A DNA stretch of 37,175 nt, taken from Candidatus Azambacteria bacterium (GTDB taxonomy: Bacteria > Patescibacteriota > Minisyncoccia > GWC2-36-17 > WO2-46-25). The position numbers and the translations under genes were made by a program. Position 1 is the first letter of the stretch, and each line of letters starts with the position of its first letter. The DNA is taken from contig JACRAK010000010.1 in the NCBI GenBank assembly GCA_016234725.1, positions 1 to 37,175 on the forward strand, written 5' to 3'. The notes beneath the pieces are model-generated. The model saw only the letters and a list, made by a program, of their open reading frames with translations. It ran no database searches and was not told the DNA's origin. Below are positions 1 to 37,175 of the stretch, piece by piece.

Positions 1-97
1 CTTTTGCCACATCCACCAATGATATCTCTTTGTTGATAATGGGCTCGATCCATCTCCACCGTTCTTCTTGTATTGTTTTGGCCATAGATACTGACAT
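1..97 (-). CDS. IS481-like transposase, N-terminal fragment (runs off the left edge)
   Basis: Read on the minus strand, an ATG at 97 (or the in-frame ATG at 85) opens a frame whose first residues include KTIQEERWRWIEP and INKEISLVDVAK. I recognise this as the helix-turn-helix start of IS481/ISL-type DDE transposases common in CPR genomes. Only about 32 codons are present before the window ends. A 23-bp candidate terminal inverted repeat lies just upstream (114-136), and the matching C-terminus of a transposase of the same type occurs at the other edge (37041-37175). The family call rests on similarity of the N-terminal motif and on the paired TIR, not on catalytic residues, which are outside the window. 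Confidence 0.7.
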   Translation of the reverse strand, partial: MSVSMAKTIQEERWRWIEPIINKEISLVDVAK

Positions 98-113
98 GCT
101 TAGATAATACTAA

Positions 114-136
114 AAAGTGCCAGAAGTGCTTGCACA
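114..136. repeat. Candidate terminal inverted repeat of the left IS481-like element
   Basis: The 23 bases here, read on the minus strand, match 17 of 23 bases of 37042-37064 read on the plus strand, with a shared core GGCACTTT. The position just outside the transposase start fits an IS end. No target-site duplication is evident between the flanks of the two copies. Confidence 0.6.
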
Positions 137-149
137 TTACCCTTTTATA

Positions 150-177
150 TTGACAAATATATAAGGCGGCGTATTAT
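150..177 (+). promoter_or_regulatory. Sigma70-type promoter for the 213-368 gene
   Basis: TTGACA (150-155), a 16-base spacer and TATTAT (172-177) lie between the IS end and the small gene. This is a near-consensus promoter; a Shine-Dalgarno AAGGAGG follows at 198-204. Confidence 0.7.
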
Positions 178-212
178 AAAAACTCAAAAAATCCCACAAG
201 GAGGATGATACG

Positions 213-368
213 ATGAGTAATTCAAAGTATCAAAGACACTTGAGAGAAGAGAAGCAATATGGCGCAGGAGAAAATCGCGCCAAGCGGATTTTTTTTAAAA
301 AGGTATCCGCAATGATTGCGGCCGTGGCCGTAATCATTGTAGTGCTGAGCCATTTTTGGCCCTCATAG
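213..368 (+). CDS. Small single-pass membrane protein, unknown function (51 aa)
   Basis: ATG at 213 is preceded by a strong Shine-Dalgarno AAGGAGG (198-204), a near-consensus promoter (150-177) and followed by a hairpin terminator (392-416), so expression is well supported despite the short length. The first ~30 residues are charged and polar (many K, R, E). The last ~20 (from AMIAAVAVIIVVLSHFW) form one hydrophobic helix ending at the C-terminus, as in tail-anchored or small membrane proteins. I do not recognise a family. It sits between the left IS element and a convergent beta-barrel-like gene. Confidence 0.65.
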   Translation: MSNSKYQRHLREEKQYGAGENRAKRIFFKKVSAMIAAVAVIIVVLSHFWPS

Positions 369-391
369 AATGAGAGTCAAAAAAGAAAAAA

Positions 392-416
392 GCCCCCATC
401 GATTAACGATGGGGGC
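392..416. terminator. Bidirectional intrinsic terminator
   Basis: Perfect 10-bp stem GCCCCCATCG/CGATGGGGGC with loop ATTAA, followed by GATTTTTATT on plus and TTTTTTCTTTTTTG on minus. It lies between two convergent genes (213-368 plus and 438-1367 minus) and can serve both. Confidence 0.9.
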
Positions 417-437
417 GATTTTTATTGCGGCTACGCG

Positions 438-1367
438 TTAGAACGTGTAGCTCAAGGATGCCGTGACGGCGTCCTCGTTGATGAACCTGCCCTCAATGTT
501 TGCGTTGAGATGACTCATGATTTCAACGCCGGTACCGACGACAACGCCGGTAGTATTCTTTTGCTCCGCGTTCGCTTCAACGTGAAGCGAAACCGGAAGG
601 TCTTCCATCATGGAGGGAATACGTATATCGGTTCTGTTTTCCACTTTGACCTTTGCGTATGTCACGCCCGCATAGGGGCTTAAGCGCCACACATGCGTGC
701 TGGCGGTTACCGCGCCCTGCCATTCGTGGATTTTTGTCTCCGTGCTATACGATCCGTTCGGAGGAAGCAGTGAGCCGAGGTCGCTTCCGTCGATCTTGTA
801 CGCGCCGTTCATATCGAAGGCGCTGTACGCTATCATACCGCCAAGCCTGACACCGGCGACTTCCGCGAGATGGATCCTCACACCCATTTTCCATGCGGTG
901 TTTGAGTTATCACTGATTTCGCTGTTTTCGTGTCCGCCGGTATAGTTCAGCGTGTAATCGAGTTTGGCGCGGTTGACGCCGATGCCCGCGAATACGTCCA
1001 CTTTCTCGTGGAGTCCGACAGTGGCGACCAAGAACTCGGACTGCGTGTCCAACTTCATGTTGGTAATGTTGTTTCCCGGGGCGGGGAAGCTTTCGCTAGC
1101 CGATCCGCCCGGCCATGATGCGGTTTGACGGCCGTTCTTAAACTCAAGGTCCCGGCTGCTGTCGTCATACTCGACACCGACAGCGACCTTGCCGAGTCCG
1201 CCGAGGACTTCGGGGTTGCCGACGGACGCGGCGTGCGACATGGGAGCGATGAGGAATGAGATCAGCAACAGAACAGGGAACAGAAATAGTGGTTTCTTCT
1301 TCACAGCTTTCTCCTTTTTTTTGGTGCGCATCATTGCGCCGTTCGTATGGGAAAAAGATCGAAACAA
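438..1367 (-). CDS. Exported beta-barrel-like (outer-membrane-type) protein
   Basis: 309 aa. The chosen start is TTG at 1367 because a full Shine-Dalgarno (AAAAGGAGG) ends 9 bases before it; the internal ATGs (1334, 1331) have none. The N-terminus has a lysine-rich region, a hydrophobic core (FLFPVLLLISFLIAP) and a signal-peptidase-like site after SHA. The mature part is glycine-rich with many alternating polar/hydrophobic short strands and ends in ASLSYTF, a C-terminal aromatic beta-signal as in outer-membrane barrels (OmpA/OMP_b-brl type). The family is inferred from architecture only. Such proteins are unexpected in CPR bacteria, usually taken as monoderm. It has its own promoter (1429-1457) and a shared terminator. 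Alternatively it could be a secreted beta-rich surface protein. Confidence 0.7.
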   Translation of the reverse strand: MFRSFSHTNGAMMRTKKKEKAVKKKPLFLFPVLLLISFLIAPMSHAASVGNPEVLGGLGKVAVGVEYDDSSRDLEFKNGRQTASWPGGSASESFPAPGNNITNMKLDTQSEFLVATVGLHEKVDVFAGIGVNRAKLDYTLNYTGGHENSEISDNSNTAWKMGVRIHLAEVAGVRLGGMIAYSAFDMNGAYKIDGSDLGSLLPPNGSYSTETKIHEWQGAVTASTHVWRLSPYAGVTYAKVKVENRTDIRIPSMMEDLPVSLHVEANAEQKNTTGVVVGTGVEIMSHLNANIEGRFINEDAVTASLSYTF

Positions 1368-1428
1368 GTTGAGTCACCTCCTTTTCGCAATTTTATTTTT
1401 TTTCAAAAGAGCATTTGCAAGCAAAAGG

Positions 1429-1457
1429 AAGCTAGCACAACATATTCCTTTTGTCAA
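1429..1457 (-). promoter_or_regulatory. Promoter of the beta-barrel-like gene
   Basis: On the minus strand TTGACA (1457-1452), a 17-base spacer and an extended TGC-TAGCTT -10 (1434-1429). The -35 overlaps the plus-strand TTGTCA (1451-1456) proposed for mnmA, so the two divergent promoters share the same few bases. Confidence 0.55.
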
Positions 1458-1479
1458 GATTTTATGGTATGACTACTGT
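1451..1479 (+). promoter_or_regulatory. Putative promoter of mnmA
   Basis: TTGTCA (1451-1456), 17-base spacer, TACTGT (1474-1479; weak match). The expected start of transcription is at or next to the ATG at 1484, implying a leaderless message; no Shine-Dalgarno is visible. Confidence 0.4.
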
Positions 1480-1483
1480 GGAT

Positions 1484-2692
1484 ATGAAAAAAGGAAAACA
1501 AAAGAAGAAAAAGGCAAGTCCTGAGCGGGGTCGAAGGGTATTCGTCGGCATGTCCCCGAAGCAATCCCTTCGGGATGCTACGGGGCAGGCAGGCAGAGTT
1601 CTCGCAAAACGCAAGCGGGTATTTGTTGGTATGAGCGGGGGAGTAGATTCGTCCGTGGCTGCCGCGTTGCTGAAAAAGCGCGGATACGATGTTGTGGGTG
1701 TTTTTATTAAGGGGTGGTCCGACAGCCGGTTTTTCAAAGACAAAACGATGTGCCCGTGGGTGACGGATCAGGAAGACGCGCGGCGGGTCGCGGCGGCACT
1801 TGCTATTCCGTTTTATACATTTGATCTTGAGAAAGAATATCGAAAGAAAGTGGTGGAATACATGGTAAAAAGCTATCGCGCGGGCATCACGCCAAATCCC
1901 GATGTGATGTGCAATAAAGAGATAAAGTTCGGCGTGTTTTTGAAAAAAGCGCTGAAGCTCGGTGCCGATTTCGTGGCGACAGGCCATCATGCGCGCGTCA
2001 AACTACTCGCTACTCGCTACTCGCTACTTGCTGGCGTGGATACGAACAAAGATCAAAGTTATTTCTTATGGACGCTCACGCAAAAACAGCTTGCGCGAAC
2101 ACTTATGCCGGTGGGCGACTATACGAAAGAAGAAGTGCGCGCGATGGCGCGCGAACTTGGCTTGCCGACGGCGGAGAAAAAAGACAGCCAGGGGTTGTGC
2201 TTCGTCGGCGAAGTAAATGTGCATGACTTTTTAAAGAGCATGATAAAGCCAAAAAAAGGAAAGATCATGACGACAAGCGGAAAGATGGTGGGGGAGCATG
2301 AAGGCGCGATGTTTTATACGATAGGCCAGCGGCATGGCATCGGCTCGCCCGGAGGCGGTACGCCATATTATGTGGTGGGGAAAAATATAAAGAAAAATAT
2401 CTTATACGTAGGCGAGGGAACGGGTGATGCGGAGCTGTACAAAGGCGAGCTCACGGCAACACAGCTCAATTGGGTTTCCGGTAAAAAACCGAAATTTCCG
2501 TTTCGGTGCGATGCCCGTATTCGATATCGCCAGTCGCTGCAAAAAGCACGACTTTTTGAGGTCAAAAATCAAAAAATAAAAATCAAAAATCTCACTGTGG
2601 TTTTCGATGCGCCCCAACGTGCGGTAACGCCCGGACAATCCATTGTGTTCTATCGAGGCGGCACCGTCATTGGCGGCGGTATCATTCGTTGA
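1484..2692 (+). CDS. mnmA: tRNA-specific 2-thiouridylase MnmA
   Basis: Catalyses ATP-dependent 2-thiolation of U34 in tRNA-Lys/Glu/Gln. The PP-loop MSGGVDSS, the NPDVMCNKEIKFG segment with the first catalytic Cys, ATGHHA, KDQSYFLWTL, and DSQGLCFVGE with the second Cys are all present, and the C-terminal barrel is complete. The N-terminus is odd: the family normally begins a few residues before RVFVGMSGG, but here about 40 extra residues precede it, including a first RVFVGMS copy and a translated palindromic element. The start could also be ATG 1469 or downstream. 1484 is chosen because it lies just after the -10 box. A four-unit heptamer repeat (2003-2030) encodes a variable loop. The stop codon TGA overlaps the next promoter. 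Confidence 0.93.
   Translation: MKKGKQKKKKASPERGRRVFVGMSPKQSLRDATGQAGRVLAKRKRVFVGMSGGVDSSVAAALLKKRGYDVVGVFIKGWSDSRFFKDKTMCPWVTDQEDARRVAAALAIPFYTFDLEKEYRKKVVEYMVKSYRAGITPNPDVMCNKEIKFGVFLKKALKLGADFVATGHHARVKLLATRYSLLAGVDTNKDQSYFLWTLTQKQLARTLMPVGDYTKEEVRAMARELGLPTAEKKDSQGLCFVGEVNVHDFLKSMIKPKKGKIMTTSGKMVGEHEGAMFYTIGQRHGIGSPGGGTPYYVVGKNIKKNILYVGEGTGDAELYKGELTATQLNWVSGKKPKFPFRCDARIRYRQSLQKARLFEVKNQKIKIKNLTVVFDAPQRAVTPGQSIVFYRGGTVIGGGIIR
1520..1594. repeat. Palindromic dispersed-type element inside the mnmA 5' coding region
   Basis: It includes the segment CCTGAGCGGGGTCGAAGG (1520-1537), then a nested hairpin: CCCCG (1554-1558) with CGGGG (1581-1585), enclosing ATCCC/GGGAT, followed by two AGGC units. 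It is in frame with mnmA. GGGTATTYGTYGGYATG occurs once within it (1536-1552) and again after it (1617-1633), 81 bases (27 codons) apart. It resembles intergenic repeats of CPR genomes and, in placement, the coding palindromes of Rickettsia. Confidence 0.6.
2003..2030. repeat. Heptamer tandem repeat within mnmA
   Basis: Three exact CTACTCG units and one CTACTTG unit in a row. Because 7 is not a multiple of 3, the repeat is read in shifting frames (LLATRYSLLAG). It falls in the variable loop before KDQSYFL, so the protein tolerates it. Confidence 0.85.
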
Positions 2693-2717
2693 CTTTTTGT
2701 TGTTATTTTCATACTAT
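2689..2717 (+). promoter_or_regulatory. Promoter upstream of purC
   Basis: TTGACT (2689-2694), 17-base spacer, TACTAT (2712-2717). The -35 overlaps the mnmA stop codon. The leader to purC would be about 185 bases, holding a GC-rich hairpin near 2738-2760 and a possible 30-codon frame. Confidence 0.65.
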
Positions 2718-2801
2718 CCTGGCACAGGAAAAACAGCGTTGCGCTATGCGCGCAATGCATCGCATTTTAACAACTTCATAGATAAAAAAGGAGGAGGAAG
2801 C

Positions 2802-2894
2802 ACGAAGAAACGATCTTTGCTATGGGTAATGGTCGGCGTGGCACTTTTATTTCTACCGGAATGGCCGTGTGACGAGTATGATGAAAAAACATAG
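2802..2894 (+). CDS. Possible 30-codon membrane peptide with a non-standard (ACG) start
   Basis: AAAAAAGGAGGAGG (2785-2798) is a strong Shine-Dalgarno, yet the codon at the correct distance is ACG (2802), followed by AAG AAA CGA and one hydrophobic segment (LLWVMVGVALLFLP), ending in an acidic tail and TAG at 2892-2894. TTG (2817) is the next conventional start. It may be a genuine ACG-start gene, a start-codon mutant of an ATG gene, or only leader sequence. Nothing else is known of it. Confidence 0.3.
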   Translation, partial: TKKRSLLWVMVGVALLFLPEWPCDEYDEKT

Positions 2895-2909
2895 GAAAAG
2901 GGAGGGCGT

Positions 2910-3764
2910 ATGAACAGTGAAATCATGAAAGGAGAGATGGTCTCCCAGGGGAAAACGAAAAGAGTGTACTCAACTCGCTTTCATCCGAGCCGCGTGTATC
3001 TCGAGAGAAAAGCTGTTCTTACCGCGGGCGATGGCCTGCGGAGTACGGGAATCAAAGGAATAGATATCTCCACCACGACCGCTTCATGCAACATTTTCAA
3101 GCTGTTGGAACGCAATGGGTTTCAGACGCATTTCATAGAACGAGTGAGCGATAACACGATCCTCGCGAAGCGCTTAGAGGTGATGCCGGCTGAGTTCGTG
3201 GCGCGCGGCATCGCGGCCGGATCGTTTTTGAAGCGAAACCCGTATATGCAAAAAGGCGCCAGATTTCCGAAACCGGTGGTGGAGGCTTTTCTTAAGGATG
3301 ACGGGAGGCATGATCCGCTGATGCATTTGAACTCCCGTACGGGGAAGATCGATCTGTATCGAGCAGATGTGCCGCTCGAAGACGAAGCCGCAAAAATAGG
3401 AGAGCTTTCCCCGAGCGATAACATGCTTCTTCCGCAGAGCCTCGCGGATATTGAGCGTATCAAAGAGCTCGTCTCGGAGATCTTCTGTGTCGTCAGGAGC
3501 GCGTTCGATCATTTCGGGATTCTCCTTGTTGATTTCAAGGTTGAGGGCGGATACGATATGGACGGTAATTTCCGCATCGGCGATGAGATAAATGGCGATT
3601 GCTGCCGCCTGTGGATCGCTGGCGACCCGGAGTGCGCGGTTGATAAGGATTGTTTTCGCAGAATTCCGTTCGAGAAAGGTCGTCCGACGCCCGCAGAGTG
3701 CGCGACTATCGCGGCGAAGTATGAGTTCGTCGCAAAGATCACATCACATTTCGAGGAGATGTAG
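2910..3764 (+). CDS. purC: Phosphoribosylaminoimidazole-succinocarboxamide synthase (SAICAR synthetase)
   Basis: 284 aa. It joins CAIR and aspartate with ATP to give SAICAR in purine synthesis, in the cytoplasm. Visible family signatures are GKTKRVY near the N-terminus, the ISTTTASCNIFKLLE region, the ARGIAAGSFLKRNP segment, a DDGRHDP motif, and VDFKVEGGYD with GDEINGDCCRLW near the C-terminus. The start has the Shine-Dalgarno GGGAGG (2900-2905). No other purine-pathway gene is in the window; most CPR genomes lack the full pathway, so an isolated purC is unusual. A strong terminator follows. Flanking genes encode exported proteins, giving no pathway context. Confidence 0.93.
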   Translation: MNSEIMKGEMVSQGKTKRVYSTRFHPSRVYLERKAVLTAGDGLRSTGIKGIDISTTTASCNIFKLLERNGFQTHFIERVSDNTILAKRLEVMPAEFVARGIAAGSFLKRNPYMQKGARFPKPVVEAFLKDDGRHDPLMHLNSRTGKIDLYRADVPLEDEAAKIGELSPSDNMLLPQSLADIERIKELVSEIFCVVRSAFDHFGILLVDFKVEGGYDMDGNFRIGDEINGDCCRLWIAGDPECAVDKDCFRRIPFEKGRPTPAECATIAAKYEFVAKITSHFEEM

Positions 3765-3780
3765 TCCTCTATGAGTATCG

Positions 3781-3817
3781 TGCGGCGCTTTCCATCGCGA
3801 AAGCGCCGCATTTCTTT
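3781..3817 (+). terminator. Intrinsic terminator after purC
   Basis: 12-bp stem TGCGGCGCTTTC/GAAAGCGCCGCA, loop CATCGC, then TTTCTTTTT. Confidence 0.92.
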
Positions 3818-3927
3818 TTGCGATCTATGCGCTTGAAAATAACCATATAATATGATGGAATAGAGGGAATAGTTTGTACATTTACATATCGCACCATAAC
3901 CCTGTAGAACGATACGAGGAGGTGGCC

Positions 3928-4437
3928 ATGGAAAGGTTTCAGACACAGAAACGCATTCCCGTTGTTCTTCTCATGATCACGGCGCTTTTTTTCCTTATGA
4001 ATGCCGGGATCGCGATGGCTTCGTTGTCGCCCACGGATGATGCGCCGTCAATGCCCGAGATGAAGGATGTGCAATACCTCGTATGGCACCACCCGGTCCA
4101 GTGCATCAATTTCATCGGACCAACATCTCGAATGGTTTGCGTGATCAACGCATCACTCCCGTACACCGTGAAAGAGAAAGCGGTATTTTCCTCGACCTTT
4201 TGCGAAATGCTTGTGTTGCGGCATGATACTGCATCTATCCCGTTGACCTCATGGTTGCAGATAGAGTCGTCAAAGGCATCGCAGGACGTATCGGTGTTTC
4301 TTTCGGATGGATACAGTGATCCGTATGTATCTGGCAGGGGAAAAACATTCTCCGATGCGATGGAAAACCTTTTCTTCAATTTCGTCCACAGGCACGGAGG
4401 GGGAGGGTCAGCATCAGAATCAAAAAGGACAGAGTAG
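3928..4437 (+). CDS. Secreted protein of unknown function (169 aa)
   Basis: ATG at 3928 is preceded by GAGGAGGTG; a TATAAT hexamer lies at 3846-3851 without a convincing -35. The N-terminus is a classical signal peptide: basic start, hydrophobic core (VVLLMITALFFLMNAGIA) and cleavage after AMA. The mature part, about 140 residues, has three cysteines (in VQCINF, MVCVIN and TFCEM) and a polar tail rich in G, S, E and K. I recognise no family. It is monocistronic, with its own terminator at 4456. It shares with the 213-1367 genes a strong Shine-Dalgarno and an exported product. Confidence 0.7.
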   Translation: MERFQTQKRIPVVLLMITALFFLMNAGIAMASLSPTDDAPSMPEMKDVQYLVWHHPVQCINFIGPTSRMVCVINASLPYTVKEKAVFSSTFCEMLVLRHDTASIPLTSWLQIESSKASQDVSVFLSDGYSDPYVSGRGKTFSDAMENLFFNFVHRHGGGGSASESKRTE

Positions 4438-4455
4438 CTGCTCGTTCGACACACA

Positions 4456-4487
4456 AGACGCCGAAATGATATTTCGGCGTCTTTTTC
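4456..4487 (+). terminator. Intrinsic terminator after the secreted-protein gene
   Basis: 12-bp stem AGACGCCGAAAT/ATTTCGGCGTCT with a 3-base loop, then TTTTC. Confidence 0.92.
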
Positions 4488-4499
4488 AATAATTCCCCG

Positions 4500-4527
4500 T
4501 TGTATTTTACGTGATTTTTGCTACACT
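4500..4527 (+). promoter_or_regulatory. Promoter of alaS
   Basis: TTGTAT (4500-4505), 16-base spacer, TACACT (4522-4527). The ATG at 4535 is 8 bases past the -10, so the transcript probably begins at or next to the start codon. Confidence 0.6.
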
Positions 4528-4534
4528 GTTTGTT

Positions 4535-6433
4535 ATGACACTAAACGAAACACGACAAAAATTTCTTGATTTTTTCCGCACGAAACAGCATGCGATCATT
4601 GCATCTGCGTCGCTCGTACCCGAAGATAAGACGGTGTTGTTCGTCACCGCAGGCATGCAGCCGCTGGTCCCGTATCTCATGGGTGAGAAGAAGCATCCCG
4701 AAGGCGCACGGCTTGCCGATGCGCAGAAATGTTTGCGTACCGACGATATTTTGGAAGTGGGGGATAATCGGCATCTTACATTCTTTGAGATGCTCGGGAA
4801 TTGGTCGCTGGGCGACTATTTTAAAAAGGAATCGATCGAGTGGAGCTTTGAACTTTTAACGTCAAAGGATTGGTTCGGTATCGACCCGGCAAAGATATAC
4901 GTATCGGTGTTTGAGGGTGATACATCGCTTGGCGTTCTGCAGGATGATGAATCGATCGGGTATTGGAAAGAAGCGTTTGCGCGCGTTGGTATCGATGCGA
5001 GCGTTGAAAACGGGCGTATCCGCATGTATCCGAAAAAAAAGAATTGGTGGGAATTGCCCGGAACCGGTCCGTGCGGTCCGGATACGGAGATCTTTTATGA
5101 TACCCACCCGAATTTTCCTTTGGAAAACTCAAGCGGGCAAGCCGGCAATCCGCATGATCCGAAACTGCATGGCCCGAAATGCCATGTCAACTGCGATTGC
5201 GGACGGTTTGTGGAGATCTGGAACAATGTGTTCATGGAATACGAGAAGAAGGAAGACGGCAAAGGCGGATATGCGTACGCGCCGCTCGCGCACAAGAGCG
5301 TGGACACCGGCATGGGGCTTGAACGTATCGCGATGGTGCTTCAAGGAAAAGAAACGGTGTTTGAAACGGATATCTTCTCTTCTATTATTACGGCGGTTGA
5401 AAACAAGGATATCCCGTATATGCATGAAGAGCGCAGATATCGCATTATCGCCGACCATCTTCGCGCGGCGGTGTTTTTGATCTCTGACGGCATTCTTCCT
5501 TCAAATGTTGAGCGCGGATATATCTTGCGCAATTTGGTGCGGTGTGCTGTCACGCATGCAAAAATATTGAAATTGCCGGATGATTTTTACCGTGCGCCGA
5601 TCGAAGTGATCCATGCGTATTATCGCGGGCAGTACCAGCTTTTGCCAATGGAGACGATCGCGACGGCGGTCGCCGATGAGCACGGCGCGTTCGCAAGGGC
5701 GTTCGAACGCGGGATGAAGGAATTTCATGCGCTTGCAGATGCCGCGCAAGGAACGATAAAGACGATACGCGGCATTGATGCGTTCAATCTTCAGCAGACA
5801 TACGGATTTCGACTTGAACTCATGATGGATCTTGCAAAAGATGTCGGCGTTGCGGTAGATGAAGCCGGGTTTTGGGAGGAATACAAAAAACATCAGGAGG
5901 TTTCCCGCGCGGGGGCGGAGAAGAAATTCGGCGGACACGGCATGAAGTTGCAGACCGGCGAGCTGAAGGCGGCGGATGATGCGGAGCTTGCGAAAGTAAC
6001 GCGCTTGCATACGGCGACCCATTTGTTGCAGGGGGCGCTTCGCGAAGTGCTCGGACCACATGTGCGCCAGAAGGGGTCTGACATCACGGCGGAGCGATTG
6101 CGGTTTGACTTTATCCACAGCCAGAAAATGACGGATGAGGAGAAAAAGAAAGTGGAGGATATCGTGAACCGGCATATCAGAGAGGCATTGCCGGTCGTAC
6201 ATAAGGAAATGCCCATCGATGATGCGGAAAAAACCGGAGCATTGATGTTTAATAAGGAAAAATACGGAAACACCGTGAGTGTGTATACCATCGGTAATGA
6301 GGAAAACACTATTTCCAGCGAATTATGCGGGGGGCCGCATGTTGAGAACACAAAAGAGATAGGGAAATTCAAGATCATTAAAGAGGAGGCGTCGTCTGCC
6401 GGCGTGCGACGCATTCGCGCAACTATCGGATAA
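4535..6433 (+). CDS. alaS: Alanyl-tRNA synthetase lacking the C-terminal C-Ala domain
   Basis: 632 aa against about 875 in typical bacteria. It charges tRNA-Ala and clears Ser/Gly mischarging. Class II core: RTDDILEVGDNRHLTFFEML with GNWSLGDYFK, then the GTGPCGPDTEIFYD and VDTGMGLERIAMVLQ segments. The helical tRNA-recognition region follows. The editing domain has HTATH at about residue 491 and CGGPHV at about 597 (the zinc-site His/Cys residues). The protein ends right after the SAD domain at SAGVRRIRATIG, so the DHHA1/C-Ala domain is absent, as in other CPR synthetases. This is not a local frameshift: an ATG two bases after the stop opens an unrelated gene. ATG 4535 is chosen as it follows the -10; an in-frame start at 4511 would precede it. 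Confidence 0.95.
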   Translation: MTLNETRQKFLDFFRTKQHAIIASASLVPEDKTVLFVTAGMQPLVPYLMGEKKHPEGARLADAQKCLRTDDILEVGDNRHLTFFEMLGNWSLGDYFKKESIEWSFELLTSKDWFGIDPAKIYVSVFEGDTSLGVLQDDESIGYWKEAFARVGIDASVENGRIRMYPKKKNWWELPGTGPCGPDTEIFYDTHPNFPLENSSGQAGNPHDPKLHGPKCHVNCDCGRFVEIWNNVFMEYEKKEDGKGGYAYAPLAHKSVDTGMGLERIAMVLQGKETVFETDIFSSIITAVENKDIPYMHEERRYRIIADHLRAAVFLISDGILPSNVERGYILRNLVRCAVTHAKILKLPDDFYRAPIEVIHAYYRGQYQLLPMETIATAVADEHGAFARAFERGMKEFHALADAAQGTIKTIRGIDAFNLQQTYGFRLELMMDLAKDVGVAVDEAGFWEEYKKHQEVSRAGAEKKFGGHGMKLQTGELKAADDAELAKVTRLHTATHLLQGALREVLGPHVRQKGSDITAERLRFDFIHSQKMTDEEKKKVEDIVNRHIREALPVVHKEMPIDDAEKTGALMFNKEKYGNTVSVYTIGNEENTISSELCGGPHVENTKEIGKFKIIKEEASSAGVRRIRATIG

Positions 6434-6434
6434 T

Positions 6435-7532
6435 ATGGAATTTCTATCGTTTGGCACAATTTTAAAAGAACAGGCCTCCCTAGTGCTTGTCGGCGTGTAT
6501 ACCGATACAATCACTGCATCTTTGGTGAAGCGGGAAGAAGGGAAAACGGTGTTTATCTCCACGGCGACAGAGCCGCAGGAAGGGGAAGCGTTTTCAAACG
6601 GCGTGCTTGATATTGAACGAATAGCATTAAACTGCAGGAAGGCACTTAGCGCGTTGCCGCATACACCGGGGAATGCGCCGCATGATGTGGTATTTGCGCT
6701 TGGCGGGGGCATAGGAGAATTTTCATTCATGCGGGAAAAAGGCGTTCGCGAAGCAAAGGAAAAGAAGATAACCGCAGAAGAGGTTGCGGCGCTTGTCGGT
6801 GCGCATACTCAAGGGAACGATAAGGAAGTGGCGCGCAGTTTTGCAGAAAGCTTTCATATCGACGGATTTGCGGTTGCCGACCCGATAGGGTTGAATGGTA
6901 GCGAGATACTCATTGATATTGTGCGTATGGCATGCGCCGACGGGTTTGCACAGAGTCTTTCTCACGTTGCTTCAAGCGCAGGGTTATCGATGAAGGGGTT
7001 TCTTGACATGCGATATGCCGCCGCAAAGCATGCAAAATTCTTTGAAGAAGCGCAGGGTAGCGCGATAGTGCTGTGCATATTCGAGCATGAAACATACGCG
7101 GTGCTTGTGCGTGATCGTGCGGTGGCGGGCGGTGGTGTCGCTCGAGCGGGATATGGTATAATGATCGAAGCAATTGAAAAAACTTTTTTTGTCGGTAGAG
7201 AAGAGGCGAAAGGGATCATGAGAGCATTTACGAACAAAGAACTCGATGAACATACAAGCGCGCGCATACGAGAGGCGTGCGGTGTTGCAGGGAAGGCGCT
7301 GGTCGCAGACATCGCGCAAACCGTTTCGCAGCTTGACCCTACGAGCTTGTTGCCCGGTAATATCCGGGTGGTATCTGCGGGAGAAATGCCCCAGATCGAT
7401 GAAGCATTTCGAGCTCCCGAATGGCTTGCCTCGCTTCCGATAGAGCGAAACGCGACCGTACAGGTGTGGCATGCGCCGGAGCACGATACCGGTGGAACGG
7501 CATTTGATGTACTGATCGCGGAATCCTTATAA
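6435..7532 (+). CDS. FtsA/PilM-like actin-fold ATPase (CPR type)
   Basis: 365 aa. Starts one base after the alaS stop, so it is probably co-transcribed and translationally coupled. Features suggesting the ASKHA fold are an N-terminal VLVGVYTDTITASLV strand-turn-strand, VVFALGGGIGEFSF followed by a charged SHS2-like insert (REKGVREAKEKKITAEEV), a central IDIVRMACADG region, and a late AGGGVARAGYGIMIE glycine-rich loop. Homologues in CPR genomes are annotated as FtsA or PilM; the assignment is by pattern only. No transmembrane segment. The next gene encodes a single-pass membrane protein of the kind that often accompanies such ATPases, suggesting a joint role in division or pilus/envelope assembly. 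A MITE-like element begins 2 bases after the stop. Confidence 0.6.
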   Translation: MEFLSFGTILKEQASLVLVGVYTDTITASLVKREEGKTVFISTATEPQEGEAFSNGVLDIERIALNCRKALSALPHTPGNAPHDVVFALGGGIGEFSFMREKGVREAKEKKITAEEVAALVGAHTQGNDKEVARSFAESFHIDGFAVADPIGLNGSEILIDIVRMACADGFAQSLSHVASSAGLSMKGFLDMRYAAAKHAKFFEEAQGSAIVLCIFEHETYAVLVRDRAVAGGGVARAGYGIMIEAIEKTFFVGREEAKGIMRAFTNKELDEHTSARIREACGVAGKALVADIAQTVSQLDPTSLLPGNIRVVSAGEMPQIDEAFRAPEWLASLPIERNATVQVWHAPEHDTGGTAFDVLIAESL

Positions 7533-7533
7533 T

Positions 7534-7657
7534 ACTTTGCATTATGAAACGTCATCTTCTTCGTTCCGCCTCCGCGTCTTGCCTCGCTGTACTCCACAGT
7601 ACAGCTTCGGCTTCACTGCTCGGCGCGCCTCGAATCTGACATTTCGTAATGCAAAGT
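7534..7657. mobile_element. MITE-like element with 21-bp terminal inverted repeats
   Basis: 7534-7554 and 7637-7657 are inverted repeats matching at 19 of 21 positions (ACTTTGCATTAYGAAAYGTCA). Inside is a smaller hairpin CTGTAC/GTACAG. The ~124-bp element has no coding capacity, is flanked by AT-rich TAT sequence, and fills the gap between the actin-fold gene and its downstream partner. Confidence 0.7.
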
Positions 7658-7672
7658 TATATATTTAAATCC

Positions 7673-9346
7673 ATGAAAAAAATACTGTATATTCACCCCG
7701 AGGAAAGCGTCGCGTATCTTATCGATCGTTTTGAGAACACGGAAGACGAAACGCTCTATCTCGCCGCGGATGATCATCCCGCGCTTTTCACCGATGCGGT
7801 GAATATGAAGCTCCTTGCGCGCGAGGCGAGTGTGCTGCGCAAGCGTATTGTTGTGATCTCTCAAAATCCCGCGGTGCTTGAAATGGCGCGGAACGTCTCT
7901 TTTGACACTATTGCGGAAAATGCCGCGGAATTGGAACGGCAGGAAGCGGAGGCGGCGGCCCCGGTTGCCGCGCCCGCTGCATCACACACAGAGGAAGGCG
8001 GCGAGCAGGAAGAGGAAGTGCAGGTGCGCGTCATCCGCGACGAGAATATCCGTATTCCTTCGCCATACGACGAAGTGCTTATGAGTCCTCCTCGGGAACA
8101 CGGTGAAGAAATACGCTATAGCCGCGATGCGGACGAACACGGCGCATCGGCGTCGGAAGAGGCCGCTCCCTCTCCTATGAGGAAAATGATGCGCGGGAAA
8201 TCACTTACCTGGAAATTCGTGGCGATCTCTTTCATAGCGGCGGGCGTGCTTGCGGGCGGAGCATTTTATGCGCTTTCCCCGCGATTATCGGTTTCGGTCG
8301 TGCCAAAGAAAGAATCGCTGCGGTTTGATTTTCAGGCGATCGCCGACAGCAAGACGTCTGCGCTGGATGTGGATAGATCGAAAGTGCCCGGGCAGATCAT
8401 TACGATAGAGAAAGAGGTGAGCGGAGAATTTACCGCTTCGGCGAAACAAGATAAGGCGACCAGAGCGGAAGGAAAAGTGACGCTGTACAATGAATTCAGT
8501 TCAAGCGCTCAGCCGCTGGTGAAAAATACGCGGCTTCGAGCGCCGGACGGAAAGATATTCCGGCTGAAGGATGCCGTGACCGTTCCCGGGGCGACGGTGC
8601 AAGGCGGCACAGTGACCGCCGCGGGTACGGTGGATGCCTTGGTGATCGCGGATGAAGCGGGACCCGCATATAATATCGGCCCCGCATCGTTTGTGATCCC
8701 TGGATTTGAGGGGACGTCGAAATTCTCCGCATTTTCTGCGAAGTCCTCATCGGTGATGGCGGGCGGGAGCGCGGGAGAAGGGTACGCCGCGACCGCAGAG
8801 GATATTGAAAAGGCGAAAGCATCTCTTAAAAACAAGCTCACCGAAGAAACAAAAGGATACGTTGAAGCGAACGTGCCGAAGGGGTTTGTCGTTTTAGAGA
8901 GCGCGGTCGCGCAACGCGCGCCCGAGTTCTCCCAAGATCAGCCCGATGCGTTGGGGAAGTTCGCCGCACACATGAAAGTTGCGTACGACGTGTTCGTGTT
9001 TTCGGAGAACGACATCGCTGCGCTCACCGAATATCATCTTTCAAAGAAACTGCAGGACGCACGAAAAGCGCTGCCGGGAACGCGCGTTATTACCTATGAG
9101 CGCGAGGCATTCGGCCCCACTAAAGAAACATTAAGCTTTACGGTGAAAGCGAGCGAACTGGTCGCGGGATCTATCGACGAGAAGCAGGTGAAAGAAATGC
9201 TTGCCGGGAAGGGAGAGGCTGATATCCAGCAGATCTTGAGCGCGAATGATGCGATAGAAAGCGCAGAAGCGACGTTTTGGCCATTTTGGATATCGCTTGC
9301 TCCAAGCAACCCGGATCGCATTACGATCGTCATTACCGAGCTGTAG
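7673..9346 (+). CDS. Large single-pass membrane protein, CPR 'baseplate J-like' type
   Basis: 557 aa from ATG 7673 (an in-frame ATG at 7649 lies within the repeat element, so 7673 is preferred). Residues 1-90 form a cytoplasmic domain (KKILYIHPEESVAYLIDRF, later RKRIVVISQNPAVLEMA). Then comes a low-complexity Ala/Glu/Pro linker to about 175, one transmembrane helix at about 178-198 (FVAISFIAAGVLAGGAFYAL), and a long extracytoplasmic region opening with LSVSVVPKKESLRFDF. This arrangement is what CPR genomes show in proteins labelled baseplate-J-like. I infer an envelope or pilus-type role with the upstream actin-fold protein; the biochemical role is unknown. Confidence 0.55.
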   Translation: MKKILYIHPEESVAYLIDRFENTEDETLYLAADDHPALFTDAVNMKLLAREASVLRKRIVVISQNPAVLEMARNVSFDTIAENAAELERQEAEAAAPVAAPAASHTEEGGEQEEEVQVRVIRDENIRIPSPYDEVLMSPPREHGEEIRYSRDADEHGASASEEAAPSPMRKMMRGKSLTWKFVAISFIAAGVLAGGAFYALSPRLSVSVVPKKESLRFDFQAIADSKTSALDVDRSKVPGQIITIEKEVSGEFTASAKQDKATRAEGKVTLYNEFSSSAQPLVKNTRLRAPDGKIFRLKDAVTVPGATVQGGTVTAAGTVDALVIADEAGPAYNIGPASFVIPGFEGTSKFSAFSAKSSSVMAGGSAGEGYAATAEDIEKAKASLKNKLTEETKGYVEANVPKGFVVLESAVAQRAPEFSQDQPDALGKFAAHMKVAYDVFVFSENDIAALTEYHLSKKLQDARKALPGTRVITYEREAFGPTKETLSFTVKASELVAGSIDEKQVKEMLAGKGEADIQQILSANDAIESAEATFWPFWISLAPSNPDRITIVITEL

Positions 9347-9386
9347 CAAATGAGGTTTAAACGCATTTTCCCGCTCACGGAAGCGC

Positions 9387-9646
9387 GGGGGGTTGACCCG
9401 CCTAAATTTTTGCACTTATGTGCACGATGTTGGCGCTTATTTGCTCTGGTTCTCGTATTGCGACAGTATAAAGTCGTTTGTTAAAGAGTTGCTTTCGGTG
9501 CAAAAACTTAGGGGGGTTGACCCGCCTAAATTTTTGCACTTATGTGCACGATGTTGGTGCTTATTTGTTCTGGCTCCCGCATCGCAACCGTATAAAGTCG
9601 CTTGTTTAAAGAGTTGCTTTTGGTGCAAAAACTTAGGGGGGTTGAC
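9387..9646. repeat. Two tandem 124/125-bp repeats with internal inverted repeats plus a partial third
   Basis: Units at 9387-9510 and 9511-9635 are about 90% identical by eye; a third start (GGGGGGTTGAC) is at 9636-9646. Each unit has CCTAAATTTTTGCAC near its start and GTGCAAAAACTTAGG spanning its end and the next unit's first bases, able to pair at 14 of 15 positions. Each begins with the palindrome-like GGGTTGACCC and contains GTATAAAGTCG. No open frame is convincing. This accounts for the 336-base gap before infA. Confidence 0.85.
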
Positions 9647-9670
9647 TAATGTTCGCCGATTTGTTAGAAA
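9642..9670 (+). promoter_or_regulatory. Promoter of the infA ribosomal-protein operon
   Basis: TTGACT (9642-9647), 17-base spacer, TAGAAA (9665-9670). The -35 is contributed by the third, truncated copy of the upstream repeat. The predicted leader before infA is only a few bases. Confidence 0.5.
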
Positions 9671-9682
9671 TAACTAATATTT

Positions 9683-9898
9683 ATGCCACAAGAGAGAATT
9701 CGTCGAGACGGGATAGTCCAAGAGAATTTATCCAATGGATTGTTTCGTGTCCAGCTTCAAGATGAGGCGCTGGTACTCGCTCATTTGTCCGGCAAAATGC
9801 GGCTGCATCACATTAAGGTGCTTCCGGGAGACAGGGTCACGGTTGAGCTGAGTCCGTACGACCTGACAAAAGGACGGATCGTATTGCGGATGAAATAA
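9683..9898 (+). CDS. infA: Translation initiation factor IF-1
   Basis: 71 aa, the usual length for this S1-fold factor, which binds the ribosomal A site during initiation. Visible hallmarks are [35 protein letters not shown] and [15 protein letters not shown], ending in VLRMK. It heads the operon with rpmJ four bases downstream, the standard infA-rpmJ-rpsM order. No Shine-Dalgarno is seen. Confidence 0.96.
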
Positions 9899-9902
9899 TA
9901 AT

Positions 9903-10016
9903 ATGAAGGTACGAGCATCGGTAAAGAAAATTTGTGCGAAATGTAAATCGGTCCGAAGAAGCGGCCGGGTGTATGTCGTGTGTTCCAATCCGAAGCATAA
10001 ACAACGTCAAAAATAA
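9903..10016 (+). CDS. rpmJ: 50S ribosomal protein L36 (bL36)
   Basis: 37 aa beginning [15 protein letters not shown]. It is the zinc-binding form, with CAKC, a later Cys in VVCSNPKH and the final His. It lies between infA and rpsM with gaps of 4 and 1 bases. Confidence 0.95.
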
Positions 10017-10017
10017 T

Positions 10018-10404
10018 ATGCCCAGAATCGTCGGTGTCAATATTCCTGATAAAAAGCGGATGGAGGTAGCGCTTACCTATATCTACGGCATCGGCCCTGC
10101 GCGGGCACGCCGCATGCTTGCGGAAACAAAAGTGGATCCGAACAAGCGCGCGCACGAACTTACGGCAGACGAAACCAATCGTTTGAAAGACGCGATCGAA
10201 AAGAATTATAAGACAGAGGGGGATCTGAAGCGGGAGATCATGCTGCATATCAAGCGGTTGAAGGATATCAAAAGCTACCGAGGTATCCGCCATATGAAAG
10301 GACTTCCGGCGCGCGGCCAGCGCACAAAAACGAATTCCCGCACGCGGCGCGGCAACGTGAGAAAGACTGCCGGTTCGGGAAGGCGCGCAGTTGAAAAGAA
10401 ATAA
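10018..10404 (+). CDS. rpsM: 30S ribosomal protein S13 (uS13)
   Basis: 128 aa. Begins [20 protein letters not shown], then [14 protein letters not shown], with the C-terminal [18 protein letters not shown] tail that reaches the P-site tRNA. Complete, in standard operon order. The ATG follows the rpmJ stop by one base. Confidence 0.96.
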
Positions 10405-10419
10405 TGCCTTGAAACGTGT

Positions 10420-10472
10420 AACTTGGAACATGGAACACGCATGATCCAAGATTAGCGATTCAAGATTCAAGA
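10420..10472. repeat. Period-7 microrepeats in the rpsM-rpsK gap
   Basis: AACTTGG/AACATGG/AACACG followed by GATTCAA/GATTCAA/GA: two short runs of degenerate 7-base repeats in the 72-base gap. They resemble the heptamer runs at 2003-2030 and 21143-21175. Confidence 0.6.
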
Positions 10473-10476
10473 CAGT

Positions 10477-10929
10477 ATGGGAAAGAAGAAAGTATTAACA
10501 CAAAATGAAGAACAACTGATGAAAGAAACCGAGGAACGCGAATCCTCGGTGAAAAAAGCGCCGGCCGCGGCAGCCGCAAAGCGGATCACGAAGGCGGGGC
10601 AGGCGCACGTACAGGCGACGTATAATAATACGATCATCACGGTCGCGGACGATGCGGGAAACGTGCTTGCGTGGTCTTCGGCGGGTTCGCTCGGATTTAA
10701 GGGAGCGAAGAAAGCGACGCCGTATGCGGCATCGCAGGTTGTCTCGACCGTTGCGGAAAAAGTCAAAAAAACCGGGCTTCAGGATGTCGCGATATTCGTG
10801 AAAGGCATCGGCTCGGGACGAGAATCGGCAGTGCGGGCGCTTGCAGGGAATTTCAATGTTATTTCCATTTCAGACGTAACGCCGATCCCGCACAACGGAT
10901 GCCGGCCGCCGAAGGTCAGACGCGTCTAA
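10477..10929 (+). CDS. rpsK: 30S ribosomal protein S11 (uS11)
   Basis: 150 aa, with an N-terminal extension of about 35 charged and Ala-rich residues before the conserved part ([20 protein letters not shown]). The core continues with [36 protein letters not shown] and the C-terminal [16 protein letters not shown]. The platform protein is complete. Confidence 0.95.
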
Positions 10930-10944
10930 CGGAGCGATATATTT

Positions 10945-11565
10945 ATGGAATCAAAATGCAGCAAATGTAGACGGGCGGGAGAAAAGCTTTTTTTGAAAGG
11001 CGAGCGATGCGCTACGGCAAAATGCGCGGTCGCGCGGCGCCCCGGTCCTCCGGGCATGCACGGCGCAAAGCGCAAGAAACGAGGGGGTTCCGAATATGGC
11101 ACCCAGCTCGCGGAAAAGCAGAAGGTGAAGCGCAGCTACGGCATTCAGGAGCGCCAATTCAAGAATTATTACGAGACGGCGTCAAAGAAGAAAGGAAACA
11201 CGCTGAACATGCTCGCAACATTGCTTGAGACGCGGCTTGATAATATCGCGTTCCGTCTCGGGTTTGCCGCATCACGGAGCCAGGCGAGGCAAATGGTAGG
11301 GCACGGCCATCTTATGGTGAACGGCAGGCGAGTCGACATTCCTTCATACCAGATCACGAAAGGAGACGTCATCACGATCCGTCCCGGTTCGGTTTCAAAA
11401 AAGATATTCCAGGATATCAAGATGGTACTCAAGAAATATGAGCCGCCGCAATGGCTTGCGATGGATAAAGAGAGCCTGAAAGGGGAGATGGTGCGCGCGC
11501 CGGAAATGGAGGAGCTTGATGTGCCGTTCAATTTGCAATTGATCACTGAGTTTTATTCACGATAA
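10945..11565 (+). CDS. rpsD: 30S ribosomal protein S4 (uS4)
   Basis: 206 aa. Primary 16S binder. The N-terminus has cysteines spaced as in zinc-binding S4 (CSKC ... CATAKC), then RRPGPPGMHG; the S4 RNA-binding domain is RLDNIAFRLGFAASRSQARQ with GHLMVNGRRVDIPSY. Ends LITEFYSR as in the family. A weak Shine-Dalgarno (CGGAGCG) precedes the ATG. Confidence 0.96.
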   Translation: MESKCSKCRRAGEKLFLKGERCATAKCAVARRPGPPGMHGAKRKKRGGSEYGTQLAEKQKVKRSYGIQERQFKNYYETASKKKGNTLNMLATLLETRLDNIAFRLGFAASRSQARQMVGHGHLMVNGRRVDIPSYQITKGDVITIRPGSVSKKIFQDIKMVLKKYEPPQWLAMDKESLKGEMVRAPEMEELDVPFNLQLITEFYSR

Positions 11566-11622
11566 TACTATTAATCAACTTCGGTGAGGGAGCACAGCTT
11601 CCCGCCGGGTCTTTTGGAAAAC

Positions 11623-12558
11623 ATGCCAATTACATTGCCAGAAAAACCTAGCGTGGTGACGAAAGACGGTTTCAGGGCCGTTATCGAAATTGAGGGCCTT
11701 TATCCCGGGTATGGCATGACGCTCGGCAATGCGTTGCGGCGCGTGCTGTTTTCTTCGCTCGAAGGAGCGGCGGCGACGGTGGTGAAGATCAAGGGGGTGT
11801 CGCATGAATTTTCAACGATCTCGGGCGTCATGGAAGATGTGGTGCAGTTGCTGTTGAACATCAAACGCTTGCGGTTCATGAAGCAGACGGACGAGCCGGA
11901 AGTGGTCTCGATAAACGTGCACGGAGAGCGCGAGGTGACCGCATCAGACATCAAAGGATCAAGCCAGATCAAAGTCGTGGATCCTGCGGCGCACATCGCG
12001 ACGCTGACCGATAAGAAGTCGGCATTCGAAGTAGAGCTGACGATCGAAAAAGGCTTTGGGTATGTGCCGGTCGAGGAGAAGAAGAAAGAAAAAACGGAGA
12101 TCGGAACCATCGCGCTTGATGCGATATTCACGCCGATCAGAAAGATCAATTACGAAGTGGAGAATATGCGCGTCGGCGAACGCACGGACTATGATCGTTT
12201 GCGTCTTATCATTGAGACCGACGGAACCATTGATCCCGAAGAGGCATTTATGAAAGGCGCGCGCATCTTAGTCGAGCAGTTCACGAAGCTCGTGGCATTT
12301 GACGAGGAGCATGCACATGAGGGAAAAACGAGCGCACACGCATCGGAAGAGGTCTCTGCGGCAGAGAACGGTATTGCCGAATTGGATCTTCCTGCGCGGG
12401 TCGCGCACGCGCTTGAAAGCGCGGGGATCACCGCCATTGATGATCTTACCGCAAAAACGGAAACAGAGCTTCTTGCGCTTGAAGGGATGGGCGCAAAGGC
12501 GGTTACCGATATCAAAAAGGCGCTTAAAAAAGCCGACGTGAGCTTGAGGGAGGAGTAG
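11623..12558 (+). CDS. rpoA: DNA-directed RNA polymerase subunit alpha
   Basis: 311 aa from ATG 11623, chosen since homologues begin close to FRAVIEIEGLYPGYGMTLGN; the GTG at 11584 would add 13 unrelated residues. The N-terminal dimerisation domain holds GNALRRVLFSSLEG and the assembly region. After a charged linker (about 225-250) the C-terminal domain, with helix-hairpin-helix features (LESAGITAIDDL, LLALEGMGAKAVTDIKKAL), could contact UP elements and regulators. Complete. Confidence 0.96.
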   Translation: MPITLPEKPSVVTKDGFRAVIEIEGLYPGYGMTLGNALRRVLFSSLEGAAATVVKIKGVSHEFSTISGVMEDVVQLLLNIKRLRFMKQTDEPEVVSINVHGEREVTASDIKGSSQIKVVDPAAHIATLTDKKSAFEVELTIEKGFGYVPVEEKKKEKTEIGTIALDAIFTPIRKINYEVENMRVGERTDYDRLRLIIETDGTIDPEEAFMKGARILVEQFTKLVAFDEEHAHEGKTSAHASEEVSAAENGIAELDLPARVAHALESAGITAIDDLTAKTETELLALEGMGAKAVTDIKKALKKADVSLREE

Positions 12559-12564
12559 TTGTAT

Positions 12565-12912
12565 ATGAAACATTTAAACAAGACACGAAAATTCCATAGA
12601 GAAACAGGACAGCGCGCGGCATTGCTGAAAGCGCTTATGACCGCGCTTATCACGAACGGCAAGATCAAGACGACCGAGGCGAAGGCGAAAGAAGTACGCC
12701 CGCGGATCGAAAAGATGGTCTCAAAAGCGAAAGTAAAAGACATCAATACGGTGCGCCTTATCCGCAGAACGTTCGCCGAGAACGTGACAAAGAAATTGTT
12801 CGATGAGGTCGCGGTGAAGTACAAGGAGCGCAACGGCGGGTATACGCGCATCGTGAAGCTCGGCCAGCGGCGGTCGGACGGTTCAGAGATGGCACAGATA
12901 GAATTCGTATAA
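12565..12912 (+). CDS. rplQ: 50S ribosomal protein L17 (bL17)
   Basis: 115 aa. KHLNKTRKFHRETGQRAALL at the N-terminus and ALITNGKIKTTEAKAKEVRP are diagnostic. ATG 12565 has GGGAGGAG upstream, inside the end of rpoA. Complete and short, as in many CPR. Confidence 0.95.
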   Translation: MKHLNKTRKFHRETGQRAALLKALMTALITNGKIKTTEAKAKEVRPRIEKMVSKAKVKDINTVRLIRRTFAENVTKKLFDEVAVKYKERNGGYTRIVKLGQRRSDGSEMAQIEFV

Positions 12913-12921
12913 TATACGCAT

Positions 12922-13284
12922 ATGGAAAGGAAAACGCACACAATCGATGCATCAGGAAAATCGCTCGGCAGACTCGCGTCTGCGGTTGCAGTGTTATTGC
13001 GCGGCAAGCATAAGGCGACGTTCGAGCGGCACATTGATGCGGGCGACACCGTGGTCGTGTGCAATCTCGACGCACTCAAGATCACCGGGACGAAAAAAGA
13101 AAGTAAAGAATATTTTTATCACACCGGCCATCCGGGAGGGCTCAAGACCTCGGTACTTGGAAAAGTATTGGAAAAAAACCCGGGCGAGGCGTTCCGGCTC
13201 GCGGTGTATGGGATGCTTCCAAAAAACAAATTACGAGCTTCCATGATCAAACGGCTTACCATGTATCGTGGGCAAATTAAATAA
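12922..13284 (+). CDS. rplM: 50S ribosomal protein L13 (uL13)
   Basis: 120 aa, shorter than the usual ~142: the N-terminal part is trimmed, and it ends at LTMYRGQIK without a long tail. Conserved segments are DASGKSLGRLASAVA, LRGKHKATFERHIDAGD, FYHTGHPGGLK and VYGMLPKNKLRASMIKRL. It pairs with rpsI, its standard partner. Confidence 0.95.
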   Translation: MERKTHTIDASGKSLGRLASAVAVLLRGKHKATFERHIDAGDTVVVCNLDALKITGTKKESKEYFYHTGHPGGLKTSVLGKVLEKNPGEAFRLAVYGMLPKNKLRASMIKRLTMYRGQIK

Positions 13285-13290
13285 ACGACT

Positions 13291-13833
13291 ATGAGCGCTA
13301 CAGCAACAAAACCGGCGGTAAAACGCACCCCAAAAGCAAAGAAATCGGAAGAAGTCGAGATCGTTCCTGTCGCGGCGCAACCCGCGGAAGAAACAGTCAT
13401 GGATGCGGATATCGCAAAAATGATGGAGGAAAAAGACACGAAGCCGGGGAGATATTATGAAGCGGTAGGACGGCGAAAGACCGCAACCGCGCGCGTGCGT
13501 ATCTTTACGCGCGGGAGCGGCGTGACCGTAAATACAAAGGATTATAAGCTCTATTTCGCGCATGCCGATCTGCAGAGGATCGTAGACGGCCCGTTGCGCA
13601 AGATGAAGATCGCAGAGCGATTCATGGTGAGCGCGGTAACGAACGGCGGCGGCATACATGCGCAGGCGGAGGCGGTGCGCCACGGCATCGCGCGGGCGCT
13701 CGTCGCGTTCAATGCTGATTTTCAGAAACGATTGAAGCGATCGGGATACTTGAAGCGCGATCCGCGCCAAAAGGAACGCAGGAAATATGGTCTCAAGAAG
13801 GCGCGCAAAGCCCCACGCTGGTCGAAGCGTTAG
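13291..13833 (+). CDS. rpsI: 30S ribosomal protein S9 (uS9) with an N-terminal extension
   Basis: 180 aa; about 50 residues of Lys/Ala/Glu-rich, probably disordered sequence precede the conserved core (YYEAVGRRKTATARVRIF). VTNGGGIHAQAEAVRHGIAR and the C-terminal KKARKAPRWSKR tail, which contacts the P-site tRNA, are intact. The codons for the final RWSKR and stop recur 122 bases downstream with a synonymous Arg codon and a different stop. Confidence 0.95.
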   Translation: MSATATKPAVKRTPKAKKSEEVEIVPVAAQPAEETVMDADIAKMMEEKDTKPGRYYEAVGRRKTATARVRIFTRGSGVTVNTKDYKLYFAHADLQRIVDGPLRKMKIAERFMVSAVTNGGGIHAQAEAVRHGIARALVAFNADFQKRLKRSGYLKRDPRQKERRKYGLKKARKAPRWSKR

Positions 13834-13954
13834 CGGAGACAGCGTGGCAGAAGGGGCGACGGGGAAACTGGGTGTTTCCCCGCGGCGGAAACATTAAAAC
13901 CGAAGGGTTTTAAAGATCCGCCAACTGGCGGAGATCACGATGGTCGAAGCGTTA
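13834..13954. repeat. Hairpin cluster bounded by an echo of the rpsI 3' end
   Basis: 13814-13832 (end of rpsI) and 13936-13954 match at 18 of 19 bases and both encode RWSKR-stop. Between them are three hairpins: CGGGGAAAC/GTTTCCCCG, AAAACC/GGTTTT and TCCGCCA/TGGCGGA. Confidence 0.75.
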
Positions 13955-13968
13955 AACATTATTTTTTC

Positions 13969-14001
13969 ACACAAGCACCGCTTATGCGGTGCTTGTGTTT
14001 T
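13969..14001 (+). terminator. Intrinsic terminator of the ribosomal operon
   Basis: Perfect 13-bp stem ACACAAGCACCGC/GCGGTGCTTGTGT, loop TTAT, then TTT. It lies after rpsI and the echo element. Confidence 0.85.
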
Positions 14002-14024
14002 GGTCTGCACACGCGGGACAACGT

Positions 14025-15401
14025 TTATATTTTGAACAGAGAAACTTTTTTCAAGAGAGCGCCGTCGAGGAAGTAGAGGTGATCGTCATAGCTGCTATAT
14101 GACACTCTGAGCGCTTGCGCGGCATCGGCGATATCATAGACATTGCGGTGATCCCGTCCGTCAAGCTCGATGAATTGTATCTTTTTTTCCGCGGTGAAAA
14201 AGATATGTTCGTTGTCGTAGGAGAACCATGTGATACCGGTGATAGGACGCGAAAGCCGCGTAATGAGCTCGGTGTCGCCAACTTTCTTTTTTGGCTGAAT
14301 AACCACGTCTTTCAAATAGTAGACGTGTATCTCGTTCTTATTGTGCCAAGCGAGCTTTTTATTATCATCTGAAAATGCCGCTGCAATGACATCATCCGCA
14401 ATACGCTTGAATGCGAGCTGATCGCCGTCATACAGATAGAGTGCGTTATCTGAGTCGATTATCGCGATATGTCCCGCGGTCGAGCGGATGATGCGGGAAT
14501 TCCCGTCAAAGTCCTCCAGCGGGGTCTCGATGATCTGATCGGTCTTGCCGGAGAGAAGGTCCTTTTCATAGAGGATCGTGGGGGCGGTTGTGGCGTATAC
14601 CGCTTTGTTCCCGAACATCTCAAAATTAACGATATTGTCCGCGATGACTGTTTTTTCGTGGGGCGAGCGAAGATCCACCGCATAGAGCGTGTTTGCGGTC
14701 GAGAGCGCGATTATCTTCGGTTCTCCCTTGCCGTATTGGCGTATTTTGACGTATCGCTCCACCTCGTCCTCTACGATCTCCGTCCGTTCTCTCGAGGCGA
14801 TATTAAAGAGATATTTCCTGCTTTTGTTCTTTTGGAGGCTCTCGATGATGAGATAGTCCTCATCCGCGCCGAAGCGCACTTTCCCGATCCGCTCTCCGTC
14901 TTCTGCCGCGAGCGGGATGATCTTGGGCGATGCGACGTCAAGGATTGCTATCCCGTTTTCTTTTATATAAGCTATCGCCGTGTTCGAATCCGACATGATC
15001 ATGTCGTTCACCTCCGTTTCGATGGTTTGCACTTTGCGTTCCTCCGGGATGAGAAAGATATTACGCGCCTCTGTGACGAGCTGCGGCTCCACTTTTAATT
15101 TCTTATCCCATGTAAGATATCCTCCTTTCCCTATCTTTACGGCATAATCTCCAGGAAGCAGCCGAGAGATCAGCTTTCCCTGCGTGAGCGGGAGTGCGCT
15201 GGTGGTTGCGGTAAGCCGGTCGTTGATGTGCACCAGTACGCCCTTGGGCGTTGTCGCGACGAATATCCCTCCCGTTTTCGCCAGGGAAAACGTCTTGAGA
15301 TCAAGCGCGTATCCCTGCGAGTATACGATCACTGCGGGCGACGCGATGAGGAATACGGCAAACAAAAGATAAAAATAAAGTTTTCGGCGCGTTGCGGTCA
15401 T
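14025..15401 (-). CDS. Membrane-anchored PEGA-domain protein with beta-propeller-like repeats
   Basis: 458 aa from ATG 15401, chosen because TATTAT lies 6 bases upstream; a start at 15419 would add MWYYYE. One N-terminal helix (LYFYLLFAVFLIASPAVIVY) acts as anchor or signal. A PEGA-like domain follows (IFVATTPKGVLVHINDRL ... LLPGDYAVKIGKGGYLTWDK). The rest, about 330 residues, is a series of short beta repeats (IAYIKENGIAILD, LYLYDGDQLAFKRI, KKIQFIELDGRDHRN) suggesting a WD40/TolB-like propeller. Likely a cell-surface protein; ligand unknown. Divergently transcribed from the dehydrogenase gene across 84 bases. Confidence 0.7.
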   Translation of the reverse strand: MTATRRKLYFYLLFAVFLIASPAVIVYSQGYALDLKTFSLAKTGGIFVATTPKGVLVHINDRLTATTSALPLTQGKLISRLLPGDYAVKIGKGGYLTWDKKLKVEPQLVTEARNIFLIPEERKVQTIETEVNDMIMSDSNTAIAYIKENGIAILDVASPKIIPLAAEDGERIGKVRFGADEDYLIIESLQKNKSRKYLFNIASRERTEIVEDEVERYVKIRQYGKGEPKIIALSTANTLYAVDLRSPHEKTVIADNIVNFEMFGNKAVYATTAPTILYEKDLLSGKTDQIIETPLEDFDGNSRIIRSTAGHIAIIDSDNALYLYDGDQLAFKRIADDVIAAAFSDDNKKLAWHNKNEIHVYYLKDVVIQPKKKVGDTELITRLSRPITGITWFSYDNEHIFFTAEKKIQFIELDGRDHRNVYDIADAAQALRVSYSSYDDHLYFLDGALLKKVSLFKI

Positions 15402-15447
15402 TTCATAATAATACCACACGACGCAAGAATCGAAAGGGCCATGAGTA

Positions 15448-15477
15448 TTGTGCGCGCAGCGGCCGGTATGCTATACT
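15448..15477 (+). promoter_or_regulatory. Promoter of the 2-hydroxyacid dehydrogenase gene
   Basis: TTGTGC (15448-15453), 18-base spacer, TATACT (15472-15477). The ATG at 15486 is 8 bases on, a leaderless arrangement. Confidence 0.6.
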
Positions 15478-15485
15478 GCACACAT

Positions 15486-16457
15486 ATGGAAAAGAAAATT
15501 TTTGTGACGCGGAGGATCCCCGAACGAGGGATCGATTTGTTAAAAAGCAAAGGGTATGCGGTCGAGGTGAGCGAGAAAGACGGCGTTCTTACGAAGGACG
15601 AGCTTATTACCCGTCTGAAGGAAGGAGCGTACGATGCGGTACTGTGTCTGCTTACCGATAAGATCGACGAGGACGTCTTTGTCGCCGGGGGGGCGCAGTG
15701 CAAGATATTTGCCAATTACGCGGTCGGTTTTGATAATATCGATCTTGAGGCGATGCGCCGCCATGCCATGACCGTCACGAATACTCCCGGCGTACTGACC
15801 GAAACCGTTGCGGAGCATACATTCGCGCTCATGCTTGCAATCGCGCACCGCATTGCGGAGGGCGATGCATACACGAAAGCGGGAAAGTATAAAGGGTGGG
15901 CCCCCATGCTGCTTTTGGGCACCGATCTTTTCGGCAAGACGCTCGGCGTGGTCGGGCTCGGCAGGATCGGCTCGCTTGTCGCGCATCACGCGGCAAAAGG
16001 GTTCGGCATGAAGATCATGTATTATGATCCGAAGCCGAATGCCGAATTTGAGAAAGAATACGGCGCGACATTCGCCGACCTGGAAACACTTCTTAAAGGG
16101 TCTGATTTCGTTTCTATCCATGTGCCACTGCTGCCGACCACTCGGCACCTTATCGGCGGGCCGCAGTTGAACATGATGAAAAAGACCGCGTACCTCGTGA
16201 ATACGTCACGAGGGCCGATCGTTGATGAGCAAGCACTCGTTACGGCATTGCGCGAAGGGACGATCAGGGGCGCGGCGCTCGATGTATTCGAACATGAGCC
16301 GGAACTGACGCCGGGGCTTGCGGAGCTAAGCAACGCCATTCTTACGCCGCACACCGCTTCCGCGACGGAAGAAACACGCTCGAAGATGGCGGAGCTTGCC
16401 GCGCAAAATATCATCGAGGCGCTCGAAGGAAGAACCCCTCCTAATAAGATAGTATAG
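15486..16457 (+). CDS. NAD(P)-dependent D-2-hydroxyacid dehydrogenase (glyoxylate reductase-like)
   Basis: 323 aa. Reduces 2-oxoacids (glyoxylate, hydroxypyruvate or similar) or oxidises the D-hydroxyacid. The Rossmann motif is VVGLGRIGSLVA; NYAVGFDNID, TPGVLTETVAEHTFALMLA, the catalytic Arg in NTSRGPIVDE, the Glu in DVFEHEPE and the His in LTPHTASATEET are all present. The exact substrate cannot be read from sequence; the overall pattern is nearest GyaR-type enzymes. It is monocistronic, with a promoter just before the ATG. The next gene has its own promoter. Confidence 0.88.
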   Translation: MEKKIFVTRRIPERGIDLLKSKGYAVEVSEKDGVLTKDELITRLKEGAYDAVLCLLTDKIDEDVFVAGGAQCKIFANYAVGFDNIDLEAMRRHAMTVTNTPGVLTETVAEHTFALMLAIAHRIAEGDAYTKAGKYKGWAPMLLLGTDLFGKTLGVVGLGRIGSLVAHHAAKGFGMKIMYYDPKPNAEFEKEYGATFADLETLLKGSDFVSIHVPLLPTTRHLIGGPQLNMMKKTAYLVNTSRGPIVDEQALVTALREGTIRGAALDVFEHEPELTPGLAELSNAILTPHTASATEETRSKMAELAAQNIIEALEGRTPPNKIV

Positions 16458-16472
16458 CGATTTCAGACGGGA

Positions 16473-16502
16473 TTGACCTCGGCACAGACTCTATGGTACG
16501 AT
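16473..16502 (+). promoter_or_regulatory. Promoter of rplY
   Basis: TTGACC (16473-16478), 18-base spacer, TACGAT (16497-16502). The leader to ATG 16532 is about 22 bases and contains a weak AAGGA. Confidence 0.6.
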
Positions 16503-16531
16503 GATACACCGTAAGGATTTTTAGGAAATAT

Positions 16532-17209
16532 ATGACGAAAATCAAAGCGCAACCAAGAAATGAAGCGGATAAAGTGGGCCCCATCAGAAAAGCGGGGGGT
16601 GTTCCTGCGGTTGTCTACGGCCATAAAGTGAAGAACGTAAGTCTTACCGTTGACGGCAAGTTATTTGCGAATGTGTATAAAAAAGCGGGGGAAACCACCG
16701 TGCTGGACCTGCATATCGAAGGAGAAGGCGCCGAGCGGAGCGTTCTCATCCACGACGTTGCAGTTGACCCGGTGCGGAGCGACATCATCCATGTCGATTT
16801 TTACGAAGTGAAGAAGGGTGAAAAGATCAAAACGCATATTCCGCTTGTATTTGAAGGCGAATCAGCCGCAGTAAAATCGGAAGGAGGCGTGCTGGTAAAA
16901 AATATCTATAAGGTGGAAGTCGAGGCGCTGCCCAAAGATCTTCCGCATGAGATCACTGTCGATATTTCCAAGCTCGCGACGTTCAGCGATACGGTGACGG
17001 TCGCGGATCTGCCTATCCCTGCAGGCGTAAAAGTATTTTCCGATCCGAAAGAAGTTATCGCAAAGGTAATGCCGCCGCGAACCGCCGAAGAGCTTGAATC
17101 GCTTGAAAAAGCAGCCGAGATGAAAGTGGAAGAGGTGAAGGTGGAAACGGAGGAAAAGAAGAAGGAACGCGATGCGGAAAAACTCGCAGAGAAGGAAGGA
17201 GAAAAATAA
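16532..17209 (+). CDS. rplY: 50S ribosomal protein L25 / general stress protein Ctc (bL25, TL5 type)
   Basis: 225 aa: the long two-domain form that binds 5S rRNA. The N-terminal L25 domain has IRKAGGVPAVVYGHK and VLIHDVAVDPVRSDIIHVDF. The C-terminal TL5 domain has VEVEALPKDLPHEITVDIS and SDTVTVADLPIPAGVKV. The final ~35 residues are a Lys/Glu-rich tail. Complete; only 21 bases before the next gene, which may be co-transcribed. Confidence 0.93.
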   Translation: MTKIKAQPRNEADKVGPIRKAGGVPAVVYGHKVKNVSLTVDGKLFANVYKKAGETTVLDLHIEGEGAERSVLIHDVAVDPVRSDIIHVDFYEVKKGEKIKTHIPLVFEGESAAVKSEGGVLVKNIYKVEVEALPKDLPHEITVDISKLATFSDTVTVADLPIPAGVKVFSDPKEVIAKVMPPRTAEELESLEKAAEMKVEEVKVETEEKKKERDAEKLAEKEGEK

Positions 17210-17230
17210 TCTCTCAGGAAACCGTTTGTT

Positions 17231-18607
17231 ATGTTTCCTTCGGCGCAAATTACAAATATAAGCAAGACGATCACAAAAGCCCCACGAGCGCGGATATGCG
17301 TGGGGCTTTTGTGCGTCTTGGGTATGTGCGTGTACGCGGGAGCCGCGCCCGCGCTCGCGCAAGAGAGCGCTGCGGAAAGTGAAAAAGCGCAGCTCCAAGG
17401 CCAGCTCAAAGAAGTGCAGGAACAGATCGAGATCTACCGGCAGAGCATTGAAGGTGCGCGCAGCGCACAAAAGTCGCTCAAGGGAGAGATCACGACATTG
17501 GATACGGCGGTACAAAAACAAAAATTGCAATTAAAGGAGATCGAGCTCATCCTGCGGGAAGTGGAGAACGATCTCAAAGGGAAAACGAAAGAGATCAGCT
17601 CGCTTGAGGGCCGCCTGAAAGAGAAGCGACTCCTGCTTCAACTCTCGTTAAAACAATTACAGGAATATGATGCCGTAAGCTGGGTTGGCGTTCTATTTTC
17701 CGGGGAAAGCCTTTCTGATTTCTTCAATCAGGTACGATATGTGAAGAACATTCAAGCTGATATCAATGATTTCATCGCAAATATCGACAGTATCCGCAAT
17801 AACCTCGAACAGGAAAAGGCTGATCTGGAAGATGAAAAAGAGGATGTTGTGCGATTGAAGAGTTTAAACAGCTTGCAAAAGAGCTCACTGGAACAGAAGC
17901 AGAAAGAAAAAATAGTACTGCTCGAAAAAACAAAAGGACAAGAAAAGCTCTATAACGAGGGCATAAAAAAATCGAAAAAAGACATCACGCTTATCCGCCA
18001 GCAGCTCTATACGCTCCAGAGCGTCGGTGTTTCAATGTCGTTCGAGGAAGCGCTTGCAAAGACGCAGTTCGCGGGGCAAAAAACCGGTATCCGCCCGGCA
18101 TTCCTTCTTGCGATCTTTCAAGTCGAATCAAAGCTCGGCACCTATCTCGGCGGCGGTTCATGGCGAGTGGATATGAAGCCGAAGGAGCGCCCGCTTTTTT
18201 TGCAAGTGACGAGCGCACTGGGGCTTGACCCGGATGCGATGCCGGTGTCGAAACGGCCTTCATACGGGTGGGGAGGCGCCATGGGCGCGGCGCAATTCAT
18301 TCCTTCCACGTGGCTGATCTATGCCGATCAGATCGCGAGCTTGACCGGGCACAACCCGCCGTCGCCGTGGGATATCGAAGACGCTTTTGTCGGCTCAGCG
18401 TTGAAGCTTGTCGGGAACGGCGCGGGGAGCCAGGCGTATAAAGATGAGCATAAAGCCGCGGCGATGTATCTCGCCGGCGGAAATTATAAGAAAAAAGTGG
18501 CGCAGGCGTATGCGAACAACGTCATGGATTGGGCCGATTATTATCAGGGCCAGGTTGATGCGCTCTCGGGCGTCAGTATAAAGAATATCTCACTCTCCGG
18601 CAGCTAA
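17231..18607 (+). CDS. Exported coiled-coil lytic transglycosylase
   Basis: 458 aa. Signal peptide: basic start, hydrophobic [16 protein letters not shown], cleavage near ALA-QES. Residues about 45-250 are a long coiled coil resembling the EnvC/CwlO/PcsB family ([20 protein letters not shown]). The C-terminal catalytic domain, about 275-445, is a soluble-lytic-transglycosylase/MltB-like fold: [15 protein letters not shown] with the likely catalytic Glu at about 298, and [16 protein letters not shown]. It probably cleaves peptidoglycan in division or growth. Its 3' end overlaps prfA (opposite strand) by 18 bases. The signal-peptide codons contain a terminator-strength hairpin (17272-17313). 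Confidence 0.85.
17272..17313 (+). terminator. Terminator-like hairpin inside the signal-peptide codons
   Basis: Perfect 15-bp stem CACAAAAGCCCCACG/CGTGGGGCTTTTGTG with a 12-base loop, lying at about codons 14-28 of the transglycosylase gene and 63 bases after rplY. The T-run forms part of the stem, so termination is not certain. It could end rplY transcripts or attenuate the downstream gene. Confidence 0.6.
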
Positions 18608-19648
18608 CGCCTTGTGTATGTCATCGAGCATCGTGCTGATGTCGCCGTCCATAATGCCTTCGATATTGTGCCAGCTTAATTTTGCGCGGTGGTCGGTAAC
18701 CCTATCTTGAGGAAAATTATAGGTGCGTATTTTTTCTGAGCGATCGGCGGTGCCGATCTGTTCTTTGCGCAGCTTGCCGCGTTCCTCCTGTTCCTTTTCT
18801 TTCTGCGCTTGCGAGATCTTTGCCTGCAATATCCGCATCGCTTTTTCTTTGTTCCGCGCCTGGGACCGTTCCGCCTGCGAGGCGACGACAAATCCGGTCG
18901 GAATATGAATAAGCCGCACGGCGGTTTCCACCTTGTTCACGTTTTGTCCGCCCGCGCCGCCGGAGCGGTATGTTTCCATCCTAATGTCCGCCTGATTGAT
19001 AGTGACGTCGCTTTCCTCCGCTTGGGGAAGGACCGCGACGGAGACCGTTGACGTATGGATGCGCCCTTGCTTTTCGGTGTCGGGAATGCGCTGGACGCGA
19101 TGCACGCCGCTTTCATGGCGTATTTCGTTGTATACGCCTTTTCCGGTCATTTCAAATACGATCTCCTTGAACCCCCCGAGCGACGTCTGGCTTGAATCGA
19201 CGAGTGTAAGGTCCCATCCTTTTCGCTGGGCGTACCGCATGTACATGCGGTAGAGCGCGCCCGCAAACAGCGCTGCTTCGTCGCCTCCCGCTCCCGCGCG
19301 GATCTCGACAATAGCGCTTTTGTATTTTGCGTATATATTGGGGGAGAGAAGCTCTTTGAGCTCCTTTTCCTTTTTTTCCTTCTGTGCGCGCAGATCGATG
19401 ATCTCTTCTTGCGCGAGTTCCGCGAGCGCGGTATCTTCCCCTGATGCGACAAGCGACTCGTTGCTCTGTATCTCAGTATCGATCTTGCGTATGCGCGCGC
19501 GCAGCGCGAGTATTTCTTCGATCTCCGCGTAACGCTTTGCGAGCGCAGCACGCGCCTTTAAATCAAAAACAGCTTCGCTGCGGGCGAGCTGCTCTTCTAG
19601 GTCGCGGTGCTCGGCCTTGAGCGCCTCGATTTTCTTTTCATCGATCAC
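18590..19648 (-). CDS. prfA: Peptide chain release factor 1
   Basis: 352 aa. Terminates translation at UAA/UAG. The GGQ tripeptide is at 233-235 ([16 protein letters not shown]). The stop-codon-reading loop is [14 protein letters not shown], giving PDT in place of the common PAT or PVT. Full length; ends in a TGA stop, consistent with UGA also being a stop in this genome. The start ATG overlaps the rpmE stop in ATGA, so the two are coupled. The usual neighbour prmC, which methylates GGQ, is not in this window. Confidence 0.95.
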
Positions 19649-19869
19649 TTTTTTGCGGGTTTTTTGGGAGTGGCGTTTGCGATCTTTCGCTTGAATTTCT
19701 CAACGCGTCCGGTCGCATCGACGAGCTTTTCCTTGCCGGTATAGAATGGATGGCAAACACTGCAAATTTCTACGTCAATTTGCTTCATGGTGGCGCCTGT
19801 TGTGAACGTGTTTCCGCACGCACACACTACTGTCGCCTGATGATATGGGGGGTGGATTTCTTTTTTCAT
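19645..19869 (-). CDS. rpmE: 50S ribosomal protein L31 (bL31), zinc-binding form
   Basis: 74 aa. [20 protein letters not shown], with Cys pairs in VCACG and [11 protein letters not shown], is the C+ (zinc) version. The C-terminal tail is Lys/Pro/Ala-rich. First gene of the rpmE-prfA operon. Confidence 0.95.
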
Positions 19870-19878
19870 ACGATGGTC

Positions 19879-19907
19879 ATTGTATACGAATCAGCCCGGT
19901 TTGTAAA
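19879..19907 (-). promoter_or_regulatory. Promoter of rpmE-prfA
   Basis: On the minus strand TTTACA (19907-19902), 17-base spacer, TACAAT (19884-19879). The start codon is 9 bases downstream, again leaderless or nearly so. Confidence 0.6.
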
Positions 19908-19933
19908 GCGTTTTTAACTATGGCGGTCGGGGC

Positions 19934-19962
19934 TTGCCATTTTCACTCAGAAATGGTATATA
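19934..19962 (+). promoter_or_regulatory. Promoter of the 19998 gene
   Basis: TTGCCA (19934-19939), 17-base spacer, TATATA (19957-19962). A leader of about 28 bases contains the Shine-Dalgarno CAGGAGGT (19986-19993). Confidence 0.6.
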
Positions 19963-19997
19963 TGAAACAAATTTCATATCACCCACAGGAGGTTGTC

Positions 19998-20381
19998 ATG
20001 GAAGGAATGGAAGGAGTTGCCGTCACGGTCATAAGCATCGGGGGCAATGAGCATTTCGGGATCTGCTTCGCGAAAGAAAGGCTCGACGCAGCGAGTATTA
20101 AGGTAGTGCGGGACACGCGTTTTACCTTGATCCGCGATAAACAGCCTGACGCACGGGAGGAGTTAAGGGTCGCCGTGGAAAAGTCTGTTAAAGCATCCCG
20201 CGCGATCGCGGTCGTCATCGCGTCCTACCGAAAAGAGAGTATTTCGGGAAAAGCACGGGAAGAGGAGATAAGGCGCGCCATAGAGACCGTCAGGTCGTGG
20301 AAGCTCCCTGTTAAAAAGATATTCGGCATCTGCTTCAATGGGAGAGGAGATGAGAAGCAAATTATGATAAGCACATTATAG
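19998..20381 (+). CDS. Small cytoplasmic protein of unknown function (127 aa)
   Basis: ATG 19998 is chosen because CAGGAGGT sits 4 bases before it; an in-frame ATG at 19961 overlaps the -10 box. The sequence alternates beta-like stretches (GVAVTVISIGGNEHFGICFA, AIAVVIASY, KKIFGICFNG) with charged helices (AREELRVAVEKSVKASRA, EEEIRRAIETVRSW), suggesting a compact alpha/beta domain. No signal peptide or membrane segment. I recognise no family. Own promoter and terminator make it a single-gene unit. Confidence 0.65.
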   Translation: MEGMEGVAVTVISIGGNEHFGICFAKERLDAASIKVVRDTRFTLIRDKQPDAREELRVAVEKSVKASRAIAVVIASYRKESISGKAREEEIRRAIETVRSWKLPVKKIFGICFNGRGDEKQIMISTL

Positions 20382-20406
20382 GGCGCCAATGGCGCCCGCA
20401 CAGCAA

Positions 20407-20436
20407 GCCCCCGCGCCAACACGCCGGGGGTTTTTC
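20407..20436 (+). terminator. Intrinsic terminator after the 19998 gene
   Basis: GCCCCCGCG pairs with CGCCGGGGG (one bulge), followed by TTTTTC. A second small perfect hairpin, GGGCGCC/GGCGCCC, lies just upstream (20381-20397), starting at the stop codon. Confidence 0.85.
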
Positions 20437-20438
20437 AT

Positions 20439-20467
20439 TTGTGTGAAAAGGAAATATGTGGTACGAT
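20439..20467 (+). promoter_or_regulatory. Promoter of lemA-htpX
   Basis: TTGTGT (20439-20444), 17-base spacer, TACGAT (20462-20467). The leader to ATG 20501 is about 27 bases without a clear Shine-Dalgarno. Confidence 0.5.
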
Positions 20468-20500
20468 CATGCGATACATAGTAACCATAAACGCAAACAT

Positions 20501-21121
20501 ATGAACACCATTTTTCTTATTATTGCGGTAGCGCTTGCGGCAGGCGTGGTATTTAAAAGTATTTCGCTTAAATTAGCGGTGCTTGTCCTTGCGGGCGCGC
20601 TCGTGGCATGGGGAATTGCCATATACAATCAATTCGTCCAGCTTTCAAACAGAGTTGCCGAAGCGTGGTCGGACATCGAGGTGCAGATGAAGCGCCGATA
20701 TAATCTCATTCCGAATTTGGTGGAAACGGTAAAAGGATATGCCGGGCATGAAAAAGAAGTGTTTGAAAAGGTCACGGAAGCGCGCGCCCGGGCGATGGGC
20801 GCGCAGTCGCTCGCAGACCATGCAAAAGCGGAGAACATGCTTTCCAGTACGCTGAAATCATTGTTTGCGGTGTCCGAAGCATACCCTCAGCTCCGCGCGA
20901 ACGAGAATTTTCTCGAGCTTCAGCGCGAGCTGACGGATACGGAAGATAAGATCCAGGCGTCCCGCCGCTTCTATAACGGCAATGTGCGCGATTATAATAC
21001 GCTCGCCGAATCGTTCCCGTCCAATCTCATTGCGAACGCCTTTACATATGCGAAGAAAGAATTCTTCGAACTCGAAGAAAGCGAAGCGGCGGCGAAAGAG
21101 CCGGTTGCCGTGAAGTTTTAG
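20501..21121 (+). CDS. LemA family protein
   Basis: 206 aa. An N-terminal membrane segment (IFLIIAVALAAGVVF ... LAVLVLAGALVAW) is followed by the helical LemA domain: IYNQFVQLSNRVAEAWSDIE, VQMKRRYNLIPNLVETVKGY, LRANENFLELQRELTDTEDK and the late NVRDYNTLAESFPSN. LemA proteins are often encoded beside membrane proteases, as here with htpX. The precise function is not established; a link to membrane-protein quality control is inferred from the neighbour. Confidence 0.93.
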   Translation: MNTIFLIIAVALAAGVVFKSISLKLAVLVLAGALVAWGIAIYNQFVQLSNRVAEAWSDIEVQMKRRYNLIPNLVETVKGYAGHEKEVFEKVTEARARAMGAQSLADHAKAENMLSSTLKSLFAVSEAYPQLRANENFLELQRELTDTEDKIQASRRFYNGNVRDYNTLAESFPSNLIANAFTYAKKEFFELEESEAAAKEPVAVKF

Positions 21122-21142
21122 CATTTTTTGTTTTCTTTTATT

Positions 21143-21175
21143 TTCTAGCTTCTAGATTCTAGCTTCTAGATTCTG
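21143..21175. repeat. Heptamer tandem repeat in the lemA-htpX gap
   Basis: TTCTAGC/TTCTAGA/TTCTAGC/TTCTAGA/TTCTG: four and a half units of period 7 alternating C and A at the seventh base. TTCTAGA and CTAGATTCTAG are also self-complementary, so it can fold. It ends 3 bases before the htpX start. Confidence 0.9.
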
Positions 21176-21178
21176 CCC

Positions 21179-22087
21179 ATGAGCACTATTTATACCCATC
21201 AGGCATCAAACGTACGCAAAACGTGGGTCATTATGTCCGCGTTTTTGGTATTTATCATTCTTGTCGGGTGGGTGTTCGCGCAGGCGATGCAAACTTCAGG
21301 TGTGCTATATGTCGCGGTCGCCTTCGCGCTTATCATGAATGTGGCGAGCTATTGGTATTCCGATAAGCTGGTGCTCATGATGACGCACGCAAAAGAAGTG
21401 CAAAAACAGGACGCGCCGGAGTTGTATCGTCTTGTCGAAAATATTTCCATCACCGCAGGCCTCCCGACGCCGAAGGTATATATCATCAATGAGCCGGCAC
21501 CCAATGCATTTGCCACGGGGAGAGATGAAAAGCATGCGGTAGTGGCGGTGACCGCAGGCCTGCTTGAGCGGCTGGATAAAACCGAGCTTGAAGCGGTACT
21601 TGCGCATGAGCTCTCGCATATCGGTAATAAAGATATGCTGGTGTCGACCGTTGCGGTGGTGTTGGTGGGGTTTGTGGCGCTACTTTCCGATTTTTTTCTC
21701 CGCTGGACGATGTATGGCGGGGGCAGGCGGCGCGATGACAGGGGAGATGGGCGCGCGCAGGCATTATTCTTGATCATCGGTATCGTGCTTGCCATACTTG
21801 CCCCGCTTGTTGCTACGCTGCTGCGGCTTGCGGTATCGCGCAGCCGGGAGTTTCTTGCCGATGCATCGGGCGCGATGCTTACGCGCCACCCCGAAGCGCT
21901 CGCAACCGCGCTTGAAAAGATCGCAAGCGACCCCAACGAGCTTCGCACTGCAAACCACGCGACCGCGCATTTATTTTTTGCCAATCCGTTTAAGAACGGC
22001 GAAAAGAAAGGTTTTCTCACCAAGTTATTTATGACCCACCCAACTACCGAAGACCGAGTACGCGCATTGCGTGAAATGAACATATGA
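21179..22087 (+). CDS. htpX: Membrane zinc metalloprotease HtpX homologue
   Basis: 302 aa. M48 family, degrading damaged membrane proteins. Two N-terminal helices (VIMSAFLVFIILVGWVF, LYVAVAFALIMNVASYW), the zinc motif HELSHIGNKD at about residue 143 with the third ligand Glu in SREFLADASG, and two further helices around residues 155-220. The C-terminus MTHPTTEDRVRALREMN is the family ending. Probably co-transcribed with lemA. An echo of the last 17 codons lies 60 bases downstream. Confidence 0.93.
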   Translation: MSTIYTHQASNVRKTWVIMSAFLVFIILVGWVFAQAMQTSGVLYVAVAFALIMNVASYWYSDKLVLMMTHAKEVQKQDAPELYRLVENISITAGLPTPKVYIINEPAPNAFATGRDEKHAVVAVTAGLLERLDKTELEAVLAHELSHIGNKDMLVSTVAVVLVGFVALLSDFFLRWTMYGGGRRRDDRGDGRAQALFLIIGIVLAILAPLVATLLRLAVSRSREFLADASGAMLTRHPEALATALEKIASDPNELRTANHATAHLFFANPFKNGEKKGFLTKLFMTHPTTEDRVRALREMNI

Positions 22088-22110
22088 TGATAGATTGTCA
22101 ATAATTCTCG

Positions 22111-22143
22111 CCCGCTTAAGTTTGCGAAGCAAAGTTTGGCGGG
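22111..22143. repeat. Palindromic element after htpX
   Basis: Arms CCCGCTTAAGTTTGC and GCAAAGTTTGGCGGG pair at 12 of 15 positions around GAA. It separates htpX from the htpX 3'-end echo. Confidence 0.65.
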
Positions 22144-22146
22144 TGA

Positions 22147-22200
22147 ACCCACCCGCCCGTAGAAGAGCGCACGCGCGCCCTGCGGGAGATGAACGTATAA
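22147..22200 (+). pseudogene. Remnant of the 3' end of a second htpX allele
   Basis: Reads THPPVEERTRALREMNV-stop, 12 of 17 residues identical to the end of htpX (22034-22087). Most codon differences are at third positions, so it comes from a diverged allele and not from a fresh duplication. It is closer to the general HtpX consensus (THPPTEER) than the intact gene. No start or upstream coding is left. Confidence 0.75.
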
Positions 22201-22206
22201 AACAGT

Positions 22207-22515
22207 ATGGGAATAGAGCAACGACATTTTGAAGAAACGCCTCGTGAACATGTATTGCATGGGGAATTTGACGAGATACGTTCTGATCCGCATTTGGAAG
22301 GCGTCGTATGGGAAGAGTTGGAGGCGAAAGATATTGGGTTGCTTGATAAACTTTTACGGGGTACGCTTACGGAAGAGGATGCCAATAGGAGATTGGAGGA
22401 GCTGGAGGAAGAAGGACGGGATCGCGAAGACGCAAGTGTTAACTTCGTAGCGGCGCTGCTCAATAAATTGGTCTCACAAAAATCTTTTGAGAGGCATAGA
22501 GCAGGAAACGCATAA
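22207..22515 (+). CDS. Small acidic protein of unknown function (102 aa)
   Basis: ATG 22207; a TATAAA hexamer at 22196-22201, within the remnant's stop region, is 5 bases upstream. The protein is Glu/Asp/Arg-rich and likely helical (DIGLLDKLLRGTLTEEDANR, RRLEELEEEGRDRED), with no membrane segment and no cysteines. I recognise no family. It lies between the htpX remnant and the tRNA gene, at the edge of the accessory island. Confidence 0.55.
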   Translation: MGIEQRHFEETPREHVLHGEFDEIRSDPHLEGVVWEELEAKDIGLLDKLLRGTLTEEDANRRLEELEEEGRDREDASVNFVAALLNKLVSQKSFERHRAGNA

Positions 22516-22524
22516 AAAATATTT

Positions 22525-22609
22525 GGAGGCGTCGCATAGTGGCTTAGTGCACCGTCTTGGAAAGACGGCATACCGCAAGGTATCAGAGGTTCAAATCCTC
22601 TCGCCTCCG
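22525..22609 (+). tRNA. tRNA-Ser (anticodon GGA)
   Basis: Class II tRNA. Acceptor GGAGGCG/CGCCTCC; D-arm GCA...TGC; anticodon stem CCGTC/GACGG with loop TTGGAAA (anticodon GGA, reads UCC/UCU); long variable arm ATACC-GCAA-GGTAT; T-arm AGAGG-TTCAAAT-CCTCT; discriminator G. CCA is not encoded. Confidence 0.96.
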
Positions 22610-22615
22610 CAACAA

Positions 22616-22650
22616 CCACAATGCCACCTCTTTATGGGGTGGCATTGTGG
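22616..22650 (+). terminator. Hairpin after tRNA-Ser (terminator-like)
   Basis: Perfect 13-bp stem CCACAATGCCACC/GGTGGCATTGTGG with a 9-base loop; it lacks a good T-run (TGTTATG follows), so it may aid 3'-end formation rather than terminate. Confidence 0.6.
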
Positions 22651-22654
22651 TGTT

Positions 22655-22888
22655 ATGATGGGAAAGTGGATTTGAACCGCGGGCCGCAGGCTCTGAAGAA
22701 GAGCCGAGGGTTTCGAGCCCAGCAGGGCGAGAGGCAAATCTTCATTGTTTGTCCAAGTTTCCATTTTGTCTGAGGCGTAGCGAAGCGATTGACACACAAG
22801 CAGCAATCCCGCTGAAAGAGGGGTATCTCGCCTCCGCCAGTTAGGAAATGAATTTTTGGGAGAAAGACAGCATACTGCAAGGTATGAG
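22655..22888. repeat. tRNA-Ser-derived fragments and hairpins downstream of the tRNA gene
   Basis: Within the 413-base gap between the tRNA and lexA are TCTCGCCTCCGC (22826-22837), identical to the tRNA 3' end, and 22862-22888, matching the tRNA anticodon/variable-arm region at 24 of 27 bases. On the minus strand a T-loop-like GGTTCAAATCC lies near 22667-22677. A GGCTCT/AGAGCC hairpin occurs near 22690-22706. No coding frame is convincing. The pieces look like debris of recombination at the tRNA gene. Confidence 0.6.
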
Positions 22889-22909
22889 CTGATAAGTCAA
22901 CGAATACAT

Positions 22910-22952
22910 TCAACGGCTCAAAGGCAAACGCCTATTGAGCCGTTGACTTTTT
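22910..22952 (+). terminator. Intrinsic terminator before lexA
   Basis: 12-bp stem TCAACGGCTCAA/TTGAGCCGTTGA with an inner GGC/GCC hairpin, then CTTTTT. It implies a transcript through the tRNA-fragment region. Confidence 0.85.
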
Positions 22953-22988
22953 AAACCATCTTATCTAAGTTTTTGAGTTATACACACA

Positions 22989-23016
22989 TTGACACGAATA
23001 AATAGTCGGGTATCAT
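22989..23016 (+). promoter_or_regulatory. Promoter of the lexA-like gene
   Basis: TTGACA (22989-22994), 16-base spacer, TATCAT (23011-23016). ATG 23023 begins 7 bases past the -10, i.e. at the expected transcription start. No obvious LexA operator palindrome was seen here. Confidence 0.75.
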
Positions 23017-23022
23017 GGAAGT

Positions 23023-23658
23023 ATGAAAAACATAGTGACAGAAAGGCAAAAACAGCTTCTCGGTGTTATTTATGACTTCATAAAATCAACGGGATATCCA
23101 CCAACGTATGAGGAGATGCGCGAAGATCTCGGTGTTTCCTCAAACCAGTCAATTGTTGATCTCCTCGAAAAGCTAAAAAAAGCAAGCGTCATCAAAAAAG
23201 ACATAGGAGCAAGAACTCTCGCTATCTTACCACTTGGATATAAGATACTCGGCGCACCACAGCTCGTCTCTGTTCTTGGTGTAACGACAGCCGGAATGCC
23301 AGCCGAAGCAATAGAAATTACAGGCGAGTGGCAGGTGCTTTCTCAAGATGTTTCAAAATTACAGGCCGATGTTTTTATGCTTCGTATCTCTGGCGATTCC
23401 ATGATAAACGCCGGCATTGACGATGGAGATGTGGTTTTAGTCCAAAGCAAGAAAGAATTTGTTTCCGGTGAGGTTGTGCTTGCGCACAAAGACGGCGAAG
23501 CGACCATCAAGCGTTTCATTTCAGAAGATAAGCCGCCGTATGTGTATCTCAAGCCGGAAAACTCAAAATATAAAAACATACTTTTTACCGATACCACCGA
23601 ACTCAAGGGAAAGGTTATTTCAGTATTTAATAAAAACAAATGGAAATCGGTGAAATAA
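23023..23658 (+). CDS. lexA: LexA-like self-cleaving repressor
   Basis: 211 aa. Winged-helix N-terminus: TERQKQLLGVIYDFIKSTGY, PPTYEEMREDLGVSSNQSIV. S24 peptidase C-terminus: cleavage site Ala-Gly in TTAGMPAEA, nucleophile Ser in RISGDSMINAGIDDGD, and the general-base Lys in EATIKRF. Length matches LexA. As first gene of the restriction island it may control the downstream genes, the SOS response, or both. Whether a chromosomal LexA exists elsewhere is unknown. The next gene starts one base after its stop. Confidence 0.88.
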   Translation: MKNIVTERQKQLLGVIYDFIKSTGYPPTYEEMREDLGVSSNQSIVDLLEKLKKASVIKKDIGARTLAILPLGYKILGAPQLVSVLGVTTAGMPAEAIEITGEWQVLSQDVSKLQADVFMLRISGDSMINAGIDDGDVVLVQSKKEFVSGEVVLAHKDGEATIKRFISEDKPPYVYLKPENSKYKNILFTDTTELKGKVISVFNKNKWKSVK

Positions 23659-23659
23659 A

Positions 23660-24073
23660 ATGGAAATCAAGAAACTAAAATCGCATATGCCAAGGGTTCA
23701 CGATAATACAGAGGAAGATTTGATTATTGTCCCTCCGTGTGTTTTGGAAAACAAGCTTAATTCGTTTGAAGAATATACACGAATGAGAGGAAGTATTGGA
23801 ACTAGTATGGGACTTGCCCTTACTTTGCTCGTGGCGGTCATAACATCCGACTTTAAAGATTTTATAAGTTTGCCTGGCGCAAGTATTCGCGGAGCATTTG
23901 TAACAGCTTTTATTGTTATATTGGTTTTAATTATACATAATCTTTTCAGACTATACCGCGCACCAGTGAAAAACCGTGCTTCCATAGTAAAAACTTTTCT
24001 GGGCGTAGATGGCGTAGTGGTCCAAAAATCTAAAAATGATAAAAGCAATCATGCCAACAAAAAAACCCAATAA
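23660..24073 (+). CDS. Two-helix membrane protein of unknown function (137 aa)
   Basis: ATG 23660, directly after the lexA stop. A polar N-terminus of about 40 residues is followed by two hydrophobic helices (GTSMGLALTLLVAVI and GAFVTAFIVILVLIIHNLF) and a Lys/Asn-rich tail. Its last 38 bases overlap the nuclease-methyltransferase start. No family recognised. Position within the island suggests membrane-linked defence or regulation, which is only inference. Confidence 0.65.
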   Translation: MEIKKLKSHMPRVHDNTEEDLIIVPPCVLENKLNSFEEYTRMRGSIGTSMGLALTLLVAVITSDFKDFISLPGASIRGAFVTAFIVILVLIIHNLFRLYRAPVKNRASIVKTFLGVDGVVVQKSKNDKSNHANKKTQ

Positions 24074-26003
24074 ATCAGAAGAAATAATAGGAAAAATTTT
24101 CAAAGATAGCGAGCTCGCGTACGGCCTACGTGAATTTGAAGGCGTTGATATTTTTTCAGTGCTTGAAATCACCGAGGAAGAGCGTGGCAGGTATTATCTC
24201 AGAGATTTGAAAACCGGTAAGAACCGTTTTGTTTATGATGAGAAAAAAGAGTCTGGCAAGCCGGAAGAAATCGTCCGTCAGCTCTGGCTCCATAAATTGA
24301 ACAAGCACTATAAGTATCCGCTTGACCGAATGGACACAGAAAAAGATATTCATTTTGGCCGAGAGATTCATAATAAAGCCGTTGACATCGTTGTTTATAA
24401 ACAGAACAAAGTCACCCCGTACATTCTTATTGAGGTGAAAGCGCCGACAGAAAGTAAAGGCATTGAACAAATGAAGGGATACTTGAATGCCGAAGGCGCG
24501 GAAATCGGCGTATGGGGAAACGGCACCAAGCGTGTCATTCTTTATCGTTTTTACCCGCGCGAATTCAACGACACTCTTCCGGATCTCCCAAACGCCGATC
24601 AAACCATCGATGACCTTTTGGAGGCAAAGAAAACTTACTACGATTACACGACGACAAAAATCAATCTCAAGGAAGCCATTGACTCCATGCAGGAGCTTGT
24701 TCTTGCAAACGCCGGTGTTGATGTCTTTAATGAGGTCTTCAAACTTATTTATGCGAAGCTCTACGATGAGTCCGAAGCACAGCTTCGCCCGGACAAAGAA
24801 GTTTTTTTTCGCAAATATCGTGACCTTTCAAAAACATATAACACGATTAACGACCTTTTCAAGAAAGCCATCAAAAAATGGCCCGGCACGTTTTACGAGC
24901 AGGAAAATATTAGTTTATCTCCCGATCATCTCTCAATCGTCGTCGGCGAGCTTGAGCGCACGCGCCTGTTCGGTTCCGATCTCTCGATTATCGACGAAGC
25001 GTTTGAATATCTCATCCCTGAAGTCGCCAAAGGCAAAAAAGGCCAATATTTCACCCCGCGCCATGTCATCACTATGGCGGTCAAAATGCTTGATCCAAAA
25101 CCCGGAGAATATGTCATAGACCCTGCGGCAGGTTCGGGCGGGTTTCTCATCAACGCCATGTATTCGGTCAAAGACAAGCATCTGAACGGCTTCGAAGAAG
25201 CGATGCGTGAATATGCAAAAGAGTATATCTGGGGCATTGATTTTGCGGATGAAATTTCCAAAACATCCCGCGCGCTTATGCTCGTTGCCGGCGATGGAAG
25301 ATCGCATCTTTTTAAATTGAATTCTCTTGATCCTCGCGAATGGCAGGGCGAAGAAGCACAGCTTCTTGACGCGCGGTCAAAATTGCAGACGCGATTGCTT
25401 CCGCTTGGCAACAGCGCCGACAATGCCGAGAACAAAAAGACATTCCATTACATGAATTTTGATGTCCTACTCACCAATCCGCCGTTTGCCGGAGAAATCA
25501 AAGATCACGGACTTTTACGACAGTATTTCTTCGGCAAGAAAAGAGGCAAGCTGGTCAATAAAATCGAACGGCACATTCTTTTCATTGAACGAACGCTTGA
25601 TATGCTTCGGCCCAGCGGGCGCATGGCAATCGTTTTGCCGCAAGGCGTTTTGAATAATACCAATATGGAGTATGTTCGCGAGTATCTTTTTGACAAAGCG
25701 CGCATACTTGCCGTCGTCGGGCTTCACGGTAATACATTCAAGCCGCATACAGGCACGAAAACAAGTGTGTTGTTTTTGCAAAAGTGGGGAGAAGAGGCGG
25801 GTGAGTCGCAAGCTGACTATCCGATTTTCATGGCAGTATCAAAAAAGGGCGGCAAAGATAATTCTGGCGACTATGCCTATAAAAAAGACGCGACTGGAAA
25901 TTATGTGCATGATACTAAAGGCCGAAAAGTGCTGGACCATGATTTGGATGAAATCGCCGATGGATTTTTGAAGTTCGCGAAAGAGCAGAAATTCAGTTTT
26001 TAA
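24036..26003 (+). CDS. Restriction nuclease-DNA methyltransferase fusion (type I M / BcgI-A-like)
   Basis: 655 aa. Residues about 75-175 resemble the N-terminal nuclease domain of type I R proteins: Glu in PEEIVRQ (78), Asp 117 in VDIVVY and the EVK motif (133-135) make a PD-(D/E)XK site. A helical region follows, then an N6-adenine methyltransferase: DPAAGSGGF (motif I, 362-370) and NPPF (481-484), preceded by GQYFTPRHV typical of HsdM. No helicase gene is in the window. With the HsdS at 27613 this resembles BcgI (RM subunit about 640 aa plus separate S), or a type I M with an R-like N-terminus. An alternative ATG is at 24051; neither has a Shine-Dalgarno. Confidence 0.85.
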   Translation: MIKAIMPTKKPNKSEEIIGKIFKDSELAYGLREFEGVDIFSVLEITEEERGRYYLRDLKTGKNRFVYDEKKESGKPEEIVRQLWLHKLNKHYKYPLDRMDTEKDIHFGREIHNKAVDIVVYKQNKVTPYILIEVKAPTESKGIEQMKGYLNAEGAEIGVWGNGTKRVILYRFYPREFNDTLPDLPNADQTIDDLLEAKKTYYDYTTTKINLKEAIDSMQELVLANAGVDVFNEVFKLIYAKLYDESEAQLRPDKEVFFRKYRDLSKTYNTINDLFKKAIKKWPGTFYEQENISLSPDHLSIVVGELERTRLFGSDLSIIDEAFEYLIPEVAKGKKGQYFTPRHVITMAVKMLDPKPGEYVIDPAAGSGGFLINAMYSVKDKHLNGFEEAMREYAKEYIWGIDFADEISKTSRALMLVAGDGRSHLFKLNSLDPREWQGEEAQLLDARSKLQTRLLPLGNSADNAENKKTFHYMNFDVLLTNPPFAGEIKDHGLLRQYFFGKKRGKLVNKIERHILFIERTLDMLRPSGRMAIVLPQGVLNNTNMEYVREYLFDKARILAVVGLHGNTFKPHTGTKTSVLFLQKWGEEAGESQADYPIFMAVSKKGGKDNSGDYAYKKDATGNYVHDTKGRKVLDHDLDEIADGFLKFAKEQKFSF

Positions 26004-26064
26004 ACGAATGACATGGATTTACATGAGTTAAGAAGAAATCACTATCTCTTTGACCATAAACAAT

Positions 26065-26178
26065 ATGAGTGATGAACTTGAAAAAGTCGCTGATACATTT
26101 GTGCCTGCCGAAAAACTGAAAGATTTGCTCATATACCACAATAAAAACTACACTCCGCCCTTTCGGACGGAGGTATAA
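26065..26178 (+). CDS. Possible 37-codon small protein
   Basis: ATG 26065 opens MSDELEKVADTFVPAEKLKD, ending FRTEV-stop at 26178. The last codons run into the hairpin CTCCG/CGGAG. No promoter or Shine-Dalgarno is clear; it may be a gene remnant or chance. Confidence 0.25.
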   Translation: MSDELEKVADTFVPAEKLKDLLIYHNKNYTPPFRTEV

Positions 26179-26221
26179 ATACGATCCTATTATCCCATAG
26201 GCGGGGGGTAGCTTTCGCTAC
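26153..26221. repeat. Cluster of three hairpins in the island
   Basis: CTCCG/CGGAG (26153-26172), CCTAT/ATAGG (26186-26201) and GTAGC-TTTC-GCTAC (26208-26221) in a row, inside the segment bounded by the repeated methyltransferase 3' end. Confidence 0.6.
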
Positions 26222-26286
26222 AGTTTCAACTATACACCAATGGCAGGTTACAATCGAGCGTCGTTGTGGATAATCGAGAAAACATT

Positions 26287-26730
26287 ATGAAAATAGAACC
26301 CACCAAAGAACAATACAAGGAATTATTGCTACTCGTTCTTCTCGGCTCGTGGGTGCGGGGCGGTGTTGCCGATATGAGGGGAGAATACAGTAAAGAAATG
26401 GACGAACTGGAGGAGTATTTGCTTGGCGAAGCGAAGAATTTTGATCTCGACGATCTGGTAGAACATTTTGAAGGCCATATCGTGCCAAGCGACAAATTGT
26501 CAAAAGAATACGAAGAAATCATGGAGGAATACAACGACGATGAGTTTTGGATCCAGCTTTCAAGGCGCTTGGGCCAGAGAGATTTTGAAAGGACAATAAG
26601 CGAAGAAGAGGAACGGCATATGAAAGACAATAATGGTTGGTTCCCTGAAAGAGTTCATGAACTATACAAGGAATACGACAAAGAATTCGAGAAACACGGC
26701 ATTGATAGGTTGGAAATCAAAGAGAATTAA
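26287..26730 (+). CDS. Acidic helical protein of unknown function (147 aa), cassette cargo
   Basis: ATG 26287. Begins MKIEPTKEQYKELLLLVLLG, which may be a short helix and not a signal peptide; the rest is Glu/Asp/Lys-rich and helical (KEMDELEEYLLGEAKNFD, SEEEERHMKDNNGWFPERV). No catalytic motif seen. It is the only sizeable gene between the methyltransferase 3' end and a near-copy of that end at 26740, so it may have been inserted as a unit. Acidic character could suit a DNA-mimic or regulator, but nothing in the sequence proves that. Confidence 0.6.
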   Translation: MKIEPTKEQYKELLLLVLLGSWVRGGVADMRGEYSKEMDELEEYLLGEAKNFDLDDLVEHFEGHIVPSDKLSKEYEEIMEEYNDDEFWIQLSRRLGQRDFERTISEEEERHMKDNNGWFPERVHELYKEYDKEFEKHGIDRLEIKEN

Positions 26731-26739
26731 AGAATAAAA

Positions 26740-26762
26740 AAAGAGCAGAAATCATTTTTTAA
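26740..26762 (+). repeat. Echo of the methyltransferase gene 3' end
   Basis: Matches 25980-26003 (codons for KEQKFSF and stop) at 22 of 24 aligned positions with one gap. It lies directly before the DUF2806-like gene start, as though that gene once followed the methyltransferase directly. Confidence 0.75.
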
Positions 26763-26764
26763 AT

Positions 26765-27631
26765 ATGACTATTTTTGAAAAGATCTTCGGAAAAATCTCT
26801 TTTCTTTGGAGAGGAAATAAGAAAAAGATTTCAAAGCAACATAGTGGACAATTACAAGTACAACAAGAAAAAGATGGAGTTGTTAACATTTTCAACATAC
26901 AAAATGTGTCCATCGATCAGATTCGTGAATTAACTAGTTTTAAACCAGAAAAAAATAGTAACCTTCTGGGAAATGCTCAAAAACGTTTTGTAACGGAACA
27001 AGTAATGAGGCAACAAAATCTAGCGTCTATAGTTAAAAAATCTTCGTTAGAAGATGTAGCTAATCCTAATAATCTTGAAAAAGATTGGTTTTTGAAATGG
27101 ATGGATATATCACAAGAGGTTAGTCGAGACGAAATGCAGGATATTTTAGCAAAAATTCTTCGTGGAGAAGTGCAAAGACCAGGAGCTTTTTCAGCTCGTA
27201 CGCTAGAGGTTGTGCGTAGTCTAGGTCTGAGAGAATTAGAAATATTCAGAAAATTTATCGCCTTAGCTAATTATAATGCTTGTGTATTAACATTAGGGAA
27301 ATCAATTCTGACAGAATTTGTTTTTGATAAATATGATATTTCTTATAATGATTTTTTAACTGTGAGTGAAGCTGGGTTAGTTTCAGCTTCTAACTCTGCA
27401 ATAATTTTAAGTTTTAAAAAGGATCAACGATTGCAATTTAATATTGGTAGTAAATATGTTACAAAAACAGCCACAAAAGAAAGCGACAAACTACCAGTAA
27501 GCGCATTATTATTTACTCTTGTTGGGAAAGAAATTGCCTCACTTATTGAGGGTGAAAATATAAAAAAAGATGAATACATTAAAGACTTAGAAATATATCT
27601 TGATTCAATCCTATGCCCACCTACTCCATAA
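26765..27631 (+). CDS. DUF2806-like protein within the restriction cluster
   Basis: 288 aa. ATG 26765. The central part, KDWFLKWMDISQEVSRDEMQ then DILAKILRGEVQRPGAFSART and LEVVRSLGLRELEIFRKF, resembles the DUF2806 pattern (W.....vs.eemQ..wA.iL.gE...Pg.fS.rtl). The N-terminus is Lys/Gln-rich; a single hydrophobic stretch (NSAIILSF) is not a clear membrane segment. Codon use is much more AT-rich than the ribosomal genes, suggesting transfer. It overlaps hsdS by 19 bases, so the two are translationally coupled. Function unknown; association with defence loci is inferred from this context. Confidence 0.6.
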   Translation: MTIFEKIFGKISFLWRGNKKKISKQHSGQLQVQQEKDGVVNIFNIQNVSIDQIRELTSFKPEKNSNLLGNAQKRFVTEQVMRQQNLASIVKKSSLEDVANPNNLEKDWFLKWMDISQEVSRDEMQDILAKILRGEVQRPGAFSARTLEVVRSLGLRELEIFRKFIALANYNACVLTLGKSILTEFVFDKYDISYNDFLTVSEAGLVSASNSAIILSFKKDQRLQFNIGSKYVTKTATKESDKLPVSALLFTLVGKEIASLIEGENIKKDEYIKDLEIYLDSILCPPTP

Positions 27632-28983
27632 TCAAAAAATCTCAACTTGAAGGAACGAAACGGTTGGATGCGGAATACTACCAACCAGAGTATTTAGCAT
27701 TGCAGGAAAATCTTGAGAAGACAAAATCAATCATGCCATGGGGTGAGATTGAGGGTAAATTTATAACTGGTCCTTTTGGTTCCGAATTTGATACTGAAAA
27801 TTATGTGCAAGATGGTGAATATCGGTATGTTCGAGGTAAAGACGTAAAAGATTTTTTTCCGACAGATGGAGATAATGTCTATATACCAAAAAAAGACTAT
27901 GAGCGGCTCAAAAAATACTCTCTCCTTGAAGGTGATATTCTTGTTTCTGTAGTAGGTACTCCGGGTATTGGTGCTATCGTGGACTCAACATTGCTTCCCG
28001 CAATTTTCAGCTGCAAGAGCACTGTTTACAGGACAACATCGATCAATCCATTTTATTTCATTGCCTATTTGAACTCATCCTACGGTAGAAAGTTACTTGA
28101 GCGGGGCGTGCGGGGTGCGGTGCAAACAGGACTAAATATTAATGATCTTAGAGATTTGCCCGTATTCCTTCCGAATGTTGGTATTCAGGAAGAAATAGGT
28201 GATGTGGTGAAGAATGCGAAAAAGACTTTTGACTCATCAAAATCCCTCTACTTCCAAGCGGAAAATTTGCTTTTGGAGGAATTAGGGTTGAAAGATTTTG
28301 AATCGGAGAGCGGATTATGGAGCGCGGTAAATTTATCCGAAGTCCAAAAAGCGAATCGTATTGATGCTGAATATTTTGACCCGAAATATCAAAAAATCTT
28401 ATCTCTTATTCGCGGCAATGACGGAATGGCGCTTGGCGAGCTTGCGGCGGTCAAAAAAGGATTCGAGGCGGGGAGTGAAGCGTACCAAGAAGAGGGGAAG
28501 CTCTTTATTCGCGTCAGCTCCATTTCAAAAGATGGCATTACTGATAAAGATCAAAAATATTTGAAGGATGAATTATATGATCAGCTCAAAAAAGAGTATC
28601 AGCCAAAAGTCGGCGAGATACTGCTCACCAAAGATGCAAGTCCTGGCATCGCCCACGTTGTGAAAGAGCCGATTGAAGGGATTATCTCCGGTGGTGTATT
28701 GCGAGTCAGATTGAAAGAAGATGTTGAGCCGGAATATTGTGCGCTTGTCATCAACTCTATTATCGGGAAGTTGCAAGTAGAGCGGGATGCGGGCGGTTCG
28801 ATTATCGCCCACTGGAAACCGGATCAAGTTAAAGAATTGCAAGTCCCGATTTTACCAAAACCAACCCAGCAGAAGATTGACGAGTTTGTGCGAAAATCTC
28901 ACGAAGCAAGAAGAAGCGCAAAATTGCTTTTAGAACAAGCGAAAAAGAAAGTAGAGGATTTAATAGAAAACAAGACAGAGTAA
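27613..28983 (+). CDS. hsdS: Restriction-modification specificity subunit (HsdS)
   Basis: 456 aa. Two half-repeats, each opening with a similar phrase (KRLDAEYYQPEYL near 17 and NRIDAEYFDPKYQ near 248) and each ending with a coiled-coil spacer (IQEEIGDVVKNAKKTFDSS; QQKIDEFVRKSHEARRSAKL). Two target-recognition domains of different sequence imply a bipartite DNA target. It would guide the methyltransferase-nuclease at 24036. Overlaps the DUF2806 gene. Complete. Confidence 0.9.
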   Translation: MPTYSIIKKSQLEGTKRLDAEYYQPEYLALQENLEKTKSIMPWGEIEGKFITGPFGSEFDTENYVQDGEYRYVRGKDVKDFFPTDGDNVYIPKKDYERLKKYSLLEGDILVSVVGTPGIGAIVDSTLLPAIFSCKSTVYRTTSINPFYFIAYLNSSYGRKLLERGVRGAVQTGLNINDLRDLPVFLPNVGIQEEIGDVVKNAKKTFDSSKSLYFQAENLLLEELGLKDFESESGLWSAVNLSEVQKANRIDAEYFDPKYQKILSLIRGNDGMALGELAAVKKGFEAGSEAYQEEGKLFIRVSSISKDGITDKDQKYLKDELYDQLKKEYQPKVGEILLTKDASPGIAHVVKEPIEGIISGGVLRVRLKEDVEPEYCALVINSIIGKLQVERDAGGSIIAHWKPDQVKELQVPILPKPTQQKIDEFVRKSHEARRSAKLLLEQAKKKVEDLIENKTE

Positions 28984-29014
28984 CCAAAAAGGTATAATAT
29001 GGTAAAGTATTTAT

Positions 29015-29341
29015 ATGAAACTCGGCATTATTTTACAATCCAATAAACCTGAACATGTGTGGAATACGTTCCGTCTCGGGATCGCTTCGCTGAAAGCCGG
29101 CCATGCTGTTGAGGTTTTTTTGTTGAGCGAGGGTTCGGAATTGGATGCCATTGCCGACACAAAGGATTTTGATATTTCCGCAAAGATCGCCGGATTCAAG
29201 GAGCTGAAAGGCGAGATCTATGCGTGCGGCACATGCCTTAAAGTACGGGGCAAAGAGGAAAGCAAAGTGTGCCCGGTTTCTACGATGTCCGATCTGCTTA
29301 CAATGATCGAAAGCTCTGATAAGGTTTTGGTTTTCGGCTAA
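29015..29341 (+). CDS. DsrE/TusD-family sulfur-relay-like protein
   Basis: 108 aa. The fold is suggested by MKLGIILQSNKPEHVWNTFR, GIASLKAGHAVEVFLLSEG and a central Cys pair in YACGTCLKVRG with a further Cys in KVCPVSTMSDLL. DsrE-like proteins carry persulfides or act as sulfur-relay partners. TATAAT (28993-28998) lies 16 bases upstream without a good -35. Gene order with the exonuclease (3-base gap) suggests an operon; the 2-thiouridylase mnmA in this window is a possible, unproven, sulfur acceptor. Confidence 0.75.
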   Translation: MKLGIILQSNKPEHVWNTFRLGIASLKAGHAVEVFLLSEGSELDAIADTKDFDISAKIAGFKELKGEIYACGTCLKVRGKEESKVCPVSTMSDLLTMIESSDKVLVFG

Positions 29342-29344
29342 AAT

Positions 29345-29941
29345 ATGATCATTGTTGATGTTGAAACAACAGGGCTTGATCCGTATAAGCACTCCATTGC
29401 GAGCATTGGCGCGGTTGATTTTGGCAATCCGCAAAATCAGTTCCATGAAGAATGCAGGATATGGGAGGGTGCGGAGATCGAGCAGGAGGCGCTGCGTGTC
29501 AACGGATTCACAGAGGAGCAACTACGGGACCCGCGCAAGCCAACACTTACCGAAACCATGCGGCATTTTACCGTATGGGCGAAAGGGGTCTCCGGTGATA
29601 TAACGCTGGCAGGGGAGAACGTTTTCTTTGACCGTGATTTTTTGCGCGCCTCGGCTGAGCGGTGCGGGCTCGAATGGATCTTCTCAAATAGGATCGTTGA
29701 CCTTCATTCGGTGAGCTTTGCGCATCATGTGAAGCGTGGTATCGCGCCGCCGCTTCGCGACAAAAAGACGATGTTGAGTTTGGACAAAACACTTGCGTAT
29801 GTCGGCATGCCGGAAGAGCCGAAGCCGCATATTGCCATCAACGGCGCGAAATTAGAGGCAGAAGCATTTTCGCGATTGCTGTATGGAAAGCCCCTTTTCA
29901 CAGAATACGAGCAGTACTCTGTGCCAGAATACCTTTTGTGA
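29345..29941 (+). CDS. DnaQ-like 3'-5' exonuclease (DEDDh)
   Basis: 198 aa. Motif I VDVETTGLDP near the start, motif II AGENVFFDRDFLRA, and the final His...Asp/Glu region at PHIAINGAKLEAEAFSRLL fit the DEDD fold (RNase T/polymerase epsilon type). The third motif has Glu in the place of the usual Asp, so activity needs caution. Three bases after the DsrE gene; likely co-transcribed. Confidence 0.8.
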   Translation: MIIVDVETTGLDPYKHSIASIGAVDFGNPQNQFHEECRIWEGAEIEQEALRVNGFTEEQLRDPRKPTLTETMRHFTVWAKGVSGDITLAGENVFFDRDFLRASAERCGLEWIFSNRIVDLHSVSFAHHVKRGIAPPLRDKKTMLSLDKTLAYVGMPEEPKPHIAINGAKLEAEAFSRLLYGKPLFTEYEQYSVPEYLL

Positions 29942-29945
29942 CAAT

Positions 29946-29974
29946 TTGACATAATTTCTAGCGAGAATTATTAT
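29946..29974 (+). promoter_or_regulatory. Promoter of the peroxiredoxin gene
   Basis: TTGACA (29946-29951), 17-base spacer, TATTAT (29969-29974): a near-consensus promoter whose start region overlaps the operator at 29975-29989. Confidence 0.8.
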
Positions 29975-29989
29975 TGATAATAGTTATCA
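29975..29989. promoter_or_regulatory. Fur/PerR-type operator
   Basis: TGATAATAGTTATCA matches the Gram-positive Fur 7-1-7 box TGATAATNATTATCA at all but one position, and has the family symmetry. It lies directly on the predicted transcription start of a 2-Cys peroxiredoxin, which suits repression by Fur or PerR. The regulator gene is not in this window. Confidence 0.7.
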
Positions 29990-30002
29990 TTAATAATAAA
30001 TC

Positions 30003-30572
30003 ATGTCAAAAATAGGCCAAAAAGTTTCCGATATCGCCAATTTTGAACTGGAGGCGTTTCATCAGGAAAAGATAGAGAAAATTAATCTGGCGGATAACAA
30101 GGGCTGGTTGGTGCTTTTGTTTTACCCGGCCGACTTTACGTTCATCTGTCCTACGGAGCTTGAGGAAGTGGCTGATAATTATAACGCATTTAAAAAACTT
30201 GGCGCAGAGATCATGAGCGTGAGTACCGATACGGTATTTGCGCATAAGGCGTGGCATGACAATTCTCCTGCTATTAAAAAAATACAGTTTCCGATGCTCG
30301 CAGACCCTACGGGAAAACTGTGCCGTGCGTTTGATACGTATATGGAAATCGAAGGGTTGTCATTGCGGGGAACGTTCATCATAGACCCGAAAGGGGAGAT
30401 AAAAGCATGCGAGGTGCACGACAACAGCATCGGCAGGAATATCAAAGAGATATTACGAAAACTCCAGGCGGCAAAATTCGTTTCCGAGAACAAAGGACTC
30501 GTGTGCCCCGCGAGCTGGACCCCCGGGGAAAAGACGCTCAAACCCAGATTGGATCTGGTGGGGAAGATCTAA
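30003..30572 (+). CDS. 2-Cys peroxiredoxin (AhpC/Prx)
   Basis: 189 aa. Reduces hydrogen and alkyl peroxides. The peroxidatic Cys is in FYPADFTFICPTE; the resolving Cys in GLVCPASWTPGEKTL; the typical STDTVFAHKAWHDNS and LRGTFIIDPKGEI are present. It is of the AhpC1 type. No AhpF or thioredoxin is nearby. It has its own promoter, a Fur-type operator and terminator. Confidence 0.95.
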   Translation: MSKIGQKVSDIANFELEAFHQEKIEKINLADNKGWLVLLFYPADFTFICPTELEEVADNYNAFKKLGAEIMSVSTDTVFAHKAWHDNSPAIKKIQFPMLADPTGKLCRAFDTYMEIEGLSLRGTFIIDPKGEIKACEVHDNSIGRNIKEILRKLQAAKFVSENKGLVCPASWTPGEKTLKPRLDLVGKI

Positions 30573-30609
30573 TCAGCGCTCATAAACGACGGCAAGCACC
30601 CACCCGCAT

Positions 30610-30641
30610 AAAAAAGCACACGGCTAGCCATGTGCTTTTTT
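30610..30641 (+). terminator. Intrinsic terminator after the peroxiredoxin gene
   Basis: 11-bp stem AAAAAAGCACA/TGTGCTTTTTT with GGCTAGCC in the loop and a T-tail; the T-run is within the stem. Confidence 0.85.
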
Positions 30642-30652
30642 GGCTTTAGCAT

Positions 30653-30681
30653 TTGTGAAAAGCGCTGAAATCGTCTATACT
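30653..30681 (+). promoter_or_regulatory. Promoter of the SMR-like gene
   Basis: TTGTGA (30653-30658), 17-base spacer, TATACT (30676-30681). The leader to ATG 30709 is about 21 bases. Confidence 0.6.
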
Positions 30682-30708
30682 TTAATTGTCATATATCTAA
30701 AAACTCCC

Positions 30709-31041
30709 ATGTCCGCGCTCATCGCCAAATATATTTTTCTGCTTCTCATAACGCTCGCGGTCGCGCTCGAGGTTTTTTCTGATGTGTTGTTTAAAAAATG
30801 GGCGATAGAAAATAGAAGTTATCTGCTTGTGCTAGGGCTAGTTATATACATGATCGGTACGACGTTTTGGGCATATTCATTACGCTACGGGCATCTCTCA
30901 AAAGCCATTTCCATTTTCGCGGTCTTAAATCTTATCATCCTTGTGCTGGTCGGCGTGCTTTTTTTCAAAGAGGATCTGTCCGTGATCAATAAGGTCGGAA
31001 TTGCGCTTGGGGTGATAAGCGTTATTCTGATCGAAATATAA
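30709..31041 (+). CDS. Small multidrug resistance (SMR)-like transporter
   Basis: 110 aa, four predicted helices, typical length of EmrE relatives. The first helix has the essential acidic residue in AVALEVFSDVLFKKW, and the rest follow the SMR outline (YLLVLGLVIYMIGTTFWAYS, AISIFAVLNLIILVLVGVLF). It may export cationic compounds as a dimer; substrate unknown, and a lipid or polyamine role is equally possible. It lies 24 bases before the DedA/PAP2 gene and may be co-transcribed. Confidence 0.75.
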   Translation: MSALIAKYIFLLLITLAVALEVFSDVLFKKWAIENRSYLLVLGLVIYMIGTTFWAYSLRYGHLSKAISIFAVLNLIILVLVGVLFFKEDLSVINKVGIALGVISVILIEI

Positions 31042-31065
31042 AAGTGATCATCTGATCGTAAACGC

Positions 31066-33174
31066 ATGGATGAGTTCTCGTTTCTCCCTTATTTAGACAG
31101 TCTCGGCGCCCTTGGATACTGGGTTGTTTTTTTCATTGCGTTTCTTGAGGCGGTTGCGTTCATCGGGGCGTTCGTGCCGGGAGCATCGATCGTAGTGCTC
31201 GCCGGATTTCTTTCTACGCAGGGATATTTTGATATCGGGGATTTGATATGGTTTGCGGCGCTTGGCGCGATCCTCGGGGACGCGGTGAGTTATTATCTCG
31301 GTACAAAGGGTACTCATTTCTTTCGTGAGGAAAATAAACTATTGAAGGCGAGCCATCTTGAACGCGCGCAGCGGTTTTTTGTGCGGTATGGCAGTAAGAG
31401 CATTTTTTTAGGAAGGTTCATCGGGCCTATTCGCCCTATTGTGCCGTTTGTCGCGGGATTAAGCCGGATGAATATGCGGACGTTCCTTTTTTGGAACGTG
31501 GTGAGCGGGTTTGCATGGGCTATTTTTCATTTATTTTTGGGCTACTTTTTTGGCGGCGCGGTCAAAGCGATGGAGGCGTGGTCGACGCGCGCAGGGTTTT
31601 TTGTGCTCGGACTTATTCTCATCACGGGGCTCGTGTGGCTGGTGTTTAAAAAGAGCGCACCGATCTTCTCGTTCATTAGGTCGATTATCCGTTCGATGCG
31701 CGATGCGCTTGCTGCAAACCCTGACATACAGCGTTTAATGCGGGAGCACCCGCTTGCCACCGCATTTCTTGTCCGGCGTATTGATGCCGCGAGGTTTTCC
31801 GGTTTGCCGCTCACCATTTTTGCTTTGGCAATGGCATATATCGCGCTTCTTTTTATCGGCGTTACGGAAGACGTACTTACCTCAGATGTGATCGTGCAGG
31901 CCGATATCCGCGTAGCAAACGCGCTTGCGGTGTTTCGCGATGCAGATCTTATTCGTTTTTTCACATGGGTGACGCTGTTGGGAAAGTGGAAAGTGGTTGC
32001 GGGTTTTTTGCTTATTGTCTCCGCACTTCTTTTCATATGGAACAGGCGTAAATTCATCGCCCCTTTGTGGGTTGCGGTGATCGGCGCGGAGCTTTTTGTT
32101 TTTGTGAGTAAGATCATAGTGCACCGTCCTCGTCCGCTGAGTGCATTTTATATCGAGGATTCTTTTTCATTTCCGAGCGGACATGCAGCGATCGCGGTCG
32201 CATTTTATGGGTTTTGCGCGTATATTCTTTCTCGTCTGTTTCAGCAATGGAAATGGAAGATCAATGCGGTGATCGGCGGGGTCATTATGATCGCTTTTAT
32301 CGGGTTCAGCCGGCTGTATCTTGGCGTGCATTACTTGAGCGATGTGTGGGGAGGATATCTTATCGGCACATTGTGGCTGTTGCTCGGTATTGCGATATCC
32401 GAATTAGTATCGCCGCGCATATTTGATCGTTTGCATTATGCCGTACTGAGGCGCTCGGTAAAAACATGGGTGACTGTCGGCATAAGCGTTGTCGGGATCG
32501 TGCTGTATGTCGGCTTTGCAACACGATATCATCCGCCGGTGAATGCGCATATCGTTGAGCCGCTTGTCATGCAGATAAACGATGCGAATGCGGCGCGGGA
32601 TCTATTTTCGCAAGGACAGTTGCCGTCATATACGGAAACGCTTACGGGGAATTTTCAGGAGCCGCTCCAGTTTATCGTGGCGGCGCAAAACGATGCGCGC
32701 CTGACCGAATTGTTTACCCGCGCAGGATGGGACCGAGCCGATTCTGCGACAGTTGCTTCTATCTCGAAGCTCGCAGCGGCCGCGGTGTTGAATAAGGGAT
32801 ATGCGAATGCTCCCATCACATCGTCATTTTGGAATACGATGCCGCATGATCTTGGGTTTGAAAGGATGACAGAGAAGAATACGGTGCGCGAACGTCACCA
32901 TGTGCGGATATGGAAGACATCTATCGTCACGCGCGATGGAAAGCATGTGTACGTCGGTACGTCGAGTTTCGACGCGCGCATCAAGTGGGGAATCACGCAC
33001 GCGATACGCCCCGATATCGACACCGAACGAGAATATGTCTTTTCCAGTTTTATCGATACCGGCATGGTGCGCCAGTCGGAAAAAATTCAATTTGTCAGCC
33101 CCGTTTTGGGCAGTAATTTTTCCGGCGACCCATTTTTTACGGACGGGAATGCGTATATAATTACATTAGATTGA
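31066..33174 (+). CDS. DedA-PAP2-LssY three-domain membrane protein
   Basis: 702 aa. (1) DedA-type domain at about 1-200: AFLEAVAFIGAFVPGASIVV, GAILGDAVSYYLGTK, FLGRFIGPIRPIVPFVAGLS. (2) PAP2 phosphatase at about 250-470 with KIIVHRPRP (348), PSGHAA (369) and SRLYLGVHYLSD (414). (3) C-terminal soluble LssY-like part at about 500-700 (EPLQFIVAAQNDARL, HHVRIWKT). The likely role is dephosphorylation of undecaprenyl or glycerolipid phosphates plus transport/flipping by the DedA part. Fusions like this occur elsewhere; all key PAP2 residues are present. The next gene starts one base after the TGA stop. Confidence 0.88.
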   Translation: MDEFSFLPYLDSLGALGYWVVFFIAFLEAVAFIGAFVPGASIVVLAGFLSTQGYFDIGDLIWFAALGAILGDAVSYYLGTKGTHFFREENKLLKASHLERAQRFFVRYGSKSIFLGRFIGPIRPIVPFVAGLSRMNMRTFLFWNVVSGFAWAIFHLFLGYFFGGAVKAMEAWSTRAGFFVLGLILITGLVWLVFKKSAPIFSFIRSIIRSMRDALAANPDIQRLMREHPLATAFLVRRIDAARFSGLPLTIFALAMAYIALLFIGVTEDVLTSDVIVQADIRVANALAVFRDADLIRFFTWVTLLGKWKVVAGFLLIVSALLFIWNRRKFIAPLWVAVIGAELFVFVSKIIVHRPRPLSAFYIEDSFSFPSGHAAIAVAFYGFCAYILSRLFQQWKWKINAVIGGVIMIAFIGFSRLYLGVHYLSDVWGGYLIGTLWLLLGIAISELVSPRIFDRLHYAVLRRSVKTWVTVGISVVGIVLYVGFATRYHPPVNAHIVEPLVMQINDANAARDLFSQGQLPSYTETLTGNFQEPLQFIVAAQNDARLTELFTRAGWDRADSATVASISKLAAAAVLNKGYANAPITSSFWNTMPHDLGFERMTEKNTVRERHHVRIWKTSIVTRDGKHVYVGTSSFDARIKWGITHAIRPDIDTEREYVFSSFIDTGMVRQSEKIQFVSPVLGSNFSGDPFFTDGNAYIITLD

Positions 33175-33175
33175 T

Positions 33176-33637
33176 ATGCACGAACTGTACGACCTTATCC
33201 ATATACTTGGCGTCACCTTGTTTTTTGGCGGTATGATCATCTCTGTGAAGTGGTTGTTCCTTGCCGAGATGCGCACGCGCGCGGGCACTCTGCAAACCGC
33301 GGTACAATGGACGCATCGGATCACTATATTCGTTACGGCGCCGGGGATCGCGCTGATCATCGTGTCTGGTATTCTTCAGACGGCGTATATGGGAAATATC
33401 CTTACACAAAGCTGGCTTGTGGCGGGCTTAATACTATTTACGCTCTCTGTTTTAGTGTGGCTTATTTTCTTTATTCCATACCACAACAAGCTTTTTCGCA
33501 TCATTGCACATTCCGACGATGTGCTCCCACCCGATTTTTTTATCGTGCTCCATCGATTGTATTTTTTCGGGGTAATTATTATCATGCTCCCATTGGGGAC
33601 AATGGCGCTTTCAATTATAAAACCCGATCTGTGGTAA
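33176..33637 (+). CDS. Multi-pass membrane protein, DUF2269-like
   Basis: 153 aa with four predicted helices (YDLIHILGVTLFFGGMIIS, FVTAPGIALIIVSGIL, LVAGLILFTLSVLVWLIFF, LYFFGVIIIMLPLGTMAL). The pattern, including His residues in the first (DLIHILG) and last (IVLHRLYFFG) helices, resembles DUF2269/DUF2214-type integral membrane proteins whose conserved His may bind heme. Directly follows the DedA-PAP2 gene. Function unknown. Confidence 0.6.
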   Translation: MHELYDLIHILGVTLFFGGMIISVKWLFLAEMRTRAGTLQTAVQWTHRITIFVTAPGIALIIVSGILQTAYMGNILTQSWLVAGLILFTLSVLVWLIFFIPYHNKLFRIIAHSDDVLPPDFFIVLHRLYFFGVIIIMLPLGTMALSIIKPDLW

Positions 33638-33646
33638 TGTTTTTAT

Positions 33647-33973
33647 ATGGAACAATTCGAACAACCCCTGCGGCGTCCGGAGAAACTGCTCGACAAGGTT
33701 ACCCTTCCCGATGAGACGGTCACGGAAGTATATGGCGACCCGGCAACAAAAAAGATCGAGTATTTCTTTCGTACTGATGTTGACGGAAGCATTATTGAAT
33801 ATACCGATCTTCGCGGCAGCGAGGAAATGCGTGATGCAGTGAAAGAATATTTTGAGGAACGGGGTATGGCTCTTACGGATGAAGAACTGAGCAACCTCAC
33901 CACGGAGCTCTTTCAAAACAAGTTGAATCGGCGGATCAATGCGATAGACAAGAATACCGCAACGGAGCAATAA
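33647..33973 (+). CDS. Small protein of unknown function (108 aa)
   Basis: ATG 33647, 9 bases after the previous gene. Likely alpha/beta (KVTLPDETVTEVYGDPATKK, IEYFFRTDVDGSIIEY) with a helical acidic C-terminal half. No membrane segment or cysteines. Third gene of the DedA-PAP2 unit, ended by the terminator at 33988. No family recognised. Confidence 0.6.
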   Translation: MEQFEQPLRRPEKLLDKVTLPDETVTEVYGDPATKKIEYFFRTDVDGSIIEYTDLRGSEEMRDAVKEYFEERGMALTDEELSNLTTELFQNKLNRRINAIDKNTATEQ

Positions 33974-33987
33974 ATACATGCTCATAC

Positions 33988-34018
33988 GTCCTTCGGGCTG
34001 ACCGAAGGACTTCTTTAT
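33988..34018 (+). terminator. Intrinsic terminator
   Basis: 9-bp stem GTCCTTCGG/CCGAAGGAC, loop GCTGA, then TTCTTTAT. Confidence 0.85.
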
Positions 34019-34019
34019 A

Positions 34020-34048
34020 TTGTAGCAGTAAGGCATGCATGGTATTAT
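34020..34048 (+). promoter_or_regulatory. Promoter of the radical SAM gene
   Basis: TTGTAG (34020-34025), 17-base spacer, TATTAT (34043-34048). The leader of about 65 bases ends with AAAGGAGGG before a GTG start. Confidence 0.6.
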
Positions 34049-34120
34049 CTTGGCAAGCGAAGTACGTTAAAAATTATATAAAAACTAACACACCATCAAC
34101 CGCTGTAAAAGGAGGGAAAG

Positions 34121-35602
34121 GTGAAGCAAATACGAAAGATCATATTCGTCGAACCAGGGCCGCCGGACCTGAATGTATTTACCCGCATGCTGTTGCCGCG
34201 GCTGGGAATCATACTATTGGCAACCATCCTCAGAATGCTTGGCTATGAAGTAAAGGTATTCATAGAATCGATCAAAGCGATCGATTTCAAGGAACTGCTG
34301 AGCGCCGATGTCATCGGGATTTCTGCCATCACATCGACGGCACCCCGATCGTATGCACTTGCCGATCAGCTACGAAAGAAGAAAAAAATCGTATTTATGG
34401 GCGGGCCGCACGTGACGTACATGCCACAGGAGGCGCTTCTGCATTGCGATTTCGTACTTCGTGGAGAGGCGGATGATCACATCGCGGATTTTATCCGCGC
34501 GCTTGAGACCGGAACAGGATTTGAAAAAATCCCAGGCCTTTCGTATGGAAAAGGAGATAGAGCGATCCATAATCATATCTCTGCTGCATGCAAAGATCTC
34601 GACACGCTTCCGTGCCCCGATTTTTCGCTTGTTGCGGGACTTGAGACGGAGTATGTGAAAAAACTCGACATTACGCCAGTGATGACATCGCGAGGGTGTC
34701 CGTATGACTGCAGTTTTTGCTCGGTCACCGGCATGTTCGGGCAGAAGTATCGCTTCCGTTCAGCGGAGCGCGTTATAGAAGAGCTGCGCCGCAACAAAGA
34801 CCACGGCGGGAAATGGGTCTTTTTTTATGACGACAACTTTTGCGCGAACAAAGAGAGAACAAAGGAGCTTCTGCGCGCGATGATCAAAGAAGGGATCACT
34901 CCTCATTGGACCGCGCAGGTCCGTGTTGAGGTCGCAAAGGACCCGGAACTTCTCGACCTCATGGTAAGGTCGGGCTGTCATACCGTGTATATCGGCTTTG
35001 AGTCGGTCAATCCGGAGACGCTGAAGGCGTACAACAAGAAACAATCCATCGGCGACATCCGCGCATGCATTAAAACACTGCATGCGCACGGTATTCGTAT
35101 CCACGGAATGTTCGTTTTCGGGTCAGACAACGACACAAAAGACACCCTTGAGGAAACAGTGCAGTTTGCAAAACACAACACGCTTGAGTCGGTGCAATTT
35201 TTGATCCTCACGCCATTGCCGGGAACACGGTGCTACCGCGACCTTGATCGCGAAAATCGCATCACCATCAAGGATTGGAGCTTATACGACGCTCATCATG
35301 TCGTATTCAAACCAAATCTGATGACGCCGGAAGAAATTCAGCACGGCATGGTGCGGGCAACCGAACGGTTTTACTCGCTATGGCAGATCGTACAGCGGCT
35401 TGCGTCGCTTGATTTCCACAATGCTTCGATCAAGACCTACGGACATTTCCTCGTACAGAGATGGAAGAAGAGAAATCAATATTTCCTCGACTACACGTCG
35501 CGTTTGACACACAGCGGAAAAGAGGTTGCGCTTGTCGCGCGCGAGGTTACGGCAGATATCGAAGAGCGATCGAACGCTCATCTCAACACCCCGGGAAAAT
35601 AA
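34121..35602 (+). CDS. Cobalamin-binding-like radical SAM protein
   Basis: 493 aa. GTG start at 34121 is set by AAAGGAGGG 5-8 bases upstream. N-terminal domain (about 1-140) is of the B12-binding type, with VIGISAITSTAPRSYALADQ and GPHVTYMPQEAL, but I do not see the DxHxxG cobalt-ligand motif. The radical SAM core has CPYDCSFCS (CxxxCxxC for the 4Fe-4S cluster), FYDDNFCANKERTKELL, TVYIGFESVNPETLKAYNKK and ILTPLPGTRCYRDLD. The class includes methyltransferases and lipid/cofactor enzymes; substrate unknown. It stands alone, with its own promoter and terminator. Confidence 0.85.
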   Translation: MKQIRKIIFVEPGPPDLNVFTRMLLPRLGIILLATILRMLGYEVKVFIESIKAIDFKELLSADVIGISAITSTAPRSYALADQLRKKKKIVFMGGPHVTYMPQEALLHCDFVLRGEADDHIADFIRALETGTGFEKIPGLSYGKGDRAIHNHISAACKDLDTLPCPDFSLVAGLETEYVKKLDITPVMTSRGCPYDCSFCSVTGMFGQKYRFRSAERVIEELRRNKDHGGKWVFFYDDNFCANKERTKELLRAMIKEGITPHWTAQVRVEVAKDPELLDLMVRSGCHTVYIGFESVNPETLKAYNKKQSIGDIRACIKTLHAHGIRIHGMFVFGSDNDTKDTLEETVQFAKHNTLESVQFLILTPLPGTRCYRDLDRENRITIKDWSLYDAHHVVFKPNLMTPEEIQHGMVRATERFYSLWQIVQRLASLDFHNASIKTYGHFLVQRWKKRNQYFLDYTSRLTHSGKEVALVAREVTADIEERSNAHLNTPGK

Positions 35603-35620
35603 CCCGGGGTTTCTTTTTAT
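35588..35620 (+). terminator. Intrinsic terminator after the radical SAM gene
   Basis: 8-bp stem ACCCCGGG/CCCGGGGT followed by TTCTTTTTAT; the stop codon TAA is in the loop. Confidence 0.88.
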
Positions 35621-35645
35621 TTCAAGAATCAACTTCGTTTTTATC

Positions 35646-35687
35646 AATTACGTGTTTAATAAGCGATAGCATAATAAACACGTAATT
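35646..35687. repeat. Perfect 13-bp inverted repeat, operator-like
   Basis: AATTACGTGTTTA (35646-35658) and TAAACACGTAATT (35675-35687) are exact reverse complements separated by 16 bases. It lies about 10 bases before the -35 of the promoter at 35697. It is AT-rich with no T-run, so a DNA-binding site is more likely than a terminator. Confidence 0.6.
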
Positions 35688-35696
35688 TAAAATGCA

Positions 35697-35725
35697 TTGA
35701 AAAGGAAGACATCTTGCTGTATAAT
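35697..35725 (+). promoter_or_regulatory. Promoter of the 35753-antiporter unit
   Basis: TTGAAA (35697-35702), 17-base spacer, TATAAT (35720-35725): one of the best promoters in the window. A small CCGTA/TACGG hairpin follows. Confidence 0.8.
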
Positions 35726-35752
35726 TTCTGCCGTATACCCTTACGGTAATTT

Positions 35753-36322
35753 ATGAAAAATATCATCATCGTTGTCATTGTTGTTGTGGGCGCCGCACTG
35801 GTGTGGGGCGCGAGCGTGTGGTTCGTTCCGCAAAAAACGTTGTTGTCTCAACCGGAAGCAGATATTTCTCAAACGGGGGAAATTGTCACTGGCACAAGTA
35901 CGCAGGAAGTCATACCAAGCGCTACTTCATCTGAATCGGTGGCTGGCAAAAAACAGGAAACCAATATACCGGGACAAAAAGAACCCGCGCGGATCACGCT
36001 CACCAAAACGCAGTTTCCGTATGATATCGTTATCGGTAAAACGCCGTGCGGCGATACGATCGGCTCATTTGACGTGGTAAGCACCGATCCCAAAAAAATG
36101 CTGTATTGGGGAATGACGGGAGCGATGCCGCTATGGCTGACGTTCTCCGCAGTAGAGGGGAAAACACCCGCAACCGTGGACATGTCGTTTAATTGCATAC
36201 TGTCGGGCGCGGAGGAGAAGATCGACTGGGGATTTGTCGTGGTGGAAAAAACGGCGGAAGGGAAGTATGTTGACGGCTACTATCGTTCGTTCAAGATCGA
36301 AGGAGATATCGTAAGAGAATAA
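35753..36322 (+). CDS. Membrane-anchored extracytoplasmic protein of unknown function
   Basis: 189 aa. An N-terminal hydrophobic anchor or signal (IIIVVIVVVGAALVWGASVW) is followed by a Ser/Thr/Gln/Glu-rich linker to about residue 80 and a compact domain with two cysteines (KTPCGDTIGSFDVV; SFNCILSG), probably a disulfide in an exported protein. No lipobox Cys follows the hydrophobic stretch. No family recognised. The antiporter gene starts 7 bases after it. Confidence 0.6.
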   Translation: MKNIIIVVIVVVGAALVWGASVWFVPQKTLLSQPEADISQTGEIVTGTSTQEVIPSATSSESVAGKKQETNIPGQKEPARITLTKTQFPYDIVIGKTPCGDTIGSFDVVSTDPKKMLYWGMTGAMPLWLTFSAVEGKTPATVDMSFNCILSGAEEKIDWGFVVVEKTAEGKYVDGYYRSFKIEGDIVRE

Positions 36323-36329
36323 CACATAC

Positions 36330-37041
36330 ATGGAGCACGGCGAATCGTTTTTTTATTCAGTGGTGCTGGCGATAAGTTTTTTGCTGTTTGTCGCGTCTGT
36401 GGCCGCCGTATTCATCAAGCGGCTGCATATGCCGTATACGGTGGCGCTTGTAGTAATAGGCATCGGACTGAGCGCGCTTTCCGGCTATGACGCATTTTCA
36501 TTTTTGAATGTTTTAGAGCTTTCACCCGACCTCGTGTTTTATCTCTTCCTCCCGATGCTTATTTTTGAGGGGGCGTATAATATTCGCTATCTCGACCTGC
36601 GCTCCTCATTCAAAACCATCTCGCTGCTTGCGGTCGTGAGCCTTGTTGTTTCGGCGTTTTTCATCGGCGTCGTTTCTTTCTACGTTCTTCCGTATGCCGG
36701 TATGGAAGTGCCGCTGCTTACGATGCTGTTGTTCGGAGCGCTTATTTCCGCGACCGACCCGATCGCGGCGCTTGCGATCTTTAAAGAGATCGGCGTGCCG
36801 AAGCGGCTGCGGATGCTGCTTGAAGGGGAAAGTTTGCTTAATGATGGAACGGCGCTTGCGCTGTTTCAGGTCATTTTGGGAGTGATGACGGCCGGGGTGC
36901 TTTCCGCGAACGTCGTTGCGGACGGGATCGCACAGTTCTGGATATTGATCATCGGGGGAGCGGTGTTTGGCGGTATTGCCGGGTGGTTTTTTGCAAAGAT
37001 GATCGAGAAAGTGAGAAATCTTGCCGTCGTGGAGATTGTTT
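36330..37041 (+). pseudogene. CPA1-type Na+/H+ antiporter, truncated by an IS element
   Basis: About 237 native codons before the IS. Helices cover most of the segment; the CPA1 signature SATDPIAALAIFKEIGVPKR then LLEGESLLNDGTALALF is intact, including the Asp of the ion site. Typical proteins have 400-800 residues, so the last membrane helices are missing. The frame runs on into the IS at about 37042 and ends at a stop 37071-37073. Disruption is read directly from the sequence; functionality is doubtful. Confidence 0.85.
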
Positions 37042-37175
37042 TAAGCACACACATATGGCACTTTAGATTCTAGCATTTCGTTCGGTGTTTTCCCATTGAG
37101 TCCGCAGTGTTCCAGATCATTGTAGTACGTATTCCATGCTGCGAGCTTCTTCCGCAAGTCTCGTATGTCTCTGAA
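37041..37175 (-). CDS. IS481-like transposase, C-terminal fragment (runs off the right edge)
   Basis: On the minus strand 44 codons plus TAA (37043-37041) end the protein: RDLRKKLAAWNTYYNDLEHC, then GLNGKTPNEMLESK. The 'AWNxYYNxxRPHxxLxGKTP' style ending is typical of IS481/IS3-related DDE integrases. The stop codon lies in the terminal inverted repeat. Orientation matches the left-edge fragment, but the antiporter remainder does not appear beyond the left IS, so these are two copies. Confidence 0.8.
   Translation of the reverse strand, partial: FRDIRDLRKKLAAWNTYYNDLEHCGLNGKTPNEMLESKVPYVCA
37042..37064. repeat. Candidate terminal inverted repeat of the right IS481-like element
   Basis: Partner of 114-136 (17/23 matches, core GGCACTTT). 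It marks where the antiporter gene is cut. Confidence 0.6.

Follow-up and report, generated by a model that had tools for sequence, protein, structure and literature searches.

Type I hsd loci of Campylobacter jejuni reportedly contain accessory open reading frames named rlo and mlo, in an account by Miller et al. from 2005. Two papers on these Campylobacter loci describe variable genes between the restriction subunit genes (PMC5183652, PMC2610378). Accessory genes such as PrrC act upon inhibition of restriction (PMC12707154). Here we analysed a restriction operon of a Patescibacteria (CPR) genome of 0.92 Mb, together with its counterparts in related genomes, and compared it with these systems.

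The window, meaning the whole stretch of DNA analysed, is one 37-kb contig (37,175 nt), and the named relatives of its genome are mostly CPR/Patescibacteria MAGs. The operon runs in the order LexA-like repressor, 137-aa ORF, hsdM-type nuclease-methyltransferase, P0001, an apparent broken hsdM end (hereafter, scar), DUF2806 and hsdS (Table 1). As in the type IIB enzymes BcgI and BsaXI, a nuclease and an N6-adenine methyltransferase share one polypeptide (P0003), and a separate S subunit lies next door (P0004). Unlike BcgI and BsaXI, the window operon includes a slot for accessory genes as well as a LexA-like repressor, and the likeness is one of genes alone. In many relatives, the stretch just upstream of hsdM closes with a similar coding sequence. 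The 137-aa ORF (23660–24073), located between the LexA-like gene and hsdM, has no Pfam match, and its place is apparently empty in many relatives.

Table 1 Features of the restriction operon in the window
Feature	Position	Strand	Evidence or remark
LexA-like S24 repressor gene, upstream of operon	23023–23658	+	Pfam Peptidase_S24 2e-24, LexA_DNA_bind 5e-12
hsdM-type gene P0003, HSDR_N nuclease and N6 methyltransferase fusion	24036–26003	+	HSDR_N_2 4.5e-20, N6_Mtase 2.9e-36
Resident hsdM 3′ end (KEQKFSF, stop)	25980–26003	+	Tail conserved in relatives
Putative insert (slot cassette A), flanked by resident hsdM and older hsdM scar	26004–26739	+	Repeat and relatives
19-codon frame (MDLHELRRNHYLFDHKQYE, stop)	26013–26072	+	Weakly like start of NYN-gene remnant in L029 (MDGLDDFRRNYYLFNPEKYGNIFVFVD)
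37-codon frame	26065–26178	+	Faint likeness to C-terminal part of DUF3800, E=0.58
Hairpin cluster	26153–26222	−	Folds on minus strand, terminator-like stem at end
Promoter-like GTTACA-16-GATAAT before 154-aa gene	26247–26274	+	1 found against 1.9 expected, no more than chance
Cassette gene P0001, family without assigned function	26287–26730	+	147 aa from ATG
Scar, putative last ~24 nt of older hsdM	26740–26762	+	2 bp before DUF2806 start
Older slot gene (predicted), DUF2806	26765–27631	+	DUF2806 8.8e-30; 19-bp overlap with hsdS start
hsdS specificity subunit P0004	27613–28983	+	Pfam Methylase_S 8e-13

The end of hsdM (AAAGAGCAGAAATTCAGTTTTTAA) recurs just before the DUF2806 gene (AAAGAGCAGAAA-TCATTTTTTAA), with identity at 22 of 24 aligned positions, one mismatch and a 1-nt gap. 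An earlier note on this DNA had proposed this duplication, and it stands: the local alignment score was 36, the following 800 bp, dinucleotide-shuffled 2,000 times, reached at most 26, and the next-best place for the hsdM tail within the window scored about 20. A search of the window's genome turned up no other intact tail. The note had named a chance A-rich match as the result that would overturn it. This reading, which concerns the window only, draws on the shortness of the copy and on 2 of 198 control genes that equal or exceed the score of the window copy taken alone, one of the two being itself a tail plus NYN unit. We give it scarcely any credence, as no shuffle reached the window score and the same placement, right before a slot gene, recurs in other operons. 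In another genome, a 27-bp match of 26719–26745 appears to be low-complexity sequence and was set aside.

The segment between the two copies reads as a later-inserted unit holding a remnant, hairpins and the 154-aa gene, and 26740–26762 as what survives of an older hsdM, which would once have stood directly before DUF2806. The segment 26004–26740 occurs once in the window's genome. It is not one clean cassette, and combines a weakly NYN-like remnant, the hairpins and P0001. Comparison of the 19-codon frame with the L029 remnant gave a DNA score of 29, inside the range of 200 shuffles. The gene and the possible 37-codon frame listed in the earlier note are both present, and the latter is probably gene debris. 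Of the three-hairpin cluster also listed there, the minus strand folds better than shuffles (z −2.9) and is closed by a terminator-like stem (26172–26153) followed by T's, whereas the plus strand is unremarkable (z −1.5). The cluster is a possible small RNA or bidirectional terminator; an Rfam search of the region returned no match at gathering level.

The P0001 ORF extends over 154 aa from a GTG at 26266, with the ATG at 26287 the likelier start. A homologue in locus L086 likewise sits between two hsdM scars, so that the family occurs in such arrays at least twice. P0001 is not specific to restriction–modification operons, since most family members, present in 18 of 384 class genomes, lie elsewhere. 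PADLOC gave no match for P0001, and a single-sequence AlphaFold model (pLDDT 44) was too poor for use. DnaA-box-like sequences (TGTGGATAAC / TTATCCACA or close variants) are repeated close to cassette junctions and also beside the −35 of minus-strand promoters; they were located at 26265–26275 in the window and in L027, L034, L037, L082, L086, L094 and L154.

To compare the hsdM–hsdS interval across relatives, we collected hsdM relatives 56–86% identical from GTDB genomes, together with class and phylum searches, and counted 37 distinct loci with hsdM and hsdS both on one contig; the hsdM of L027 is 86% identical to that of the window. The interval holds no gene in 3 loci, one gene in 22 and several genes in 12, all on the strand of hsdM. 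The three empty slots (L040, L120 and L121) provide empty-site alleles, whose absence the earlier note had named as a refuting result. In most loci the hsdM protein tail is of the KFAKEQKF[SND]F(W) type, and hsdS starts with YSIIQKSQLEG or similar. The genes between these flanks are mostly of different families from operon to operon. Pfam families found in the slots are DUF3800, NYN, DUF4145, Trypsin_2, PemK, AlbA_2, Fic, PBECR3 (below cut-off), DUF5677, AAA_13, RhuM and DUF2806; the remaining slot genes scanned had no match. The DUF2806 relatives L045 and L046 adjoin neither hsdM nor hsdS. Between L039 and L083 the slot gene is ~82% identical in DNA, compared with ~62% for hsdM and ~45% for hsdS, with identity changing in steps where hsdM stops and where hsdS starts. 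In this pair, the slot gene was swapped as a unit, and the 37 loci together point to the hsdM–hsdS interval of these CPR restriction operons as an accessory-gene slot.

Variable genes between restriction subunit genes, including between hsdS and hsdM, are shared with rlo/mlo. Unlike rlo/mlo, the CPR operons are a two-gene system with a fused nuclease-methyltransferase and the order M–slot–S. An accessory gene inside a restriction operon is also found with PrrC in EcoprrI and with RloC, whereas the cargo here is mostly of other families and its coupling to restriction is putative. L095 has a slot protein of AAA_13, the Pfam family associated with PrrC/RloC. The cargo is probably made up of defence genes, with a likely role in restriction-coupled back-up defence.

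A further conserved element of ~86 nt is RNA-like and on the minus strand, consisting of a hairpin, GGGTATTACATCC and a terminator, with a TTGAC...TATACT-like promoter. It lies 3′ of NYN genes and once after a DUF3800 gene instead. We observed it in L034, L042, L085, L091, L096, L092, L083 and L116, and in the window's own genome at G000:C13:36089–36175 (−); a model of the element (R1) matched in 10 of 16 genomes searched. It is possibly a new small RNA.

A scar marks a cassette boundary in 10 of the 12 multi-gene slots, with L082 and L116 (weak) borderline. In one of these slots it is just an hsdS 5′ end; in the others a broken-off hsdM 3′ end is present. Copies of the hsdM end precede the second or third gene in the window (24 nt), L028 (~27), L042 (~39), L082 (~38), L096 (90), L098 (51) and L123 (89), and L086 has two (~76–86 and 23 nt). 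Several are short (23–39 nt) and A/T-rich. Between cassettes of L087 an hsdS 5′ end (68 bp) is joined to an hsdM 3′ end (40 bp), the L034 scar consists of an hsdS 5′ end alone, and in L093 a foreign hsdM tail precedes the first slot gene. No scar was found in the multi-gene slots of L035 and L091, and local tail matches that fall within ORFs in L041, L091 and L094 were put down to chance. The earlier note's inserted unit that regenerates the 3′ end of its target gene is supported, in that the junction duplicates the hsdM end, empty-slot alleles exist and the pattern recurs in other loci. Cassette boundaries that bear broken hsdM or hsdS ends set these operons apart from rlo/mlo; we found no description of such scars in the open-access rlo/mlo papers.

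Two side observations concern individual loci. Just after the hsdM stop at the foreign tail of L093 lies a palindrome-rich ~36-bp sequence (TGCCCCGTAGCGAAACGAAGTTTCTACTACTGGGGC) that resembles a small mobile palindromic element. In L086, a DUF3800-like gene at +6 to +943 of the slot is split into two frames, which suggests that its hsdM-proximal cassette may be decaying.

The right ends of the hsdM copies coincide with the hsdM stop or lie no more than about 10 nt from it, and are 2–22 bp before the next ATG, as in the native hsdM-to-slot spacing. For hsdM-tail matches just upstream, slot genes that do not adjoin hsdM scored far above 198 other genes (Mann–Whitney p=1.7e-6, an indicative value, as the compared sequences are related and the 198 controls come from the same loci). 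The position 2–22 bp before an ATG in each case would also fit a convergent or selected translation-initiation or coupling element that is no relic of hsdM. We consider this very improbable: the long copies (51, 76–86, 89 and 90 nt) are unmistakable hsdM coding sequence, and the tail is absent from the 198 control genes bar rare cases. An initiation role may nevertheless explain why an hsdM relic is kept.

The source of the scars differs among loci. The copy is nearest the resident hsdM in the window, L082, L086 (first copy), L087 and L096, as expected if the hsdM end and slot had been duplicated locally in tandem and then deleted or diverged, with no horizontal input. In L028, L042, L086 (second copy), L093 and L123 it is instead nearer another hsdM lineage, and adjoining cassettes are unrelated to one another, which makes local duplication unlikely.

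Tail copies also occur away from the slot. A tail pattern search of 354 genomes gave 13 matches, and the reversed pattern gave 1. Three of the 13 are remote from any hsdM: one before an NYN gene (L130/L150), one after an NYN gene (L133/L151) and one before a DUF3800 gene (L137/L152). A fourth off-slot copy lies several kb beyond the operon of L092, and L154 has an NYN gene with tail copies on both flanks, upstream of a mutM-looking gene. In L152, the tail and DUF3800 gene are accompanied by a remnant of hsdS, collapsed so that its two ends are joined at a shared AAAATCCCA; at least L152 is therefore a decayed restriction operon. Between accessory genes of L092 (reverse complement, 7050–9030) and L150 (reverse complement, 560–1880), ~250-bp spacer blocks are repeated; they include the apparent 3′ end of another gene (...KLKNNFANWEDLGL), which suggests that 3′-end scarring may also affect a second gene family.

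Such tail-plus-gene units would be expected if the hsdM 3′ end served as an integron-like attachment site, copied on each cassette, with a recombinase acting in trans, much as the earlier note had envisaged for a cassette moved in trans. The copies end at the hsdM stop, and new genes lie on the hsdM side. One left junction (TGTGGATAACT|AAAAATTCG... and variants) is common to L028, L042, L082, L151 and L154, and the genes that flank it on both sides differ. Apart from this common junction, the left ends range from 23 to 90 nt upstream of the hsdM stop, so that the duplicated core is not constant in extent; hsdS 5′ ends form scars too, several copies are closer to a different hsdM lineage than to the resident one, and at least the orphan L152 lies in a decayed operon. 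No recombinase was recognised in any slot among the part of the slot genes that was Pfam-scanned, in line with the earlier note's remark on the window unit. Like integron gene-cassette arrays, small single-gene units are stacked beside a fixed gene with boundary repeats; unlike integrons, no integrase was seen, no attC-type sites were recognised, and the boundary repeats are of unequal length and derive from coding sequence. Movement in trans is thus unsupported, and integrase capture is distinctly unlikely. The fuller version, in which the hsdM 3′ end is a capture site and tail-plus-gene cassettes circulate among CPR genomes, both inside and outside restriction operons, through dedicated putative machinery, we regard as quite improbable; if true, the operon would serve defence genes as a platform in the manner of an integron. 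A search of viral contigs yielded no relatives of the hsdM protein; on plasmids, hsdM relatives are distant (28–47%), and a Klebsiella plasmid has hsdS directly after an hsdM-type gene without a slot gene.

We favour, with reasonable but not strong confidence, a slot in which cassettes stack through hsdM homology on one side and an illegitimate join on the other, leaving a broken end of the old hsdM. Usually, the contents of the slot would be exchanged as a unit by way of its conserved flanks, the hsdM 3′ end and hsdS 5′ end. Occasionally, a second operon copy or fragment would recombine by homology at hsdM and join illegitimately at its other side, placing the newcomer upstream of the old cassette and leaving the broken-off end of the old hsdM; collapse of stacked (tandem) operons would be an alternative route. 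In the window, a newer stretch with hsdM and cassette A (P0001) would have taken the place of an older hsdM before DUF2806, sparing its final 24 nt. The tail would be kept since it may carry the translation-initiation region of the next gene.

Ragged left ends, the compound hsdS 5′–hsdM 3′ scar and the lack of a recognised recombinase favour homologous and illegitimate recombination, or operon collapse, over an integrase; the varied left ends and the hsdS scars speak against a site-specific process, although the left junction common to five loci could also come from one. Homology-facilitated illegitimate recombination (HFIR) has one homologous and one illegitimate end, typically with 3–10 bp of microhomology, and inserts of ~1 kb (PMC3240628), and competence has been reported for CPR bacteria (PMC12455944). 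The junctions here would resemble HFIR in their two kinds of end and in inserts of about 1 kb; unlike HFIR, the process in CPR bacteria is deduced from junctions. Microhomology is clear in L152, suggestive in L098 and not clear at most other junctions, and with one clear case the recombination step is inferred.

Accessory genes in restriction operons are already known, whereas there appears to be no earlier description of the scarred arrays or the orphan copies in the open-access literature, and the use of a scarred array to read insertion order seems new. The broken hsdM ends would act as breakpoints that give the order in which genes were added. Many slot genes have no annotation or a DUF number alone, and reading between the KFAKEQKF tail and the hsdS start offers a handle for mining restriction-linked genes. 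For streamlined CPR bacteria, the slot could be a concrete route for collecting and swapping accessory, probably defence, genes in one operon.
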